In this document: positions 1 to 58,934 of the stretch, piece after piece
Position numbering within the stretch: position 1 is the first letter of the stretch
How the letters are laid out: every line of letters begins with the position of its first letter
IMG/VR virus record: IMGVR_UViG_3300037258_000356
Coordinates: 1-58,934 of that record
Reading direction: 5' to 3' (one strand)
DNA length: 58,934 bases
Origin: a virus
Made by a program: the position numbers and the translations under genes
Notes under the pieces: model-generated
Seen by the model: the letters and a program-made list of their open reading frames with translations, nothing else
Told to the model about the DNA's origin: nothing
The model's database searches: none

Positions 1-94
1 GGATGCCTACCGAACGGCAGACGACCGGAGAATGCGTCTACTTGCCATGCATCCCTAGCATAGCGATGCTACCTGCTGTAAAGGGATAATCGCC
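1..94. mobile_element. Right end of a second IS1595-type transposon copy, cut by the window edge
   Basis: These 94 bases are identical to 57991-58084, the right end of the transposon at 54414-58084, and the identity stops exactly at base 94/58084. Bases 70-94 are the right terminal inverted repeat. The next eight bases (GAAGTTGG) match the eight bases left of the intact copy, which fixes this as a transposon end. The rest of this copy, if present, lies left of the window. The copy also supplies the last 18 codons of the endolysin gene. Confidence 0.85.
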
Positions 95-1021
95 GAAGTT
101 GGTGACCTTGCACAGCAGCTCGTAGCGCTGCCGGCGACGTAGAACGTCCCAGCCTTTCTCGCTTGAGTGGCCGTCCGCTTCGACGCCTTTCACGGCGGCG
201 CGCCACACCTGCTTGCGCATCGTGACCAGGCCGGCGAGTGCGGCCGCGACCTGGTGCGGGTGGACGTGCGGGTGCTTCTCGAGCTGCTGGTAGTGCTGCA
301 CCGCCGCGCGCTCCGCGGGGAGCAGAACGGCGAGCGGATTCGGCTTCGGCGGCGACGCTTTCCTCGTTGACCATTGGCCGTAGTCGGCGGCGACAGCCTC
401 GTCGATGTCGAAGCCGTTCAGGTACTGCGCCTGGTGCACCTGGGCGCGCGGCTCCCACTCGAGCGGATGCCCTTCCGACGACCATGCGGACGTCTGGAAG
501 CAGAAGTCGATCAGCTCCTGGCCGAAGAGCTCCTGCGCCGTCGCGAGGCCGCCGTACGCGCCTCTGGCGCCTTTCTGGCCGTCGTGAAGCTGCAGCGTCC
601 TGGCTGCGTACCCGCGGAAGTACGGCGTGATCTGCGACGGCTCGAGGGTGTCATCGAAGTCGACGGCGGCGAGGATCGGCCGGCCCTTCGGCATGCCGGC
701 CGCCCACGCGAGCGGAAACCAGGTGCTCGCATCCTCCTCGCCCGCAGCCGTGCCTTGGAGGGCACGACTGGCGGTCAGCTCACCGCAGAGAACGATGTCG
801 TAGCCGAGGCTCGAGAGTTCCTCGACCTCAGCGTGCGTGATGCCCTTCGGGTCGCCCTCGAAGCTCGGCGCGTACCGGATGACGAAGCTGCCACGCGGGC
901 TGAGCGACTCAAGGATCGCCCGTGCCTGGAGCGGCGTCATCGCGTAGTAGTCGATTCCCGACGCTTCGAACTGAGCCTTGGTCCACGCGCGGACGCCCTG
1001 GCGAACGGTGACGGCGCTCAT
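38..1021 (-). CDS. Endolysin-like DUF1906 (glycoside-hydrolase-like) protein, C-terminus altered by transposon
   Basis: The 327-aa product carries a DUF1906/Rv2525c-like TIM-barrel domain at about residues 45-217 (SFVIRY near 45, LAAVDFD near 117, QTSAW near 176, AQYLNGFDID near 198). The family is thought to act on peptidoglycan and is common as an actinophage lysin. The ATG at 1021 overlaps the stop of the putative holin gene (ATGA), so the two are probably co-translated for lysis. The last 18 residues and stop come from the transposon end. Closing the phage across the duplication would give ...NF-P-L-stop (311 aa). The enzymatic domain is untouched, so activity may survive. Confidence 0.75.
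   Translation of the reverse strand: MSAVTVRQGVRAWTKAQFEASGIDYYAMTPLQARAILESLSPRGSFVIRYAPSFEGDPKGITHAEVEELSSLGYDIVLCGELTASRALQGTAAGEEDASTWFPLAWAAGMPKGRPILAAVDFDDTLEPSQITPYFRGYAARTLQLHDGQKGARGAYGGLATAQELFGQELIDFCFQTSAWSSEGHPLEWEPRAQVHQAQYLNGFDIDEAVAADYGQWSTRKASPPKPNPLAVLLPAERAAVQHYQQLEKHPHVHPHQVAAALAGLVTMRKQVWRAAVKGVEADGHSSEKGWDVLRRRQRYELLCKVTNFGDYPFTAGSIAMLGMHGK
95..102. repeat. Target-site duplication, copy 1 (GAAGTTGG)
   Basis: Eight bases directly abutting the transposon right end. The same octamer abuts the left end at 54406-54413. IS1595-family elements are known to make 8-bp duplications, so phage bases 54413 and 103 were adjacent before insertion. Confidence 0.85.
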
Positions 1022-1494
1022 GCGCCTGGTGCCTGGGCTACCGCCGGAGCCGCCTCGACCGGCGTGACGGGCTGCGGCGGCTGCGCGGCGGCTTCCTGCT
1101 GGTCGCTGGGAAGGTTGAATCCGAGCTGCTTGAGAATCTCCGACGGGTCCTTGACGTCCTGCAGCGCGTCGGAGAGCAGCGCCTTGATGTCGGCGGTGGT
1201 GGGGAGCTTGTCGATACCGATCTTGCCGGCGACGTTCGACGCGAGCTGGTCGAGGTCGATCGACTCGGGGGTGATGCCGGTGGTGCTCTTGATCGCGGTG
1301 ACGGCCTTGATCGCGGTGCGCGACGCGGCGAGGGCGATGCCGCTGATGACGCTCCACTTCGCTGCCGCACCGTGCGAGAGCGACGCGGGGTTGACGAGCG
1401 AGACGATCCACGGTGTGACCGCGGCGGCGGCGAGAATGATGCCTTCGAGGGTGCGCACAGCCTTGGTCAGCGGGGCGCTGAGCTTCGGTATCAC
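1018..1494 (-). CDS. Putative holin, two membrane segments
   Basis: 158 aa from a GTG start with an AGGAC motif upstream. Hydrophobic stretches lie at about residues 17-36 and 47-63, followed by a long hydrophilic, Pro/Ala-rich tail. Position directly upstream of the endolysin, with overlapping stop and start, is typical of a phage holin that lets the lysin reach the wall. Assignment rests on topology and context, not on a recognised family; several other small membrane proteins nearby are alternatives. Confidence 0.5.
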   Translation of the reverse strand: MIPKLSAPLTKAVRTLEGIILAAAAVTPWIVSLVNPASLSHGAAAKWSVISGIALAASRTAIKAVTAIKSTTGITPESIDLDQLASNVAGKIGIDKLPTTADIKALLSDALQDVKDPSEILKQLGFNLPSDQQEAAAQPPQPVTPVEAAPAVAQAPGA

Positions 1495-1531
1495 TGCTAG
1501 GTCCTTTCGGAGGAGGAGAGGCGCTTGCGGC

Positions 1532-1963
1532 TTAGTGGCTGGCGTGCGGGTCGCTCGCGCACGGAAGGTCTGGAAGGACGAACGGGTGCAGCTTCTCGAG
1601 CGCGGGGTTCGCGATCTCGGCTTCGACGAGCGCGTCGAGGACGCTGCGTGCGAGGTGGGCGTTGGCGGTGTCGCCGGGGATCTCGCTGTTGATGACGCCG
1701 AGCTCGGTGCGCAGCTGCTTCGGCGTGGCTGGCGCGTTGAAGATGCGGAGGTAGTCGATGACGCCGTCGACGGAGCAGGAGAAGTGCGCGTTCGTTTGCG
1801 CCTGATCGTGGTGGTGGTTGTTGATGTAGAGGACGAGCGCGAGGACCATCACGGTCAGACCGATGCTGACGAGAGTGAGCCAGCCGTAAACGGTCACGAG
1901 CGCGCGCGGGATGGGCAGCTGCTCGCGCGGCGTTCTTTTCCTGCGCGGCGGCGTTGGCGTCAT
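1532..1963 (-). CDS. Small membrane protein of the lysis region
   Basis: 143 aa. The ATG at 1963 is preferred because it overlaps the stop of the upstream gene (ATGA) and gives a short Pro/Arg-rich cytoplasmic start followed by one strong membrane helix at about residues 20-45. The remaining ~95 residues are soluble, presumably outside the membrane. Family unknown. Position among lysis genes allows a spanin-like or holin-accessory role, which is inference only. Confidence 0.55.
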   Translation of the reverse strand: MTPTPPRRKRTPREQLPIPRALVTVYGWLTLVSIGLTVMVLALVLYINNHHHDQAQTNAHFSCSVDGVIDYLRIFNAPATPKQLRTELGVINSEIPGDTANAHLARSVLDALVEAEIANPALEKLHPFVLPDLPCASDPHASH

Positions 1964-2160
1964 CGTCTGCGTTCCCTCCAGACTGCTGCGTCGATCGCGA
2001 TGACCGTGAGGACGGTCACGGAGGCGAGGACGTAGCCTTCGGTGTGGCAGAACCGCCACGGCACGAGCGCGACAAGCACCCCGTACGCGGCGGCGGCCGC
2101 GGCGGCGAAAGCAAGGATGCCGCGCCGGCGCCGGTAGATGCGGTGCAGCGCCCGGGTCAC
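1960..2160 (-). CDS. 66-aa membrane protein
   Basis: The GTG at 2160 overlaps the stop of the upstream gene (ATGTGA). The product has a basic N-terminus (four consecutive Arg) and two hydrophobic segments at about residues 14-33 and 41-58. Translational coupling on both sides supports it as a real gene. Function unknown; part of a row of four small membrane proteins before the holin/endolysin pair. Confidence 0.5.
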   Translation of the reverse strand: MTRALHRIYRRRRGILAFAAAAAAAYGVLVALVPWRFCHTEGYVLASVTVLTVIAIDAAVWRERRR

Positions 2161-2381
2161 ATGATCCTCCGGCTGACCGCGTCGGCGAACTTGCCGCCGA
2201 TCGCGAGGGTGACGCCGGCGCCGAGGACGTAGGGCCTGTCGAGCCTGTCGAACAAGGTCTCGTAGGCGATGACGAGCATGCCGAGCGCCTGGGGGACGAG
2301 CGGCCACCACCACGGGACGCGGTGGCGAGGCTCCTCCTCTCGGGCTGGCCTTGGGGCCTGGGGACGGCGCGGCTGCGTCAT
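2157..2381 (-). CDS. 74-aa membrane protein
   Basis: A Pro/Arg-rich N-terminus is followed by two hydrophobic stretches (about residues 26-44 and 50-65). It starts one base after the upstream stop and overlaps the next GTG start. Size and topology resemble small phage holins, so this is a second holin candidate, but no family is recognised. Confidence 0.5.
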   Translation of the reverse strand: MTQPRRPQAPRPAREEEPRHRVPWWWPLVPQALGMLVIAYETLFDRLDRPYVLGAGVTLAIGGKFADAVSRRIM

Positions 2382-2708
2382 TCATCCGGCGCGTTCGGCA
2401 TCGGGATCCCCCTTCGCAGCAGCAGCATGCGTTTGCTCGCGGTGCGCGGTGTCAGCGGCGAGCTGCGCTAGCGACGCGCAGCCCTGCCCGAAGTCGGTTG
2501 CGGCGTTTGCGTAGAGCGAGATGATCGCGACGAACGCGACGTCTCTGAACAGGCTTTGCGTAAACGGGACCTTGACGAGGTAGAGCACGATGAGCGCGGT
2601 CCAGATGACGGCGCGCACGAAGCCGCTGATGACGAGGATGAGCGCGACGTGGCGCTGCCGGCGGACGTGACTGTGGAGGCGGTGAGCGCGGAGCAGTACG
2701 CGGCTCAC
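2382..2708 (-). CDS. 108-aa membrane protein
   Basis: Basic N-terminus, two membrane helices at about residues 22-44 and 55-70, hydrophilic C-terminus. The start overlaps the stop of the tail-protein gene at 2705 (ATGA-type). Function unknown; likely translated with the lysis-region genes. Confidence 0.5.
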   Translation of the reverse strand: MSRVLLRAHRLHSHVRRQRHVALILVISGFVRAVIWTALIVLYLVKVPFTQSLFRDVAFVAIISLYANAATDFGQGCASLAQLAADTAHREQTHAAAAKGDPDAERAG

Positions 2709-3697
2709 GTGTTGCGAACCTCGTAGTAGATGTAGGCGTTCTGAGCCTGAATGCCGCCAGCGGCCGCGGACGCACAGTATTCGCCGGTGAGTGTGTGCAC
2801 GCCGGCGTTGAGCTGATTATTGGCAAGCACGGCGCCCGAGGTCACAACGGCGAATCGTTTGAGGACCAGGCCGCCGGGTGCTGCGGTGCCGAGGGCGGTG
2901 GTGATGCTGCCCATGTTGGTGGAAATCATGGGGTTGACGGCTGTGCCATCCACCACCAGCGCCGCCATGATGTTGTTGCCGTTCGCCACGATGGCCGGGT
3001 AGAACCTGACTACGAGGACTTGCCCGGCCAGTAGAGATGGTGTGGTGACGCTGAGTCCGGCGATGGTCTGCGGTGAGTTGCTTGCCGTGCCGGAGGCTCC
3101 GCTGTCGTAGTCGATGCCGCTCACGGGAAGACCGGGCACCGTGCCGGTCTGGGCGACGGACCGCGCGTCCTGCGACGTCGAGAGCGAGTAGGTGCCGGAC
3201 GTGTTGAGAATCACGACGTTCATCAGCCGGTACCGGCCGGACGCGACCGCCGGGGGGTTGGCGAGCGCTAGCGCGCTGGTGTTCTGATCGGTGCCTTTCG
3301 CGGACAGTGCAACGGACGCGGTGGCACCCCACGTTCCGCCGACGAGGTCGATCCCGACCGTCGCGTATTTCCCTGACGCGGGAAGCGACGGCGTAGCGGA
3401 GTAGCTGCCGGTGGGGATGGCGTTGCGAACGAGCACGCCGGATGAGAGGGCGAGGTACGCGTTGCCGGCGGCGATGCCGGTGAGCGAGACGACACCGGCG
3501 CTTGAGACCGCAGGGTTGGCGACAAGGCCGGCGCCGGCGGCCACGACGCCGGCGAGGAGCAGGTCGTTGGCGAGCTCGGGAACGATGACGTCGAGGGCTG
3601 CGGCCATGTCGGCGAGGCCCTGCGCAAAGTTCGACCCGTTGTTCGCGGAGGTCGGGTAGGGGATGCCGAGGAGGCTGGTGTCGGTCTCGGTGGCCAC
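2705..3697 (-). CDS. Putative tail fibre/minor tail protein
   Basis: 330 aa, rich in Gly, Ala, Ser, Thr and Val and low in charge, as in beta-structured phage fibres. The N-terminus (GIPYPTSANNGSNFAQGLAD) resembles fibre proteins that begin with a short particle-anchoring segment, and the C-terminal ~130 residues look like a compact beta-sandwich. GTG start with a GGGAGC ribosome site. It follows tail protein I, where myophages usually keep fibres. Receptor binding is inferred from position. Confidence 0.5.
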   Translation of the reverse strand: MATETDTSLLGIPYPTSANNGSNFAQGLADMAAALDVIVPELANDLLLAGVVAAGAGLVANPAVSSAGVVSLTGIAAGNAYLALSSGVLVRNAIPTGSYSATPSLPASGKYATVGIDLVGGTWGATASVALSAKGTDQNTSALALANPPAVASGRYRLMNVVILNTSGTYSLSTSQDARSVAQTGTVPGLPVSGIDYDSGASGTASNSPQTIAGLSVTTPSLLAGQVLVVRFYPAIVANGNNIMAALVVDGTAVNPMISTNMGSITTALGTAAPGGLVLKRFAVVTSGAVLANNQLNAGVHTLTGEYCASAAAGGIQAQNAYIYYEVRNT

Positions 3698-3709
3698 TGC
3701 GCTCCCTTG

Positions 3710-4483
3710 CTAGGTGACGTCTGCGAGTTGCGCGACCGCGAGCTGCGCGGTGATCGCGGAGAAGTTCCGGGTGTACTGGGCGAGCAGCGGGGCGCCGGCG
3801 ACGCCGCCGATGATGTTCACGAGGATGCCGGCGGGTTTGACGGCGTCGATCGCGGCGAGCAGCGCCGTGCTGTTCCCGGACGGCGTGAGTTGTGCGGTGT
3901 TGACGACGACGGCGATCTGGTAGGCGTCAGCGGCGAGCGTTGATGTGGACCGCTCGTACAGCTGGTACTGGCTGGTGATCGCGATCTCGGTGAGGTTTGT
4001 TGTCGCGAATGTCGCGCCGCTGGTGAACGAGCTCGTCGTCAGGTAGTAGACGGGCGAGCCGGGTGTCGCGGCGTAGGAGACGATCACGCCGGACGCGTAG
4101 GCGGTGTTGGGCTGCCAGACGGTGCTGATGTTGCGCTCGATGGCGGAGCGGATGGATGCGGGCGTGCCGCGGTGCATGCCGGCCTCGGCCTGGATGAGTG
4201 CGCGCGCGGTCGCGTCGTCGGTGCCGTCGGGGATCGACACGCCGACGAACTGGCCGAGGTAGGGGAGGTCGGCGGTCGGGCACTTTGTGACGTCGAACAG
4301 GCTGCCCCAGCCGGGGACGTAGTCGTCGTCGCCGTCGGTGCCTTGTTCTGCGACGAGGGTGTAGACGGGGTCGAACATTGAGCCCCATGCGTCGCAGAAG
4401 ATGGCGAGCGCGTCGTTTTGCGCGGCGGGCGGGAATTCGTCGTAGAGCAGCTGCCCGTACGGGCTTTCGATGACGAACGACAT
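3710..4483 (-). CDS. Baseplate tail protein I (P2 gpI-like)
   Basis: 257 aa. The central segment around residues 70-118 (LPYLGQFVG, then MHRGTPASIRSAIERN) matches the gpI-type baseplate family, which caps the wedge next to baseplate J. Directly follows J in gene order except for the HNH gene. No Shine-Dalgarno sequence is visible before its ATG, consistent with an ancestor translated by coupling to J before the HNH insertion. Confidence 0.7.
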   Translation of the reverse strand: MSFVIESPYGQLLYDEFPPAAQNDALAIFCDAWGSMFDPVYTLVAEQGTDGDDDYVPGWGSLFDVTKCPTADLPYLGQFVGVSIPDGTDDATARALIQAEAGMHRGTPASIRSAIERNISTVWQPNTAYASGVIVSYAATPGSPVYYLTTSSFTSGATFATTNLTEIAITSQYQLYERSTSTLAADAYQIAVVVNTAQLTPSGNSTALLAAIDAVKPAGILVNIIGGVAGAPLLAQYTRNFSAITAQLAVAQLADVT

Positions 4484-4538
4484 CAGCGCGGCTCAGCGAG
4501 CTTGGGAGTTGTTCGCAGGCACCGGTAGAGTGGAACGG

Positions 4539-5231
4539 ATGCCAAGGCTGATTCCTCCAGGGACTCGGTTCGGGCGGCTCGTTGTGAGCGAACCGACTGG
4601 GGAGATCAAGTGGCGCTACTACCTCGTCTATAGCTGCATCTGCGACTGCGGCAACACGGCCGAGGTCCCCTCAGGATCTCTACGGAGTGGGACCACCCAG
4701 TCATGCGGGTGCCTCAAGATCGAGCTCGCGGTCGAGCGCCTCCCCGCAATGACGTCAACTGCGACTCATCACGGACACAGCCGTCGCCGACGCAAGCACC
4801 CGCTCTACAGGGTCTGGCAGCAGATGCGCGACCGCTGCAACAATCCGCGCAATCCCGCTTACCACAACTACGGTGGACGCGGAATCAGCGTCTGCGAGCG
4901 ATGGGAAAGCTTCGCGAGCTTTCTTTCCGACATGGGCGAGCGCCCGGATGGAATGACCCTCGACCGCATCGACAACGACGGCAACTACGAGCCCGGAAAC
5001 TGCCGCTGGGCAACTCGCAAACAGCAAACCGAGAATCAGCGGCCAGCAACGTTCACTCGCGAAAACCGTCCCCGGGGCGAAGCGGCGCCAGCGGCAAAAT
5101 TCTCCGACGAGCAAATTCGATGCTTGCGCAACGACTGGGCCACAGGGGCGTACCAGCAGAGAGATCTCGTCGCGCGGTACGGCATCAGCGCAAGTCAAGT
5201 CAGCCGTCTTGTTCGTGGCCTGTCGCGCTAG
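4539..5231 (+). CDS. HNH homing-endonuclease-like protein with C-terminal HTH
   Basis: 230 aa using the ATG at 4539 after GTAGAGTGGAA; an earlier ATG at 4470 runs into the tail I gene. The N-terminal part has a CxCG...CGC zinc-ribbon-like stretch. The middle carries the phage HNH signature (NYGGRGISVCERW, then LDRIDNDGNYEPGNCRW) and the C-terminal ~45 residues look like a DNA-binding helix-turn-helix. It is the only plus-strand gene in the late region; its stop overlaps the stop of baseplate J by two bases. This is typical of a free-standing homing endonuclease or moron. Confidence 0.8.
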   Translation: MPRLIPPGTRFGRLVVSEPTGEIKWRYYLVYSCICDCGNTAEVPSGSLRSGTTQSCGCLKIELAVERLPAMTSTATHHGHSRRRRKHPLYRVWQQMRDRCNNPRNPAYHNYGGRGISVCERWESFASFLSDMGERPDGMTLDRIDNDGNYEPGNCRWATRKQQTENQRPATFTRENRPRGEAAPAAKFSDEQIRCLRNDWATGAYQQRDLVARYGISASQVSRLVRGLSR

Positions 5232-6655
5232 ACGGAAGACCCCTGCACCGTTGGTGTGGTCAAGTCCGTTTGTGGCAGCGGCGCGGGTCCGGGGAGCGTG
5301 AGGTCGCTGGTGCCGGTCGGTGATGCGGTGAACCCGATCGCGAGGCCCGAGGATCCCGGTGGCACGTAGTCGACGCCGGGGACGTTTTCGATGAGGCCGA
5401 GGACCTTGTTGTAGCGGACGGTCGCGAAGCCTTGGACGCTGTTGAGCCACGGGGACTGCCCTGCGGCGTTTGCGGCGTTCTGGGGGTTGCCCCACAGGAA
5501 CGGGTTGAGGTAGGTGACGAGCGCCGCGTCGATGTTCGCGATGACGGCTGAGGCGCTGTACCCGGGAAGGATGTGCGCTTCGTAGGTGATGTAGACCTTG
5601 GTGAATGTCGGGGCGATGACGAAGACCTGGAAGTTGATCTCGCGGAAGCTTTCGAGCCATGTCGCGATGTCGCCCATGTCGGTCGAGTCGAGGGCGTTGC
5701 CGTTGGGGTCGGTGACGAAGACGGTGACGCAGCGGCTGTTGCCTGTGGTCCCGGCCTGGATCGAGACGCCGGAGGCTGTAGCGGTCGCGGCGGCGCTCAT
5801 GACGAGCGTGCTGGCGCCGGTGTTGGTGGAGACAACGGTGGTCCCGGCGGGGATCCCGTTGCCGGTGAGGACGGTGCCGGCGGCGACGTCGGTGAAGCTT
5901 GAGACGGAGCTGAGGGTGGTGCTGCTCGAGGTCGTCGATGCGGTGAACGTCGCGGCGTCGGGGTTGTACCCGTCGATCGCGGTCGCGCGGCCGATCGCGG
6001 TGGCGGACGCGATGATGCCGGACGGGATCGCAAGGGTTTTGACGGCGTAGTCGTTGGCGGTGATCGGCGCCTCGTTTAAAAGCGACAGCGCCTGGGCGAG
6101 CATGTCCTGGTAGGCGGGGTCGGTTTGCTGGTCCTGGCCTCCGGCGGTCTCGCCCGTGACGCTGATGGAGGTGACCCAGTCCAGGGCGTCGACGAGAGCG
6201 ATGGGGCTCGACAGGCCGTTGTAGGCGCTGCCGGTGTCGGAGGCGACGAGGTTGACCGTCGCGGTGCTCGATCCGGAGGCGACGATAACGTCGGTTTCGA
6301 CGTAGAACGCGTAGTCGGCGATCGTGACCTGCGTGCCACCGGGGATCGTGTGCCCGAGAGTGTCGGCCAGGGTCCAGGTGCTCGCCACGACTGCTGCGGC
6401 GCCCTGCTGGTAGGGGGTGTCGAGGAGCTGCGTTCCGAACTCGCGGAAGATCGCGGAGGGGACTTGGGCAGCGACGTTTGTGAGGTCGGCGGCTTGCGCG
6501 CCGCCGACGTTTAGAAGGACGATCTCCTGGTTGCCTTCGTTCGGCACGTAGCCGACGACGCCGTTCGCGGCGAGGTTCGCGGCGAGCCTGGCGATGGCGG
6601 TGTCGGTGATCGTTGCGGCGTCGGTGGTGAGCGCGATGTCGAGAAAGTCGGTCAC
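5228..6655 (-). CDS. Baseplate J-like protein
   Basis: 475 aa with the baseplate J order: N-terminal segment binding the gp25-like partner, central domain, and a C-terminal region with the characteristic GYSASAVIANIDAALVTYL and PWLNSVQGFA stretches. It forms the wedge arm of contractile baseplates. Residues 236-299 are an inserted beta-rich module (IPAGTTV...GAST) that also occurs in the sheath and major capsid proteins here. Start overlaps the gp25-like stop (ATGA). Confidence 0.85.
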   Translation of the reverse strand: MTDFLDIALTTDAATITDTAIARLAANLAANGVVGYVPNEGNQEIVLLNVGGAQAADLTNVAAQVPSAIFREFGTQLLDTPYQQGAAAVVASTWTLADTLGHTIPGGTQVTIADYAFYVETDVIVASGSSTATVNLVASDTGSAYNGLSSPIALVDALDWVTSISVTGETAGGQDQQTDPAYQDMLAQALSLLNEAPITANDYAVKTLAIPSGIIASATAIGRATAIDGYNPDAATFTASTTSSSTTLSSVSSFTDVAAGTVLTGNGIPAGTTVVSTNTGASTLVMSAAATATASGVSIQAGTTGNSRCVTVFVTDPNGNALDSTDMGDIATWLESFREINFQVFVIAPTFTKVYITYEAHILPGYSASAVIANIDAALVTYLNPFLWGNPQNAANAAGQSPWLNSVQGFATVRYNKVLGLIENVPGVDYVPPGSSGLAIGFTASPTGTSDLTLPGPAPLPQTDLTTPTVQGSSV

Positions 6656-7011
6656 TCACTGCTCCCGTTCACGGCGACGTCGATGACGATGTCCCATGAG
6701 CCTGGGGCGACATCCGGGCCTTGGGTGATGGTCAGCAGTGCGCGCGGCTCAAGCGCGTTGATCGCGTCGGCGATCGCCTGCACGTCCATCGGCGTTGACG
6801 CGAAGAGCGGGTCGGGAATTCCGAAGGTGGGCTGGTCGGCCCGGTAGCCCTGCGGGGTGTCGCAGATCAGGTGCACGCATGCTTCGATTTCGTCGAGGGT
6901 GTCCTGCTCGACTACGACGGCGCCTTGCGCGGTGATCTGGAGGGGGTAGGCGAGGTGCGGGGTGTCGACGGGCTGCTCGCTCAAGACACCGCCTGAGATC
7001 ACGACAGGCAT
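6652..7011 (-). CDS. Baseplate wedge gp25/gpW-like protein
   Basis: 119 aa with the family layout: N-terminal beta segment, then CDTPQGYRADQPTFGIPDPL, where gp25/gpW proteins have their conserved glycine/arginine-rich core, and an Ala/Leu-rich helix (IADAINALEPRALL). In T4 and related injection machines gp25 nucleates sheath assembly on the baseplate. Lies immediately upstream of baseplate J. Confidence 0.75.
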   Translation of the reverse strand: MPVVISGGVLSEQPVDTPHLAYPLQITAQGAVVVEQDTLDEIEACVHLICDTPQGYRADQPTFGIPDPLFASTPMDVQAIADAINALEPRALLTITQGPDVAPGSWDIVIDVAVNGSSE

Positions 7012-7041
7012 CAGGTCCTCCCGGGCGCACGGACGCCAGCC

Positions 7042-7461
7042 CTACGGGTTGTAGTAGGGCAGCTTGTAGAGCGTGCCCGAGACGTTTATCTCCAGGAAGC
7101 CGGCTGGACTGCTGGGCAACGTTCGGGTGCCCGCGGTTGCCGTCGTCGCCGTCGGGCTCGTGAAGTTCGCGACCCCCGTGCTTTCCTGCTCCCACCACAC
7201 GACGTATGAAGCGCCTCGGTTGTCGTAGGCGACGAGAACGTCGGCTCCTTGTTGCGGTAGCGCGGACCCGCTGCCGGCGAGCCACTGGCATGGCATCGAC
7301 AGATCTGGCGATAGGTCTGGGATGACCACGTAGAGATCGTCGCCCGGTGCGGCTGGCGCCGGTTTGCTTGTACTGACGTAACCGGCGAAGAGCACGGGTT
7401 TGGTTGCGGGCGCCGGGGGCCGGGGGCCGCCTTGGCGGACGAGCTGCGCGGGATCAGCCAA
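7042..7461 (-). CDS. Baseplate assembly/spike protein (OB-fold, gpV-like)
   Basis: 139 aa. Residues 20-95 look like an OB-fold (DLYVVIPDL, CQWLAG, LPQQGADVLVAYDNRG), as in gpV/gp5 spike bases, and the C-terminus has the short GFLEINVSGTLYKLPYY strand found in phage spike proteins. It sits between hub and gp25 genes, the expected place for the central puncturing spike. Assignment by fold-like pattern and synteny. Confidence 0.6.
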   Translation of the reverse strand: MADPAQLVRQGGPRPPAPATKPVLFAGYVSTSKPAPAAPGDDLYVVIPDLSPDLSMPCQWLAGSGSALPQQGADVLVAYDNRGASYVVWWEQESTGVANFTSPTATTATAGTRTLPSSPAGFLEINVSGTLYKLPYYNP

Positions 7462-7471
7462 CAGGCGCCTC

Positions 7472-9721
7472 CTACGGGAGCGGGCTGGTCAGCGGCGACG
7501 ACGGGCCGCCCGTGGTCAGCGGGCCCTGGAAGTTCGACACGACCGAAAGCGGCGATGTCTTCGGCCGCCAGTACCCGAGGAACCCTGCCGGGCCCATTTC
7601 GGCGGCCGGGCCGATCGACGGGTCGCCCTGCTTGCCCATTGAGATCACATTGCCGTTGCCGACATAGACCGTCACGTGCTGCGTGTCGGCGGTCGACGGG
7701 CCGTAGAAGCAAAGGTCGCTCGCGAGCGGGTTCGGCACCTGCACGCAGTTCGCGATGATGCTCGTCGTGTTGCCGTTGCCGTTGTAGTCGTTGCCTGACG
7801 GGTCCTGCCAGCCGGCGGCCTTGTGGGCGAGGATCGCGAACGACGAGCAGTCCATCGTCCGTGGCGCCGGGCCGAAGAGCGTGCCGCCGTTCATGCGGGT
7901 CGGCAGGCCGTTCTTGCCGATCACCAGTGACTCGGTGTACACGTACATTGAGCGTTGCTGCAGCGCAGCGATCGCCGCGGCCGCCGGGTCCCCGTAGCTG
8001 CCACCGCCCGTCGAGGTCGACGCCGCGGCGCCGCCGGTCGCGCCCGTCGGGAACGAGTTGGTCGCGGCCGGCGCGTTGACGCCGGTCGCGGTGGCCTGCG
8101 GCTCAGGGTACGGTGCGATCGCGGGCTCGAGGGTGAGCTGGGTGAACGTGTCGCCGAGAACGTTGCGCGTGGCATCGGCGACGATCCACCGGCCGTTCGC
8201 CGGCCCGAAGTTCTGGAGGACGATCACATCGCCGGCACGGAAGTCATCGATGCCGCAGATCAGGTCGAGCGGCACCTGCGACGGCGTCTGCGGCTTCGAG
8301 ATCTTGCTCTTGCGCTGAACGCGGCCCTTCACCTTGTGCGTGGAGCGGTAGTTGAAAGCGGTGTTGTCGAACGTCCAGTTCGTAGCCGGCAGGATCCGCT
8401 GGCGGTCCTTGACGCGGTCGATGTAGGCGGCGGGCTTCTGGCCGATCAGGTCGTCGCCGTTGAGATAGTAGAAGCAGTTGCCGTTAGTGAACGCGAACCA
8501 GCCGACCTCCTGGGCCAGGCGGGTGACGCAGTCCCAAGAGTCCTCATCGGGGTTCTCGCTGGTGCCGCGGGTGAGCTGCGACACGTCGCTCGCGGTCGTC
8601 TCGGCCGCGTCGAGCGTGCCGGAGTGCAGGCCGCCAGCGGCGTAGATCGCCTGCGCCTCGGAAAGCCACTGCTCGTACGCCGAGCCGTCGCTCGAGCTTG
8701 AGCCCTGCGTGGCCTGGGCGATCTGGCCTGGCGAGAGCGTCGGGTTGAGCCGGGCGATCGTGATCGCGCCGCCCGGCGGCGTGCCGTAGTTGACGGCGAC
8801 ACCTGCAACGCCGCCGCTGTAGTAGTGGTCGCCCAGGAACGCGTTGACGCAGGCGGCGACGTCGAGCGGGCTGATCCCGAGATTCGCGGCCGTCGACGCG
8901 AGGAACTGAAGGATCCCGGTGCTTGACCCGTCGCCGAAAGTGAGGTTCGTGAACGACGACTCCTGGATGCACGCGCAGAACAGCGCAAGCGCCGCGGCCT
9001 TCGGTGCGGCGAGCTGGTTGGCGATCGAGATCGCAGTGTTGATGTTCTGCAGCTGCAGGTTGCTCGGCGGCTGGCCCTTCACCGTGATCGCGGCCCCGGC
9101 GCCGATGCCGCGCTGCTTGTTCGCTTTCGTGCCGGCGTTTTGCTGATCGACAGCGGTTGAGATCGTGACCTGGCCGAGGTCGTTGGTGAGCGAGCTCGCG
9201 ACGGGCTGAATCACGTTCAGCTCGGGGCACACAAGACGAATCGGCGTTTCGAAGTACGGGGACCGCGCGTAGGCGCCGCGGCCGACCTCGTCGACGAGGC
9301 GTTTGATGAACTGCGCCCTGGTCGTCGTGCCAGCGGCGGCGCCGACGGGTCCCCAGTGGTCGCGCAGGTAGCTGACGATGCGATCCTGGAAGGTGAGTGT
9401 CAGGTTCGGCTGGCTGTTGTCGAGGCCGCCCTCGAGCATGCACAGCCGCCACCACGCCTGCGACCCCCCCGGGAAGTTCACGTCGATCGCCGGGAGCAGA
9501 CCGTCGGGGGTGACGTTGAGAAACCCGCTCGTTTGCAACCCAAGGTCCGGGTCGAGCATCGTCACCGTCAGAAGGCTCGCGCCGGCGATCTGCGTTTCGA
9601 CCGTGACCTCCTGGATCGCGCCCGCAAGCTGCTCCTGCTTCGGTGCGCCGGGCTGCGCCGCGAGAGCGCGAGCAATCAGGTTGCGGATCGGGCCCGCGTT
9701 CGGGAGAGGGACGCTCGCCAT
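7472..9721 (-). CDS. Baseplate hub protein with lysozyme-like and NlpC/P60 domains
   Basis: 749 aa. Residues ~30-230 and ~385-540 form the gpD/late-control type hub. Between them (about 235-365) lies a lysozyme-like segment with ESSF (Glu254) and STGILQFLAST, as in lytic transglycosylases. The C-terminal ~590-730 is NlpC/P60-like with MDCSSFAIL (Cys625) and QHVTVYVGNG (His682). The tail tip could therefore cut both glycan and peptide bonds of the wall during injection. It lies between the LysM protein and the spike gene. Fusion of two different hydrolases into one hub is notable. Confidence 0.75.
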   Translation of the reverse strand: MASVPLPNAGPIRNLIARALAAQPGAPKQEQLAGAIQEVTVETQIAGASLLTVTMLDPDLGLQTSGFLNVTPDGLLPAIDVNFPGGSQAWWRLCMLEGGLDNSQPNLTLTFQDRIVSYLRDHWGPVGAAAGTTTRAQFIKRLVDEVGRGAYARSPYFETPIRLVCPELNVIQPVASSLTNDLGQVTISTAVDQQNAGTKANKQRGIGAGAAITVKGQPPSNLQLQNINTAISIANQLAAPKAAALALFCACIQESSFTNLTFGDGSSTGILQFLASTAANLGISPLDVAACVNAFLGDHYYSGGVAGVAVNYGTPPGGAITIARLNPTLSPGQIAQATQGSSSSDGSAYEQWLSEAQAIYAAGGLHSGTLDAAETTASDVSQLTRGTSENPDEDSWDCVTRLAQEVGWFAFTNGNCFYYLNGDDLIGQKPAAYIDRVKDRQRILPATNWTFDNTAFNYRSTHKVKGRVQRKSKISKPQTPSQVPLDLICGIDDFRAGDVIVLQNFGPANGRWIVADATRNVLGDTFTQLTLEPAIAPYPEPQATATGVNAPAATNSFPTGATGGAAASTSTGGGSYGDPAAAAIAALQQRSMYVYTESLVIGKNGLPTRMNGGTLFGPAPRTMDCSSFAILAHKAAGWQDPSGNDYNGNGNTTSIIANCVQVPNPLASDLCFYGPSTADTQHVTVYVGNGNVISMGKQGDPSIGPAAEMGPAGFLGYWRPKTSPLSVVSNFQGPLTTGGPSSPLTSPLP

Positions 9722-9731
9722 CGCCGGACGG

Positions 9732-10613
9732 TTAAGAGAGGCCTTGGATGACGGTGAGCGGCACCTTCAACTTCGTCCCCGTCGGGAGCTGCTTGTTGAC
9801 GCTCGTGCCGATCCTCGTGTTGCTCTTGTTCGCAGCGAGGATCTGCGAGGCCGCAGTCGGGTCGCCGGGGGCGACCTTCGCGGCGAGCTTCTGCACGGTG
9901 TTCAGCGCACTGGTGGTGGTGTAGGTCTTGTACTGGCCGCTGACCGCGCCGTTCGCGACCGCCCGGGCGGAGCTCGAGTCGGCGGAGGCGGAGAACTGGT
10001 CCTGCACCCACTGCATCAGCGTGACCGTCACGTCCTGGCGGGTGCGGTACCCGGCGGCGTTTCGGATCGGCGATGTGTCGTAGTCGATGCCGCTAACGAC
10101 CCACTGGACTCCCTGCGCGTTCGGCGGGATCAGCGGCGTCTGCTTGCCAGCACTGTCGATGCTCGCCACGCGGACGAGGGGGCTGTCGCCGACGCCGGCG
10201 ATGCCGACGCCGGTCGGGCCGAACAGCTTGCCGCGGCCGCCCATCCACTCGAGCTTCTGAATGTCCTGCTCGAGCGCGGCAGCGTGCAGGTTCGCATTGC
10301 CGTTCTGAGTGTCGAGCCAGTCCTGCTGGTAGCAGTCGAAGCGGACCGGCACGGTCATCGTGTACGGGTCGTAGCCGGCGAGGGTGGTGACCGCGACCTG
10401 CTGCAGCCGTTGGACCTGGTTCCAGTTGGAGAAGCCGTCGGTGACGGTCGGCGCGTTCTCGCCGGCGAGAACGGTGAACTCGTAGCTCGCGGCCTTGCTG
10501 CCACCTGCGAGGCTTCCCTTGAAGCGGATGTACTGGCCCTGGCCGATGTTCGGGAGCTTCGCCTTCGGCTTCTGGGGGCCGCCTTCGCCGCGGCCGAAGC
10601 TCGCGGGGCTCAA
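9732..10613 (-). CDS. LysM-containing baseplate/tail connector protein
   Basis: 293 aa from a TTG start overlapping the tape-measure stop (TTGA). The N-terminal two thirds contain FKGSLAGG..., GYDPYTMTVPVRFD and a metal/substrate-neutral beta domain seen in contractile-tail proteins. The C-terminus (about 238-290: TLQKLAAK-like helix, ILAANKS, LPTGTKLKVP) is a LysM-type repeat. In contractile systems such proteins link tube initiator and hub. Confidence 0.65.
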   Translation of the reverse strand: MSPASFGRGEGGPQKPKAKLPNIGQGQYIRFKGSLAGGSKAASYEFTVLAGENAPTVTDGFSNWNQVQRLQQVAVTTLAGYDPYTMTVPVRFDCYQQDWLDTQNGNANLHAAALEQDIQKLEWMGGRGKLFGPTGVGIAGVGDSPLVRVASIDSAGKQTPLIPPNAQGVQWVVSGIDYDTSPIRNAAGYRTRQDVTVTLMQWVQDQFSASADSSSARAVANGAVSGQYKTYTTTSALNTVQKLAAKVAPGDPTAASQILAANKSNTRIGTSVNKQLPTGTKLKVPLTVIQGLS

Positions 10614-12409
10614 GCGAACGCCGCTTTCTTCAGCGACGTCTGCGTGATGCCCTCAGCGAGGACCCTGGGTCCGAGGCGCAGCACGATCGGTGCCTGCTCG
10701 ATCTGCACGTTGATGCACTCCGCACCGCCGAGACCGCGGCCGCCGTTGAGCGCGTTCAATGCGCCGACGCCGACCTGGTTGACGACCTCCTTGCGCAACA
10801 CGAACTCGCCGGGGGTGAGCATCGCGGGGATGCTGTCCTGGTCACCGACACCGGGGACGAAGCCGCCCGGCGCGTAGCGGCGCACGAGGCCGCCGGAGTG
10901 GAACGGGTTGAGACTGCCGAAGAAGTGGCCGACGCTGCTGAACGTGTGACCGAAGAAGTGGCCGATTCCGCCGAAGATCCCGGAGATCTTGCGACCCAGC
11001 CAGGTGAATTTGCCCCAGATCCAGTTGACGACGCCGGTGATGATGTGCTTCACCGCGTTGAACGCGCCGACGACGGCCTTCGGAAATCCGGTGAACGGCC
11101 ACTCGAGAACGGTGAGGACCCCGCGCCAGATCCGGGTGACGACGTTGACCACTCCGACGATCGCGGTGCGCAGCCAGCTGAAGACGCCGGTGACGATCGC
11201 GCGGAAGGTCTTCGAGCGGGTGTACGCAATGACGATCGCAGCCGCAAGCGCCGCGATCGCCGTTGCGACCAGCACGAACGGGTTGGCCTCCATGACGGTG
11301 TTGAGGATCGCCATCGGCTCCGTGAAGGCGACCACTGCGATCTTCGCCAGCGCCTGAGCGATTGCGAACACCTTGCTTGCCTCGGCCGCCAGAAATACCG
11401 CTGTGCGATATGTGGCGAACACGCCGACGGCGGCGCCGACGACCTCGAGCACCGTCTTGGTTTGGATCAGCCACTTCACAACGTTCACCAGGGGCGCGAA
11501 CGCGGTACGGATCACGCGAGAGATCCCGGGCCAATTGCGTTCCAAGGTGCTCGCAACCCCAGCGAGCCAAATCGCCACCTTCGAGACGATCGGCAACACG
11601 ACGCGGCCGATTTGCTCGGCGAGCAGATCGAAGGCGTGCTCGGCGTTGGAGATCGCACCTGCGGCCTTTTGGCTGTACGCGGTGGTGGCGCCGCTGTAGC
11701 GCTGCATCACCCGGGTATTGATCTCCTGGGCGGTAGCCATCTTGTCCAGCAGCTCCATGTGCCGGTAGAGCTGCGGGTAAAGCCGCTTCTGCGCGGCGGT
11801 CATGCTGTCGACGTACTTGGTGACCGGGAGGATCGCGCCGACGTACTTGCCCATCCGGCCGACCGTCCCGGTCTGCGCCTGACTGACGAACCGCAGCGCC
11901 TGGGTGTACCCGAGGTTCGCGCCGCGCGCCAACGCGAGCGCCTCGCGGTTCAGCCGGATCGCCTTCGTGCTCGAGCCGGTCAGGCGAATGAACTGCGCGA
12001 GGCCCTGCGCTTCCTCCTGCGGAGTAAAGCCACCGTGCGTCGACGTCTGCGCGATCGCCCGATCGAGCATGTCCATCGCACCAGCACCAGCCTGCCCCGT
12101 GTTCTTCAACGCGTTGCGCAGCTGCGCCTGCTGCGTCTGCCACTGCTCGCCCGCGCGAATCGCATCGCGCATCCCGTACAGCAGCGACCCAAAGCCTGCG
12201 GCGCCCCCGACGAACGCAACGGCGGTACGAAGCCGCTTCGCGCTGCCCGTCATCACATCGAAGCCAGCACTGCCGGCGACCGCCTCATCGCCGGCCTTAC
12301 GGGAAGTGCTCCCGATGCCGGCGATCGCCCTCTGGGTTTTCTTCGCTTCGAGCTGGGCGGTCTTGGCTTCGAGCAGCCGGACGCGAACCTCGAGATTGGT
12401 GAGCGTCAC
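10610..12409 (-). CDS. Tail tape measure protein
   Basis: 599 aa from a GTG start. Long helical N-terminal part, several hydrophobic helices at about residues 60-80 and 325-430, and a C-terminal HSGGLVRRYAPGGFVPG...TPGEFVLRKEVV motif that is diagnostic for tape measures. Lies just after the frameshifted chaperone pair. The modest length implies a short contractile tail, roughly 90 nm at the usual 1.5 angstroms per residue. Confidence 0.9.
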   Translation of the reverse strand: MTLTNLEVRVRLLEAKTAQLEAKKTQRAIAGIGSTSRKAGDEAVAGSAGFDVMTGSAKRLRTAVAFVGGAAGFGSLLYGMRDAIRAGEQWQTQQAQLRNALKNTGQAGAGAMDMLDRAIAQTSTHGGFTPQEEAQGLAQFIRLTGSSTKAIRLNREALALARGANLGYTQALRFVSQAQTGTVGRMGKYVGAILPVTKYVDSMTAAQKRLYPQLYRHMELLDKMATAQEINTRVMQRYSGATTAYSQKAAGAISNAEHAFDLLAEQIGRVVLPIVSKVAIWLAGVASTLERNWPGISRVIRTAFAPLVNVVKWLIQTKTVLEVVGAAVGVFATYRTAVFLAAEASKVFAIAQALAKIAVVAFTEPMAILNTVMEANPFVLVATAIAALAAAIVIAYTRSKTFRAIVTGVFSWLRTAIVGVVNVVTRIWRGVLTVLEWPFTGFPKAVVGAFNAVKHIITGVVNWIWGKFTWLGRKISGIFGGIGHFFGHTFSSVGHFFGSLNPFHSGGLVRRYAPGGFVPGVGDQDSIPAMLTPGEFVLRKEVVNQVGVGALNALNGGRGLGGAECINVQIEQAPIVLRLGPRVLAEGITQTSLKKAAFA

Positions 12410-12424
12410 CGGCGCCTCCTCGAA

Positions 12425-13128
12425 CTACTTGGCCCGTTCGGCCCGGGCGTTGGCTTCTTTGTGGATCGCGAGCGTGCGGTCAATGACCATGTCGAGCCAC
12501 ACGAAGTAGCCTGGGTCCTCGTTGCGGTAGATCTGGTCGATGTCGACCGGGATCCGCAGGACGGTGCACATGGCGGCGAGCTCGACCGGCCGCCCGCGTC
12601 TCAGTTTCCCTGCGCGATCCCCCTATCGACGGACAGGTCGACGTCGGCGCGCCACTGGGCGTAGGTCGAGTAGGTGAGAACGACACGGGTCTCGTCGTCG
12701 AAGATCAAGAACACGGCCTGCCGCGGGTTCTGCGGATCTGCTGTGTCGTCGAAATACCGGGCGAGTTCAACGCCAAGCGGCGGAAGATCGTGGCGTTCGC
12801 CGTCGATTACAGCGACGGTCTTCACGCACGCGGCGGCGAGCGTGTCCGCGGCCTCGTATAGCTCGCGGTCGGACTCGTCGCTGACCGAGTTGAGCGCTGT
12901 GCTGCCGATCTGCTTCGACTGTTCCCACGAGAGCGCGCGGAACACGCCAAAGAGCTCGACGCCCGCCGCACGGTAGCCGGGGATCCTGATTTCAACGGTG
13001 GTCTGTGCTTGTTTTGCGGCGCGCGCGGCACGGATGCGCGCCTGAATCGAATCGGGCGTCGATGTTGGTGCCGGCGGCGGCGGTGGTGCGGCGGTCTCGA
13101 CGGGCGGGTCGAGTGGCTGTTCGCTCAT
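12425..13128 (-). CDS. Tail assembly chaperone, long form made by -1 frameshift
   Basis: The upstream frame ends CAG GGA AAC TGA. The G-GGA-AAC heptamer is a classic X-XXY-YYZ slippery site one codon before the stop. Slipping back one base continues in the frame read from 12604 to 12425, adding 59 residues (LRRGRPVELAAMCTVLRIPV...ARAERAK) to the 175-residue short form for a 234-residue protein. gpG/gpGT-type frameshifted chaperones just upstream of the tape measure are conserved across tailed phages. The extension alone would have only an internal ATG at 12571. Confidence 0.8.
12601..13128 (-). CDS. Tail assembly chaperone, short form (gpG-like)
   Basis: 175 aa. The ATG at 13128 overlaps the tube-gene stop (TAATG). 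A Pro-rich N-terminus (about 10-30) is followed by VEIRIPGYRAAGVELFG and a helical region (SWEQSKQIGSTALNSVSDES). Short, acidic/helical proteins between tube and tape measure that end at a slippery site are tail chaperones binding the tape measure during assembly. Confidence 0.75.
   Translation of the reverse strand: MSEQPLDPPVETAAPPPPPAPTSTPDSIQARIRAARAAKQAQTTVEIRIPGYRAAGVELFGVFRALSWEQSKQIGSTALNSVSDESDRELYEAADTLAAACVKTVAVIDGERHDLPPLGVELARYFDDTADPQNPRQAVFLIFDDETRVVLTYSTYAQWRADVDLSVDRGIAQGN
12604..12610 (-). promoter_or_regulatory. -1 ribosomal frameshift slippery site GGGAAAC
   Basis: Read on the minus strand as G GGA AAC immediately followed by the zero-frame TGA. Both tRNAs can re-pair on GGG AAA, and the stop codon in the A-site direction would favour pausing. 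The -1 frame downstream is open for 59 codons with protein-like sequence. Confidence 0.8.
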
Positions 13129-13553
13129 TAGCTGACCGCCACGTCGGCTGCGAAGACGAGCGAGAGCTTGGCGTCCTCGGCGGTCCCAGCCTGGTAGGGC
13201 GGGACGGTGACGCCCTTGAGCGTGCCAGTGTAGGTCTCGGTTGAACCCGGGACGACGCTCTTGTTCGCGCCGAGCGTTGTCTTGGTGATCGTGGCGCGCG
13301 CGGCGCCGACGCCGTTCTGCAGTTGCTTCGACACGCTGATGAGGGTGTCGCTCCACTCGCGAGCGGTGGTGATGTCGCTGCGGGATGGGATGCCGCCGAG
13401 GTCGATCTTGTTGCCCATGCCGCCGGGCGGGTAGGTGACGGTTTCGGCGGTGATGTCGCCACCCTCGAAGCTGTCCCAGACGATGTTGTCGATGGTGATC
13501 CCATCGATCGAGACGTGGATCGCTTGCTGGTCTGACCTGTAGTAGGTCGGCAC
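13128..13553 (-). CDS. Tail tube protein (contractile tail)
   Basis: 141 aa following the sheath gene, the standard order. The N-terminus (HVSIDGITIDNIVWDSFEGG) and PPGGMGNKIDLGG segment resemble the tube family that polymerises inside the sheath. Length fits myovirus tubes (about 140-170 aa). Confidence 0.75.
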   Translation of the reverse strand: MPTYYRSDQQAIHVSIDGITIDNIVWDSFEGGDITAETVTYPPGGMGNKIDLGGIPSRSDITTAREWSDTLISVSKQLQNGVGAARATITKTTLGANKSVVPGSTETYTGTLKGVTVPPYQAGTAEDAKLSLVFAADVAVS

Positions 13554-13563
13554 TTGGCCCCTC

Positions 13564-15186
13564 CTATGCCGCGAGCGGCTCGTAGACGATGGTGATCGGA
13601 ACCTGCAGAGCGGACTCGGTGAGGTTCACCGTGAGAGTCGCGAGGAGTTGGCCGGCAGCAGCAGTCGTGGGGGTGTTGCCGGACGTGTCGACGGAGCCCG
13701 CATCGGTGGCGTTCGCGCCGAAGAGTGCCTTGGCCGCCCAGTGCGCGGCGATGGTGCCTTGAAGCTTGCCGGCCAGGGCCGCGACGGTGAGGCCCTGGCC
13801 GTCGATCGGGTCGAAGAGGTAGCCCTCGGCGTCCTCGAGCGCGTCGGCGGTGAGGGCCATGCGTTCGCGGCCGCAGTTGGCCTGCCAGAACACCTTGTCG
13901 GTGGCGGCTGCGGAGACGAAGCCGAAGAGGCAGAGGGTGCCGTAGCGGTTGGCCCAGGTGTTGATGCCGGCGGCTTCGAGGGTGTTTGTGTCGGCGGTGT
14001 TGTAGGTCTCGGTGAAGCCGGTGACGTAGTTGAGCGGCCAGTTGATGCCGCAGGGCATCTGGTTGTCGTTGCCGGTCGCGGCTACGCGCGCACAGAGCGC
14101 GGCGGCGACGGCGCTCGCGGCGACGGTGCGCGTGGTGCCGGGCGTGACGCCGGGGATAATCGGGCTGCCGGCGACTGGAAGGACGTGACCGGTGTGCTGG
14201 CCGATATTGCCGGCCAGCGCGGCGACGACGGCAGATGCGCTGGAGTTGTCTGCGAGGTCGATGAGCGCGTACCGGTTGTTGGTGTAGGCGTGCGCGGCGA
14301 GCGCGGCCCACACCGTCGCGTTGGACTGGCCGGGCACGGCGACCTGGCCTGGGCCGAGGGAGGCGGGGATGTTGTTGAGCGCGGCCGCGTAGCTTGAGGC
14401 GCTGATGTCGTTGGGGTTCGCGCCGCCGGTGAGCGCCGCGGCGCTCGAGGCGACCGGCACGTTGGTGGTGTTCCCGCTGCCGCTTGACTGGCTGAAGGTG
14501 ACGTACTCGGAGCTGGTGTCGGCGATGAGCTGGGCGGTGGTGATGTAGGGGCCGTGGCTCTCGAGGATGTCGCCGGCGGAGTCTTCGATCTCGACGGTGA
14601 ACGTGGCCGGGGTGATCGTCACGCCGGTGCCGCTGGCGGTCGCGTTCGCCGACAGCGTGAGCGTGCTTGCACCGGGGTTGACGGCGCTGACGTAGGTGCC
14701 GGCGGGGATGCCGGTTCCCGAGACGGGGGTGCCGACGCCGATGTTGGCGAAGCTCGACACGGCGCTGACCGTCGGGCTGGTCGAGGTGGTGGTGCCGGTG
14801 AAGGTCGTGCCGCTGCCACGGATGACGGCGACGTAGACGTTGTCACCGTCGATGCCGGGGGTGTCGGCGGTGACGACGACGGTGGGGTGCGGCGTCGCGT
14901 CGTTGAGCGTCAGAGCGGCGGCGACGGCGGTGTTGTCGTCGACGCGGACGATGTAGGCGTAGGTGCCGCCTTCGTGGAAGAACGCGTCAAGGGCGTCGTA
15001 GAGCACGCTGTTGGTCGAGCTGCGCGGTCCGATGACGGCGGCTGCGGCGGCGATCGAGTTGACGCCGACCGGGGTGGTGGGGCCTTCATCGGCGAGGCCG
15101 ACGAAGAACGCGACGCCGGTGGTGGTGGGCGGCCCGCTCGGGGTTTGGGCCTCGGTGTTGGTGACGGTGACGCCGATCGGGGACAT
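13564..15186 (-). CDS. Tail sheath protein
   Basis: 540 aa with the sheath-family pattern: N-terminal GVAFFVGLADEGP, middle ALIDLAD and YTNNRYA, C-terminal NRYGTLCLFGFVSA and AHWAAKALFGAN then LTVNLTESALQVPITIVYEP. It forms the contractile outer tail. Residues 128-191 are the beta-rich module (FTGTTTSTSPTV...GIPAGTYV) shared with baseplate J and the capsid protein, probably a surface-exposed insertion. Confidence 0.85.
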   Translation of the reverse strand: MSPIGVTVTNTEAQTPSGPPTTTGVAFFVGLADEGPTTPVGVNSIAAAAAVIGPRSSTNSVLYDALDAFFHEGGTYAYIVRVDDNTAVAAALTLNDATPHPTVVVTADTPGIDGDNVYVAVIRGSGTTFTGTTTSTSPTVSAVSSFANIGVGTPVSGTGIPAGTYVSAVNPGASTLTLSANATASGTGVTITPATFTVEIEDSAGDILESHGPYITTAQLIADTSSEYVTFSQSSGSGNTTNVPVASSAAALTGGANPNDISASSYAAALNNIPASLGPGQVAVPGQSNATVWAALAAHAYTNNRYALIDLADNSSASAVVAALAGNIGQHTGHVLPVAGSPIIPGVTPGTTRTVAASAVAAALCARVAATGNDNQMPCGINWPLNYVTGFTETYNTADTNTLEAAGINTWANRYGTLCLFGFVSAAATDKVFWQANCGRERMALTADALEDAEGYLFDPIDGQGLTVAALAGKLQGTIAAHWAAKALFGANATDAGSVDTSGNTPTTAAAGQLLATLTVNLTESALQVPITIVYEPLAA

Positions 15187-15243
15187 GCGTGATTGGCCTC
15201 CAGTGAGGGGGAGCGATGGGGGTGCGGATGGCCCCGATGGGGC

Positions 15244-15858
15244 TTAGGGTGCTTCGCCGACTACGGTAATTTCGGGCGTCTCGACGAGCGGCCACGGCGA
15301 GATCGGTGCTTCCGGCTCGGTCGGCGGGTCCGGTGTGGCGGGTCCGCCGGTGCCGGTGAGGATGCTGTTGACCCAGACGTGCAGGTCGATCTCACCGAGC
15401 GCGAAGGTGCGGTTATTGGGGTCCGGCAGGCGGAGGTCCCAGTCGAGCATGTCGGTGTTCGTGGCGATGCCGCCGAGCGAACCGTTCTGGACGAGCAGCG
15501 CGCCGACCGCGGCGACGTAGGTTGATGCGGCGTTGCGGACGGCCTGTTCCGTTTGGTCGGTGACGAAGATGCCGACGCTGAACGGGAAGAGCGCGTTGTA
15601 GCGGTCGCCGCCGGCCTTGTCGAACGGCGGGAGCTTGTCACCGACGATCACGACGGCGGGCTGGTTAAGGCCCTCCCAATTCGCTAGGTCAAACGACGGT
15701 CCGTAGGACTGCGGGCGTTCGATGGTCGGGACGGTGAGGTCGAGAACGCGCTCGAGCTGCGCGAGATACGTGTCAACCCACTTTTCGATCGTCGCGAGCA
15801 CAGCGGCCTCGACCTGGGATTGGGTGACGATCGGCCCGAAGACGCTCGGTGTGCTCAT
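15244..15858 (-). CDS. Tail terminator / head-tail joining protein
   Basis: 204 aa upstream of the sheath gene. An N-terminal helix (VEAAVLATIEKWVDTYLAQLER) precedes PAVVIVGDK and a FPFSVGIFVTD strand, a pattern seen in tail terminators that end tube growth and join the head. The C-terminal ~35 residues are Pro-rich and probably disordered. Assigned by synteny and pattern; family not certain. Confidence 0.55.
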   Translation of the reverse strand: MSTPSVFGPIVTQSQVEAAVLATIEKWVDTYLAQLERVLDLTVPTIERPQSYGPSFDLANWEGLNQPAVVIVGDKLPPFDKAGGDRYNALFPFSVGIFVTDQTEQAVRNAASTYVAAVGALLVQNGSLGGIATNTDMLDWDLRLPDPNNRTFALGEIDLHVWVNSILTGTGGPATPDPPTEPEAPISPWPLVETPEITVVGEAP

Positions 15859-16331
15859 AGTCCGCGGAGGCTGTCGAGCGGGTTGGCACCCATGATGTAG
15901 GTCTTCAGGATCTCGACGGCCGCGAGGCGCTCTTTGAGGCTGAAACGCAGCACGCGGCGGCGAACCTCGCCAGTGTGCGAGGCGGAGCTTGTGGTGCCGA
16001 ACTGAGCGAATTTGGCGTAGAACTTGTCGGTGCCGAAGACGAGCTCGGTCGAGGTGATCAGGCGCACGCCGCCTTCGATGGTGGTGACCTGGTGTTTCAT
16101 CTCGCCGGTCGCGACGAGCCGCTCCGACGACTGCCCTTTCGCCTGCTTCGACGCGACGGTCGCCGGCGCGAGCTGCGGGCCGCGACCGTAGAGCCGCTCG
16201 TTGCTTTTCGCGATCAGCTCCGCGATCTCCAAGAGCGCGGCCTCCGGCGCGCCGACGCGCTTTTGGAAGCGTTCGAACATGTCGGTGACTTCCTTCTCGC
16301 CGCTGACGGTGATGAGCGCGGTCAGGCCCAT
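15855..16331 (-). CDS. Phage virion morphogenesis (tail completion) protein
   Basis: 158 aa starting at the ATG at 16331 (TTAG/CAT overlap with the upstream stop). AELIAKSNERLYGRGPQLAP, ERLVATGEMKHQV and FYAKFAQFGT follow the pattern of the virion-morphogenesis/gpS family, which completes the head-tail joint in Mu/P2-type phages. Start overlaps the stop of the connector gene. Confidence 0.65.
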   Translation of the reverse strand: MGLTALITVSGEKEVTDMFERFQKRVGAPEAALLEIAELIAKSNERLYGRGPQLAPATVASKQAKGQSSERLVATGEMKHQVTTIEGGVRLITSTELVFGTDKFYAKFAQFGTTSSASHTGEVRRRVLRFSLKERLAAVEILKTYIMGANPLDSLRGL

Positions 16332-17221
16332 TAGAAGGAGTCTTCGAGGTAGGGGATGCCGTCGCCGAACGGGCCGGCGCCGAACAGCCATGGCCAGAGC
16401 GCGAAGATCTCGGGGCTGATGCCGCCGGGGCCGTTGGGGAACCACATGTCGGGCGGGAACTTCGACGGGTCGAACTTGCCGTTCGCCATCGCGGCCTGCC
16501 ACGCCTGAAACCGTGACTGGCGTTCGCTGAGAACGGGCACGGACCAGAACGAGGGGGCGGGGCTGGCGACGTCTTCTTGTGCGATCGCGCGTTTGAGCGC
16601 GGCGAGCTGGGTGGTGTAGAGCTGCTCGTACTGCTGGTAGCTCGACTGGTCGCGGTTCACCTCGTTGCGGTAGAAGGTGAGCTCGACGAGCATCGCCGCG
16701 TACAGCATCGAAACCCACCTGGTTTGCGCGTAATACGCGGGTGGGATGTCGACGCCGATCTCCATCAGGACGCCGTTGACGGCCTGGGTGAGCAGCATCT
16801 GCGCCTCATCGCCGGTGGGGCGCGTGAGGTCGTTGAACGTGCCGGCCTCGCCGCCGCCGCTGCCCGCGGTGACGGTGCGGGCGCGCATGAGCTTGCCGAG
16901 GTCGTCGACGGTGGGGCGGATCTCGTCGCCGACGCCCGGGGCGTTCTGGACGGGGTCGGATGGCGGCGACGTGTTGCTGCCGTCGAAGAACGCGATCTCA
17001 TACCAGCCCTGGTTGAGCGTCGCGTTGAGCGTCGTAAGGTTCCGCGACTGCGGGCTGGTCGGGTCGGTGTCTACGCCGTCAGGGAGGACCGACATCTGGA
17101 TGGTGTCGATCAGCGTCCACGGCCCCGTCGAGGCAGCTGCTTCGTAGATGTAGGCGGCGGTCCACGGGCGCCCGTCGTAGCGGGGTTGCGGCTGGACGTC
17201 GGCGAAGGAGACGACGCTCAA
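16331..17221 (-). CDS. Head-tail connector with N-terminal fibronectin-like domain
   Basis: 296 aa using a TTG at 17221 preceded by GGGAGG seven bases upstream; no ATG/GTG starts fit. Residues ~1-90 look like a fibronectin-III domain (AAYIYEAAASTGPWTLIDT). From ~95 on the sequence is helical (IRPTVDDLGKLMRAR, DIPPAYYAQTRWVSMLYAAM) like gp6/gp15-type connectors. A decoration domain fused to a connector would expose it at the neck. Function from pattern and position. Confidence 0.5.
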   Translation of the reverse strand: MSVVSFADVQPQPRYDGRPWTAAYIYEAAASTGPWTLIDTIQMSVLPDGVDTDPTSPQSRNLTTLNATLNQGWYEIAFFDGSNTSPPSDPVQNAPGVGDEIRPTVDDLGKLMRARTVTAGSGGGEAGTFNDLTRPTGDEAQMLLTQAVNGVLMEIGVDIPPAYYAQTRWVSMLYAAMLVELTFYRNEVNRDQSSYQQYEQLYTTQLAALKRAIAQEDVASPAPSFWSVPVLSERQSRFQAWQAAMANGKFDPSKFPPDMWFPNGPGGISPEIFALWPWLFGAGPFGDGIPYLEDSF

Positions 17222-17237
17222 CAGGTGCCTCCCGTGG

Positions 17238-18782
17238 TCAGGTGATCTTGATGAGGCCGCCGTACATCTGCTCGATCCGGCCGATCCGCGGAGCCGTCTG
17301 ATCCCAGCCGACCGTCGGTGCGAGGAACACCCACGGGTAGACGACGGCGTTGTCGACGAGCGTGTCGGCCGCAGCCGACAGGTCGGCAGCAGAGACGGCG
17401 AGGTAGCGGGCGCCGATGAGCGTTTCAACGGCGACAGCCTCGTCGGCTACGAGCCGTCCGATGATGAGCGCGGCGAGCGTGATCTCATCGCCCTCGAGGA
17501 GACTGTCGGCAGCGGTGATGAGAATCGTCACCGTGGGGGTAGCTCCGTCGACGCCGTCGAGCTCGTCGACGATTTGGCGGACGTAGTTCGACAAGGATTG
17601 CGTGAGATCGGTGGTCGCGCTGGCGTCGACCGCAGCGATGCTGTAGGCGGATTCCTCGAGAACGGTGTCGCTGATGGCTGCCTGGTCGGCGGCGGCTCGG
17701 GAGACAACGAGAACTTGGCTGAGAAGATCGAGGGTGAGACCGATGTCAGAAATCACGCGCACAGAACCTGAGGTCCACGTGCCCGAGACGGTGTCGACAG
17801 TTGCGGAGGGATCGGTTGCGGCGCGCGCGAGGGCGCGGGTGGTGGCGAGGCTGTCGTTGGCTGCGGCGGCTTCGGTGAGCGTTCGTAGAAGGTGCTCGAG
17901 GCGAGCGGGGCTGTCTGTGAGCGCGGCTGCTTCTGAGATCGCGACGTGGACCGTGGCGGTGCGATGCAGTGCATCCGCCGCCGCGGATGTGTTTGCCACA
18001 GCGCGCCCGATCGTGACGCCGAAGACGGCGCTGTCTGAGAGGGCCACCAGGTCGCCGGCTCCCGGGTAGAGCGCGGGCCCTGGGTAGAGGGTTGGGCCCG
18101 GTAATACCGGTGCGCCGGCGAAGCGCACGAGGCTGATGAGCGGCGCTCCTACGTCTCCGGCGGCAGCCGCGCTAGAGATGATGCGCTGAAGTTTTAGTGT
18201 GCGGATGACGCCGCCGACGGTGACGAGCGCGGCGCCCTGCATGCATGCGCCTTGTGCTGTAGGAAGCGCGCCTTGGCTTGTGAAGCGGGAACCGAAGCCG
18301 CCATCGGTGGTCGTTGCCGTGTCGTTTACGGCCGCGGCGCTCGAGTGTGCCGCGTTTGCCGTGTCGACGCTTTGCGTCGTCTGGGCGACGGCGCGAAGCA
18401 GTCCAGTGAGCTGCGTCGCAGCGCCCGCCGCGGCGGCGGAGTCAGCAGCGGCTATTCCCAGGCTTATCTTCGCGGAGAGGGCCTCGGCGACAGACGCGCC
18501 GTTTGTGATCGGCTTGCCGAGGCTGATTTTGACGGTGGCCGCGTCGGCTAGAGCGGCAGTGTTGGTCGTGGGCTTGCCGAGGCTGATCAGAACCGTCGCG
18601 GCATCGCTTGAGGCCGCTGTGTTTGCGATTACGTCGCCGGTGCTGACCCGGACCGAGGGGCTGTCAGCGATTGCGGCGGCGTCAGCGGCGGTGACGGTGA
18701 TGCTGACGACGGAGCGGATCGCGCCTTGGATACACGTACCCTCGCTCAGCCGCGTCGCACCCTGGGCGGTGAACGCGCTCAT
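17238..18782 (-). CDS. Repetitive Ala/Ser/Asp-rich virion-associated protein
   Basis: 514 aa made mainly of degenerate repeats of about 17-20 residues in which a small-residue/Asp run (SDAATV, ADAATV, AEALSA) alternates with LISLGKP or KISLGKPITN-type strands. A second motif, QGA...QGA near a Cys, occurs at residues 6-21 and about 173-186. The C-terminus (WVFLAPTVGWDQTAPRIGRI) is unique. No function recognised; position in the head-neck genes suggests a structural fibre or whisker. Confidence 0.55.
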   Translation of the reverse strand: MSAFTAQGATRLSEGTCIQGAIRSVVSITVTAADAAAIADSPSVRVSTGDVIANTAASSDAATVLISLGKPTTNTAALADAATVKISLGKPITNGASVAEALSAKISLGIAAADSAAAAGAATQLTGLLRAVAQTTQSVDTANAAHSSAAAVNDTATTTDGGFGSRFTSQGALPTAQGACMQGAALVTVGGVIRTLKLQRIISSAAAAGDVGAPLISLVRFAGAPVLPGPTLYPGPALYPGAGDLVALSDSAVFGVTIGRAVANTSAAADALHRTATVHVAISEAAALTDSPARLEHLLRTLTEAAAANDSLATTRALARAATDPSATVDTVSGTWTSGSVRVISDIGLTLDLLSQVLVVSRAAADQAAISDTVLEESAYSIAAVDASATTDLTQSLSNYVRQIVDELDGVDGATPTVTILITAADSLLEGDEITLAALIIGRLVADEAVAVETLIGARYLAVSAADLSAAADTLVDNAVVYPWVFLAPTVGWDQTAPRIGRIEQMYGGLIKIT

Positions 18783-18847
18783 GCGGGTCCTCGGCTCTGT
18801 GGAGGCTGACTAGACAGTTCCGCGGAGAGGGCCGCGGTGAGGCAGCG

Positions 18848-19636
18848 TCAGCGGGTTGCGACGATCCAGCCGCGCAACCCGTCTTGGGACCGCTCGCGTA
18901 GATCGAGGTGGAAGCCGACGTGGGTCAGTTTCTTGGTCAAGTCTTCGAGCCGGGAGTGTTTGGCGATGTCGGCGTGGAAGAGCACGAGCATCTTCTGGAC
19001 CCGGCCGAGTACCTCTGGGGCGGCCGTGATGAGAATCGGAAATTCGGCTCCTTCGCAGTTCATGCGCAGGAAGGTGCACGCAGGGATGTGGTGCTGCTCC
19101 ATGATTGACTCGAGCGACCGCGTCGGCACTGTCTCGCCACGGCCGCGAAGCATGATCGAATGTCCCCAGTTGCCGCGATCGTGAGCGAGGGTGGTGGTGC
19201 CATCACGTTCGGCGAGCGCGCAGTGGATGGTGGTGACGTTGTCGAGTCGGTTCGCGAGGCGATTCAGCTCGAGGTAGTTGAAGGTCTCTTCACTCGCCTC
19301 GATCGCGTAGACATGTGCGACCTTCGCGGCAACCAGCATTGTGAATGTGCCGATGTGCGCGCCGACGTCTATGACGACGTCGGCGGCTGCGGGCTGATAT
19401 TCCGGGAGCCGGGGGAGAAAGATGTCATGATCGAAGCTGTCTGCGAGAACTGCTTCGTCGCTGGTGCCTGCCCGGTAGGCGACGGTCAGACCGGCGGCGT
19501 TTCTGAGCGCGAGACGGTAGTCGACTTCGCCCGGGCGGAATGACCGTCGAGCGTTTTTGGCTGACTCGGAGAGGTCGGTGATCTGCCTGCGTGGCTGCTC
19601 GAAGATTCGACGGGTGAGCATGTGCGCAGCGTACAC
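18848..19636 (-). CDS. FkbM-family SAM-dependent methyltransferase
   Basis: 262 aa (GTG at 19636) or 257 aa (ATG at 19621). VVIDVGAHIGTFTMLVA at ~87-103 is the SAM-binding motif I; VYAIEASEETFNYLELN and LRMNCEGAEFPIL are FkbM hallmarks. The family O-methylates sugars and small molecules. Sitting among tail and connector genes as a separate cistron, it may modify glycans on the virion or on the host surface; this is inference. Confidence 0.75.
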   Translation of the reverse strand: MYAAHMLTRRIFEQPRRQITDLSESAKNARRSFRPGEVDYRLALRNAAGLTVAYRAGTSDEAVLADSFDHDIFLPRLPEYQPAAADVVIDVGAHIGTFTMLVAAKVAHVYAIEASEETFNYLELNRLANRLDNVTTIHCALAERDGTTTLAHDRGNWGHSIMLRGRGETVPTRSLESIMEQHHIPACTFLRMNCEGAEFPILITAAPEVLGRVQKMLVLFHADIAKHSRLEDLTKKLTHVGFHLDLRERSQDGLRGWIVATR

Positions 19637-19703
19637 CTGCAGCGTTGGCCGGGCGCATTTCTTGATGCGCCCAGGCGGTTAGGTTTCTGCCTACAAGGCA
19701 GGC

Positions 19704-20549
19704 CTAACTGAAAGCGAACCAGAACGGCGCGTTCGAGCCGGTCGTCCATGTCGCGGCCGTGGGAAAGGTCGTCTGTGCTCCCTGGATCACCGAGAACTGA
19801 TTGCCCACAGCGGATTTCTGGACATTCCCGTTGGGCTGACCGAATTCGAGGGCCAGCTGTGTCGTGCCCCACGTGCCGTTCGCCCAGGCCGCGAGATAGT
19901 AGCCCCCTGTCGTCGGCACCTGATAGGGCGTCGCGAGAGCGAACGAAAAGATGCCCTGAGCCGTTGTCCAGATAGAGCTGCTATTCAGGTTCGCCGTCTC
20001 GGCGAGCTGAGTCCCCGAAAGGGTGAACAGGCCGAGGCGCATGTCCGATGGCGTCGTGCCACCGCTGACCGCGACAGTGCCGATCGAGACGAAGATGTTG
20101 CTGACGATGTCGCCGGCGTAGAGGCCCATCATTGTCGCGACGACGCGCTGCGTAGCGAGCGCGCCGCTTGATGTTGCGGCCGCGAAGAGGTCGAACGTTT
20201 GGTCGGTGAATCCGAGCGCGGCGTTGCGCACCGCTTGACGGCCGGCAGAAGCAGCACGCAAGCCGGCTGCGGTGAAAACGTGGTAGATGCTCGCGCTGGA
20301 CGAGTGTGTGGCCGCGGTCGACCCCTCGACGCCGCGCACAACGGTCCACGTCGTGCCGGACTGGCCGGCGGTGACGAGCATGATTTCGGAGTCGATCAGG
20401 ATCCGGAAACTGCCGCCGAGCAGATCCCCTGCCGCCGCTGCGTTCGTCGTGATCGACGTCGCGGTCGTCGACGAAATCGACGATGCGAGGGTCGTCACAG
20501 CGGCCGCGACCCCCGGGGTCGGCGAATTGGCGATTACCTCCATGTTCAC
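19704..20549 (-). CDS. Tail/receptor-binding-type structural protein
   Basis: 281 aa. Residues ~35-95 contain FRILIDSEIMLVTAGQSG, TWTVVRGVEGSTAATHSSS, a beta module common in phage fibre proteins. The C-terminal ~140 residues (LGLFTLSGTQLAE, GGYYLAAWANGTW) look like a galactose-binding-type sandwich. Next to the tailspike gene. Carbohydrate binding is plausible but not demonstrated. Confidence 0.5.
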   Translation of the reverse strand: MNMEVIANSPTPGVAAAVTTLASSISSTTATSITTNAAAAGDLLGGSFRILIDSEIMLVTAGQSGTTWTVVRGVEGSTAATHSSSASIYHVFTAAGLRAASAGRQAVRNAALGFTDQTFDLFAAATSSGALATQRVVATMMGLYAGDIVSNIFVSIGTVAVSGGTTPSDMRLGLFTLSGTQLAETANLNSSSIWTTAQGIFSFALATPYQVPTTGGYYLAAWANGTWGTTQLALEFGQPNGNVQKSAVGNQFSVIQGAQTTFPTAATWTTGSNAPFWFAFS

Positions 20550-20566
20550 CTCCCCGCTTGGTGCTG

Positions 20567-23371
20567 CTAGTCAGAGAGCTGCAGTAGAACGGCGGCGATC
20601 GGGCCGAGGTCGGCAACGGCGATTCCAAGTGGCATGCCGAGAGGGTCGATGTAGCTCGCGGCGGCCGTGAGCAGCCCCTGGTCGTCGGCGGCAGTCGCGC
20701 CTGTGGCGTAGCGTGCTCGGATCATCGGCGTGCCCGTCATCCCGAGCCACTGTGGCTTGAGGCTCGCAGGAGCGCCGCTCAAGGCGGTCGGGGTGCCCGA
20801 GCATCCGGTGAACGTCGTGGATGTCTTGCCGGTGTACGTGACGGTCGTGCCAGCGATGTAGATCGTTCCCGACGACGGGAATCCGCTCGTGTCAAAGACG
20901 GTCACGGTGCTAGCCCCAGATGTCGCGGCGCCGTTAAGCTGGGTGCCGCTCATGATCGGTGATCCGCCGTTGTATGAGCCGGAGCCCGCGCCGACCGAGA
21001 GGTTCGCGAGCAGGAAGCCCATGGCACCGTTGGTCGGTTGCAGTCGGTCGCGCAGCGCCGCGCTGTAGTAGATCTGGCCGAACGAGCCGCTGATCGGGAC
21101 GGGCATGATCGCTGACGCGTTGGCCTGCTTCCAGCCATCCATGATGCCGCTAAGACCAAAGACGTTGACCCCGGTGACTGCGGCGCCCGAAGACAGCACC
21201 GTGGAGCTCGTGACCTCTGACTGAACGCCGTAGAGGTAGGTGCTGCCGGAGAGGCCGGCGTAGCGGAAGTAGGTGCTTCCCACCTGGCAGACACCGGAGG
21301 ATGGGAAGCTCGAGTTGGACGCGACTTGGGCGACGCGGCCGATCGCTGTGCCTGTGGCATTGGGGGTGGCGGCGACGCTTCCGGCGCCCGAGGACGGGAT
21401 CCCGCCGAACAGGAGGACGCCCATGGTTGCGTCGACCGTCAGTGACGTGTAGCTGATCACCTGGGAGCCGATGCTCAGCAGCCCTGAGTTCGGCATGTCG
21501 CCCATGTTGGCGACAAACGATCGAGCAGCGACGGTACCGGTACCTCCGGTGCATCCCGTGAGGGTTGCGGTCGTCGCGCCGGACGTGCTTGAGACCGTTA
21601 CCGAGATGCCGGTGTAGGTGACGGTCTGCCCTCCCTGAATGACGACCGTTCCGGCTGGCGGAAAGTTCGTCACGTCATCGACCTGAATTGTCGACTGCGG
21701 AAGGGTGACTGCGGTGACGAGCCTGGTGACGCCAGCGGTGGCTTTGATCGTGGTCTGCCCGGTCGTTAATGCTTCGACTGTGCGTGGAGGAATGGCGCCG
21801 CTGCCGAGATCGAGGTTTGCGCCGAGCGTCGAGCTGCCAGCGGCGCTCGGGAGAGACGCGAAGTTCAGGCCACCGATCATGGTGGCTCTTCCCAGGTGGG
21901 CCAGGCCGGCGGTCGTCCTGCCCTTGTACGCGGCGACTGCGACGCCACCGGCAGGCACGGTCGTGAGCGCGACTCCGGCGGGCACGCCGCCCGCGGTGGC
22001 GAATTGCGAGCCAAGGTCAGAGGTGGTTGCCGGGGAGTAGCTGACAGCGTCTCCGGCGGAGATCGCCGTTTGGGCTTTTATCAGCCGGAACTGGGTGGTT
22101 CCGTACGTGGCATTCAGGTAGCGGCCGCCGCTGTTGCGGACTGCTCCGGAGACGCGCGCGAACGGAACGCCCATGGCCTGGCATGCGTTTAGCATCGACG
22201 AGCAGTCACCGAAGTCGGAGTCGTACAGATTGACGCAGTCGATAGCGCAGCCTGACGTGGGGTCAGGCCCGGGGTACTGGCCCCAGAGCATGTCTCCGAA
22301 GACCCTCATGCCCTGGATCGTTCCGCACTGCACGAGCGCGCCCATCGGAACGCATCCGTCGGTGGGATAGGGACCGGCGAACCAGTTGGAGTTCGTGGCG
22401 GGCGAATAGATGTTCCACTGGTAGATCTCGCCAAGTTTGTTGGGGTCATAGACAAAGCCGCGCGCCATACCCTCAAACGAGGGCCCGAACATGCGCCAGT
22501 TGTAGATCAGATACTGCCCGGAGACCGACGATGGGCAGTAGACAACGGGCTGGCCGGAGCCGTGGTGGCATCGGTATGTCGTGACGCCTTGGATCGCGCG
22601 GTTGGTGCCAGTAACCGACGGGAGCAGGAAGTCGCAGAACGCACCCTGAAAGACTGATTCGATGAAGGACAGATCACCGACGGTGATGTAGTTCGTCGGG
22701 AACTCAAAGGAGGCGTAGCCGCCCCAAGTGCACCGGCGGAAGTAGTTGTGGTCGCCGATCGACGCCACGGAGGCGCGGAAGGCGCCTTGGACGTACACGT
22801 TGTCGACGTTGCCGTGATTGAGAAGGATTGCCCACGGCGCGGAAGGCGGAACTGATGTGTAGGTCCACGCAGTTGGCTGCTGAAGTGCCGACTCAAGGAA
22901 GAAGCCGGCCAGTACAGCGTGCCCCCCCCTGCCGTCGCCGGACGACCCGGGGTAGCAGTTGAACACCGCGTCGCCGGCACCGAGGCCGGCGGCCGCGATG
23001 TCGGCAACGATGGTCGTACCTGAGGTCGCGGCGTCTGCCCGGAATTGGCAGTTCAGGGGAACATGTAGCAGCGCGCCGACGGAACCGTAGCTGCCGTTGG
23101 TGCGCACCGAGCGCGTCGCGAGTCTGACGACGCCTCGTGGCGCGACGAGCGTTCCCCCCGTCGTTGAGGACAGCGCGTCGAGCTCGGCCTGGATCTGCGC
23201 GCAGTTATCGGTTGTCCCGTCGGCGACAGCTTGCGAGTTGACGACGGGCCCTTTGAGCGGCTTGAATTGAGCATCGGTGTAGGCGCCCCCGGCGGCGAAC
23301 ATCGCCTCGAGGTTCGCCGCGCTGATGGGGGGATTGGTGTTGTCGTGCCAGCCAAACGTGCCGATCGTCAA
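20567..23371 (-). CDS. Tailspike with pectin-lyase-like beta-helix
   Basis: 934 aa from a TTG start with GAGGAG upstream. The N-terminus (NLEAMFAAGGAYTDAQFKP, then DNCAQIQAELDALSS, GGTLVAPRGVVRLATRS) is the standard entry to a pectin-lyase-like right-handed beta-helix, which continues to about residue 430. After ~560 come several copies of a module built on FPPAGTVVI/FPSSGTIYI followed by a TYTG strand and a GC-containing turn. Such spikes bind or cleave surface polysaccharide. Catalytic residues are not identifiable by eye. Confidence 0.65.
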   Translation of the reverse strand: MTIGTFGWHDNTNPPISAANLEAMFAAGGAYTDAQFKPLKGPVVNSQAVADGTTDNCAQIQAELDALSSTTGGTLVAPRGVVRLATRSVRTNGSYGSVGALLHVPLNCQFRADAATSGTTIVADIAAAGLGAGDAVFNCYPGSSGDGRGGHAVLAGFFLESALQQPTAWTYTSVPPSAPWAILLNHGNVDNVYVQGAFRASVASIGDHNYFRRCTWGGYASFEFPTNYITVGDLSFIESVFQGAFCDFLLPSVTGTNRAIQGVTTYRCHHGSGQPVVYCPSSVSGQYLIYNWRMFGPSFEGMARGFVYDPNKLGEIYQWNIYSPATNSNWFAGPYPTDGCVPMGALVQCGTIQGMRVFGDMLWGQYPGPDPTSGCAIDCVNLYDSDFGDCSSMLNACQAMGVPFARVSGAVRNSGGRYLNATYGTTQFRLIKAQTAISAGDAVSYSPATTSDLGSQFATAGGVPAGVALTTVPAGGVAVAAYKGRTTAGLAHLGRATMIGGLNFASLPSAAGSSTLGANLDLGSGAIPPRTVEALTTGQTTIKATAGVTRLVTAVTLPQSTIQVDDVTNFPPAGTVVIQGGQTVTYTGISVTVSSTSGATTATLTGCTGGTGTVAARSFVANMGDMPNSGLLSIGSQVISYTSLTVDATMGVLLFGGIPSSGAGSVAATPNATGTAIGRVAQVASNSSFPSSGVCQVGSTYFRYAGLSGSTYLYGVQSEVTSSTVLSSGAAVTGVNVFGLSGIMDGWKQANASAIMPVPISGSFGQIYYSAALRDRLQPTNGAMGFLLANLSVGAGSGSYNGGSPIMSGTQLNGAATSGASTVTVFDTSGFPSSGTIYIAGTTVTYTGKTSTTFTGCSGTPTALSGAPASLKPQWLGMTGTPMIRARYATGATAADDQGLLTAAASYIDPLGMPLGIAVADLGPIAAVLLQLSD

Positions 23372-23408
23372 AGCAGCTCCTCACCACCCCGCGCGCTTAC
23401 CGCTGCTA

Positions 23409-24545
23409 CTAGGTGCCGGTGATCGTGTCGGTGATCTGGACGTTGTCGCCCGGGTTGTTCAGCGTCGCGGTTGACCCGAGCAACGTCTCGAACAGCAGCC
23501 GTCCGCCGGTCTGAGACTGGAACACGCCAACCTTCGCTACCACCACGGGGAGCACGTCGGTGCCGTTGGCGGTGAAGGTGTTGGTCAGCGTGTAGGTGTT
23601 CGTCCCGGTGGTGTGGCCGTAGACCGCCACCGCGCGGACGAGACCTCCTCCAGAGGTCGCGATCTCGCCGGTGAGCGTTGTGTCCGAGCCCCCTGTCGTT
23701 GGCGACCCGGTGTTAGCGGTGAGCGCGACCCACGCGGCCGGCGCCTGCCCTGACGCGATCGAGTACGCAGCCGTGCTCGAGGGCGTCGAGGCGGTCGCTC
23801 CGGAGCGCGAGCCAGGGGTTTCCCAGCGCGCAACGGTCACCGCGGTCGCGGTGTTGCCCGTGATGGTTCCCACGACGGCGCCGGCGTAGATGTCCTTGCC
23901 GACCCACTGGTTTGACGTCCACGACTTTGTCGTGTCGGTGAGCGTGGTTGCGCTCGAGCCGGTCGCGGTTCCCGCGACACCTGTGAGGTCTGCGAGCGCC
24001 TGCGCCCACAGGTCGCGACCCACGGCCTGGATCGCGCCGCCGGCGATCGGCGGCTGACCCTCGGCGTCCGCAGGCCCCTCGCCCTCAGCCGGCGGTGGCT
24101 GCTCGCTGGGCTCGCCGTCTGCGGGCTGCTCGGCCGTCTCGACCGGCATGCCAACGCCCATGAAGAAGTCCAAGTCCTCGTGCGTGAACTCGGGGACATC
24201 GACTCCGTGAAGCGAGCCTAGGTGGTTGGCGACAAGTGATCGTGCGACGTCGTGGTCGCTGTGCACCCACGCCGGGGCCGCGAGGCTGTGCTGTCGTGTG
24301 AACGCGAGGCCGATGTCTTTGACGGCGTCGACGATGCTCGCGCTATGCGGAATCACGAACGTCGTGATCGCCTTGTCAGCCCCGGTCGGCTGCTGCTCGA
24401 GCACGAAATGCGTCTCGCTGCCGTCAGCGGGGTTGATCTCCTTGCTGCCGAGCGGGCCGGCAGCGGCCGCTTCCTCCTCGGAGGCGGCCCGCCGCGTCGA
24501 GCTCGTCGGCGCGGTGTTTCCGATGCGAACGGTGATGTCACTCAT
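23409..24545 (-). CDS. Structural protein next to capsid gene
   Basis: 378 aa from the ATG at 24545. N-terminal ~180 residues include an Asp/Glu-rich FTHEDLDFFMGVGMPV and a Glu/Pro-rich linker. Residues ~190-260 hold a phage module (ATTLTDTTKSWTSNQW, GKDIYAGAVVGTITGNTATA), and the C-terminus (VVVAKVGVFQSQTGG, LLFETLLG) is a beta-domain typical of tail or decoration proteins. Precise role unknown. Confidence 0.5.
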   Translation of the reverse strand: MSDITVRIGNTAPTSSTRRAASEEEAAAAGPLGSKEINPADGSETHFVLEQQPTGADKAITTFVIPHSASIVDAVKDIGLAFTRQHSLAAPAWVHSDHDVARSLVANHLGSLHGVDVPEFTHEDLDFFMGVGMPVETAEQPADGEPSEQPPPAEGEGPADAEGQPPIAGGAIQAVGRDLWAQALADLTGVAGTATGSSATTLTDTTKSWTSNQWVGKDIYAGAVVGTITGNTATAVTVARWETPGSRSGATASTPSSTAAYSIASGQAPAAWVALTANTGSPTTGGSDTTLTGEIATSGGGLVRAVAVYGHTTGTNTYTLTNTFTANGTDVLPVVVAKVGVFQSQTGGRLLFETLLGSTATLNNPGDNVQITDTITGT

Positions 24546-24638
24546 GCGAACGGGTCTCCGTCGTGAAGGGGGCGGCGCGCGCGGCAACCCGGACGCACGG
24601 AGATGGCCCGGGCGCCGCGCACAGGAGCGAGATGCCTG

Positions 24639-25865
24639 CTACTCGGTGGGTGCGACCGTGTTGGACGCGTTGAGCAGCACGCCGAACGGCCAGCGCGAGC
24701 TCTCGTTCGGCTGGTCGTAGGTCACGACGTTCGCGACAGCGAATCCGAAGCGCGCGATGATTTGCAGCGCGACCGCGTTCTGCTGGGCGAGGTTGACAAT
24801 GATGTTTCCGGACGCGTCGGTGAGAACGGCCTCCTGCAGGATGCGGAAGCTGATGTCCTGACGGACGCCGAGCAGCCCCTGCGAGAAATCGCCGGCGATC
24901 GCGAGCGGCTCGTTGTCATTCAGCGTGACGCCGGACGCGGTTGCGGTAGCGTTGTTGTTGATGACGACGGTCGTCGCCGTCGCCTGCGTCGCCCCGCTGT
25001 TGTAGCCGGTGACGACCGACCCTGACGGGATGCCCGAGCCGGTGACCGCAGCGCCGATAGGCGGCGCGGTGCCAGCGGTGACCGACGTGATGTTCGGCGA
25101 GGTGCTGGTGGTGCTGCCGGTGAACGATGCGACGGCGGCGGGCCACAGGCCACGCAGCGGGTACTTGACCGGCTGGCCGTACCACTCGTCGGTCTGGACC
25201 TCGGGGAGTTCCTGGCCGGTCGTCATACGGGCGTTGCGGACGGCAAGTCGCATCGCGACCTTCGCCGCGATCGCGTCGATCTCGAAGCCCTCGCTCTCGA
25301 CCTTGTCGAACAGCAGCGCGATGTCAGCCGCAAGAGACCCGGCTGACTGGGCGGTCGTGCCGGCGATCACGCTGTTGCCGGCCGCCAGCGCCTGCGTGAG
25401 GATCGGCGCCGGGAACGACGCCGGCGAGCCGATGCCGAAGAACACGGCGGCGTCGAGCGCTCGCGCAACGGCCTCGGCCATGAGCGGCGTGACCTGCTCC
25501 CAAATCGGGTACTCCGAATCGTCGAGCAGCGTCCGCGAGATCGGGATGTTCGCCATGATCTCCTCGGCCTGGAGATACCGGCCTTCCCAGTTCGCGGTCG
25601 TCGTCTGCGAGAGCCCGTTGCCGTACGTGCCCGGGGTGATCTCGCCGGTGACGAAATACGCGGTCGGGAGCGCGCTCAGGACCGGGACGCGCTCCTGGTA
25701 GCGGCTCATCGGAATGTGGCGGAAGAACTGCAGCGCCGCCGAGCCGTGCGTGACAGCGGTGATGACCTCTGAGGCCTGCTCGAGCGGGACGAGGTTCTGG
25801 CCGCCGGCGACGGGCGAGCCGGGCCATGACCCGGTGCCGCGCGTGATGGCGTTCGAATACGACAT
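24639..25865 (-). CDS. Major capsid protein (HK97 fold)
   Basis: 408 aa after the scaffold gene. VPMSRYQERVPVLSALPTAYFVTGE-like N-terminal arm/E-loop, ALDAAVFFGIGSP and DIALLFDKVESEGFEIDAI spine-helix region, and a C-terminal FGFAVANVVTYDQP strand fit HK97-fold capsids. Residues 247-315 are the beta-rich module (FTGSTTSTSPNIT...GIPSGSVV) shared with sheath and baseplate J. It interrupts the domain after WPAAVA and would decorate the capsid surface. Confidence 0.85.
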   Translation of the reverse strand: MSYSNAITRGTGSWPGSPVAGGQNLVPLEQASEVITAVTHGSAALQFFRHIPMSRYQERVPVLSALPTAYFVTGEITPGTYGNGLSQTTTANWEGRYLQAEEIMANIPISRTLLDDSEYPIWEQVTPLMAEAVARALDAAVFFGIGSPASFPAPILTQALAAGNSVIAGTTAQSAGSLAADIALLFDKVESEGFEIDAIAAKVAMRLAVRNARMTTGQELPEVQTDEWYGQPVKYPLRGLWPAAVASFTGSTTSTSPNITSVTAGTAPPIGAAVTGSGIPSGSVVTGYNSGATQATATTVVINNNATATASGVTLNDNEPLAIAGDFSQGLLGVRQDISFRILQEAVLTDASGNIIVNLAQQNAVALQIIARFGFAVANVVTYDQPNESSRWPFGVLLNASNTVAPTE

Positions 25866-25919
25866 GCGTTGTCCTCCTTAGAGGGCTGTGATCGGCTCAC
25901 CGCATGTCGCGGGAGCGGT

Positions 25920-26579
25920 TTACGGTTGGGGCTGGGCGCCGACGGCCTGGCGGATAAACGCGTTCATCGGCGACTGCACCTTCGGAGCGCCTTCCGGAGC
26001 GGCGCCGGGCGTTCCGCCTGTGCCGCCGTCGAAGTGCGCGGGCGCGATCCTCATGCTCGCCGAGCCGATGAGGTGCGGCTTCGCCTCGAGGAGACCCTTT
26101 ACGGCGACGTCGGCGCCTTGCACGTTGCCGTCGTCGTCGATCGTGAGCTTCGAAGCGTCGAGGAGGCGAAACACGTCCTCCCCGTCGACGGCGCCTTGCT
26201 TGGCCGCCTCGGCGACGACTGCGGCGCGTCTCAGGCGGTCGTTCGCGGCCTCGAGTGTCTGGTTGGCGCGCTGCTCTGCGTCTGCGGCCTTCTGCTCGGC
26301 CTTCTCGCGGGCGGCACGCTGTTTCTCGGCCTCGGATTGCTGTGATGCCTCGAGCTCGTCGAGCCTCGAGGCCTTCGCTTTGAGTTCGTCAACGTCGCCG
26401 AACTGTGCGCGCTGCCGCGCAAGACGGTCCTCAAGGATCTTGTCGAGCTGAGCTTGGGTGAACGTCTTCTCTGCTGCCCCGCTGCCGGCGGGTGCGGCCG
26501 TTCTGTCGGCGGATCCGGCGGGTGAATCTCCTGCTGCCGTGGTCTGCGCGCCTTCCGGCGCGGCGGGCTCGTCAGCCAT
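25920..26579 (-). CDS. Capsid scaffolding protein
   Basis: 219 aa with a disordered Ala/Pro/Gly start, FTQAQLDKILEDRLARQR, then a long coiled coil (about residues 60-125, Glu/Lys/Ala-rich) and a short C-terminal capsid-binding-like tail. Lies between portal and capsid genes, the canonical scaffold position. Confidence 0.8.
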   Translation of the reverse strand: MADEPAAPEGAQTTAAGDSPAGSADRTAAPAGSGAAEKTFTQAQLDKILEDRLARQRAQFGDVDELKAKASRLDELEASQQSEAEKQRAAREKAEQKAADAEQRANQTLEAANDRLRRAAVVAEAAKQGAVDGEDVFRLLDASKLTIDDDGNVQGADVAVKGLLEAKPHLIGSASMRIAPAHFDGGTGGTPGAAPEGAPKVQSPMNAFIRQAVGAQPQP

Positions 26580-26696
26580 GGTGATGCGGCCTCCGTTCGG
26601 AGTGAGTTAGCCAGCCACAGGGGCTGGGGACCCGCGCAACGACGCCACGCGGTCAGGCGCTACCGCCAAGCCATTCCGGCCCGGCTGAAGATGGGG

Positions 26697-28286
26697 CTAC
26701 TCGTCGCGCGCGCCCGGCGCCGACGTCACGGTGCCACCCGGGATCGGTGACGTCGAGCCGCCGGGTAGCCCGGAGGCAGCCGCGGCGGCGGCGAGATGCT
26801 CGGCAAGCTGCGGGTTCGCTTCGTTGAGGCGGAGCCAGAGCTCGATCTCCTCGGGTGACGCGCCGTACTTCTCCCACGAGACCTGCTGCGGCATGCCGAG
26901 GGCGACCATCTGCGTGAGCTCGTTGCTGAGAATCGACCCGGAGTGCGCGGCCGCGCTCGTCCACAACGTCTCGACACCGTCCTGCGCCGCTTCCTCGGCC
27001 GCCTCAGCGGCCTCGGCGAGATCTTCGTCGACCTTGTCAACGCTGAGCGCCTGCAGCGCATACGACGTCGCGGTTTCGTGGCTGACGCCGTAGTCGATCT
27101 GCTTGCCGTGCAGCTTGCCGACGAACCCGAGCTCCGCAGCACGGATCGCATCCGCGCTGAGGTTCGCCATCTTGCCGACGAGCATGTAGGCCGGCGTCTG
27201 GGTGACCATCGACAGGTGGTGAATGAACATGTCGATCGCGTTGATGTACGGCGTGAGATCGATCTGCTCGAGCTGGCCGACCTTCACGTTTGCCCCCGGG
27301 AACATCCACACCCGCTGCCGGGAGGCCTTCAGCTGCGCCTGCTCCTCGGTGATCGGGTTCCCCGTCACCGGATCCTTCGGCACCTCAACGCCGGTCACAT
27401 AGCGCTGCTGGAAAGCCTGAAACTCGGAGGCGACGAGCATGTCGCGGATCGTCTTGTTCAGGCCGTCATTGAGGGGGATCATGTCCTCGAGGTCCGAGAG
27501 GCCGCCGAGGAGAATGTCCGGCTCGTTCTCGACCGGCACGATCGGCACGAACCCCAAAGGGTTCTCAACCTCGTCGACGAGCATCCACGACGCCGGCTGA
27601 AAGACGCGGTCGGGCTGGTTAGGGAAGTAGGTGGTGGGCTTCGAGGCAGCCCGGTACTTCAACACCTGCTGCGGCGTGTAGTAGTTCAGCCGCAGGAAAC
27701 CGTCGTCGCCGACCCACTTCTTGATCGCGTCGAGCACGCACCACCGGTCGTTCGCGGCGCGGGAGGCGATCATCTGCATCGGCGACTCGACCGTTACCAC
27801 CGGCATCCCATCCGGCCTCGTCGCGACCGGATCGACGAGCGTGAACGACGTGCCGAACTTCATCGCGTCGCGGTGCGCGATCCGCGACCCCGCGGTGAGC
27901 TTGTTCGACTTCCACACCCGCCACGCAAGCTTGTCCACGTCGCTGGTGTCGCCGGTGGAGCCGACACGGAAGCCCTGAACGCGCAGACGGTTGTTGGTGG
28001 CGGAGATGATCAGCCGCATCCAGTTGTCGGAGAAACCAGAGAGCTGGCGGCCGAACCACTGCATGAACGCGACGGACGAGAACGCCGCTGAAGGGTGGCG
28101 GCCGTGGTAGTACGCCTCGAGGACCTCGTAGCGCATCTGGTTCATCTGCAGCGCCCGCTCGAGAAAGCCGACGCGCGCGGCATTCGGGTCCTGCGTCGTC
28201 GGCGCCGGCAGGATCAGCCCGGTGTTGTCGGCCTGCTTCGCCGCGTTGCGGCTCGAAACGCCGGGCGGCATGATCACAGCCAACAC
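26697..28286 (-). CDS. Portal protein (SPP1 gp6-like family)
   Basis: 529 aa. GTG at 28286 has a GAGG ribosome site; an ATG follows at 28271. Stem-region landmarks are LNKTIRDMLVASEFQAFQQRYVTG-like helices, MVTQTPAYMLVGKMANLSADAI and a C-terminal helical/Pro-rich tail. It forms the DNA-translocating ring at the capsid vertex. Follows the terminase gene by 34 bases. Confidence 0.85.
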   Translation of the reverse strand: MLAVIMPPGVSSRNAAKQADNTGLILPAPTTQDPNAARVGFLERALQMNQMRYEVLEAYYHGRHPSAAFSSVAFMQWFGRQLSGFSDNWMRLIISATNNRLRVQGFRVGSTGDTSDVDKLAWRVWKSNKLTAGSRIAHRDAMKFGTSFTLVDPVATRPDGMPVVTVESPMQMIASRAANDRWCVLDAIKKWVGDDGFLRLNYYTPQQVLKYRAASKPTTYFPNQPDRVFQPASWMLVDEVENPLGFVPIVPVENEPDILLGGLSDLEDMIPLNDGLNKTIRDMLVASEFQAFQQRYVTGVEVPKDPVTGNPITEEQAQLKASRQRVWMFPGANVKVGQLEQIDLTPYINAIDMFIHHLSMVTQTPAYMLVGKMANLSADAIRAAELGFVGKLHGKQIDYGVSHETATSYALQALSVDKVDEDLAEAAEAAEEAAQDGVETLWTSAAAHSGSILSNELTQMVALGMPQQVSWEKYGASPEEIELWLRLNEANPQLAEHLAAAAAASGLPGGSTSPIPGGTVTSAPGARDE

Positions 28287-28320
28287 GCACCTCGCAAGAT
28301 CGGGGCGCGCGGCGCCCGGC

Positions 28321-29808
28321 TTAGAACCCGAACCACTCCGACGGCGCCTGCGGCACGATGCTCATGTCGGCGATCGCGGTGGAGTGCGCCATCGACGCGG
28401 CCGTGAGACAGTCGATCGGCCGACGTGCGCCGCGCGGCGGCCGGATCAGTCGGAACGCTTCGCCGACCGGCTTCTCCACAGCGTTGAGAACATGCTGACG
28501 GAGAATCTCGTGGCCGCTGTGCGCGAGCTCGCGCCGGCGGATCGCCTCCCGAAACCGGCCGTCAGCGAGCGCCATCGGCGTATCGGACTGTGCGTGCTGC
28601 ACCATCGTCAGACCGAGGTCGCGCTCGATCTGCTGCGCCAAAGCCTGCGCGCCGGCGTTCGGGTCGAAGACCACCGCTGCGATCTGAAAGTGCGCGGAGA
28701 AACCGACGATGGCAGCGAGGATCTCGCGGTCGTCGAGCATCGTGCCGTCGCCCGGCGGCTCAAGTACCACCGGGTCGCCGATCACGCGGCGGTCGGCGCG
28801 CTCAACCCAGACGGGTACGAGCGCGGTCGTGTCTGGGCCCTTGAACGCGTTGTCCCAGCCAAGGTAGACGGGCGAGCCGACTGGGATCTTGAGCCCCGGC
28901 TCCGCGAGCGCGTCCCAGTCCCTGGGGTCGATCGCGGTGTCCTCGCCGCGGACCCACACGCCGCACGCGAACCGCGCCCACTGCCAACCCGTCATTGTCG
29001 GCGAGTCGTGCCTCGCCTGCAGACGCTCGAGCGTCTGCCACGACGCCGGATTCGCCGTCTTGACCAGCGCGATGTCGTCGCGGTCCTGATCAGCGTCGAG
29101 CGCCCACTCGTGCAGCACGAACTCGCCGTTCGGCGACCGGTGGCGCCGGTAGGCGCCGTCACGAGAAGCGTCCTCGAGTTGGTGCGCCTTTGTGCGCATC
29201 TGGCCGAGCGGCGACAGCTCGTCATCGCCGGCGGTGGAGATCGTGATCAGCTGGCCGTCGCGCGCACCAAGACCGTCGCGGAACACGCCGTAAAGGTCGG
29301 CCTTGCGATGCCGGTGCATCTCGTCGACGATCGCCAGCGTCGGAATCACGCCGTCGGCGGTGTCGGCGTCGGCCGCGAGGACACGCAGGACGCCCTCGTC
29401 GTGGGTGGCGCGAATTTCGCGGTAGCCCTTCTTCGTGTCGAACGCGCCGCGCAGCGTCGGGGAGCGGCGAACGAACCCGGCGGCCTGGTTGTGCACGATC
29501 GTCGCCTGGTCGCGCGAGTGAGCGCCGACGAAGCACGTCGCGTCGGTGACCACCAGCAAGTGGAAGAGCGCGAGCGCCGCGATCATCGACGTCTTGCCGT
29601 TCTTCTTGCTGATGAGGATCAGCGTCTCGGTACAGCCGTCGAAGTAGTCCTCGAGCATCGACCGCTGAAACCGCTCGAGCACCATTCGGGATCCGTCCTC
29701 GAGCACGAGCTCGCCGCAGAATCGGGCGAACACCTCGAGGTCGACGTCGACGGCGCTAGCTTGCGGCACGTCGCACGGCGAGCTCGTCAACGACCGACAC
29801 CGGGTCAC
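28321..29808 (-). CDS. terL: Terminase large subunit
   Basis: Up to 495 aa. ATPase Walker A variant LISKKNGKTS at residues 65-74, Walker B LAIVDEMH at 158-165, nuclease-domain acidic positions in YLGWDNAFKG and VVFDPNAG. Packages DNA with the small subunit. The start is uncertain: the GTG at 29808 overlaps the small-subunit gene by 53 bases; a GTG at 29769 gives a 14-base overlap and removes a poorly protein-like beginning. Confidence 0.85.
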   Translation of the reverse strand: MTRCRSLTSSPCDVPQASAVDVDLEVFARFCGELVLEDGSRMVLERFQRSMLEDYFDGCTETLILISKKNGKTSMIAALALFHLLVVTDATCFVGAHSRDQATIVHNQAAGFVRRSPTLRGAFDTKKGYREIRATHDEGVLRVLAADADTADGVIPTLAIVDEMHRHRKADLYGVFRDGLGARDGQLITISTAGDDELSPLGQMRTKAHQLEDASRDGAYRRHRSPNGEFVLHEWALDADQDRDDIALVKTANPASWQTLERLQARHDSPTMTGWQWARFACGVWVRGEDTAIDPRDWDALAEPGLKIPVGSPVYLGWDNAFKGPDTTALVPVWVERADRRVIGDPVVLEPPGDGTMLDDREILAAIVGFSAHFQIAAVVFDPNAGAQALAQQIERDLGLTMVQHAQSDTPMALADGRFREAIRRRELAHSGHEILRQHVLNAVEKPVGEAFRLIRPPRGARRPIDCLTAASMAHSTAIADMSIVPQAPSEWFGF

Positions 29809-30160
29809 CGCGGCGCGCGGCCACCTCGTCGTTGCGCGGCCGGCGCGCTGGTGCCGGCGCCTTGGGCCCCTGGCGGCCGACGAGGCCGAGCTGGCGAGCG
29901 TAGGTGAGGGCGCGCCGCGACTCGCGGTCAGCGTCGCCGCGCAGGTGGCTTGCGGCAGTCACCGTGTCGGCGGCGTCTGCGAGGTCGCGTAGCTGCGCAG
30001 CGGTTCGCAACGCTGCGACGTACTCGTCGAGGACCGGCCGAACGGCCGGCGTCCATGCGGCGGCCTTCTCTATCTCGGCGAGGGCGGCCCTCCACACGGT
30101 GAGCCACGGCTCGTGCAGCCCTCCGGGGGGCTGTTTGAAGTTCGATGGCCACGCCATGGC
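29756..30160 (-). CDS. terS: Terminase small subunit (P27-like)
   Basis: 134 aa from the ATG at 30160 (MAWPSNFKQPPGGLHEPWLT). Helical core AWTPAVRPVLDEYVAALRTA and the C-terminal QLGLVGRQGPKAP pattern fit P27-family small terminases that recognise the packaging site. Immediately upstream of and overlapping terL. Confidence 0.65.
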   Translation of the reverse strand, partial: AMAWPSNFKQPPGGLHEPWLTVWRAALAEIEKAAAWTPAVRPVLDEYVAALRTAAQLRDLADAADTVTAASHLRGDADRESRRALTYARQLGLVGRQGPKAPAPARRPRNDEVAARRGDPVSVVDELAVRRAAS

Positions 30161-30424
30161 CGTCCTCCCGCGCACGCGCGCCTGCGCGCGGGATTCGAAG
30201 GCCGGATGGTGGCCGTCCCTGGTCGCGCGACGCGACTTTTTTTCCCGGTTTGCCGACGCGCGGCACGGAGCAGCCGATCGCGAAGGGGTACCCGCCCCCC
30301 ACATTGCTTGGCGGGGGTGCCGGTGGTCTTGCGGGGTGTGTCGGCGCCGCGAGGGCGCCGCAAACATTCCGGCCCGGGCTCGCTCGCTCCCAGGTGAAAG
30401 CAAAGACTCAGCGCTGGGGCGAGT
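30161..30424. other. Intergenic region before terS
   Basis: 264 bases without a convincing ORF. It contains a hairpin followed by seven T on the plus strand (30222-30243), a GGCGCC-GCGAG-GGCGCC hairpin near 30349-30366, and a GC-rich imperfect inverted repeat around 30289-30316. A packaging (cos/pac) site or late promoter is expected upstream of terS; neither is identifiable with certainty. Confidence 0.4.
30222..30243 (+). terminator. Hairpin plus T-run (intrinsic-terminator-like)
   Basis: GTCGCG-CGA-CGCGAC followed by TTTTTTT. It would act on plus-strand transcripts, where no gene lies nearby, so it may block antisense transcription from the accessory region or be a structural element near the packaging site. 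Confidence 0.5.
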
Positions 30425-30871
30425 CTACGTTCCTGGCCAGTGCCGGGCTTGCATGCCCGTGATGTTCAGGGCGAGCCAGCCAACGCCATCGTTGGGATTC
30501 GCCGCTTGCCACCACTCGTGCTGGAAAGCGGGCAGACCGTTGAATCTGAGTCCGCAGTGTTGCTCGATGTTGTCGTTGCGAACGTACAGGGTCAACCATC
30601 GTCCGACGCCTGGCTCACCCCATTCGATGAGGTTGCCAGTCGCGAGCGGCAGTGGTGGCCGCGGGTTCCACAGGATGCCGCCAGCGCGGAGTGCGAACGA
30701 CGCGCCGGCAGAGCAGTCGATGCCGGCGCCGTGCTCGCCGATGCCTTGGGCGTAGTCGAGCGACGGCTTCCACTGGCTGTTGTGGCCGCCGCTGAACACG
30801 TACGGCAGGCCAGCAAGACGGTCGCACTCGCGGTAGACCGCCTCGACCCGCTGTTGAAGCGTTGCGGTCAC
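30425..30871 (-). CDS. NlpC/P60-like cysteine peptidase candidate
   Basis: 148 aa from a GTG at 30871 that overlaps the upstream stop (GTGA). LPYVFSGGHN and GIDCSAGASFALRAGG match the substrate-side and catalytic-Cys motifs of NlpC/P60 wall peptidases; a His-containing WLTLYVRNDNIEQHCGL follows where the catalytic His is expected, though imperfectly. Last gene before terS. Could be a second lysin or a wall-modifying virion enzyme. Confidence 0.55.
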   Translation of the reverse strand: MTATLQQRVEAVYRECDRLAGLPYVFSGGHNSQWKPSLDYAQGIGEHGAGIDCSAGASFALRAGGILWNPRPPLPLATGNLIEWGEPGVGRWLTLYVRNDNIEQHCGLRFNGLPAFQHEWWQAANPNDGVGWLALNITGMQARHWPGT

Positions 30872-31287
30872 AGGGGCGGTCGGCCGGGCGTGAACTGCGC
30901 CTGGCACACTGGGCAGGTCACCAGCGCTGGGTCGTCGGGGTCTTCGCCTTCGACCTGAGCGGGGTAGATCGCTGCGGGTCGCGCTGGCGGCGCGACGTGC
31001 ACGTAGGGGTTGATCCGCTGATCGTCGTCTGTGACGGCGGATGGCAGCGGGTCGTCGGCACCGCGCGACTTCTGTGTGTCAGGGCCGTGCGCCTGGTCGA
31101 GCACTGGGGTTTGCTGTGGCGCGTCGATGGGCGCGGGCGCTGCTGGTACGAGCTCGCGCGGCTCGGTCGGCGACGGCTGAACGGCAGGCTCTGTGGCGAC
31201 TGGCTTTTCGGGCGCGCCTGGTGTGCTGAGCGTCGGGCCGACTGGCGGCGTTTCGGGCGTCGGATGGGTTGGGTCGTTGGCGCTCAC
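30868..31287 (-). CDS. Pro-rich protein with C-terminal CPVC motif
   Basis: 139 aa, GTG start overlapping the previous stop (GTGA). The first ~95 residues are Pro/Ala/Thr-rich and probably disordered; the end has TCPVCQAQF, half of a zinc ribbon. Coupled at both ends with neighbours. Function unknown. Confidence 0.5.
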   Translation of the reverse strand: MSANDPTHPTPETPPVGPTLSTPGAPEKPVATEPAVQPSPTEPRELVPAAPAPIDAPQQTPVLDQAHGPDTQKSRGADDPLPSAVTDDDQRINPYVHVAPPARPAAIYPAQVEGEDPDDPALVTCPVCQAQFTPGRPPL

Positions 31288-31451
31288 GATGCTCCCTTCG
31301 GATACCCGAGCGTCCCGCTCGGCCAGGTTGACGCCGGCGCGGTCGGGAGCGGCTGCGCCGCGACCTTGCCGGGCTTGCTCTTGAACTTGCCGTCGCCGGT
31401 GCGCTTCTGCGGCACGATGCTCGGCGGCTTCGGCGCTGGGACGGGTTTCAT
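31284..31451 (-). CDS. 55-aa basic small protein
   Basis: The ATG at 31451 overlaps the previous stop (ATGA) and its stop overlaps the next GTG. The sequence is Lys/Pro-rich (QKRTGDGKFKSKPGK) and ends GYPKGAS. Translational coupling both sides is the main support. Function unknown. Confidence 0.5.
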   Translation of the reverse strand: MKPVPAPKPPSIVPQKRTGDGKFKSKPGKVAAQPLPTAPASTWPSGTLGYPKGAS

Positions 31452-31729
31452 CGTTTTCCCAGCTTCGTGGCGAGCAGTCCCGTGAGCCGCGCCGCTGCGC
31501 GGTCGAAGTTGAGGCGATGGTCGGGCTGCTGGATTGGCGTTGCGGCGATCACCTTGTTCTCGGCGTTGATGACCTGTAGCTCGTCGAGCGGTCGGCGGCG
31601 GCAGGCATCCTCATCGTCGCGGCGCGGTTTGATCGCAACCGGGTCGCCGGTCGCGATGCCGATCGTGCAGCCGTGCGCAGCGGCGGTGCAGCAGAGCTGT
31701 TCGTAGGCGAGCGACTGGTCGCGATGCAA
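31448..31729 (-). CDS. 93-aa conserved-looking phage protein
   Basis: TTG start at 31729 with GGGAG a few bases upstream; three bases after the HNH stop. Contains CCTAAAHGCTIGI and an FDRAAARLTGLL helix. No family recognised. Sits between two small coupled genes. Confidence 0.5.
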   Translation of the reverse strand: MHRDQSLAYEQLCCTAAAHGCTIGIATGDPVAIKPRRDDEDACRRRPLDELQVINAENKVIAATPIQQPDHRLNFDRAAARLTGLLATKLGKR

Positions 31730-31732
31730 GGC

Positions 31733-32056
31733 CTATCTCCCTGAGGCTGATTTGACGGCGTGACAGCGGCGGCCAAGCGGCCGCAGGTACTTGAGCGCGT
31801 CGGGATTCGCGATGCCGGCGGCGACGAGCTCGCGGCGCGGCGGCTCGTGGTCCGCGACGACAGCCGGCTCGACGCCGCATTCGACGCACGGCGGTTTCGC
31901 GGCGAGGAGGATGCGGCGGTTTCGTTCGAATTCGGCGGTGTAGCCGCGCTGACGGAAGTTCGGGCGAGTGTCTGGCGTGCGGTCGGTCGCGCCGTGGCGG
32001 GCGCAGCGTTTTGTGCGACTGGGTTTGCCGCAGTCGATGCAGGCGTAGAGCGTCAG
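31733..32056 (-). CDS. HNH endonuclease with CTG start
   Basis: 107 aa found by translation. YACIDCGKPS and CVECG form two Cys pairs around VVADHEPPRRELVAAG and a final LGRRCHAVKS, the usual HNH layout with zinc-binding Cys and the catalytic DH. HNH genes beside terminases are common and some assist packaging cleavage. No ATG/GTG/TTG is available in frame. A CTG at 32056 overlaps the upstream TGA (CTGA), matching the ATGA/GTGA coupling used by neighbours. Confidence 0.7.
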   Translation of the reverse strand: MTLYACIDCGKPSRTKRCARHGATDRTPDTRPNFRQRGYTAEFERNRRILLAAKPPCVECGVEPAVVADHEPPRRELVAAGIANPDALKYLRPLGRRCHAVKSASGR

Positions 32057-32418
32057 CTCGCCTTTCCGCGGATCGCAGCGTTCATTCCGCCGTCGCCGCC
32101 GGCGAGCGCTTTGAGATCCTGCGGCGGGGTCATGCTCGCGGATCGGTAGAGGCCGACGAGCTTTCGCGCCGCGGCGCGCTTCGCGTCGGCTGGCGCGTCA
32201 ACGCCGCCGCGGCCGCCGGCGAGCGCAGCGGCGGCGGCCGCCATGCCGTGGACGTTGAGCGCGCCGTTGGGCTCGTAGACGGGGAGTTTGCAGTCGGCTT
32301 TCGTCCAGTCTGCTGGCGCCCCGGTGTTGAGGTTGATGAGGCACGCGGCAGCGTAGGCCCGCGGTGTCTTGTAGTCGCTGGCGTCGAATTGACCCCAGGG
32401 CTTCGTGGAGATCGCCAT
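32053..32418 (-). CDS. DUF6582-like phage protein
   Basis: 121 aa. YAAACLINLNTG, KLPVYEPNGALNVHGMAAAA, GGVDAPADAKRAAARKLVGL and PPQDLKALAGG form a pattern seen in phage proteins, alone or fused to head-maturation proteases. The ATG at 32418 overlaps the stop of the preceding frameshifted gene (TGATG). Biochemical role unknown. Confidence 0.6.
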   Translation of the reverse strand: MAISTKPWGQFDASDYKTPRAYAAACLINLNTGAPADWTKADCKLPVYEPNGALNVHGMAAAAAALAGGRGGVDAPADAKRAAARKLVGLYRSASMTPPQDLKALAGGDGGMNAAIRGKAS

Positions 32419-32661
32419 CAGTTGCTCCCGTCGTCGAGATGTAGGTCGCGGCGAAGCGCGCGATGGTGGTTGACGAGCTCCTGGTGGTGGGCGTCGAGCT
32501 TTCTGTACGCGGTCGAACGCGCGTTTGCCGAGCCAGGTGCCGAAGGCGAAGCCGAGCGCGCCGCAGACGACCCAGGCGCCGACGTTGGTGCCGACGCCGG
32601 CGCCGAAGAGCCAGGTGAGCAGTCCGCCGTGGTCGTCGAGCGGTGCGAAGTAGAAGAGCAT
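32418..32661 (-). CDS. Membrane protein with apparent +1 frameshift
   Basis: Starts MLFYFAPLDDHGG at 32661, has one membrane segment (LTWLFGAGVG...CGALGFAFGTWLG) and reads KRAFDRVQ in one frame, then KLDAHHQELVNHHRALRRDL in the +1 frame to a TGA overlapping the next ATG. The 244-base length is one base over a multiple of three; the switch is at the A-run at 32500-32502 (minus strand). A sequencing/assembly indel, real mutation or programmed shift would each explain it. About 80 aa if corrected. Function unknown. Confidence 0.6.
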
Positions 32662-33104
32662 CAGTAGAGGCCGAGGATCGCGGTGCACGACCATTCGCGA
32701 CCGTCGCCGTCGTGGCGGTAGAGCCACCATGCGCCCCAGGCGCTCCACAGTGCGCTCCAGACGGAGTGGCGGCTGATCCATGCCGGTAGGTGTTGCCAGG
32801 TGGTCCGCTCGAATTGGAAGAGGCCCATCGACGATGTGCCGGCGTTCCAGACTGCGCGGCGCTGCGCGCTCGTTGTGGCTTCGAGGCCGGGCGAGTAGGC
32901 GATCGCGCTCCAGGTGCTTTCGCAGCCGGGGATCTCGAGCAGCCAGGTGCGCTCTTCGCCGCTAACTCGCGTTTTGTCGATGACGTGCTGGACGCAGGCT
33001 TTGGTGTTGCCGGCGCGGCATTGCGCGAGCGTGCTGGGGGCGGCGATCGCGGGCGAGGCGGTTAGTGCGGCTGCGCAGGCTGCCGCGAGCAGGAGACGTC
33101 GGAT
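32661..33104 (-). CDS. Secreted lytic transglycosylase-like protein, non-canonical start
   Basis: 147 aa from ATC at 33104. A signal peptide (RRLLLAAACAAALTASPAIAA) ends near residue 22. PGCESTWSAIAYSP (Glu62) and GTSSMGLFQFERTTWQ are the catalytic and substrate motifs of SLT-type transglycosylases. A perfect AGGAGG lies at 33115-33120. The in-frame codons after it are GTT-GAC-ATC with no ATG/GTG/TTG; a TTG at 33109 is one base out of frame, so a one-base deletion or an ATC start are alternatives. Its stop overlaps the next ATG (TGATG). Confidence 0.7.
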   Translation of the reverse strand: MRRLLLAAACAAALTASPAIAAPSTLAQCRAGNTKACVQHVIDKTRVSGEERTWLLEIPGCESTWSAIAYSPGLEATTSAQRRAVWNAGTSSMGLFQFERTTWQHLPAWISRHSVWSALWSAWGAWWLYRHDGDGREWSCTAILGLY

Positions 33105-33191
33105 GTCAACGGGACCTCCTCGTCGTTTCAGCGGGCCTGGCCGGCGCGCCCGGACACACCCGCTGACGGGCGTCTTCGCGATCAGCCGACG

Positions 33192-33392
33192 CTAGGCGGC
33201 GATGCGGCTCGGTTGCGGCTGGTAGGGCTGGCGTTTCAACGGCAGGACGCCGCGTGCGACGCGGTCGGCGCGTTCTGCGGTGCACCGTTCGCAGGCGCAG
33301 GTGTAGGACCCGTCGCAGAAAGCCTCGGGTAGTTCGGGTCCGATCGTGGCGACGTGAAGGCGCATCTCTGCGCAGTCTCGCGGGGCGCTCAT
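33192..33392 (-). CDS. Cys-rich small protein
   Basis: 66 aa from the ATG at 33392 (MSAPRDCAEM). CDGSYTCACERCTAER is a likely metal-binding cluster; the end is basic and Pro-rich. No clear ribosome site. Gene is plausible from its Cys pattern, seen in small phage proteins, but function is unknown. Confidence 0.45.
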   Translation of the reverse strand: MSAPRDCAEMRLHVATIGPELPEAFCDGSYTCACERCTAERADRVARGVLPLKRQPYQPQPSRIAA

Positions 33393-33492
33393 AGAAGAGA
33401 AAAGCCCGGCTCGTTTTAGGGGTCGCGAACGATTACGCTCGCACCTGGCGCTCCGCTTCACCTTGCGGGGCCCTGAGCACTCGGGCTGCCGG

Positions 33493-34407
33493 TCAAGATA
33501 GCACGCGCTCGGACAGCTTCCTAACGAGCGTGTCGAGAGCGCGTTCGATGCGGCCGATTTCGCGGCTGATCTGCCGGTGCGCGACGAGACCGACGCCGTG
33601 ATCGACGGCGCGAAGATTCGCGAGCTCGACGCGGAGCGTGGCGACGGTCTGATTGATGCTGTCGGCGCCGCTTGTTCGATCGCGTTCGCGGGCGATGCGA
33701 CTGTAGGCCTCCTGGACGCCGGCGGGGATCGCTTCGCCTGCGTCGAGGCTGCCGAGCATCGCGCGGTGGGGGTCGTTGGTGTAGTCGCCGCGGCTGATGT
33801 TGCGTGCGAGCAGCCGCGCGGATTCGACGACGTCGAGCGCGACGACCCACACGAGCCGGTGAGCGTGCCGGCGGTCGAAGACGAGGAGTTCGGCGTCGCA
33901 GCTCGTCGCTTGGCAGGCGAGCGTCGCCGCACTGGCTGTCGGCGACTGAGCTGGCCTTGAGATGAGCTTCGCGACCTGTTCCGGCGGACGCTCCACCGTG
34001 GGCTTGGCGGCGAACCAGCCGCGTTCGTGGGTGTGAACCCAGGCGGTCTTGAAGTCGACGGTGGTGCGGAATCCTTCGGCGCGCGCGCCTTTGTGGTCGA
34101 TGTCGCCGAGCTGCTCGAGCCGCAGGCCGGTGACGGCGGCTTCGGCGACGGTGACCCTGGGGCGCTGTCGGCCGGATTCGGCGGCGGCGAGCTCTTCGGC
34201 GGTCATTTCGGATCTGGCGGCGGGGCGTTCGATGGGGACGATCGCGCCGACGCGGACGGCGGTGTAGCGCAGCTGCTGCTCGAACGGCAGGTCGAGGGTG
34301 AGTTCCACGGTGGTGCCGTTGAGGGTGATCTTTGCGCGCGCGGTCTGTCGGGCCTGGGTTTTGCGGCCTTCGAGGATCTGGCGGCATTGTTCGGCGGTGA
34401 AGATCAC
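33493..34407 (-). CDS. ASCH/PUA-like domain protein
   Basis: 304 aa. The N-terminus MIFTAEQCRQILEGRKTQ has the ASCH-domain signature (hydrophobic-x-Phe...I-x-x-G-x-KTQ). ASCH domains bind RNA or modified nucleotides. The middle has ATLACQATSCDAELLVFD; the C-terminal ~80 residues are helical (RVELANLRAVDHG...RIERALDTLVRKL). Start overlaps the stop of the next gene upstream. Confidence 0.55.
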   Translation of the reverse strand: MIFTAEQCRQILEGRKTQARQTARAKITLNGTTVELTLDLPFEQQLRYTAVRVGAIVPIERPAARSEMTAEELAAAESGRQRPRVTVAEAAVTGLRLEQLGDIDHKGARAEGFRTTVDFKTAWVHTHERGWFAAKPTVERPPEQVAKLISRPAQSPTASAATLACQATSCDAELLVFDRRHAHRLVWVVALDVVESARLLARNISRGDYTNDPHRAMLGSLDAGEAIPAGVQEAYSRIARERDRTSGADSINQTVATLRVELANLRAVDHGVGLVAHRQISREIGRIERALDTLVRKLSERVLS

Positions 34408-35198
34408 GCGGAGCCGCCTGAGCCATCTGAAGCCAGCCAGTCGTCGTCTAGTGGCTCCCGCGTTTCGGCCCGCCGTTCTTTACTACGAGACACTTCATCA
34501 GTTGTGGGAGCCACCCCGCGCGGTCTTAGGGCTAGTTGTTGTCGTGTCCCCCCGTTAAGTGGCTCTGGCTCACTGCTGTCGTGTGGCTCTCGCCAGTACC
34601 TCGTTTTGGTGCGCTTCCGCGTGGCGCTCTGGCCGCTTCCGCTGCCGGCGTCGTACTGGACCACGGCGCGCTCCCAGCCGAGGTCGATGAGCGCCAGGCG
34701 CAGTTCGACGGTCGAGATCTGTTGGACGAGCATCGTCTTGACCCAGCGTGCGAAGTGGTCGATGTTGATGTGCAGGCGGTGGGTGCGTGGGTCGATGAAC
34801 GGTGAGCGGCGTCGTGCGGCTCCTTCGCGGTCGCGGGTGGCGTTGCTGTCGGCGTATTGGGCGATCCAGTCTTCGACGCTTGAGGCGAGTTTTTCGTCGG
34901 GGTCTTCTTCGATTTCGGTGGCGTGTCCGAGGAGGCCGACGATCATGTCCATCCATTCGGGTTGTTTGATGGCGAGGACGCCGCAGTGACGTTCGACGGC
35001 GATGAGTTTCGTCATTTGGACGCGGCTGAAGAGGACTTCGCTGTTGCGGACGGTGAGCGGCGGGGCGTCTTCGAATTCGAGGGTGAAGCGGGCGCTGTCG
35101 ACGGTGCGGCCGTGCTGGATGATCCGGGTGAGGGGTGGCATGGTGGTGCGTTCGTTGAACGCGGCGAGCATGACGGGGTGCAGGTCGGTGACGCTCAT
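34404..35198 (-). CDS. Hypothetical protein, accessory region
   Basis: 264 aa from the ATG at 35198, which overlaps the previous stop. RFTLEFEDAPPLTVRN and VLFSRVQMTKLIAVERHCG precede a helical part (QPEWMDMIVGLLGHATEIEE) and a C-terminal stretch HRLHINIDHFARWV...VELRLALIDLGWE resembling DNA-binding ends of phage replication proteins. No family can be named. Confidence 0.45.
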   Translation of the reverse strand: MSVTDLHPVMLAAFNERTTMPPLTRIIQHGRTVDSARFTLEFEDAPPLTVRNSEVLFSRVQMTKLIAVERHCGVLAIKQPEWMDMIVGLLGHATEIEEDPDEKLASSVEDWIAQYADSNATRDREGAARRRSPFIDPRTHRLHINIDHFARWVKTMLVQQISTVELRLALIDLGWERAVVQYDAGSGSGQSATRKRTKTRYWREPHDSSEPEPLNGGTRQQLALRPRGVAPTTDEVSRSKERRAETREPLDDDWLASDGSGGSA

Positions 35199-35518
35199 GC
35201 GGTGGTGCGGTCGTGAAGGGTTCGCATGTGCGCGTCGCCGCGAAGTTGCATTTCGCGGATCAGGTCGCGCGCGATCGCGGGGTCGAAGTTGACCGGCGGG
35301 TGGTGCCAGGTGCCGCGGATGCGCTGGTCGCGGTGTTGCTCGAGCAGCTGCAGGTAGTCGGGCTCGCTGGCGAGCAGGATGGCTTGGACGGTGAGCTGCT
35401 GGGGGTTGCCAGCTTGGAGTTTGATGACGGCTTGGCCGGCGGTGCGTTGGGTGGCGCGGCTGATGTGGATGGGGCCGTCGGGGCCTTGTTGGACGATGAG
35501 GATGACGTCGCGGTTCAC
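35195..35518 (-). CDS. Degenerate GIY-YIG/T5orf172-like protein
   Basis: 107 aa. The layout (ILIVQQGPDGPIHISRATQ, KLQAGNPQQLTV, EPDYLQLLEQHRDQRIRGTW) follows T5orf172 nucleases, in which the equivalent positions read as KIG, an Arg on the second helix, and LH..F...GEWF. Here the expected Lys and key Arg/Glu appear replaced, so it is probably not a nuclease. Coupled to genes on both sides. Confidence 0.45.
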   Translation of the reverse strand: MNRDVILIVQQGPDGPIHISRATQRTAGQAVIKLQAGNPQQLTVQAILLASEPDYLQLLEQHRDQRIRGTWHHPPVNFDPAIARDLIREMQLRGDAHMRTLHDRTTA

Positions 35519-35760
35519 GCTGCCTCTTCGTCTTCTGGCTCGTCGTCGACTGAGCGGAAGCTCTCGCGCGCAAAGTCGCGCGAGAGGTCAAGACCGCACT
35601 GCAGGATCCCGACGAGCTCCCATGACTGGAGCGTCTCGGTGCTACGGACGACGAGCGTGAGGTTGCCGTCGTCGTCGAGGCATTTGACGAGCGCGGTTGC
35701 GTCTAGCGGCGTGTAGCTCGCCGGGACGTTTTCGATCTCGAGTCCAAAGATGTCCGTCAT
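35515..35760 (-). CDS. 81-aa acidic protein
   Basis: Contains ATALVKCLDDDGNLTLVVRSTETLQSWE and an acidic tail (DDEPEDEEAA). Start and stop overlap neighbours by four bases. No family recognised; role unknown. Confidence 0.5.
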   Translation of the reverse strand: MTDIFGLEIENVPASYTPLDATALVKCLDDDGNLTLVVRSTETLQSWELVGILQCGLDLSRDFARESFRSVDDEPEDEEAA

Positions 35761-36047
35761 CTAGGGCTCTCCTCGATGCTGGTGAGGATCGCAAGAGCCT
35801 GCTCGACCGAGGTCACGACGAAAGCCGCGGCGCCGGCGGCCGCGGCGCGGGCGAGCTCGTGTTGTTGGATGCGGGTGGGCTGGCGGCCGGGTTGTTTGAC
35901 TTCGAGCGCGATCGCGCGGCCTTTGTAGGCGCCGACGATGTCGGGGATGCCGCGGCGTGTGAACCCTGATCCGTGGGTTTTGAAGGCCCATCCGCCGCGT
36001 TGGTGGATGACGCGCAGGATTCGCTCTGTGAGGCCTGATTCGAGCAT
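35757..36047 (-). CDS. VRR-NUC domain endonuclease
   Basis: 96 aa. FKTHGSGFTRRGIPDIVGAY, then IALEVKQPGRQPTRIQQHEL and a closing AAAFVVTSVEQAL match the PD-(D/E)XK-type VRR-NUC fold: catalytic Asp in GIPDIV, EVK triad residues, and a later Gln/Thr. Such stand-alone phage enzymes can act as junction resolvases or restriction-like nucleases. Located in the accessory operon, not in the replication block. Confidence 0.8.
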   Translation of the reverse strand: MLESGLTERILRVIHQRGGWAFKTHGSGFTRRGIPDIVGAYKGRAIALEVKQPGRQPTRIQQHELARAAAAGAAAFVVTSVEQALAILTSIEESPR

Positions 36048-36051
36048 GAGT

Positions 36052-36336
36052 CTAAACCTCGACCTGAGACTTGGTTGAGGGTTGGTTGAGGGTTGCGGCT
36101 CGTTGCGTGTGGTGGGGTCGGTGGACCGCGAGGATCTCCGCGCACGGGACGTGCCAGCCGTCGACGAGCGCGAACGCGCCGGTCACGGACACGTACTCGA
36201 CGCGCCCCTCGATGCGGCCCACCAGGCACCGGTCGGTGAGGATGAGTACGACAGGTCGGCGCGTCGCCCAGTGGCCGCGGAGGTCCCACGCGATCCGTTG
36301 TTCGAACCGCTCGAGCTGGCTCGGCCGCGCGGTCAC
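36052..36336 (-). CDS. 94-aa protein with Sm-like pattern
   Basis: GTG start at 36336 overlapping the preceding stop (GTGA). RIAWDLRGHWATRRPVVLIL then GRIEGRVEYVSVTGAFALV and VPCAEILAVHRP give the strand-turn order of a small beta-barrel (Sm/SH3-like). This is a pattern impression only. Function unknown. Confidence 0.4.
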   Translation of the reverse strand: MTARPSQLERFEQRIAWDLRGHWATRRPVVLILTDRCLVGRIEGRVEYVSVTGAFALVDGWHVPCAEILAVHRPHHTQRAATLNQPSTKSQVEV

Positions 36337-37212
36337 GCGGCCTGCAGCAGCTGCACTTTCGCGGGCACGAGCAGGCCGAAGTACCGTTCGAGGTCCATCT
36401 CGGTGTGGTGCTCCGCGTCGGCGCCGGTGACTGAGTTGTACGCGTCCAATGGCACCCAGATGTAGCTCTCGTCGTTCAGCCGTTCGTAGAAGCGGTCGGT
36501 GGCGTAGAGCGGCAGCGACCATGAGATCTCGCGGCTCTCGCCGGCGCGGGGAACACCGGTGTCGAGGATGAAGTGGCCGCCGAGGTCGGGTGAGCCAGGC
36601 ACGTAGTCCCATGGCTCGTTCGCGTTGAACTGGTCTTCCCCGGCGACGTCGAAGAGCGCAACGAAGTCGGCGTCCAGCTCCAGCAAGCCCAGGGGTGAGC
36701 TGCATGATCTGCCCGACTTCTTTTTCGACCGAACCGTCGTCGAAGGGGACGCCGTTCTGCTGGAAGTAGAGGAGACCGGCCTGCGGGTCGGTGCCGACAT
36801 CGTTCGCGCCGGTCTGCGGGTCGTAGCCTTGGCCGCCGTTCTCCTGCGCGCTGATGAGGCTGTACTGGCCGATCACCGTTTTGCCGGTGAGCGGCGGGAG
36901 CGTGCCTTTGGCGTTGTGCACGGATTCCATCGCGGCGTGGTAGAGGCCGGCTTCGAAGCAGTCGCCGGCGCCTTCGAAGCCGGGGGCGACGGTGGGGTCG
37001 GGGCCGTTGCCGAGCATGAGCCAGTCTTTGAAGTCGCCGCCATGGCCGAAGATCGCGGGTGCGGCGGGGAGGCCTGCGGTGGCCATGGCGGCTTGGATGG
37101 CGGGGCGGATGTCGCGGTAGAGGAGGATGCCGGTTTGGCGGGCTCGGGCGGGTGGTTTGCCGAGCGGTAGCCGGGCTTGGTGGCGTTCGCTCCAGATCGA
37201 GGCAACGGTCAC
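36333..37212 (-). pseudogene. Papain-like-fold phage protein split by a +1 frameshift
   Basis: The first frame runs from 37212 (MTVASIWSERHQARLPLGK) through DWLMLGNGPDPTVAPGFEGAGDC, with the Cys expected of a papain-like peptidase, to IMQLTPG. The +1 frame then continues LLELDADFVALFDVAGEDQF to a GGHFIL and ends at 36333. Length is 880, one base over a codon multiple; the shift lies in CCCCTGGG near 36695-36702. Corrected product 292 aa. Either a real inactivation, an assembly indel, or a programmed shift. Confidence 0.6.
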
Positions 37213-37245
37213 GGCGGGTGTCCTTTCAGACTGCAGGGTTGATGG

Positions 37246-37893
37246 TTAGGCGGCGGTCCACATGCCGTCAGCGGTGCGACGGCAGTGGCCCTCTCGCTCG
37301 AGCCTGTGGCAGGCGTCCTTGATGTCCTCGGTGCCGGCGTCGAGGCGTTGGGCGAGCAGCTCGCTCGTGAACAAACCGTCCTCGAGCGTCGCGAGCAGAC
37401 GTCGCTCGAGGTAGGCGGCTTCGAGTTCGCCGGGGTCGGGCTGGTGCACGCCGTTCGGCGACTCTGGTGCTTCGACGCCTGGGGGGGGGTCTGGTTCTTC
37501 GTGCTGCTGGACGGTCCAGCCGCTGGTGGTGAGCGTCGCACCGAGCTGCTCGAGGACCTGGCGCACGACGTTCTTGACGTTGACGGAGGGGACGCGCCCG
37601 ATCGCGCCGCAGATCTGGTGGACGGTCCTGGGCTGGTCCGCGATCGCGTCCCGGACCGGGTCGAGCGCATCCTCGAGCGTGAGCTTCGGCTGGCGTGGAT
37701 GCTTGTCCTTGCCGTGCGCCTTGCGCGCATTCGCCGGCGTAACCGGCGTGCGCGACGGTGCGGGAGGAGCGGGAGCGGGGTTCTGGGTTGCGTCGGCGAT
37801 CGCCGCGCGCGCTCGGCGGAGACGTTCGAGCTCCTGTTCGCCGTCGCGGATGGCGGTGTCGATGGTGGCTGTGATGTCAGCGAGTGTTGGCAC
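37246..37893 (-). CDS. Coiled-coil protein with two winged-helix-like domains
   Basis: 215 aa; GTG at 37893 is just after the upstream stop (37898). A coiled coil (about 10-40, RDGEQELERLRRARAAI) precedes KLTLEDALDPVRDAIADQPRTVHQICGAIGRVPSVNVKNVV, a winged helix, and a second one (YLERRLLATLEDGLFTSELLAQRLD). Probably DNA-binding; could be a regulator or replication accessory protein. Confidence 0.5.
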   Translation of the reverse strand: MPTLADITATIDTAIRDGEQELERLRRARAAIADATQNPAPAPPAPSRTPVTPANARKAHGKDKHPRQPKLTLEDALDPVRDAIADQPRTVHQICGAIGRVPSVNVKNVVRQVLEQLGATLTTSGWTVQQHEEPDPPPGVEAPESPNGVHQPDPGELEAAYLERRLLATLEDGLFTSELLAQRLDAGTEDIKDACHRLEREGHCRRTADGMWTAA

Positions 37894-37897
37894 TGGG

Positions 37898-38869
37898 TCA
37901 GCTCTCTTCGGGGTCGTTGTCGATGCAGGCGGAGCAGAGGCCGGTTCCGACCCAGAAGCAGCCGCCTTCGCAGGCTTGGTCGTCGGTGCAGCCGCAGACA
38001 CGGCAACGGGCGCCGGGCGCTGGTTTGTGAAGCTCCTGGGTGAGCTCCTCGTTCATCGTTGTGTCTCCTCTGGTGGGGGTTGGTGGGTGGGCTGCGGGGA
38101 AGTCGTGCCATTCATGGCCGTCGAGCAGTGCTTCGCCGCCCGGCCGGGTGCCTCCCCACTGCTTGAAGAAGAAAGCGACGGTGCCGGCGGATCGCTCGTT
38201 GTCGATGCCCCAGCAGTCCTGCTGTAGGTCGCGGACCCAGTCGGCGCGCATCGGTCGCGCCTTTGGGCCTGACTCGCCCCCGACGATCAGCCAGTCGATG
38301 CCGCGGAGGTCGAGCCCTGCCCCGGTGTAGCCGTCGCTCCAGCCGCGCTCTTCAACGCCGTCCTCGGCGAACCAGCCTTCATCGGGCACCAGTGGTCCGA
38401 GTAGCGGTTCGGCACTGATGAACCTGATAGTCGCGGGGATGGCGCGCAGCACGTCGGCGCGGTGGACGAAGCGGCGGTTCTCGATCGACACGCCGAGCCA
38501 CACGTTGCGCCAGCCGTCGCCCCAGTCGGCGGGTAGGTAGTCGGCGATACGCTCGGGGCGCTTGGTGAGGATCTGGTAGGTGTGCTGCGGCGTCTGGCGG
38601 ACGATGTCCCACGCTTGGTCTCGCCAGGGGTCGGCGGTCTCGTGGAACCAGTCGGACCACGAGCAGGTGAAAACCATGCGCGCTGCTGCCCAGTGCAGCG
38701 GTGCGTTGAACGTCGCCGGCGACGCCTGTACAACGATCGACGGGTCGCGGCCGTAGCGGCGCTGGTCGCGGAACATGTAGCAGTGCGCGCATCCGGGGCT
38801 GACCTTGTCGCAGCCGCGCCACGGGTTCCACGTCGCGTCGGTCCACTCGATCGCCGAGCGGTCACCCAT
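37898..38869 (-). CDS. DUF5131 (phage Gp37/Gp68) protein with C-terminal Cys cluster
   Basis: 323 aa. NPWRGCDKVSPGCAHCY (Cys20, 27, 30) is the hallmark Cys motif of this radical-SAM-like phage family; LTKRPERIADYLP, GVSIENRRF and ISAEPLLGPL also match. Residues ~285-315 add CRVCGCTDDQACEGGCFW...CSAC, usually a separate small protein, in the same frame. An ATG at residue 271 with GGAG upstream could allow separate translation of that part. Biochemical role of the family is unknown. Confidence 0.75.
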   Translation of the reverse strand: MGDRSAIEWTDATWNPWRGCDKVSPGCAHCYMFRDQRRYGRDPSIVVQASPATFNAPLHWAAARMVFTCSWSDWFHETADPWRDQAWDIVRQTPQHTYQILTKRPERIADYLPADWGDGWRNVWLGVSIENRRFVHRADVLRAIPATIRFISAEPLLGPLVPDEGWFAEDGVEERGWSDGYTGAGLDLRGIDWLIVGGESGPKARPMRADWVRDLQQDCWGIDNERSAGTVAFFFKQWGGTRPGGEALLDGHEWHDFPAAHPPTPTRGDTTMNEELTQELHKPAPGARCRVCGCTDDQACEGGCFWVGTGLCSACIDNDPEES

Positions 38870-38903
38870 CGCGACGGTCCTCTACGCCCGAGATGCGCGA
38901 TCT

Positions 38904-38929
38904 CTTCGCCCGAGTTTCGCCCGAACGCT
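38904..38929. repeat. Direct repeat copy A
   Basis: 26 bases repeated at 39082-39107 with one mismatch (G/T). Both copies contain two TTCGCCC units. Confidence 0.8.
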
Positions 38930-39081
38930 CCGGGCGGTTTCGCAAACGGGTGCATTCGCCTGCACCCCGTTGCGCCCTGAAAGGCCTGCTTGTGCCGCGG
39001 TTTGCACTTGGGTGCGCCGCGGTCTGGTTAGTGGGCACGGCTGGTTCAAACGCGCTGCCAGCCGGGGCTGACCGGCTTGCG

Positions 39082-39107
39082 CTTCGCCCTAGTTTCGCCC
39101 GAACGCT
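39082..39107. repeat. Direct repeat copy B
   Basis: Second copy of the 26-base repeat, ending 14 bases before the -35 box of the plus-strand gene, so a protein bound here could control that promoter. Confidence 0.8.
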
Positions 39108-39120
39108 GCGGCGGTTGCTC

Positions 39121-39149
39121 TTGACCGTGATCGCCGCGCAGCCTAACGT
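39121..39149 (+). promoter_or_regulatory. Promoter of the DUF4234 gene, probably leaderless
   Basis: TTGACC (39121-39126), 17-base spacer, TAACGT (39144-39149), and the ATG only six bases later at 39156. No Shine-Dalgarno sequence is possible, so the transcript likely begins at or just before the ATG. Confidence 0.6.
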
Positions 39150-39155
39150 GCGCAC

Positions 39156-39617
39156 ATGGCGCAGGAAGTCGAGTTCGGCAAGGGCGGGTCGGGGAAGATC
39201 CGCAGCTTCGCCGTCGGGCTCGGCCTGTCGATTCTCACACTCGGCGTCTACAGCCTGTGCTGGTACTACTTCGTCAACGACGAGCTCAAGGACATCGGGA
39301 TCGCGCAGGACGACCAGCACCTCGCGCAGTCGAGTCCGGCGATGTCCGTTACCGCCCTGATCTTCGGCGGCATCCTGTTCCTGCCGCCGCTGCTGTCGGT
39401 GTACAACTACGGCCGCCGGATCAAGCGCGCGCAGCGACTCGTTGGCATTGATCGCGCACGGCAGATCAGCCCTACGATCGCGTTTCTGCTGCTGTTCCCA
39501 GGAGGGGTGCTGGTCATCCCGTACCTCTTTCACTTCTGGTACGTGACGAAGCACCAGAACATCGCTTTGCGCGCCGCCGGTGGCCTGCCGCCGTCCGGCG
39601 ACATCGTGCCTGCTTAG
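39156..39617 (+). CDS. DUF4234-like membrane protein
   Basis: 153 aa. Four hydrophobic segments at about residues 18-40, 63-82, 105-122 and possibly 124-134; KIRSFAVGLGLSILTLGVYSLCWYY is the typical DUF4234 opening. One of few plus-strand genes, with its own consensus promoter, transcribed opposite to the lytic genes: a candidate lysogenic-conversion or immunity/exclusion gene expressed in the prophage. Confidence 0.7.
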   Translation: MAQEVEFGKGGSGKIRSFAVGLGLSILTLGVYSLCWYYFVNDELKDIGIAQDDQHLAQSSPAMSVTALIFGGILFLPPLLSVYNYGRRIKRAQRLVGIDRARQISPTIAFLLLFPGGVLVIPYLFHFWYVTKHQNIALRAAGGLPPSGDIVPA

Positions 39618-39622
39618 CAGCA

Positions 39623-39928
39623 TCACGAGGCGTCCTCGACCGGCGACGACTCGTACCGCTGGCAGCGGAGGTCGTAGGTGCCGTCAGTCTGCCGCTCGAG
39701 CTTCACCAGGACCGGGAGCGACCATTCGTCGTCGGCGAGCATCTGGTCGACGAGCTGCCGGGAAAACCGGACGTAGGCGATCGCCGCTTCGCTGGGGAGT
39801 GGGCGCGCGTCGTCGACGATCTCGAAGCGCGTGATGCCGCGGTCGAACTGGTCGACCAGGATTCGCTGCACAGCCTCCGCCGGCGCGGCGGTGAGCAGCT
39901 CAGCGCTGAGCGCGAAGACGTCGCTCAT
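39623..39928 (-). CDS. 101-aa protein downstream of integrase
   Basis: The ATG at 39928 overlaps the integrase stop (ATGA). Contains LTAAPAEAVQRILVDQFDRG, VRFSRQLVDQML and QTDGTYDLRCQRYESS. Co-translated with the integrase; converges with the DUF4234 gene. Family unknown. Confidence 0.55.
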   Translation of the reverse strand: MSDVFALSAELLTAAPAEAVQRILVDQFDRGITRFEIVDDARPLPSEAAIAYVRFSRQLVDQMLADDEWSLPVLVKLERQTDGTYDLRCQRYESSPVEDAS

Positions 39929-40986
39929 GACGCTGCCTCCTGGCCGCCGACGACGCGCAGCGGTTTGATCTCTTGGTCCCAGGCGGCGAGCATGCGCTGT
40001 CTGGCGCCTTCCTCGCGCGGGTGGCCGTAGATAAGTTGGACGAGGCGGCCGCCGTCCATGTGGCCGAGCTGGACGGCGATGTCCCACGGTGTGACGCCGC
40101 GCTCGAGGAGCATGGTGGCGGCGCAATGGCGTAGCTCGTAGTGGTCGAGACCTGGGCGGCCGGCGAGGTTGCGTAGCTGCTTCCAGTGGTAGTGGTGGCT
40201 CGTCCTCGTCCACATCTGCTCGCGGTGGTTGACGAACAGCAGGCCGCTGCGGGTCAACGGAACGTCGTCGAGCGCGGCGCGCGCCGCCGGCGGGACGGTG
40301 ACGACGCGCATGCGGCCGTTCTTCGTCGGACCCACCGTCCGGGTCTTTGAGTCAAGCGCCCGCTCGATCGTGCACAGCTCGCCGCGGATGTCCGCGCGCT
40401 GCAGTGCGAAGAGCTCGCCGGGTCTGAGGCCGACGTAGCCGGCGAACAACACCATGGCGCGGAACTGGGGTGCGAGATCCCCGAGCTCCATTTTCGCGTC
40501 CAGAGCGCAGTCGGCGAGCGCGACGAGCTGCGGCTCGGTCAAAGCGACGATGTCGGCGCGGCCGCGCGACGTTGGCATGCGGAGGTTGGTGAACGGGTTG
40601 TGGTCGACGAGGCCGTCGCGCAAGGCGTCGGAGAACATGGCTCTGACGGCGGCGTGCGCGGCCTGGTTTTTCAACGCCCACGCGCGGGCGGTGGGGCGGT
40701 CGACGGCTGTGAGTTTCAGGTGGCCGAGATCACGGATGAACGGCTTGAGCCGGTCGCGGTTCGCGATCGCCGTCGACGCCCGGGGCCTCGGGTAGTCGAC
40801 GGGCCAACGTTCAGCGAACTGCCGGCACGTCTCCGAGCCCGTCGGATGGAAGCGCGTCTTCCAGTCGGCCTCGGCCCTGACCGCTTCGCGTTTCGTCGTG
40901 TAGGTGCCAAGGTGCTTCTTGCTTTTCGTCGCCGGGTCGTAGCCGCTGGCTATGTACCCGCGCCCGTGTTTATGTCTATACGCCAT
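39925..40986 (-). CDS. int: Tyrosine-type integrase
   Basis: 353 aa: AP2-like arm-binding N-terminus (GYDPATKSKKHLGTYTTK), SAM-like core, catalytic domain with Arg188 (GLRPGEL), Lys222, Arg286 (ELRHCAAT), His309 (QLGHMD) and nucleophile Tyr320 (LIYGHP). The HxxR His position reads Tyr283, an unusual but tolerated change; a His sits one residue earlier. It lies mid-genome, about 17 kb from the window's phage-chromosome boundary, which argues that this boundary was not made by this enzyme. Confidence 0.9.
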   Translation of the reverse strand: MAYRHKHGRGYIASGYDPATKSKKHLGTYTTKREAVRAEADWKTRFHPTGSETCRQFAERWPVDYPRPRASTAIANRDRLKPFIRDLGHLKLTAVDRPTARAWALKNQAAHAAVRAMFSDALRDGLVDHNPFTNLRMPTSRGRADIVALTEPQLVALADCALDAKMELGDLAPQFRAMVLFAGYVGLRPGELFALQRADIRGELCTIERALDSKTRTVGPTKNGRMRVVTVPPAARAALDDVPLTRSGLLFVNHREQMWTRTSHHYHWKQLRNLAGRPGLDHYELRHCAATMLLERGVTPWDIAVQLGHMDGGRLVQLIYGHPREEGARQRMLAAWDQEIKPLRVVGGQEAAS

Positions 40987-41206
40987 GGCGGTGCTCCTTC
41001 AGCCAGGTCTCAACCTCGTCCGGGTCGAAACGTAGCGACGCGCAGTACCGTCGTGCGGGCATGCCCTCCGCGATCCGGTACCGCCACCACCGCGTCGAGC
41101 CCCCAAACTGCTCCTGGAGCTCCTTCAGCGGCACGAGTCGCCGTGCGGCCGGCGCCGTGCCGGTCCGCTCGAGCGGGAACGCGATCACCTGAGCCTGCTG
41201 GCTCAC
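40976..41206 (-). CDS. Excisionase-like HTH protein
   Basis: 76 aa. GTG at 41206 with GAGGACG upstream and overlapping the previous stop. PLKELQEQFGGSTRWWRYRI, then LRFDPDEVETWLKEH is the winged HTH of the MerR/Xis type (helix_turn_helix_17). Overlaps the integrase start by 11 bases. In phages this position belongs to the recombination directionality factor. Confidence 0.7.
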   Translation of the reverse strand: MSQQAQVIAFPLERTGTAPAARRLVPLKELQEQFGGSTRWWRYRIAEGMPARRYCASLRFDPDEVETWLKEHRHGV

Positions 41207-41358
41207 TCCGCGTCCTCTCGGCTTATGAAAGGCCCCCATAGCGAACGCTCAGCAGACGACAGCGACACCGATCGGGTGGGAGGCTTAGAAGGCCCCCCTG
41301 CCGCCGCCGTCTGCTCAACGCTCTGCTCAAGATCCGAACCCTCGAATCGGCGGCTCAC
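41203..41358 (-). CDS. 51-aa small ORF upstream of xis
   Basis: GTG start (VSRRFEGSDLE) overlapping the previous stop; its stop overlaps the xis GTG (GTGA). The first ~22 bases nearly repeat the start of the gene at 41978. Ser/Pro-rich, no recognised domain. Supported by coupling only. Confidence 0.4.
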   Translation of the reverse strand: MSRRFEGSDLEQSVEQTAAAGGPSKPPTRSVSLSSAERSLWGPFISREDAE

Positions 41359-41537
41359 TTTTCGACCTCCACGGCGGGATCGACAGCGAGCATGTCTTGT
41401 GCCCACCCGATCTCGGAAAAGCCCAACGGGGTGTCGTCCGCGAGTTCGGGACAGCACTCACGGCATCGCATCGCAGGATCGTCTTGGCACCACTCGCACA
41501 GGAGCGGAGAACCATCGTCACGGTGACGGCCGGTCAT
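41355..41537 (-). CDS. 60-aa Cys-rich small protein
   Basis: ATG at 41537 overlapping the previous stop. CEWCQDDPAMRCRECCPEL gives two Cys pairs suited to a zinc knuckle. Member of the run of small overlapping genes between 41.2 and 44 kb. Function unknown. Confidence 0.5.
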   Translation of the reverse strand: MTGRHRDDGSPLLCEWCQDDPAMRCRECCPELADDTPLGFSEIGWAQDMLAVDPAVEVEK

Positions 41538-41779
41538 TTGAGCCATCCCGCGTGCTGCAAACGGGTGAGCGCTTGGTCGCGGTCCATAATCGGCACTTCC
41601 TCCTCGTAGGAGAGCCGCACATCTGAGGCGATGCTGCGAGCGTCGAGAACGTGGTTGGCGATCATCCAGTCGACGGCAGCGCACAGCACTTCACAGCCGA
41701 GTTGCTTGTGGATTGCCGCGACCTCATCGCGCGATACCAGGCCCGGCCAAACCTCGTTCTGGCGGCGCTCAGTCGGCAT
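41534..41779 (-). CDS. 81-aa hypothetical protein
   Basis: ATG at 41779 (MPTERRQNEVWPGLVSRDEV). Helical (EVAAIHKQLGCEVLCAAVDWMI) and ends DQALTRLQHAGWLK. Overlaps neighbours on both sides. No family recognised. Confidence 0.45.
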   Translation of the reverse strand: MPTERRQNEVWPGLVSRDEVAAIHKQLGCEVLCAAVDWMIANHVLDARSIASDVRLSYEEEVPIMDRDQALTRLQHAGWLK

Positions 41780-41978
41780 CGGAAAAATCCTTCCGTTCAG
41801 GCCCGTTAGCCGCACTATTTTGCGGTCCCGCAGCCGTATTGGACGGCGCATTGCGGTAGCTCGCGATGAGATCGAACACGGCGCCGTCCTGGCTCACGAC
41901 GACGCCCTGATCCCGCAAGAGCGCGGCCAATTCGACCGGCAGCCCACAGGTAGGACAAGCCTCGGATCGGCGGCTCAC
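41769..41978 (-). CDS. 69-aa protein with CPTCG motif
   Basis: GTG start (VSRRSEACPTCGLP). One Cys pair near the N-terminus, LAALLRDQGVVVSQDG in the middle, acidic end. The first 22 bases nearly repeat the start at 41358. Overlaps the next start by 11 bases. Confidence 0.45.
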   Translation of the reverse strand: MSRRSEACPTCGLPVELAALLRDQGVVVSQDGAVFDLIASYRNAPSNTAAGPQNSAANGPERKDFSDAD

Positions 41979-42151
41979 GACTTTGGCTCCTGTTCAAGCG
42001 CCTCGCGAGCGCGGTCGACGATCTGCGTCAACGTCACACGCTGCCGCTCCTTGCATCCGAACTCGTCAGCCGGGTCATCCATCGAAACGAGCCATTCGGC
42101 CAGTTCCCTCAGTGTGTTCGCGGGTCGCGCCCCGCTTTGGCGGCTACTCAT
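41975..42151 (-). CDS. 58-aa hypothetical protein
   Basis: MSSRQSGARPANTLRELAEW start with an ATG overlapping the previous stop; helical throughout (TLTQIVDRAREALEQ). One of the MSRR/MSRQ-start small genes. Function unknown. Confidence 0.45.
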   Translation of the reverse strand: MSSRQSGARPANTLRELAEWLVSMDDPADEFGCKERQRVTLTQIVDRAREALEQEPKS

Positions 42152-42303
42152 TTGGGCCTCCCGGCGTACCACAGCACGCGCCTGAAGCCGCCTTTCCAGA
42201 TACGGCGTCGGACCTCCATGGGGATGCCCAAGCGGTCGCAATCGCGATGAAAACGACGGCGCCTCAACGCCTCGATCCACACCACGCTTCGGCGGCCGGT
42301 CAT
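42148..42303 (-). CDS. 51-aa basic small protein
   Basis: MTGRRSVVWIEALRRRRFHR, then MEVRRRIWKGGFRRVLWYAG: strongly basic with aromatic residues, so nucleic-acid binding is possible. Coupled by four-base overlaps at both ends. Confidence 0.45.
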   Translation of the reverse strand: MTGRRSVVWIEALRRRRFHRDCDRLGIPMEVRRRIWKGGFRRVLWYAGRPK

Positions 42304-42881
42304 GCGGCCATCGCAATCGAGGGCATCGGGACTGGGCACACGTCGGCCTTGATGTAGAGCGGGTGCCGTGGATGGCCGTCTTTGGTGAACGCAAGGGCGT
42401 GCATCGCCCCGAGCTTCATGCGCACCCGCTCGGGCCGGTCCTCCCAGGTGAAAGGCATCTTGATCGAGCCCCACGCCGCGACGACAAGCCCAGCGCGGTC
42501 GGCCATGTGACGCAGAGCCTCGTCGTTGCGATTGACGCGCCAGCTCGCGCGCCACTCGTCGGTCCATTCGCCGACGGGAGAGACGAGCTGGTTCTTGCGC
42601 ACGTCCGGCAGCGCCTTTGGGTTAGTCGCGCGGTAGGCGAACAGGTTGCCCATCAGCAGCCCGCCGTATCCCCAGTCGCGAGCGAAGCGGATGCACCGCC
42701 GGATCGTCGGATCGTCCCGCTCGGCGTCGGCCGTCGAGGGGTTGAAGCCGATGAACAGGACCGGCCGCACGTCCGGGTTCCAGACGCGCGCCAGCTCGTA
42801 GCGGTACACGCCGTCGTCGCTGAGAACGGCGCTCTTGCGCACCTCATCGGGCGCCACGCTTAGGCGGCGGTTCTCAGACAT
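42300..42881 (-). CDS. DUF1643 family protein
   Basis: 193 aa from the ATG at 42881. YRYELARVWNPDVRPVLFIG, FNPSTADAERDDPTIRRCIR and GYGGLLMGNLFAYRATNPK are the diagnostic DUF1643 blocks; VVAAWGS and LGAMHALAFTKDGHPRHPLY complete it. The family is widespread in phages and plasmids; its biochemical activity is not established. Confidence 0.85.
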   Translation of the reverse strand: MSENRRLSVAPDEVRKSAVLSDDGVYRYELARVWNPDVRPVLFIGFNPSTADAERDDPTIRRCIRFARDWGYGGLLMGNLFAYRATNPKALPDVRKNQLVSPVGEWTDEWRASWRVNRNDEALRHMADRAGLVVAAWGSIKMPFTWEDRPERVRMKLGAMHALAFTKDGHPRHPLYIKADVCPVPMPSIAMAA

Positions 42882-43149
42882 CTGCCGCCCTCGCGATCTC
42901 GTCAGCGCGTTCGCGCAGCGTGTCCAGCGCCAACCACGCCGCGCGAACCTCACAACAGCCCGTCTGCTCGCTACCGCTCAGCGTGCGGCCAAGCTCATGT
43001 CCGACAGGTAGGTACTTGCAATCGCATCGTGCGTGGGGCCACTCATCAGGATTACCAGCACCGGGCAGGTAGCAGCACAGCGACGATCCGATCTCAGCTA
43101 GCGCCCGCATCTGCTCAATGCGGGTGAGGCTTACGTTCTGGCGGCTCAT
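42874..43149 (-). CDS. 91-aa Cys-containing protein
   Basis: MSRQNVSLTRIEQMRALAEI start; Cys at LCCYLPG, ARCDCKYLP and TGCCEVR; a C-terminal helix LALDTLRERADEIARAA. Its first bases nearly repeat those of the ORF at 43767. Probably metal-binding. Function unknown. Confidence 0.5.
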   Translation of the reverse strand: MSRQNVSLTRIEQMRALAEIGSSLCCYLPGAGNPDEWPHARCDCKYLPVGHELGRTLSGSEQTGCCEVRAAWLALDTLRERADEIARAADV

Positions 43150-43436
43150 CGGCCGAGCGCTCGTTTCGCCGCGTCGCGAGACGCAATCAGCTCGGCCGAA
43201 AGGTCGTCGTCCTCGCCCAGGTCGAGAGCGTCGGCGAGCGCCGCCTGATGGCGCATAAGCCGCGCGATCGCGCCTCGCAGCATGCGTCGCTCGGACTCCC
43301 AGGCAGGTTCCGCGATCGCGGATTCGGCGATGGATGTAGGCTCCTCGCGCCACGTGCAGACCGGGCAATAGCGGTGCGTCTCGTGCCAGCCCGGCTCCGG
43401 ACAATCCTCAGGCGCAATCTCGGGTCGCTTGCCCAT
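43146..43436 (-). CDS. 96-aa protein with CPVC motif
   Basis: The ATG at 43436 has GGAAAGGAG about 10 bases upstream, better than the ATGs at 43478 and 43466. DCPEPGWHETHRYCPVCTW is a zinc-knuckle-like start; the rest is helical and acidic. Overlaps the next gene by four bases. Confidence 0.5.
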   Translation of the reverse strand: MGKRPEIAPEDCPEPGWHETHRYCPVCTWREEPTSIAESAIAEPAWESERRMLRGAIARLMRHQAALADALDLGEDDDLSAELIASRDAAKRALGR

Positions 43437-43462
43437 AGCGCTCGCTCCTTTCCTCGAATCCT

Positions 43463-43708
43463 TCATCGCGTCTCCCATCGCGGCCTGATCGGCTCAAGCG
43501 GACAGCCCTCATCACAGGTCACTCCCTCGCAGACTGGGCAACACCACCAGTCGTCCGGGTCCACGTCGTCGCGTTCAAGACTCTTGGCCACCTCGTAGAG
43601 CCCATTGGCCATATCCTCGTCGTGGTCGAAAATCAGCGGCGCTGCGTAACGAAGTGTCGCTGCGGTCGCCGCGATTCGCGCGCGATCCTCGGCGGTCAGT
43701 TCAGGCAC
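43463..43708 (-). CDS. 81-aa protein with CCPVC...CDEGC cluster
   Basis: GTG start. Helical N-terminus ([20 protein letters not shown]), then [20 protein letters not shown], a compact Cys-rich cluster. Same general architecture as its neighbours. Function unknown. Confidence 0.5.
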
Positions 43709-43767
43709 GGTGGTCCCTCTCGGTCGGTTCCAAGCAGCATGGCGTGACTTACGCTCTGGCGGCTCAT
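43696..43767 (-). CDS. 23-codon leader-like ORF
   Basis: [20 protein letters not shown] then CLN and stop, overlapping both the upstream stop (TGATG) and the next GTG start. Its start closely repeats that at 43149. It may only couple translation across the junction. Confidence 0.3.
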
Positions 43768-43970
43768 CAGGCGTCGGCGTCCGCGAGTCGGCGACGTGCT
43801 TCGGAGAGCCGGTCGCGAGCGCGGTCGAGCTTCGCGACGCGGCGTTGGCGGAGGCGGTCGAGTTCGTCCTGGACGTTCTCGACGGCGGTCTGCCGGACGG
43901 CGACCATCCGCTCGAGCCGGCTGACCTCGCGCTGCCAGAATCGCTGAACGGACGGCGAGACCTTGGTCAT
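43767..43970 (-). CDS. 67-aa coiled-coil protein
   Basis: Nearly all helical heptads ([37 protein letters not shown]). Start overlaps the stop of the repeat-array gene. Function unknown. Confidence 0.5.
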
Positions 43971-44980
43971 GCCGGCACCTCCTCGCCGACCGCGACCATC
44001 TGCTCGAGCAGCTGGATGGCCGAATCCTTGATCGGCAGTCCAGCCTCAGCGAATTTGTCTTCGATGATCGGTTGTAGCTTGGTCTTGACCGCCGTGTAGA
44101 CGGTGTTGTAGACACGATCTCGCAGTCCCGCGGCCCCCGCGGCCTCCGCGGCCCACGCGGCCCCCGCGGCCCACGCGGCCTCCGCGGCCCCCGCGGCCCA
44201 CGCGGCCTCCGCGGCCCCCGCGGCCTCCGCGGCCCACGCGGCCCCCGCGGCCCACGCGGCCCCCGCGGCCCCCGCGGCCCACGCGGCCTCCGCGGCCCAC
44301 GCGGCCTCCGCGGCCCACGCGGCCTCCGCGGCCCCCGCGGCCCCCGCGGCCCCCGCGGCCTCCGCGGCCCACGCGGCCCCCGCGGCCTCCGCGGCCCACG
44401 CGGCCCCCGCGGCCTCCGCGGCCCCCGCGTGCTCTCCGTGTTCCTTCAGCTTTTCAGCGACAGCTTCCCGAACGGTCTCGCGCAGCCGAGTCAGATGCTC
44501 GTTGCGGAGACTCCACATGCGCTCGCGAACAGGGCTGACCGCTCCGCGGGCAGCCCCAGCCGATCCTGCGTCGACGATCGGGGCGAGCTCGCGCATCGTC
44601 GCGGCCGCGTCACCGGCGCCGGCGAGATCAAGCCAAACCGGCAGCGCCTGGCGGACAGCCCAGTCTGCGGCGAGATAGCCGCGCGCTTCGCTGCGACCGT
44701 CGTTCGCGGTTGCGACGAGCCGTTCGGCGTTGTCGAGGACCCAGTGGTCGATGCGGTCGCGACCGTCCTGGTCGGTGCCGTCGTTGTAGCGGCGCAGGAA
44801 CGCGCCGATGACGGGGCAACAGTTGTCAGGGTGGTCCGTCCACGTTTGACCGGTGAGCCACGCGAATTTCTCCATGACACACCATCCGCAGACGTCGCCG
44901 TTGCTTGGCGCTTCGTGTGCTCCGGTGGTGAGCGGAATGTCCTTCGCGGCGGCGACGCGTTCGGGAATGAGGACTGGCAC
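43967..44980 (-). CDS. Phage protein with a 100-residue Ala-Ala-(Gly/Glu/Trp) repeat
   Basis: 337 aa from a GTG at 44980 with AGAGGAG five bases upstream; an ATG at 44995 overlaps the helicase stop. Residues ~20-150 ([49 protein letters not shown]) match a known actinophage family that carries Ala/Trp-rich segments. Residues 186-285 consist of strict AAx triplets with x = Gly (14), Glu (10) or Trp (10). A unique C-terminus ([20 protein letters not shown]) follows. Function unknown; the array may form a long helix. Confidence 0.75.
44126..44425 (-). repeat. 9-nt coding microsatellite, 34 variable codons
   Basis: Minus-strand unit = one of GGG, GAG or TGG (GGA once, at the end) followed by invariant GCC GCG. 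Seven of nine bases are constant over 300 bp; only the first two bases of the variable codon change. Slippage or recombination can change copy number without breaking the frame. Confidence 0.9.
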
Positions 44981-44991
44981 TGGTTCTCCTC

Positions 44992-46638
44992 TCATGCGGC
45001 TTGAAGCTGGTTGATGTAGTCGGCGATCGGCACGCCGGTCCACCCGGACGGCCGCAGCACCGTCAGCGATCGGCGGGCGCGGGTGATGGCCACGTAGAAG
45101 GTGCGGACGATGTGGTCGCGGGCGTCGCCTTCGGCGATCCAGCCGGCCATCCCGGATCCGGAGAGATCGGGCGCGACGATCACGTGGTCAACCTCGCCGC
45201 CTTTGACGCTGTGCGCTGTGCCGACGATCAGTCCGGGGGTGTCGCGGAGCGCTGTGCCGCCGTGCTTGCGGTACACGGCGAGCGGGAAGCGCTGCACGCT
45301 GGCTTGGCTGGCCCTGAGGTTGCGCTCCCACCAGTCGACGCTCAGCCTGATCGCGGGGTGATGCAGGCTGCGCGCGTCAAACAGGCGCATGAGATCCTCG
45401 AGCGGCACCTCCTGGTCGGCTTGGGTTTCGCCGAAGCGGTTGCGGTCGCACTGTGCGTCGATCTCGGTTTTCGCGCCGCGCGCGAACGCGTCCGAGGCCT
45501 TCAACGGCTCAGCCCATTTTTGGAGGTCGCGCCATGTCCACGCGCGGGCGTGCTCGCCCCACACGCGCTCGTCGGGCCGCAGGAACGCGAGCAGCCGGCC
45601 CGCGGCGCGCAGAGGATTCCACCCGCCTGCCTTGGCGCGGTAGGGGTTGTGGAACGGGCGGCCGTTAGCTTTGAGCTGGTTGACGAGCGGATTGAGCATG
45701 TACCCGCAGCTGGTGAGGACCATGACGGTGCCGCCGTCGCCGGCGAGCTCGTCGACGAGCTGCTCGAGATCGGTGACGTCGCGCAATGTCAGGTCAACGC
45801 CGACGGCTGAGCCTGGCTCCTCGGTGGGGTGGTAGTCGATGTCCGGTCGGTCGCGGAGCTGGCGGATCCATGACGCGGCGACGTCGTGCACGGCGGCGGG
45901 GACGCGGTACGACTGTGAGAGGACGCGCTCACCGGCGTGCTCGAGGTCCAGGAGCGCGCGCGGCGACGACCCGCGCCAGCTGTAGAGCGCCTGGTCGGTG
46001 TCGCCGCTGAACACCGTCGTCTCCGCGTGTCGGGCCCAGTGCGCGGTGAGCTTCAGTTCGAGCGCGGAGAGGTCCTGCGCTTCGTCGATGAGCAGCACCT
46101 CCGGCGCGTACGGGGCAGTGATCGTGCCTTCGGCGGCGCGTTCGATGAGGTCCGTGAAATCGAGGCGGTCGCCCTTCCACGCCTGCCATGCCTGAAAGTA
46201 GGCCTGCTGCTCCGGCGTCCACGCCTCAACCGGGGTGAGCCGGGCGCGATGGTTCATGACCTGCTGGTGAAGCCGGTCGCCGGGCTGGCCGTCGCTGCCG
46301 GCGTCGACGTCGACCGGGGTGTCCTCAAGCTGATCGGTCGCGCCGGAGACGGCGAGCTCGGGGTGCGCGCTGTTCCACTCGCGCAGGCCTTTCGCGGTTT
46401 CGACGAGCTCGGGCCGGTCGAGCGCCCTGTAACAGTGAGCGTGCAGCGTCCCCGTCTGGTCCTCCGCGAGGTCGACCCTGGATGCGATCTCGTGCGCGGC
46501 GGTCCTCGTGAGGGATGCGATCATCACGCCGTCGCGGCCGTGCCGTTCGACGGCGAGCTCGCACTGACGGGCCAGGTGCGTTGTTTTGCCGGTGCCTGGG
46601 GGGCCGTGGACGAGGTAGACCTTCGAGTCGGCGGTCAT
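44992..46638 (-). CDS. UvrD/Rep-like superfamily 1 helicase
   Basis: 548 aa. Walker A GPPGTGKT (12-19), motif II LLIDEAQDL, motif III SGDTDQALYSWRGS, motif IV region SQSYRVP, motif V VGTAHSVKGGE and motif VI FYVAITRAR are all present and in order, so it should be active. Likely unwinds DNA in phage replication or recombination. Overlaps the genes on either side by four bases. Confidence 0.9.
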   Translation of the reverse strand: MTADSKVYLVHGPPGTGKTTHLARQCELAVERHGRDGVMIASLTRTAAHEIASRVDLAEDQTGTLHAHCYRALDRPELVETAKGLREWNSAHPELAVSGATDQLEDTPVDVDAGSDGQPGDRLHQQVMNHRARLTPVEAWTPEQQAYFQAWQAWKGDRLDFTDLIERAAEGTITAPYAPEVLLIDEAQDLSALELKLTAHWARHAETTVFSGDTDQALYSWRGSSPRALLDLEHAGERVLSQSYRVPAAVHDVAASWIRQLRDRPDIDYHPTEEPGSAVGVDLTLRDVTDLEQLVDELAGDGGTVMVLTSCGYMLNPLVNQLKANGRPFHNPYRAKAGGWNPLRAAGRLLAFLRPDERVWGEHARAWTWRDLQKWAEPLKASDAFARGAKTEIDAQCDRNRFGETQADQEVPLEDLMRLFDARSLHHPAIRLSVDWWERNLRASQASVQRFPLAVYRKHGGTALRDTPGLIVGTAHSVKGGEVDHVIVAPDLSGSGMAGWIAEGDARDHIVRTFYVAITRARRSLTVLRPSGWTGVPIADYINQLQAA

Positions 46639-46841
46639 GGCATCACGTCCTCTGGCTGTAGCGCGTGGCGGCGGGCGTGTTCGGCACGCGCGCAGGAGAG
46701 AACGAAGAGCACGGTGCCGTCGGTTGCGTCGCGGAGGGATTGGACGAAGTCGGTGCGCGCCGCCTGATACCCGAGCGCCTCGAGCAGCTCCGAAGACAAC
46801 TCCGGCTTCGCGTCGACGACGTCAGGCTCGAGGACCGTCAT
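46635..46841 (-). CDS. 68-aa hypothetical protein between helicase and primase
   Basis: ATG at 46841 overlaps the primase stop (ATGA). LSSELLEALGYQAARTDFVQ and VLFVLSCARAEHARRHAL suggest a small helical protein. Conserved placement inside the replication operon hints at an accessory role. Confidence 0.5.
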   Translation of the reverse strand: MTVLEPDVVDAKPELSSELLEALGYQAARTDFVQSLRDATDGTVLFVLSCARAEHARRHALQPEDVMP

Positions 46842-47908
46842 GCCGCTCGCCTCATCGCCGTTTCGGCGAGCGTCTGCTGACCGTGCGCGACACCAGCGGC
46901 CGTCAGGTCGCCGTATGCGGCGGTGTGGATCTCGTGGCCGCGACGTGCGCGGGCGATGGTGCGGCGCAGGTAGTCGGGACGTCCGGCTTTCGCGCCGTCC
47001 GGCTCGAAGCGGCGGCGGTGGTGGACGATGAGGTCGGCGAGGTCCTGGTCGGTCCAGCCGGCCTGAATGGCGATCGAGCAGAGCGCAAGGTCGTACTCGC
47101 TCAAAGACCACCCCGCGCCGCGACGGTGCTGCCATGCGGCTGCGAACTCGGGCAGGTTGTGAAGCGCGGCGGCGAGCTTGTCGTCGGGGATTTCCGCGCC
47201 CGCGCGCGCCGCGACCGTCACGGGCGCCGCGTCGGCGGGCTGCCATGCGCGTTGCGCCGCGGTCGGGCCGGCGGTTGCGGCCTTGTTGAGGAGTGCTGCT
47301 CGGTTGTGGCGCGGGCCGCACAGCACGCCGGTGACGGGTGCGGTGGCGTTGCCTTTGGCGTTGACGGTGCCAGGGAGACGCATCAGTCTCGCGAGGTCGT
47401 GCGCGTGGTCGACGCCGGCGCCGACCTTCGCGCCAGCGCGGCGGTGAAGCTCGAACCACTGCGCGGCGGCGCGCGCCGCCTGGTCCTGGTCGGTGAGTGT
47501 CGCGAACACCCATGGCTCGTCGAAGAGCCACCAGGCGTGCAGGCCGTAGCCGCTTCGAACAGTGATCGTCGGCTCGGCGACGGCGCGCGCGAGTTCTTCG
47601 GCGGCTTCTATGGTGGGGCAGGCGCCGGTTTTGCGGTCTGGTCCGCCGTTGACGTCGAGGTCGAGCCACAGTCCGGTGATCGCGCGACTGTCTGCCGCGG
47701 CCGGTCGGCCGGGGCCTTTGCGGTCGCGGCACAGCGCGACGCACGTGTAAACGTCGGGGCGGCCGGCGTACACCGTCGCGCCCGCCGGCGCGCGCAGCAG
47801 AAGTGCGCGCTTGGTGGCGAGCGTCCATGTTTGGATCCGCAACTCCGGGTGCGGGAGCCTGGCGCCCCAGAGCTGCTCGAGGAACGCCTGTGCTGTGAGG
47901 TCGGTCAC
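46838..47908 (-). CDS. PrimPol-type (archaeo-eukaryotic) primase
   Basis: 356 aa. GLWLDLDVNGG (Asp83, Asp85) and SGYGLHAWWLFDEP (Ser119, His124), then VDHAHDLARLMRLPGTVNAK, are the metal-binding, nucleotide-binding and third catalytic motifs of AEP primases. The C-terminal ~90 residues (SEYDLALCSIAIQAGWTDQD) resemble a PriCT helical domain. No fused helicase, unlike many phage primases; the helicases are separate neighbours. Confidence 0.8.
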   Translation of the reverse strand: MTDLTAQAFLEQLWGARLPHPELRIQTWTLATKRALLLRAPAGATVYAGRPDVYTCVALCRDRKGPGRPAAADSRAITGLWLDLDVNGGPDRKTGACPTIEAAEELARAVAEPTITVRSGYGLHAWWLFDEPWVFATLTDQDQAARAAAQWFELHRRAGAKVGAGVDHAHDLARLMRLPGTVNAKGNATAPVTGVLCGPRHNRAALLNKAATAGPTAAQRAWQPADAAPVTVAARAGAEIPDDKLAAALHNLPEFAAAWQHRRGAGWSLSEYDLALCSIAIQAGWTDQDLADLIVHHRRRFEPDGAKAGRPDYLRRTIARARRGHEIHTAAYGDLTAAGVAHGQQTLAETAMRRAA

Positions 47909-48267
47909 GGCTTGAGCCCGGGGTGCTTGGCGTGAAACGAGGCGCGCTCGGCGATCGCGGCGTTGAGGAGCCGCTGCCGTTTGCGGATATACGAGCCTCT
48001 GCCTGTTGCGGTGGCGCGGACGAGCTGCAGCTCGCGGTGCGCGACAAGCCAGTCCAGGTGCGCCCGGCGCTCAAGGACGCGGCGATGCTCGGCACGGCGG
48101 CGGTCGACCGCCTCGATCGCCGCACGCCGCTTAAAGGTCCTGGTGGCGAACCAGGTGTCAACCGCGAGCGCGATCCGTGGCGCGAAGACGCGTAGCCGCG
48201 CGGTCGCTGCCGCCTGCGGGAGGCATTTGCGGCACAGGCACGGGTAGGGCATCGCGATCGCCGCCAT
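47905..48267 (-). CDS. 120-aa basic protein with CLCRKC motif
   Basis: CLCRKCLPQ near the N-terminus, then a long Arg-rich helix (AIEAVDRRRAEHRRVLERRA) and YIRKRQRLLNAAI. Probably nucleic-acid binding. Coupled with the primase by a four-base overlap. Confidence 0.5.
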   Translation of the reverse strand: MAAIAMPYPCLCRKCLPQAAATARLRVFAPRIALAVDTWFATRTFKRRAAIEAVDRRRAEHRRVLERRAHLDWLVAHRELQLVRATATGRGSYIRKRQRLLNAAIAERASFHAKHPGLKP

Positions 48268-48614
48268 CAGTCCCGGACATCCCGCTGGGTGACGCCGTCC
48301 TGCTGGTCGCCGAGGTCCGCGGGGGCAGCCGGCGTGGCCTCGTTGCGGTGGCGGGCGAGGAACAGACCGACGAGCAGCCCGTCGAGGAACGCGCCGGCGG
48401 CAAGCTCCTCGACCGACGCGGCCTTCGACAGGTACGCGAGCTTCGCGGCGCGCTGGATCGGCACGACGGCCTCGGCGAGCTCGCCCTGGTCGACGTCGAA
48501 ACCGAGCAGGAACAACCGGACGATGTCCTCGCCATGGCCGCCGGCCGCGGCGTTGTCGTACACGGCGCGCTTGCGCGCCTCGACAGCGCCGCGGGCTTTG
48601 CGCACCCCGGTCAC
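48267..48614 (-). CDS. 115-aa hypothetical replication-operon protein
   Basis: GTG start at 48614 overlapping the preceding stop (GTGA). DNAAAGGHGEDIVRLFLLGF, AEAVVPIQRAAKLAYLSKAA and FLDGLLVGLFLARHRN are helical; may contain a membrane-peripheral helix. Family unknown. Confidence 0.45.
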   Translation of the reverse strand: MTGVRKARGAVEARKRAVYDNAAAGGHGEDIVRLFLLGFDVDQGELAEAVVPIQRAAKLAYLSKAASVEELAAGAFLDGLLVGLFLARHRNEATPAAPADLGDQQDGVTQRDVRD

Positions 48615-48853
48615 GACCAGCGGTCCCTCACCACGGTCTCGGTGGCTCTCGTCCGCGCCTTGAACGACCGTGCGGGCACGGCGACAAACGTGCCGGCGCG
48701 CTCGTCGATGTTGCGGTCCTCGGTGGCCTTGCGGATCGCCTGCTGGTCGTTCGCAGCTTCGAGCGTCGCGACCTCGAACCACACCTTCGCGCCCTCAGCG
48801 TCGGACACGCCGTGCGGCGGCTTGCGCTGCTCGAGAACGATGTAGTCACGCAT
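48611..48853 (-). CDS. 80-aa hypothetical protein
   Basis: MRDYIVLEQRKPPHGVSDAE then AANDQQAIRKATEDRN and a GTFVAVPARSF strand: a pattern seen in small phage proteins that link sequence-modified substrates, but no family can be stated. Overlaps neighbours. Confidence 0.5.
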   Translation of the reverse strand: MRDYIVLEQRKPPHGVSDAEGAKVWFEVATLEAANDQQAIRKATEDRNIDERAGTFVAVPARSFKARTRATETVVRDRWS

Positions 48854-49571
48854 CGGTGTCCTCCGTTCCGCTCGGCGTGGTGACCGGGGCGCGGTCGAGG
48901 ACCTCGCGGATCGACTCGGCGTACGCGCGCGCGCGGTCAGCCTCGTTCGGGTTCAGTCGCTCCGCGAGCCTGGGGACGGCGTACGCGTATTTGATGCCGT
49001 CGGCGTTGGTGTCGGTCGCGAGGGTGAGCCGGGTGACGACCTGGTTGAGTTGCAGCATCGAGTTCGTCAGGTTCAGCCGGTACTTGCGGGCTGAGGCGAG
49101 ACTCTTCGGCGGCAGCGTCAACACCAGCGGCAGCAGCGAGTCCTCGACGATGACGAACCACTGCTCCATCTGCTTGCACGCCTGGCCGCGGCCCGATTTG
49201 TCGGAGCCGAACTGGCTGAACGGGCACTCCTCGCACAGGCCGCCCGGGTCGCCGATGCCGATGCGGTTGTCGGGGCTCGAGCATTGCGGCGGCTGGGAGC
49301 CTTGGAAGTCGCCGGGCCAGTAGGAGCGGATCAGCTTGAAGTGGATGACGATCCCCTCGATGGTCTGCGCGGGCCGGTCGCCCTCGAGCGACGGGATCTC
49401 CCACGTTGTGCCGCCGCTGCCGGGGATCCGCACTCGCGGGAGGTCGAAGGGGGAGAGGGGCTGGCCGCCGAGGTTGGCGGCGATGATGTCGTGCACCTCA
49501 GCGGGGCTTCGACTCAGCGCGACGTACCCGTCATGCTCGGCGTGGCTGGGTTTCTGGAGGTCGGTACTCAC
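48846..49571 (-). CDS. Conserved phage protein with Cys cluster, replication/recombination block
   Basis: 241 aa. IPSLEGDRPAQTIEGIVIHF, a Cys cluster (CSSPDN, GGLCEECPFSQFGS, ACKQMEQW) and LLPLVLTLPPKSLASARKY define a family common in actinophages next to primase and helicase genes. Probably a zinc-containing DNA-binding protein; activity not established. Confidence 0.6.
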   Translation of the reverse strand: MSTDLQKPSHAEHDGYVALSRSPAEVHDIIAANLGGQPLSPFDLPRVRIPGSGGTTWEIPSLEGDRPAQTIEGIVIHFKLIRSYWPGDFQGSQPPQCSSPDNRIGIGDPGGLCEECPFSQFGSDKSGRGQACKQMEQWFVIVEDSLLPLVLTLPPKSLASARKYRLNLTNSMLQLNQVVTRLTLATDTNADGIKYAYAVPRLAERLNPNEADRARAYAESIREVLDRAPVTTPSGTEDTDA

Positions 49572-49598
49572 TGTTTCCTTCCTGCTACGTGCGCGCGG

Positions 49599-50027
49599 TC
49601 AGCTGCGGACGCGTAGCTGATGGGTGTCTGAAAGCTCGATGAAGCCCTGAAGGTCCCCGGGCAGCAGATCCGTGAGGTCGGTGACGGGGTCGTGCTCGTC
49701 CGCGCGGCGTTTTGCCTGCTCGCTGAAGTAGCTGGACAGCGACTGGACGTTGAAGCCGAGCTCCGCGAACTCGGCGAGCTCGCCGCCGTGCTGCTGCAGC
49801 GCGCGCGCGGCGTCGGCTTTCGCGGTTGCCGGCCGGGCCCAGATGCGGCGGGTGATGTGGACGAGCTTGCCGCTGGCGGCGTGGCGTTTGCTGCTCACGC
49901 CCTCCTGTGCGAACTCGTCGAGCAGCTCGGTTTCGAGAATGTCGAGCTGCTCTTTGACGCCGCGGAGTTGCCGTTCGAGCGCGGCCTTCTGGTCGGCGAG
50001 GTCGACGAACTCGTCGAGGCGGCTCAT
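49599..50027 (-). CDS. Coiled-coil phage protein (Gp157-like)
   Basis: 142 aa. The ATG at 50027 has GGGAG six bases upstream and overlaps the helicase stop. N-terminal coiled coil (DQKAALERQLRGVKEQLDIL), then FAQEGVSSKRHAASGKLVHI and RRIWARPA resemble the Gp157-type family. Role unknown. Confidence 0.5.
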   Translation of the reverse strand: MSRLDEFVDLADQKAALERQLRGVKEQLDILETELLDEFAQEGVSSKRHAASGKLVHITRRIWARPATAKADAARALQQHGGELAEFAELGFNVQSLSSYFSEQAKRRADEHDPVTDLTDLLPGDLQGFIELSDTHQLRVRS

Positions 50028-51652
50028 GAGCATCTCCCAGAGGTCTTTCGCAGGCCGTCTGTTTCGAAGGGGGTGACGGTCCCCGCACCGGGTTCTCCCC
50101 GGTCACCATGGGCGGCCTGCGAAAGCTGGGTGAGGACGGCGCCGATGACCTCCTGGCGGCGGCGGAGCGCCCCGTATATGGCGTGGTCGATCGTTCCGGC
50201 CGCCAGGAGGTGGGTGTAAACAACGCGGCGCTGCTGCCCGGGACGGTGCAGCCGCTTGCGCGACTGGAGGTAGTCACCGAGCGAGAAGTCCAACGAAAAG
50301 TAGATCGCGTGCCGCGCCCTGGTGAGGTCGACGCCGACGCCGCCGCTTTTCAACTGCGCACCAAGCACGTCGATGCCCGGGCTCATGGTGGCGTGGTCGG
50401 TCATGCCGTCACGCGCCCGACCGGACAGCTCGCCGTACCGGCGCCCCTGCGTCTCGCAGACCGCTTTGACCTGGTCGAGGTCGTGGTGAAAGCGGCAGAA
50501 GACGACGACCGGCTCATCGACCGGCAGGTCGTCGAGGACGTCGGCGAGCAACCTGGTTTTCTCGGGCGCGGGAAGGATCTGCCTGGTAGCGCCGGTGTCG
50601 GCGTCGACGGCGAACCCGTTCGCGGCCTGTGCGAGGCGAAGCACGTTGACCATGGCGTTCGCGGCGGTGACGACGCCGCCGTCGATGTCGGCGATCAGGT
50701 GCTTCTCGAGCTCGTAGTAGATCCGCTCCGTTGGTGCCTCGAGGTGAACGGTGCGGTGCTGATCGACAGGGTCCGCGAGTCCAAGCGTGCGGTCGAGCGC
50801 GGCCTGGTCGACCTGGAACATCAACAGGGCGATGCGCTGCGTGAGCTCGCCGAGCCGGTCGGCGCGGACGCCGTCGTAGATCGGCTGACCGGCCGGGCCG
50901 CGCAGGTAGATCGCTTCGCCCTGGTCGGTGACGCGCAGCACTTTGGGGGCGCCGTAGCGGGCACGGAACGCGGCGTGGCTGGTGCCTAACACCGAATCGT
51001 CGATCGCGCGGTATTGCGCGTAAATGTCCAACGGGCTGTGCGGCATCGGGGTGCCGGTGAGCGCGAGCGCGCGGCCGCCGTACATGCGGGTGCGGCGGCA
51101 GATGCGGTGCGCAAGCTTCGACTGTTTGCCGCCGGCGGCCTTGAGGCGGTGTGATTCGTCGAGGACGACGAGGTCCCACTCAATGTCGAGCAGGCAGTCG
51201 GCCATCGCTGTTTGTATCGACGCTTCGTAGTTGACGATCGCCGCGAACGGCCGGTCGCCGGCCATGGCAAGGCGCTGGCGCAGCGCGCCGGCTTTGCGCG
51301 CGGTCGTGGCATTGCGAAGCGGCCCGCGCTTACCGGCGACCTCTCCGGCCCATGTCACCCACGGTGTGGCGGCGTGCTCGGTGAGCTGTGTTGGCCAGAC
51401 GTCGACGACGCTGCGCGGACACAGGATCAGCGCCCGGCGCGCGTTGGCGCGTTGGGCGATCTCGATCGCGATCTTCGTTTTGCCGCCGCCCATGGGGACG
51501 GCGACCATGAACCCGCGGCGCTCGAGCGCGACCTGGACGGCTTCTTGCTGGTGCGGCCATAGCGGCGCGGGTGGCGTTGTGAGCACCCAGACGGGGGCGG
51601 CCGGGGCCTGCACAACCTCGGCGACCGGGGGAGAGAGAGCCGGGGTGCTCAC
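50024..51652 (-). CDS. SNF2-family DNA helicase/translocase
   Basis: 542 aa. PMGGGKTKIAIE (Walker A, residues 53-64), VVLDESHRLK (II), ALTGTPMPHS (III), then DEPVVVFCRFHHDLDQV, GVGVDLTRARHAIYF (V) and LQSRKRLHRPGQ (VI) are intact. SNF2-like phage enzymes act in replication fork or recombination steps. Confidence 0.85.
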   Translation of the reverse strand: MSTPALSPPVAEVVQAPAAPVWVLTTPPAPLWPHQQEAVQVALERRGFMVAVPMGGGKTKIAIEIAQRANARRALILCPRSVVDVWPTQLTEHAATPWVTWAGEVAGKRGPLRNATTARKAGALRQRLAMAGDRPFAAIVNYEASIQTAMADCLLDIEWDLVVLDESHRLKAAGGKQSKLAHRICRRTRMYGGRALALTGTPMPHSPLDIYAQYRAIDDSVLGTSHAAFRARYGAPKVLRVTDQGEAIYLRGPAGQPIYDGVRADRLGELTQRIALLMFQVDQAALDRTLGLADPVDQHRTVHLEAPTERIYYELEKHLIADIDGGVVTAANAMVNVLRLAQAANGFAVDADTGATRQILPAPEKTRLLADVLDDLPVDEPVVVFCRFHHDLDQVKAVCETQGRRYGELSGRARDGMTDHATMSPGIDVLGAQLKSGGVGVDLTRARHAIYFSLDFSLGDYLQSRKRLHRPGQQRRVVYTHLLAAGTIDHAIYGALRRRQEVIGAVLTQLSQAAHGDRGEPGAGTVTPFETDGLRKTSGRCS

Positions 51653-52050
51653 AACGCCACCCGCAACCGCAGGCGCTGTTGAAGGTCATCGCGAACGCGC
51701 CAGCCAATGACGCTCACGACGTCGCCGCCGGGAAGCTCGTAGTCGCCGGCGAAGCGCTCGAGCACGTGCTCGCACGCCGCCGTGATCCGCACGACCACGC
51801 GGTCATTGGCCTGAAAGACGGCGTACGCGTTACCGGAGGTGGCGGGGCTGGTGACGATCGCGGTGGCGTCGAGGCCAAACGCTGTGAGCGTCGCGGCGAA
51901 CTCGTCGGTGCTCTGGCACCACACCCACAAAGAGGGGTCGACCATGCGGAGGCGGTCGGCGACATCGGCGTGCTCTGCGGCGAGAGCGGCGAGACGCAGT
52001 CCGCTCGAAGTTGCGAACACGTTGTCGATCGTGAGGTCGTCGCTTACCAC
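51649..52050 (-). CDS. 133-aa hypothetical protein
   Basis: FATSSGLRLAALAAEHADVA, then WVWCQSTDEFAATLTAFGL and RVVVRITAACEHVLERFAG. Mixed alpha/beta. Coupled to the SNF2 gene and slightly overlapping the next upstream gene. No family recognised. Confidence 0.45.
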   Translation of the reverse strand: MVSDDLTIDNVFATSSGLRLAALAAEHADVADRLRMVDPSLWVWCQSTDEFAATLTAFGLDATAIVTSPATSGNAYAVFQANDRVVVRITAACEHVLERFAGDYELPGGDVVSVIGWRVRDDLQQRLRLRVAL

Positions 52051-52349
52051 CGGTAGGACTCCGGGTCAGCCCAGTCGAATGGCGGCCGGCGTTGCACGCC
52101 CTGGACCTCGGTGCGGGGGAAGAGGATCACCTGTGCGGCGCGCTCCTGGTGCTGTTCGCGCGTCATTCGCTGGTAGGCGTCTTGGTGGCCGCGGTAGCGG
52201 CGCACCTCTGACCGGAGGCCGGCCACGACGCCTACCGCGAGCGCGATAGCCCACAGCACCACGACGGGAACGACGCCGAAGATCACGAGGCCGATCAGCG
52301 CCTCGAGCGCGACGAGCACGCTGGCTGATGCCCGGGCGCGGGCGCTCAT
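52044..52349 (-). CDS. 101-aa membrane protein downstream of repressor
   Basis: ATG at 52349 overlaps the HTH gene stop. One long or two short hydrophobic segments at about residues 9-45 (VLVALEALIGLVIFGVVPVV...VGVVAGL), then a basic, Gln-rich tail. In the first operon after the switch; function unknown. Confidence 0.45.
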   Translation of the reverse strand: MSARARASASVLVALEALIGLVIFGVVPVVVLWAIALAVGVVAGLRSEVRRYRGHQDAYQRMTREQHQERAAQVILFPRTEVQGVQRRPPFDWADPESYRW

Positions 52350-52576
52350 GCGGCGACGGCCTCGGTCCAGCCCATGAGGTAGGCGACGTCGACTTCGAGG
52401 AGCTCGGCGAGCGCGAGCTTCTTCGCGTCCGGGATCTCGCCGGCGGTGCGCTCCCAGCGGTAGACAGTAGATTGGTCTACGAGGAGCGCAGCGGCGACCT
52501 GTGAGCGAAGAAGCCCGCGGGCGGTGCGGAGCTCTTCGATCCGGTTTGCCGGGGCGTTTGCATCTGGCACTTGCAC
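52346..52576 (-). CDS. XRE-family HTH regulator (leftward)
   Basis: 76 aa. GTG at 52576, with a TTGCAT-N18-TACCTT promoter ending seven bases before it (read on the minus strand), so probably leaderless. RIEELRTARGLLRSQVAAAL and VDQSTVYRWERTAGEIPD form the helix-turn-helix. First gene of the leftward early operon, so Cro-like or antirepressor function is likely. Confidence 0.7.
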   Translation of the reverse strand: MQVPDANAPANRIEELRTARGLLRSQVAAALLVDQSTVYRWERTAGEIPDAKKLALAELLEVDVAYLMGWTEAVAA

Positions 52577-52611
52577 GTCGCGCAAGGTAGCATCCGCATT
52601 GGACGGAATGC
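52570..52611. promoter_or_regulatory. Operator-like inverted repeats between divergent regulators
   Basis: CTTGC-7-GCAAG (52570-52586) and GCATTGGACGGAATGC (52596-52611, 5-bp arms) lie in the 49 bases separating the two HTH genes and overlap the leftward promoter. This is the expected place for a lysis-lysogeny switch. Confidence 0.5.
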
Positions 52612-52625
52612 AAAGCGTGGCACGC

Positions 52626-53096
52626 ATGACACCGGAAACTGCGGAAAGAACACATAACACGGTGCGCAGGAGCGTGGCGCAAGCGCGCCGTGGGAGCGCG
52701 TCCTACAGTGCGCGGCAGGTGGCTGACCGCGAGCCCGAGGACACCATGGTGTACTGGCTGGCGCTCGCTGCGAGCGAGCTACGTCGCGCCGCGGGGCGCA
52801 AGATGGTTCACGTCGCGGCGCAGGCGAGCGTCGACCAATCGACTATCTACCGCTTCGAGCAGGGCAGCAGTTACCCGCAAGACCCCGACATGATCATCGA
52901 GGCCTACGCGGGTGACTTGGACATCGACGCGCCTGCGATTTGGCGCTACGCAACCGACCTATGGCAGGAGCATCTCAGCGGTGCGCGGACAGCTGACGTG
53001 CTGGCAGAGCATGTAGCCGAGACACTCCAAGACCTTCGGCAAGCGCAGTCGCAGTTACAACGAGGCCGCGGCGCCCAGGGTCGTGGAGGTCGATGA
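52626..53096 (+). CDS. XRE-family HTH regulator (rightward), putative repressor
   Basis: 156 aa from the ATG at 52626; later GTG/ATG starts would still keep the HTH. VYWLALAASELRRAAGRKMV, VAAQASVDQSTIYRFEQGSS is the HTH; the C-terminus (AEHVAETLQDLRQAQSQL) is a helix suited to dimerisation. Transcribed away from the lytic operon. Its HTH recognition segment (VDQSTIYRFE) resembles that of its divergent partner, suggesting both read the same operators. Confidence 0.65.
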   Translation: MTPETAERTHNTVRRSVAQARRGSASYSARQVADREPEDTMVYWLALAASELRRAAGRKMVHVAAQASVDQSTIYRFEQGSSYPQDPDMIIEAYAGDLDIDAPAIWRYATDLWQEHLSGARTADVLAEHVAETLQDLRQAQSQLQRGRGAQGRGGR

Positions 53097-53211
53097 GCGG
53101 CAATCGTTCCGTGATGAGATCGAGGACTTCCCCCAGCAGGTCGGCGCTCTTGTATCCGCTCGCGGCGGATCGTCCGCCTTCGTGTCCTCGAAGAATCGGC
53201 CGGTTCTTCAT
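52975..53211 (-). CDS. 78-aa ORF opposite the repressor gene end
   Basis: ATG at 53211 with a strong AGGAAGGAA site. KSADLLGEVLDLITERLPLI and GLVVTATALAEGLGVSRLHA look protein-like, but the last 122 bases overlap the plus-strand HTH gene. Either a real antisense-overlapping gene or a chance ORF with a good ribosome site. Confidence 0.35.
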   Translation of the reverse strand: MKNRPILRGHEGGRSAASGYKSADLLGEVLDLITERLPLIDLHDPGRRGLVVTATALAEGLGVSRLHALPARQLSAHR

Positions 53212-53335
53212 TTCCTTCCTCCATGCGCTGCCAGCCGCTTTCTCCCTCCGCCCCCTTGGAGACCCCGCTGACCGGCGGCCGGTCGGTAGCGAGGTTCGAG
53301 AAACTACGCCTCAGCCCGGATAGGAGGTAAACGCC

Positions 53336-53869
53336 ACGAGCACCACCGAACCACTCGCACCTCGAGCAACCGCGGTCCAGTTCGACCGTGGTCTCGCGAT
53401 CACAGGCATCGGCATCTTCTGCGCCGCCATCGGCGTGATCGGCCCTTGGGCAACGGCTGAGCGGCTCATCAGCCTGTCCGGATTTCACACCGACGACGGC
53501 AAAGCGATCCTCGTCATCGCAGCGTTTGCGATAGTCCTCCTGCTCGCAGACCGTGCCGGGAATCTTTCGCGGAGTGTCGCGATCGTGCTGTTCTTGGTCA
53601 TCGGCGCGGCGGCTGCGAACGACGGCATCGAGATCGCGGCGGCAGCGCAGTTCTCGACTCTGGCGAGCTCGCAGATCGCTGTCGCCGACTGGGGAACGTA
53701 CGCGATCGTTCTCGGTGCCGCGCTCGCGATCGTCGGGCTTGCTGGCGGGTTCGACATGTTGGTGACGGCACCGCTGGCTGTGGCTGTCGTCGCGGTGACG
53801 GCGCTGGTGTTCTACTGGATCGAAGTGCCGCCGCAGTGGGCTGTCGGCGGCGGCACGATTCTGCACTGA
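53336..53869 (+). CDS. Four-helix membrane protein with ACG start
   Basis: 177 aa if initiated at ACG 53336, eight bases after a perfect AGGAGG. Residues T-S-T-T-E-P-L-A-P precede hydrophobic segments at about 22-40, 60-80, 85-102 and 115-165. The first normal start, GTG at 53435, would delete the first helix and has no ribosome site. Transcribed with the putative repressor, so probably expressed in lysogeny; possible superinfection-exclusion role. Confidence 0.55.
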   Translation, partial: TSTTEPLAPRATAVQFDRGLAITGIGIFCAAIGVIGPWATAERLISLSGFHTDDGKAILVIAAFAIVLLLADRAGNLSRSVAIVLFLVIGAAAANDGIEIAAAAQFSTLASSQIAVADWGTYAIVLGAALAIVGLAGGFDMLVTAPLAVAVVAVTALVFYWIEVPPQWAVGGGTILH

Positions 53870-53884
53870 GCCCTTAACGACTGA

Positions 53885-53914
53885 GGGCCCCCGACCGGGT
53901 GGTCGAGGGCCCTT
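53885..53914. terminator. Bidirectional terminator hairpin
   Basis: GGGCCCCCGACC-GGGT-GGTCGAGGGCCC followed by TT, a 12-bp stem with one mismatch between convergent genes. It ends the lysogeny transcript and the circularised late operon. Confidence 0.7.
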
Positions 53915-53945
53915 GCGCTCGGGAGAGGAGGGATCCGAGCTTGGT

Positions 53946-54368
53946 TCAGATCGCCGGCGGCGACGGCGCCTCCGGGGACGGCGCTGCCTCCGGCTCCGGG
54001 GTCGAGGACGCGGGTGCCGCGCTGGGGGGAACCGTCGGGCTACCTGGGGCGGGCGACGGCACGACGGGGTCGTTGCCGGGCTCCGGGTCGCTTGGCGAGC
54101 TTGGCTGCGCCGCGGCGGCAGGATCAGGAGCTGCTCCGGTGCCAGTCGTGCCGCCGTTGCTCGGAGCAGCGTAAGCCGGTCCGGACGGGTCGACGATGAA
54201 CGTGCCAGCCGGAACGTCGTTGCCGCCGGCGCCCGAGGTGGCCGGCGCAGCCGCAGCGGCAGCGTCGGTTGCGGCGCGGAGCTCGTCGATCTGCTCTTGG
54301 GTGACCGTTGCCCCTGGCTGCAGAGCGTTGACGGCCGTCTTCAACCGGTCGAGGTTCGATGAGTCCAT
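53946..54368 (-). CDS. Pro/Ala-rich protein, last gene of the late operon
   Basis: 140 aa; AAGGAG precedes the ATG at 54368. An N-terminal helix (DSSNLDRLKTAVNALQPG, QEQIDELRAATDAA) is followed by ~95 residues of Pro/Ala/Ser repeats with frequent Glu/Asp. In the uninterrupted phage circle it starts 28 bases after the endolysin stop. Possibly a disordered virion or lysis accessory protein. Confidence 0.5.
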   Translation of the reverse strand: MDSSNLDRLKTAVNALQPGATVTQEQIDELRAATDAAAAAAPATSGAGGNDVPAGTFIVDPSGPAYAAPSNGGTTGTGAAPDPAAAAQPSSPSDPEPGNDPVVPSPAPGSPTVPPSAAPASSTPEPEAAPSPEAPSPPAI

Positions 54369-54405
54369 GGGGTTGATCGGTCTCCTTGGTGGTGGTTCAG
54401 AGAGG

Positions 54406-54413
54406 GAAGTTGG
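54406..54413. repeat. Target-site duplication, copy 2 (GAAGTTGG)
   Basis: Abuts the transposon left end and matches 95-102. Joining 54413 to 103 restores an endolysin reading frame that stops at TGA (54397-54399). Confidence 0.85.
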
Positions 54414-54438
54414 GGCGATTATCCCTTGACAGTAGGTA
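54414..54438. repeat. Left terminal inverted repeat
   Basis: Begins GGCGATTATCCCTTGAC. Matches the complement of 58060-58084 (and 70-94) at 23 of 25 positions. Contains the transposase -35 box. Confidence 0.85.
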
Positions 54439-54454
54439 ACAGTCGTGGGATACT
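54426..54454 (+). promoter_or_regulatory. Transposase promoter embedded in the inverted repeat
   Basis: TTGACA (54426-54431), 17-base spacer, GATACT (54449-54454), ATG at 54461. Only six bases separate the -10 box and start codon, so the mRNA is probably leaderless. Confidence 0.65.
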
Positions 54455-54460
54455 TCCCTC

Positions 54461-55408
54461 ATGTCGAAGGTGGATCGCAACAATCCGAAGCGCTCAACGG
54501 CGTCGGAGTCGACGTACTCCCTGATGGAGTTCACGCGCGAGTTTCCGACCGATGCTGCGTGCCTTGAGCACCTGTGGCGCTCAAGGTTCGCTCCCGATGG
54601 CTCGCACGCGGACTGCCCAAAGTGCAAGCGGGAGCGGAAGTTCCACAAGGTAGCAGCGCGCCCGTCATGGTCGTGCGACACCTGCGGCCACCACATCCAC
54701 CCGCTCGCAGGGACAATCTTCCACAAGTCCGCTACGTCGCTGCACCTGTGGTTCTACGTCCTCTACCTGATGACTAGCACTCGCTGCGGGATCTCCGCGA
54801 AGCAGGTTGAGCGCGAGATCGGCGTCACTTACAAGACCGCTTGGCGGATGTGCAACCTGATCCGCAACCACCTGATGGCCCAGGAGTTCGCCGACAAGCT
54901 GACCGGCGAAGTTGAGGCTGACGAGACCGCTTACGGTGGCCGTCCGAAGGTGGCCGTGACTCGCGGGATGACGATGGCTCAGGCGCAGATCTTCGCGAAG
55001 GCCCGGAAGGTCGGCATCGTCGCGATGGTCGAGCGTGGCGGCAACGTCCGCGCCTACGTTCAGCCGCGCGAAGGCGCGCTAGAGACCGTGAGTCTGCACG
55101 TAGAGCCGAACGCCACCGTCTACACCGACGAGTGGGCCGGGTATCGCAAACTGCATTTCACCCATCCCGATCACCGCACGATCCGCCACACCGACAAGGT
55201 GTACGCGACCGGAGACACGCACACGCAGACCATCGAAGGATGGTTTGGGAACGTCAAGAACGGGATCGCCGGCAACTATCACGGCGTGTCGGTCAAGTGG
55301 CTTCAGTCGTACGTCAACGAGTATGTATGGCGTTACAACCACCGTCGTCGCGACGGGCGCTCGATGTTCGCGGAGCTGCTTGCGCGTGCCGTCGTCGTGC
55401 AGCCCTGA
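54461..55408 (+). CDS. IS1595-family transposase
   Basis: 315 aa. Zinc ribbon CPKC (52-55) and CDTC (72-75), a helix-turn-helix around 112-135 (ISAKQVEREIGVTYKTAWRM), then the DDE-like catalytic set: EADETAYGG (Asp154), YTDEWAGY (Asp223) and TIEGWFGNVKN (Glu259). Full-length, so likely active. Catalyses replicative-type transposition. Confidence 0.9.
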   Translation: MSKVDRNNPKRSTASESTYSLMEFTREFPTDAACLEHLWRSRFAPDGSHADCPKCKRERKFHKVAARPSWSCDTCGHHIHPLAGTIFHKSATSLHLWFYVLYLMTSTRCGISAKQVEREIGVTYKTAWRMCNLIRNHLMAQEFADKLTGEVEADETAYGGRPKVAVTRGMTMAQAQIFAKARKVGIVAMVERGGNVRAYVQPREGALETVSLHVEPNATVYTDEWAGYRKLHFTHPDHRTIRHTDKVYATGDTHTQTIEGWFGNVKNGIAGNYHGVSVKWLQSYVNEYVWRYNHRRRDGRSMFAELLARAVVVQP

Positions 55409-55452
55409 TCGCTCGCTATTCCTGGGCGGAGCGAATAGCTTCCTCGCTCGAG

Positions 55453-56202
55453 GTGCTGTTCTTCATCGACGAGACTTGGCAGAAGATCGACGGCCATGAA
55501 ATTGCGGCACTCGGGGGTGTCGCTATTCGGCTGAAGAGCTACAACGCGTTCTGTCGGGAGATGTTCGCCGTAAAGAAGAACATCCTCGGCGCGGTTGAGC
55601 TACGTGACGCCGAACTGAAAGGGAAGAAGTGCTTCGCGAACCGCTCGTTTCGTACCCGGGCGGATGGCGAGCGATCAAAGCTCCTAGATGCAGCCGATGA
55701 GTTGTTTAACGCGCTCGACAAATACGGTGCCAAAACCTTCGTAATTTGGACGGCTGCCCCATCGCTCGTCAGTCTGCGGAGCGCGCGGACCACGGCGCTG
55801 TCCAAGCCATACAAGGGGCTTCTGTACGACTTCCGTGCACTCATGCGGGGAGCCGCTGCAAATCGACTCGGCTCCTTGAATTTCGATCAGCGCGACATGG
55901 GCAGCGACGAGGCGGCCACTTGCGCCCTCCAGAACTATCTCGTGCGCACCCGAGGCGACTGGGACAGGACCTTCGTCACGGTGCCGAGCTTCACGGTGAG
56001 TGCTGTTAGCCCCGGACTCCAAGCCGCGGACCTCGTTGCGTACCTTGGAGCACACTTTTCGAGACCGAGCGTTCGCCCCGAACTCGGGCCGTACTTAGAG
56101 CGCGTAACCGCCCTCCAACACGAATGGCAGCGCGGACGCACGACGCGGCGATCGATCCGAGAGGTCCGGGCAGAACAAGAGGCCGGCGGGCTTTCGCCCT
56201 AA
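55453..56202 (+). CDS. DUF3800 protein (transposon cargo)
   Basis: 249 aa from GTG 55453. VLFFIDETW is the family's Asp-containing opening; MRGAAANRLGSL, AVSPGLQAADLVAYLGAHF and a QAADLVA Asp match later DUF3800 blocks, in which the acidic residues suggest an RNase H-like nuclease. 44 bases after the transposase. Activity is not established. Confidence 0.75.
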   Translation: MLFFIDETWQKIDGHEIAALGGVAIRLKSYNAFCREMFAVKKNILGAVELRDAELKGKKCFANRSFRTRADGERSKLLDAADELFNALDKYGAKTFVIWTAAPSLVSLRSARTTALSKPYKGLLYDFRALMRGAAANRLGSLNFDQRDMGSDEAATCALQNYLVRTRGDWDRTFVTVPSFTVSAVSPGLQAADLVAYLGAHFSRPSVRPELGPYLERVTALQHEWQRGRTTRRSIREVRAEQEAGGLSP

Positions 56203-56293
56203 GCGCCGTCGATGAGACGACACACCGGCCCCTTCTGGCACGCAGAGTACCACCCGACACCCGTCGAAGCGGCCGCTGGTTTTTCGCGTGCAA

Positions 56294-56653
56294 CTACGGC
56301 GTTTTCTTTGTCGTCCGCTGGCCGAACGACGGCGGCGCGACCTTCTCGAGGTCGCGCAGGAACGCGTCACGTGTCGGGATCGGGATCTCGACCGGCTCGC
56401 CGCGGTTCGGTTCCGTGAACTGCGTCGGGCCCTGTAGCGCGTACGCGCGATCCCACTCGGAGCGCGCACGATCGCGCTCGTCATCGGCAAGCTTTCGCTG
56501 AGCCTCGGCCTGCGCGTGCTCGCCGCGCTCGTCAAGGAACACCGCGCCCTGCTCGAACACGGCGACCCGGCGTTCGTGCGCCTCGGCCGCGGCGCGATGA
56601 CGTTCGGCGTCCTTCAGCGCTTCTGGTGTCGGCTCAGGTTTGTCCGTGGTCAT
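56294..56653 (-). CDS. 119-aa charged helical protein (transposon cargo)
   Basis: Glu/Arg/Ala-rich coiled-coil-like sequence (ALKDAERHRAAAEAHERRVA, EAQRKLADDERDRARSEWDR), then PVEIPIPTRDAFLRDLEKVA. Antisense to the neighbouring transposon genes. Family unknown. Confidence 0.45.
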   Translation of the reverse strand: MTTDKPEPTPEALKDAERHRAAAEAHERRVAVFEQGAVFLDERGEHAQAEAQRKLADDERDRARSEWDRAYALQGPTQFTEPNRGEPVEIPIPTRDAFLRDLEKVAPPSFGQRTTKKTP

Positions 56654-56846
56654 CGGCGTCTCTCAGTCTTGCAGCAGCGCAGAGTTCTAGCCATCGAGTT
56701 GCCGAAGTGGCAAATGCTTTGCGCGCTGCCGGTTCGTCGGCGGCAATGACGCCCAGCCGGATCGCCTCGCCGGGGGCGCTCACGGCCAGGCAGCCGCCGC
56801 GCGGACGAGGAAGAACGATTGCTTGGGGAGTGGTGAGTGAATGCAT
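56634..56846 (-). CDS. 70-aa ORF (transposon cargo)
   Basis: ATG at 56846 (MHSLTTPQAIVLPRPRGG). Overlaps the start of the next gene by 20 bases. SAPGEAIRLGVIAADEPAAR suggests a small alpha/beta protein. Weakly supported. Confidence 0.35.
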   Translation of the reverse strand: MHSLTTPQAIVLPRPRGGCLAVSAPGEAIRLGVIAADEPAARKAFATSATRWLELCAAARLRDADDHGQT

Positions 56847-56974
56847 GCACCGCAGCGTGGCGCGCAAACGCCTACCCTGCAAATACGCAGAGGGTTAACG
56901 CGAAGCTCGACTTGCCTTCGCGGTAGCCGATGCTGTAGCGTGTTTCGTATGAACGCGAAATCGAAAGCTACCCC

Positions 56975-57649
56975 GTGACTGTCGTTCGCGATGGTCAAGC
57001 GCCGTACCCACCGATTGAGGCCATGATGGCTGTGATCGAGGGATACCGAACGAAGCATCCGCACACCCCGTTCACGATCGAGAACATTCAGCCGCTTGGG
57101 GTTGCGCCGTCGATCGCGCAGCGCACACACCAGGGTCTCCGACTCCTGGATCTCATTGACGACGAGGGCGAGCCCACCCCGGCACTGGATGTTCTGCGAG
57201 AGGCAACGACTGCGGAGTTCCCCGCGCGGCTTGCCGAAATCGTACGGGCCGCCTATGCCGAGGTATTTGCGTACAAGGACCCCGCAACCGACTCGCCCGA
57301 AGATATGGCCGAGATCTTCCGGTTCTACCGGCCTCCATCGCAGCACGCCCGGATGATCCGATTCTTCTACGGGATCTGCGAGCGCGCCGGCATCATCGAG
57401 AGCCGTCCTGCGATCGAGGGGTCCGGCAAGTCAAGTGTGCGGCGCGCTCCGGCATCGAAGGGTAAGCCGAGGGCTACCCGCGCGGAGGCACAGAACCGAA
57501 CGCCGCTACCACCTGCGTCGAGTATCGAACAGATGAAGGCCAAATACCTTGAGGTACTTCTCAACCGCCTCCAACAAACGGATGGCGAGTTCGACACCGA
57601 CCTGGCCGATCGGATCGAACGTCTGATGGGCGTAGCGCCAACCTCATGA
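56975..57649 (+). CDS. DUF5343-like protein (transposon cargo)
   Basis: 224 aa, GTG start. PPIEAMMAVIEGYRTKHPHT, TIENIQPLGVAPSIAQRTHQ, LRLLDLIDDEGEPT and IVRAAYAEVFAY follow the DUF5343 pattern, a winged-helix-like family seen near defence and mobile elements. The C-terminal ~60 residues are basic then helical. A nine-codon leader ORF (56948-56977) overlaps its GTG. Confidence 0.6.
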   Translation: MTVVRDGQAPYPPIEAMMAVIEGYRTKHPHTPFTIENIQPLGVAPSIAQRTHQGLRLLDLIDDEGEPTPALDVLREATTAEFPARLAEIVRAAYAEVFAYKDPATDSPEDMAEIFRFYRPPSQHARMIRFFYGICERAGIIESRPAIEGSGKSSVRRAPASKGKPRATRAEAQNRTPLPPASSIEQMKAKYLEVLLNRLQQTDGEFDTDLADRIERLMGVAPTS

Positions 57650-57943
57650 CGCGAGGTCACGAACGATGTTGAGTACCACCGGGGCGCGGTGCAGTCCGCT
57701 GTCGCGTCTCACAATCGCATAGGCCGAGCACCCCGAGCGGTCCGAGAAGTGGACCGGAACGCGCCCGAGGCACCCAAGATCGAGGTCCAGGCCCTTCCAG
57801 GGGTCGCTGCGGTTTAGTCCCGCCTCTCGGGCGAGCCGCAGCGAGCGAGTAGCGTCGCCCTGGGCCTCGTTCCTGTGCCGCAGTCTATCGAGCCGCCAGG
57901 CCGCCTCCGACGGCTGCCAGATGGATTGCGTGTCCGGGCTCTG
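57644..57943 (-). pseudogene. Start-less ORF at transposon right end
   Basis: 99 codons open from a TGA at 57944 to a TGA overlapping the DUF5343 stop. Protein-like stretches: SIWQPSEAAWRLDRLRHRNE, LGRVPVHFSDRSGCSAYAIV. No ATG/GTG/TTG occurs early in frame (CTG possible). Either a truncated gene or one with a rare start; it shares the convergent overlap typical of paired genes. Confidence 0.4.
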
Positions 57944-57990
57944 TCAGCCCTACGCGGCCGTGGGAGCGTCACCGTTACGGCGGTCCAAGG

Positions 57991-58084
57991 GGATGCCTAC
58001 CGAACGGCAGACGACCGGAGAATGCGTCTACTTGCCATGCATCCCTAGCATAGCGATGCTACCTGCTGTAAAGGGATAATCGCC
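57991..58084. repeat. 94-bp direct repeat of window start (transposon right end)
   Basis: Identical to 1-94. Divergence starts at once outside (GAAGTTGG phage sequence on the left copy, CTATTGAG host sequence here). Contains the perfect 16-base palindromic TAGCAT-NNNN-ATGCTA. Confidence 0.95.
58060..58084. repeat. Right terminal inverted repeat
   Basis: Ends AAGGGATAATCGCC. Complementary to 54414-54438 with two mismatches, and identical to bases 70-94. Confidence 0.85.
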
Positions 58085-58133
58085 CTATTGAGTCACCTGT
58101 CAACCGGGCCGCGCTCCGAAATAGCATCCGAAC

Positions 58134-58556
58134 ATGTCCGACTTCGTCGTCAGGGCGCTCGCTCCGGAGGCGACTCGGGAGATGCGCCAGGAGATCCTGC
58201 GCCCCCATCAGAGCGTCGAGGAGCTCGCCGAGCACGAGCCGCCCAACGCGCTTGCCGTGGGCGCGTTCGAGGGCGAGGAGCTGGTTGCGGTCGGACTGAT
58301 CGGACCCGATGGCGAGGGCGGCGCCTGGAGGATCCGCGGGATGGCGACGACGCCCGCGGTGCGCGGTCGCGGCGCCGGGAGCGCCGTGCTCGAAGCGCTC
58401 GTGGAGCACGCGGCGGCGAGCGGCGCGCAGCGCGTCTGGTGCAACGCGCGCACCCCGGCGCGATCGCTCTATGAGCGCGCCGGGCTGCGGGTCGTCTCAG
58501 AGCAGTTCGAGCTGCCCGCGATCGGCCCGCATTACGTGATGGAGCTCGTCCTCTAG
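58134..58556 (+). CDS. GNAT-family N-acetyltransferase (host chromosome)
   Basis: 140 aa. GMATTPAVRGRGAGSAVLEA is the acetyl-CoA-binding motif A, followed by CNARTPARSLYERAGLRVVS (motif B). Acceptor unknown. Lies 50 bases beyond the transposon end, has normal host-like codon use and is intact, so the transposon sits in an intergenic space. Confidence 0.85.
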   Translation: MSDFVVRALAPEATREMRQEILRPHQSVEELAEHEPPNALAVGAFEGEELVAVGLIGPDGEGGAWRIRGMATTPAVRGRGAGSAVLEALVEHAAASGAQRVWCNARTPARSLYERAGLRVVSEQFELPAIGPHYVMELVL

Positions 58557-58934
58557 GAGGTTCGCTCGAAGACGATGCGGTGGTGATCGAGCAGCTCGCG
58601 CTCGAACGACACCATGTTGGCGCTCACGCCGCTGGTGAAGGCGTGGCGGAACGTCGCGCTTCGCAGCCAGTGCGGCAGGAGCGTCAACTTGAGGAGGTTC
58701 TTGCGCAGGCTCGGGGCACCGATCCGGCGATTCCACTGGGTGATCGTCTCGATGTAGTCGAGCCGCCCGCTCGAGCTTTCGACGAGGCGAAAGTGGGGCT
58801 CCGCGCAGCGCACGAGCTGGTCGAGACCCCACGGCAGAAACGAGCCGGGGAACTGGCAGCCGAGCAGGAAGAGGATGTAGGCGTCTGAGTCGCGCGGCGC
58901 GTCCGGCCCGACGCCGTCGAGGGCAATCATGTTG
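58553..58934 (-). CDS. Cyclopropane-fatty-acid-synthase-like methyltransferase, 3' part
   Basis: At least 126 aa, cut by the window end. AYILFLLGCQFPGSFLPWGL, then LVESSSGRLDYIETITQWNR resemble the C-terminal half of CFA/mycolic-acid cyclopropane synthase methyltransferases. The frame continues upstream beyond the window, so the ATG at 58930 may be internal. Converges with the GNAT gene. Confidence 0.55.
   Translation of the reverse strand, partial: NMIALDGVGPDAPRDSDAYILFLLGCQFPGSFLPWGLDQLVRCAEPHFRLVESSSGRLDYIETITQWNRRIGAPSLRKNLLKLTLLPHWLRSATFRHAFTSGVSANMVSFERELLDHHRIVFERTS

Follow-up and report, generated by a model that had tools for sequence, protein, structure and literature searches.

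Three segments encoded by a viral stretch of 58,934 nucleotides (IMG/VR record IMGVR_UViG_3300037258_000356; hereafter, the window) interrupt the major capsid, tail sheath and baseplate J proteins. We consider it probable that these segments are copies of a mobile, self-folding domain of ~64 residues, a member of the decoration protein family typified by phage Bridgette, and that they serve as in-line decoration on both head and tail. The original prediction, which was made by reading the sequence, placed the segments exactly: all three are in frame on the minus strand at the residues that it gave, and the identities that it assigned to the host genes were borne out by Pfam and PHROG matches (Table 1).

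Table 1. Module copies and their host proteins in the window. Bit scores were obtained with a profile built without window sequences.
Feature	Coordinates	Strand	Evidence
Major capsid protein, 408 aa, HK97 fold	24639..25865	-	Pfam Phage_capsid, E 8e-13; phrog_10 major head protein, E 6e-28
Module copy, capsid protein residues 247-315	24921..25127	-	54.3 bits
Tail sheath protein, 540 aa	13564..15186	-	phrog_23 tail sheath, E 6.4e-30
Module copy, tail sheath residues 128-191	14614..14805	-	62.6 bits
Baseplate J protein, 475 aa	5228..6655	-	Pfam Baseplate_J, E 7e-10
Module copy, baseplate J residues 236-299	5759..5950	-	46.5 bits

The three segments were related to one another by several measures. 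When the capsid copy was used as a query of the whole record, the only matches besides itself were the other two copies (E 2e-7 with 46% identity and E 8e-7 with 50% identity). The alignment of the three copies contained 23 invariant columns, and they could also be aligned at the DNA level, with a mean column identity of 75%. A test profile of 23 modules, all from other viruses, was run over the 1,012 open frames of the window. The three segments scored 46.5 to 62.6 bits, and the next best frame scored 8.7 bits, such that this profile detected no fourth copy in the window. Scored as bare segments, the copies reached 53.5 to 69.8 bits, whereas the best of 2,000 composition-preserving shuffles of each reached 9.1 bits; a composition rich in Thr, Ser, Ala and Gly therefore does not explain the match. 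Profile, shuffle control and within-genome search agree that, as predicted, one module is common to three unrelated proteins, and at the sequence level the segments are homologous copies of a single domain family. The GC and GC3 contents of the inserts matched those of the surrounding genes, and no foreign base composition was seen.

Comparison with relatives identified each window copy, by alignment, as a clean insert in its host protein. As single full-length queries, the window proteins retrieved only 0, 1 and 4 viral relatives, and alignments were needed as queries instead. Among the best-scoring viral relatives kept in the survey, which are not all that exist, the module was present in 2 of 80 capsid proteins, 7 of 74 baseplate J proteins and 1 of 37 sheath proteins; strongly diverged copies can drop below the profile threshold, as did a capsid copy in contig G005 that was visible by alignment only. 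In capsid and J relatives that lack the module, the site was mostly spanned by 0 to 12 residues, and some J proteins carried a different insert. The sheath site was more variable among module-free relatives than were the other two. The nearest sheath relative (contig G025, 54% identical outside the site) had three residues in place of the module, though this virus carried one in J and in J only; cases of this kind indicate that the presence of the module varies between close relatives. Isolated phages gave a consistent picture: in capsids of the Bridgette/Eileen group, both flanks matched and ~300 residues corresponded to a query span of 376; the J protein of Vibaki likewise matched on both flanks and skipped the segment; and sheaths of Arthrobacter and Gordonia phages matched the window sheath up to residue 121 or 122. 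The original prediction had named different folds of the segments, or membership in the conserved core of each family, as grounds for abandoning it. We found instead that the module is absent from most relatives and is predicted to fold alone. Baseplate J proteins at seven other loci (L313, L314, L316, L321, L324, L336 and L339) carried a different insert of roughly 125 to 160 amino acids at the same site, one of which weakly resembled CBM_4_9 (E 0.003, under the Pfam cutoff). Judged from these alignments, the J site appears to be a favored position for the insertion of surface domains.

AlphaFold2 modeling of the isolated sheath copy with an alignment of 26 modules gave a confident structure (pLDDT 94.0, pTM 0.78) of six strands and no helix, consistent with a compact beta domain of ~64 residues that folds on its own. 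Searching 177,635 PDB sequences with the module profile returned a single match under E 1, chain 1 of 8eci (E 7.9e-5). The same chain was the top Foldseek match of the model in the PDB (probability 1.00, TM score 0.72 over 66 columns, 35% identity), with an E value of only 0.02 that depends partly on sequence. This chain is the decoration (cement) protein, gp7, of the source of entry 8eci, Arthrobacter phage Bridgette. Matches by fold in BFVD were tail collar proteins, an HK97 capsid protein of an uncultured phage, a baseplate wedge initiator and the decoration protein of phage Judy. Profile and predicted fold together assign the module and the main domain of the capsid decoration protein of Bridgette-type phages to one family. 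None of the 26 modules matched any Pfam or NCBIfam family, Ig-like families included, at E 0.01, and no Ig domain appeared by name among the 50 PDB fold matches listed for the six strands in 69 residues. For decoration proteins of the lambda gpD or beta-tulip type, the only HDPD match was the J copy, at E 0.08 and 13.5 bits against a cutoff of 29.1. PHROG matches of the module were to uncharacterized or generic virion families.

The capsid protein that hosts the module led to the same phage. The closest solved chain to the window capsid protein was 8eci_C, the Bridgette major capsid protein (E 1.7e-65), which is free of the insert: it aligned to window residues 22-247 and 322-397, with ~5 residues replacing the insert, and the capsid protein of Eileen, a phage of the same group, was aligned as well. 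The nearest solved relative of the module and the closest solved capsid protein thus come from one phage. The full-length model of the window capsid protein had the HK97 fold, with 8eci as its best structural match (E 2e-27); the module region of this model was of low confidence (pLDDT about 47 to 78), and few rows of the underlying alignment bore the module. From the domain limits of the P74-26 capsid protein (PMC6775164), we infer that the insertion site is part of the A-domain, immediately ahead of the point at which the chain re-enters the P-domain.

In Eileen, the gene for the 126-residue decoration protein immediately follows the capsid gene, and Bridgette and the rest of the group carry a decoration gene at the matching position. 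The same arrangement was observed at 4 of 80 viral capsid loci (L249, L257, L260 and L278), where a free module gene directly follows an insert-free capsid gene; the products matched the module at E 1e-9 to 1e-11 and were 49 to 69% identical to the Eileen protein. Beside the capsid genes with an in-line module (the window, L200 and L201), we detected no free decoration gene, and at L201 the gene after the capsid encodes a 408-residue protein that itself contains a module. When the 126-residue decoration protein was searched by tblastn against the window and L197, only modules were found, the adjoining genes being others; its C-terminal half had no counterpart in the window. Because the numbers are small, these gene arrangements only suggest that the free and in-line forms are mutually exclusive. 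The window domain and Bridgette gp7 are alike by profile and by fold. They differ in that gp7 is made as a separate protein of 126 residues, C-terminal tail included, from a gene that follows the capsid gene, whereas the window domain lies in-line, has no such tail and is present in further copies in the sheath and baseplate. Tentatively, and with rather less confidence than we place in the decoration reading itself, we propose that the free cement protein and the capsid insert can substitute for each other as two forms of a single mobile domain, which may have moved among cement gene, capsid, sheath and baseplate in this capsid lineage; the in-line form would replace the free cement, and one surface chemistry would extend over the virion.

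The combination of hosts seen in the window recurred in other viruses. Contig G032 (45 kb) encodes the module in its capsid, sheath and J proteins at the same sites as the window, with a strongly diverged capsid copy and an additional module in the gene after the capsid; each of the three host proteins is about 42 to 43% identical to its window counterpart. Contig G001 has the module in sheath and J. Contig G005 has strongly diverged modules in capsid and J and a clear further copy at the C terminus of J. At L023/L200, a capsid protein 59% identical to that of the window bears the module at the capsid site. Retention at the same site was seen in sheaths 51% identical to one another and in J proteins 41 to 59% identical. 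Trees of the modules grouped copies by host protein and not by genome (support values of 94/85 for sheath, 95/93 for J and 88/83 for decoration proteins). Support for joining the sheath and J groups was weak (83/70), and the tree left the window capsid copy unplaced; the sheath and J copies may share a common ancestor. Between the sheath and J copies of the window, codons were identical at 22 of 37 identical residues, only a little above the 17.2 expected from codon usage. Tree grouping and codon comparison together indicate that the copies are old in each slot and rule out recent duplication within the genome. The original prediction that the domain had spread within one virion, taken as a recent event, was therefore not upheld.

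The module was also widespread beyond these contigs. At least 237 viral stretches encode relatives; the proteins that host them include members of tail fiber, tail collar, baseplate wedge, minor tail, major tail, head closure and head-tail adaptor families. A scan of bacterial genomes with the three window copies as query gave no match, and with the wider alignment as query it identified 128 stretches encoding relatives. In bacteria, the module occurs in long proteins (median open frame, 1,586 amino acids, many cut by the end of the locus), in arrays of up to 16 modules (L110-L188), the sources being chiefly Verrucomicrobia and other environmental groups. Among four such proteins examined, one carried Por_Secre_tail (secretion sorting) and Ig_7 domains, one PATR repeats and two Ferritin_2. 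The sheath copy matched nothing in isolated phage genomes at E 0.01, a consensus-like module used as query matched only cyanophage proteins, and no module was found in plasmids. Taken together, these searches define a family that is unnamed in Pfam and NCBIfam and common in phage virion and bacterial surface proteins.

How might such a domain act in the window virion? Because the capsid protein has the module in one of its own loops, each capsid subunit would contain a copy, and domains of this kind also interrupt loops of the sheath and baseplate J. Most likely, they would cover and strengthen the exterior of head and tail by contacting neighboring subunits side to side. This reading draws on kinship to the cement protein and on the precedent of phage Sf6, whose capsid insertion domain is described as making contacts that take the place of a decoration protein (PMC6775164). 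The virion-surface role that had been predicted for the segments gains indirect support from the same source, the nearest solved relative being a capsid decoration protein, and by this analogy we infer that they are exposed on the virion and stabilize it. Two considerations limit the analogy. The Bridgette cement protein is reported to be a dimer that bridges two P-hexons around the penton (PMC13033339); since it occupies only the surroundings of pentons, in-line copies on every subunit cannot all make the same contacts. Moreover, the module is common in tail fibers, collars and bacterial surface proteins, where stabilizing a capsid cannot be its task.

This last distribution bears on the most serious competing explanation, that the module is a weak adhesion domain whose many copies along head and tail bind cell-wall glycans or polysaccharide of the host or environment. 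Its frequency in tail fiber, tail collar and baseplate proteins fits such a role, as do the long bacterial arrays, some in company with Por_Secre_tail, PATR or Ig_7, and the CBM_4_9-like insert found elsewhere in the J slot; carbohydrate binding has also been ascribed to other decoration proteins such as Hoc and pb10 (PMC7602432). However, wherever a column was at least 70% conserved across 127 distinct viral modules, the residue was Gly, Thr, Ser, Ile, Pro or Ala, and the modules averaged about 2.2 aromatic and 2.8 charged residues, none of them conserved, which makes a shared sugar-binding site unlikely. No carbohydrate-binding Pfam family was matched by the modules. Glycan binding, as put forward in the original prediction, thus found no specific support beyond weak hints of adhesion, and we regard adhesion as the main function as unlikely; under the decoration reading, any adhesion would be weak and secondary.

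Alternatively, the module could be a neutral or near-neutral passenger, a small stable domain that loops tolerate, spread by recombination and acting as a spacer. Its variable presence among close relatives, the module-free nearest sheath included, would fit, as would its simple, uncharged composition and the strong divergence of some copies (the G032 capsid and G005). Retention at one site across the divergent sheath and J proteins described above argues otherwise: together with the 78% identity of the G001 and window sheath modules, as opposed to 51% for the whole sheaths, it indicates that the module is constrained. That a free decoration protein uses the domain independently likewise speaks for a function, and we consider a passenger decidedly less probable than an adhesion domain. 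Least credible of all is a chance likeness of Thr/Ser/Ala/Gly-rich linkers without homology. Although the strongly biased composition and the lack of a Pfam name might invite this idea, the shuffle control rules out chance arising from biased composition, the order of motifs is common to hundreds of viral stretches and the fold is confidently predicted, such that its probability is negligible.

In-line decoration by this family would join several known kinds of virion domain. Promiscuous Ig-like domains are known across these classes of virion protein (Fraser et al. 2006, according to the summary in PMC7602432). As that summary describes them, they resemble the module as beta domains recurring in tail fibers, the baseplate wedge, major tail proteins, capsid insertions and decoration proteins; in contrast, the module matches no Ig model in Pfam and is smaller (~64 amino acids, six strands). 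The I-domain of Sf6 and the BIG2 domain of phi29 are likewise fused to an HK97-fold capsid protein (PMC6775164, PMC7602432), but the module belongs to a different family, and its insertion site is probably different. Extra beta domains on phage tail sheaths, proposed to act in adhesion or stability (PMC9230969), share the plan of a sheath core plus an added beta domain; they are mostly described as Ig-like, whereas the module is of the decoration type and recurs in the capsid and baseplate of one virion. Our search of the open-access literature found no paper describing this module family and its free and in-line states. What is new here is a family without a name, its relationship to a decoration protein of solved structure and the occurrence of free and in-line states on comparable capsids, which offers a testable case for the gain, fusion and reuse of decoration functions. 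The domain deserves a name, which would serve hundreds of surface proteins of phages and bacteria that now lack annotation, and its positions mark loops of the capsid, sheath and baseplate J proteins that accept foreign domains.

Several other features of the window were noted. The gene directly after the capsid (23409-24587, minus strand; 392 amino acids as the longest frame) has, in its second half, a different Thr-rich beta repeat, seen by eye as 'TATGSSATTLTDTTKSWTSNQWVGKDIYAG'. A 934-residue protein (20567-23371, minus strand) contains repeated 'SSGTIYIAGTTVTYTG'-type segments that by eye resemble another recurring virion module. Among the tail genes, the product of 18848-19636 (minus strand) appears by eye to be an FkbM-like methyltransferase. 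A tandem array with a 9-base unit lies within an open frame at 44064-44470 (family D1), and a direct repeat with 94% identity (1-108 and 57991-58098; family D13) is located near both ends of the record.
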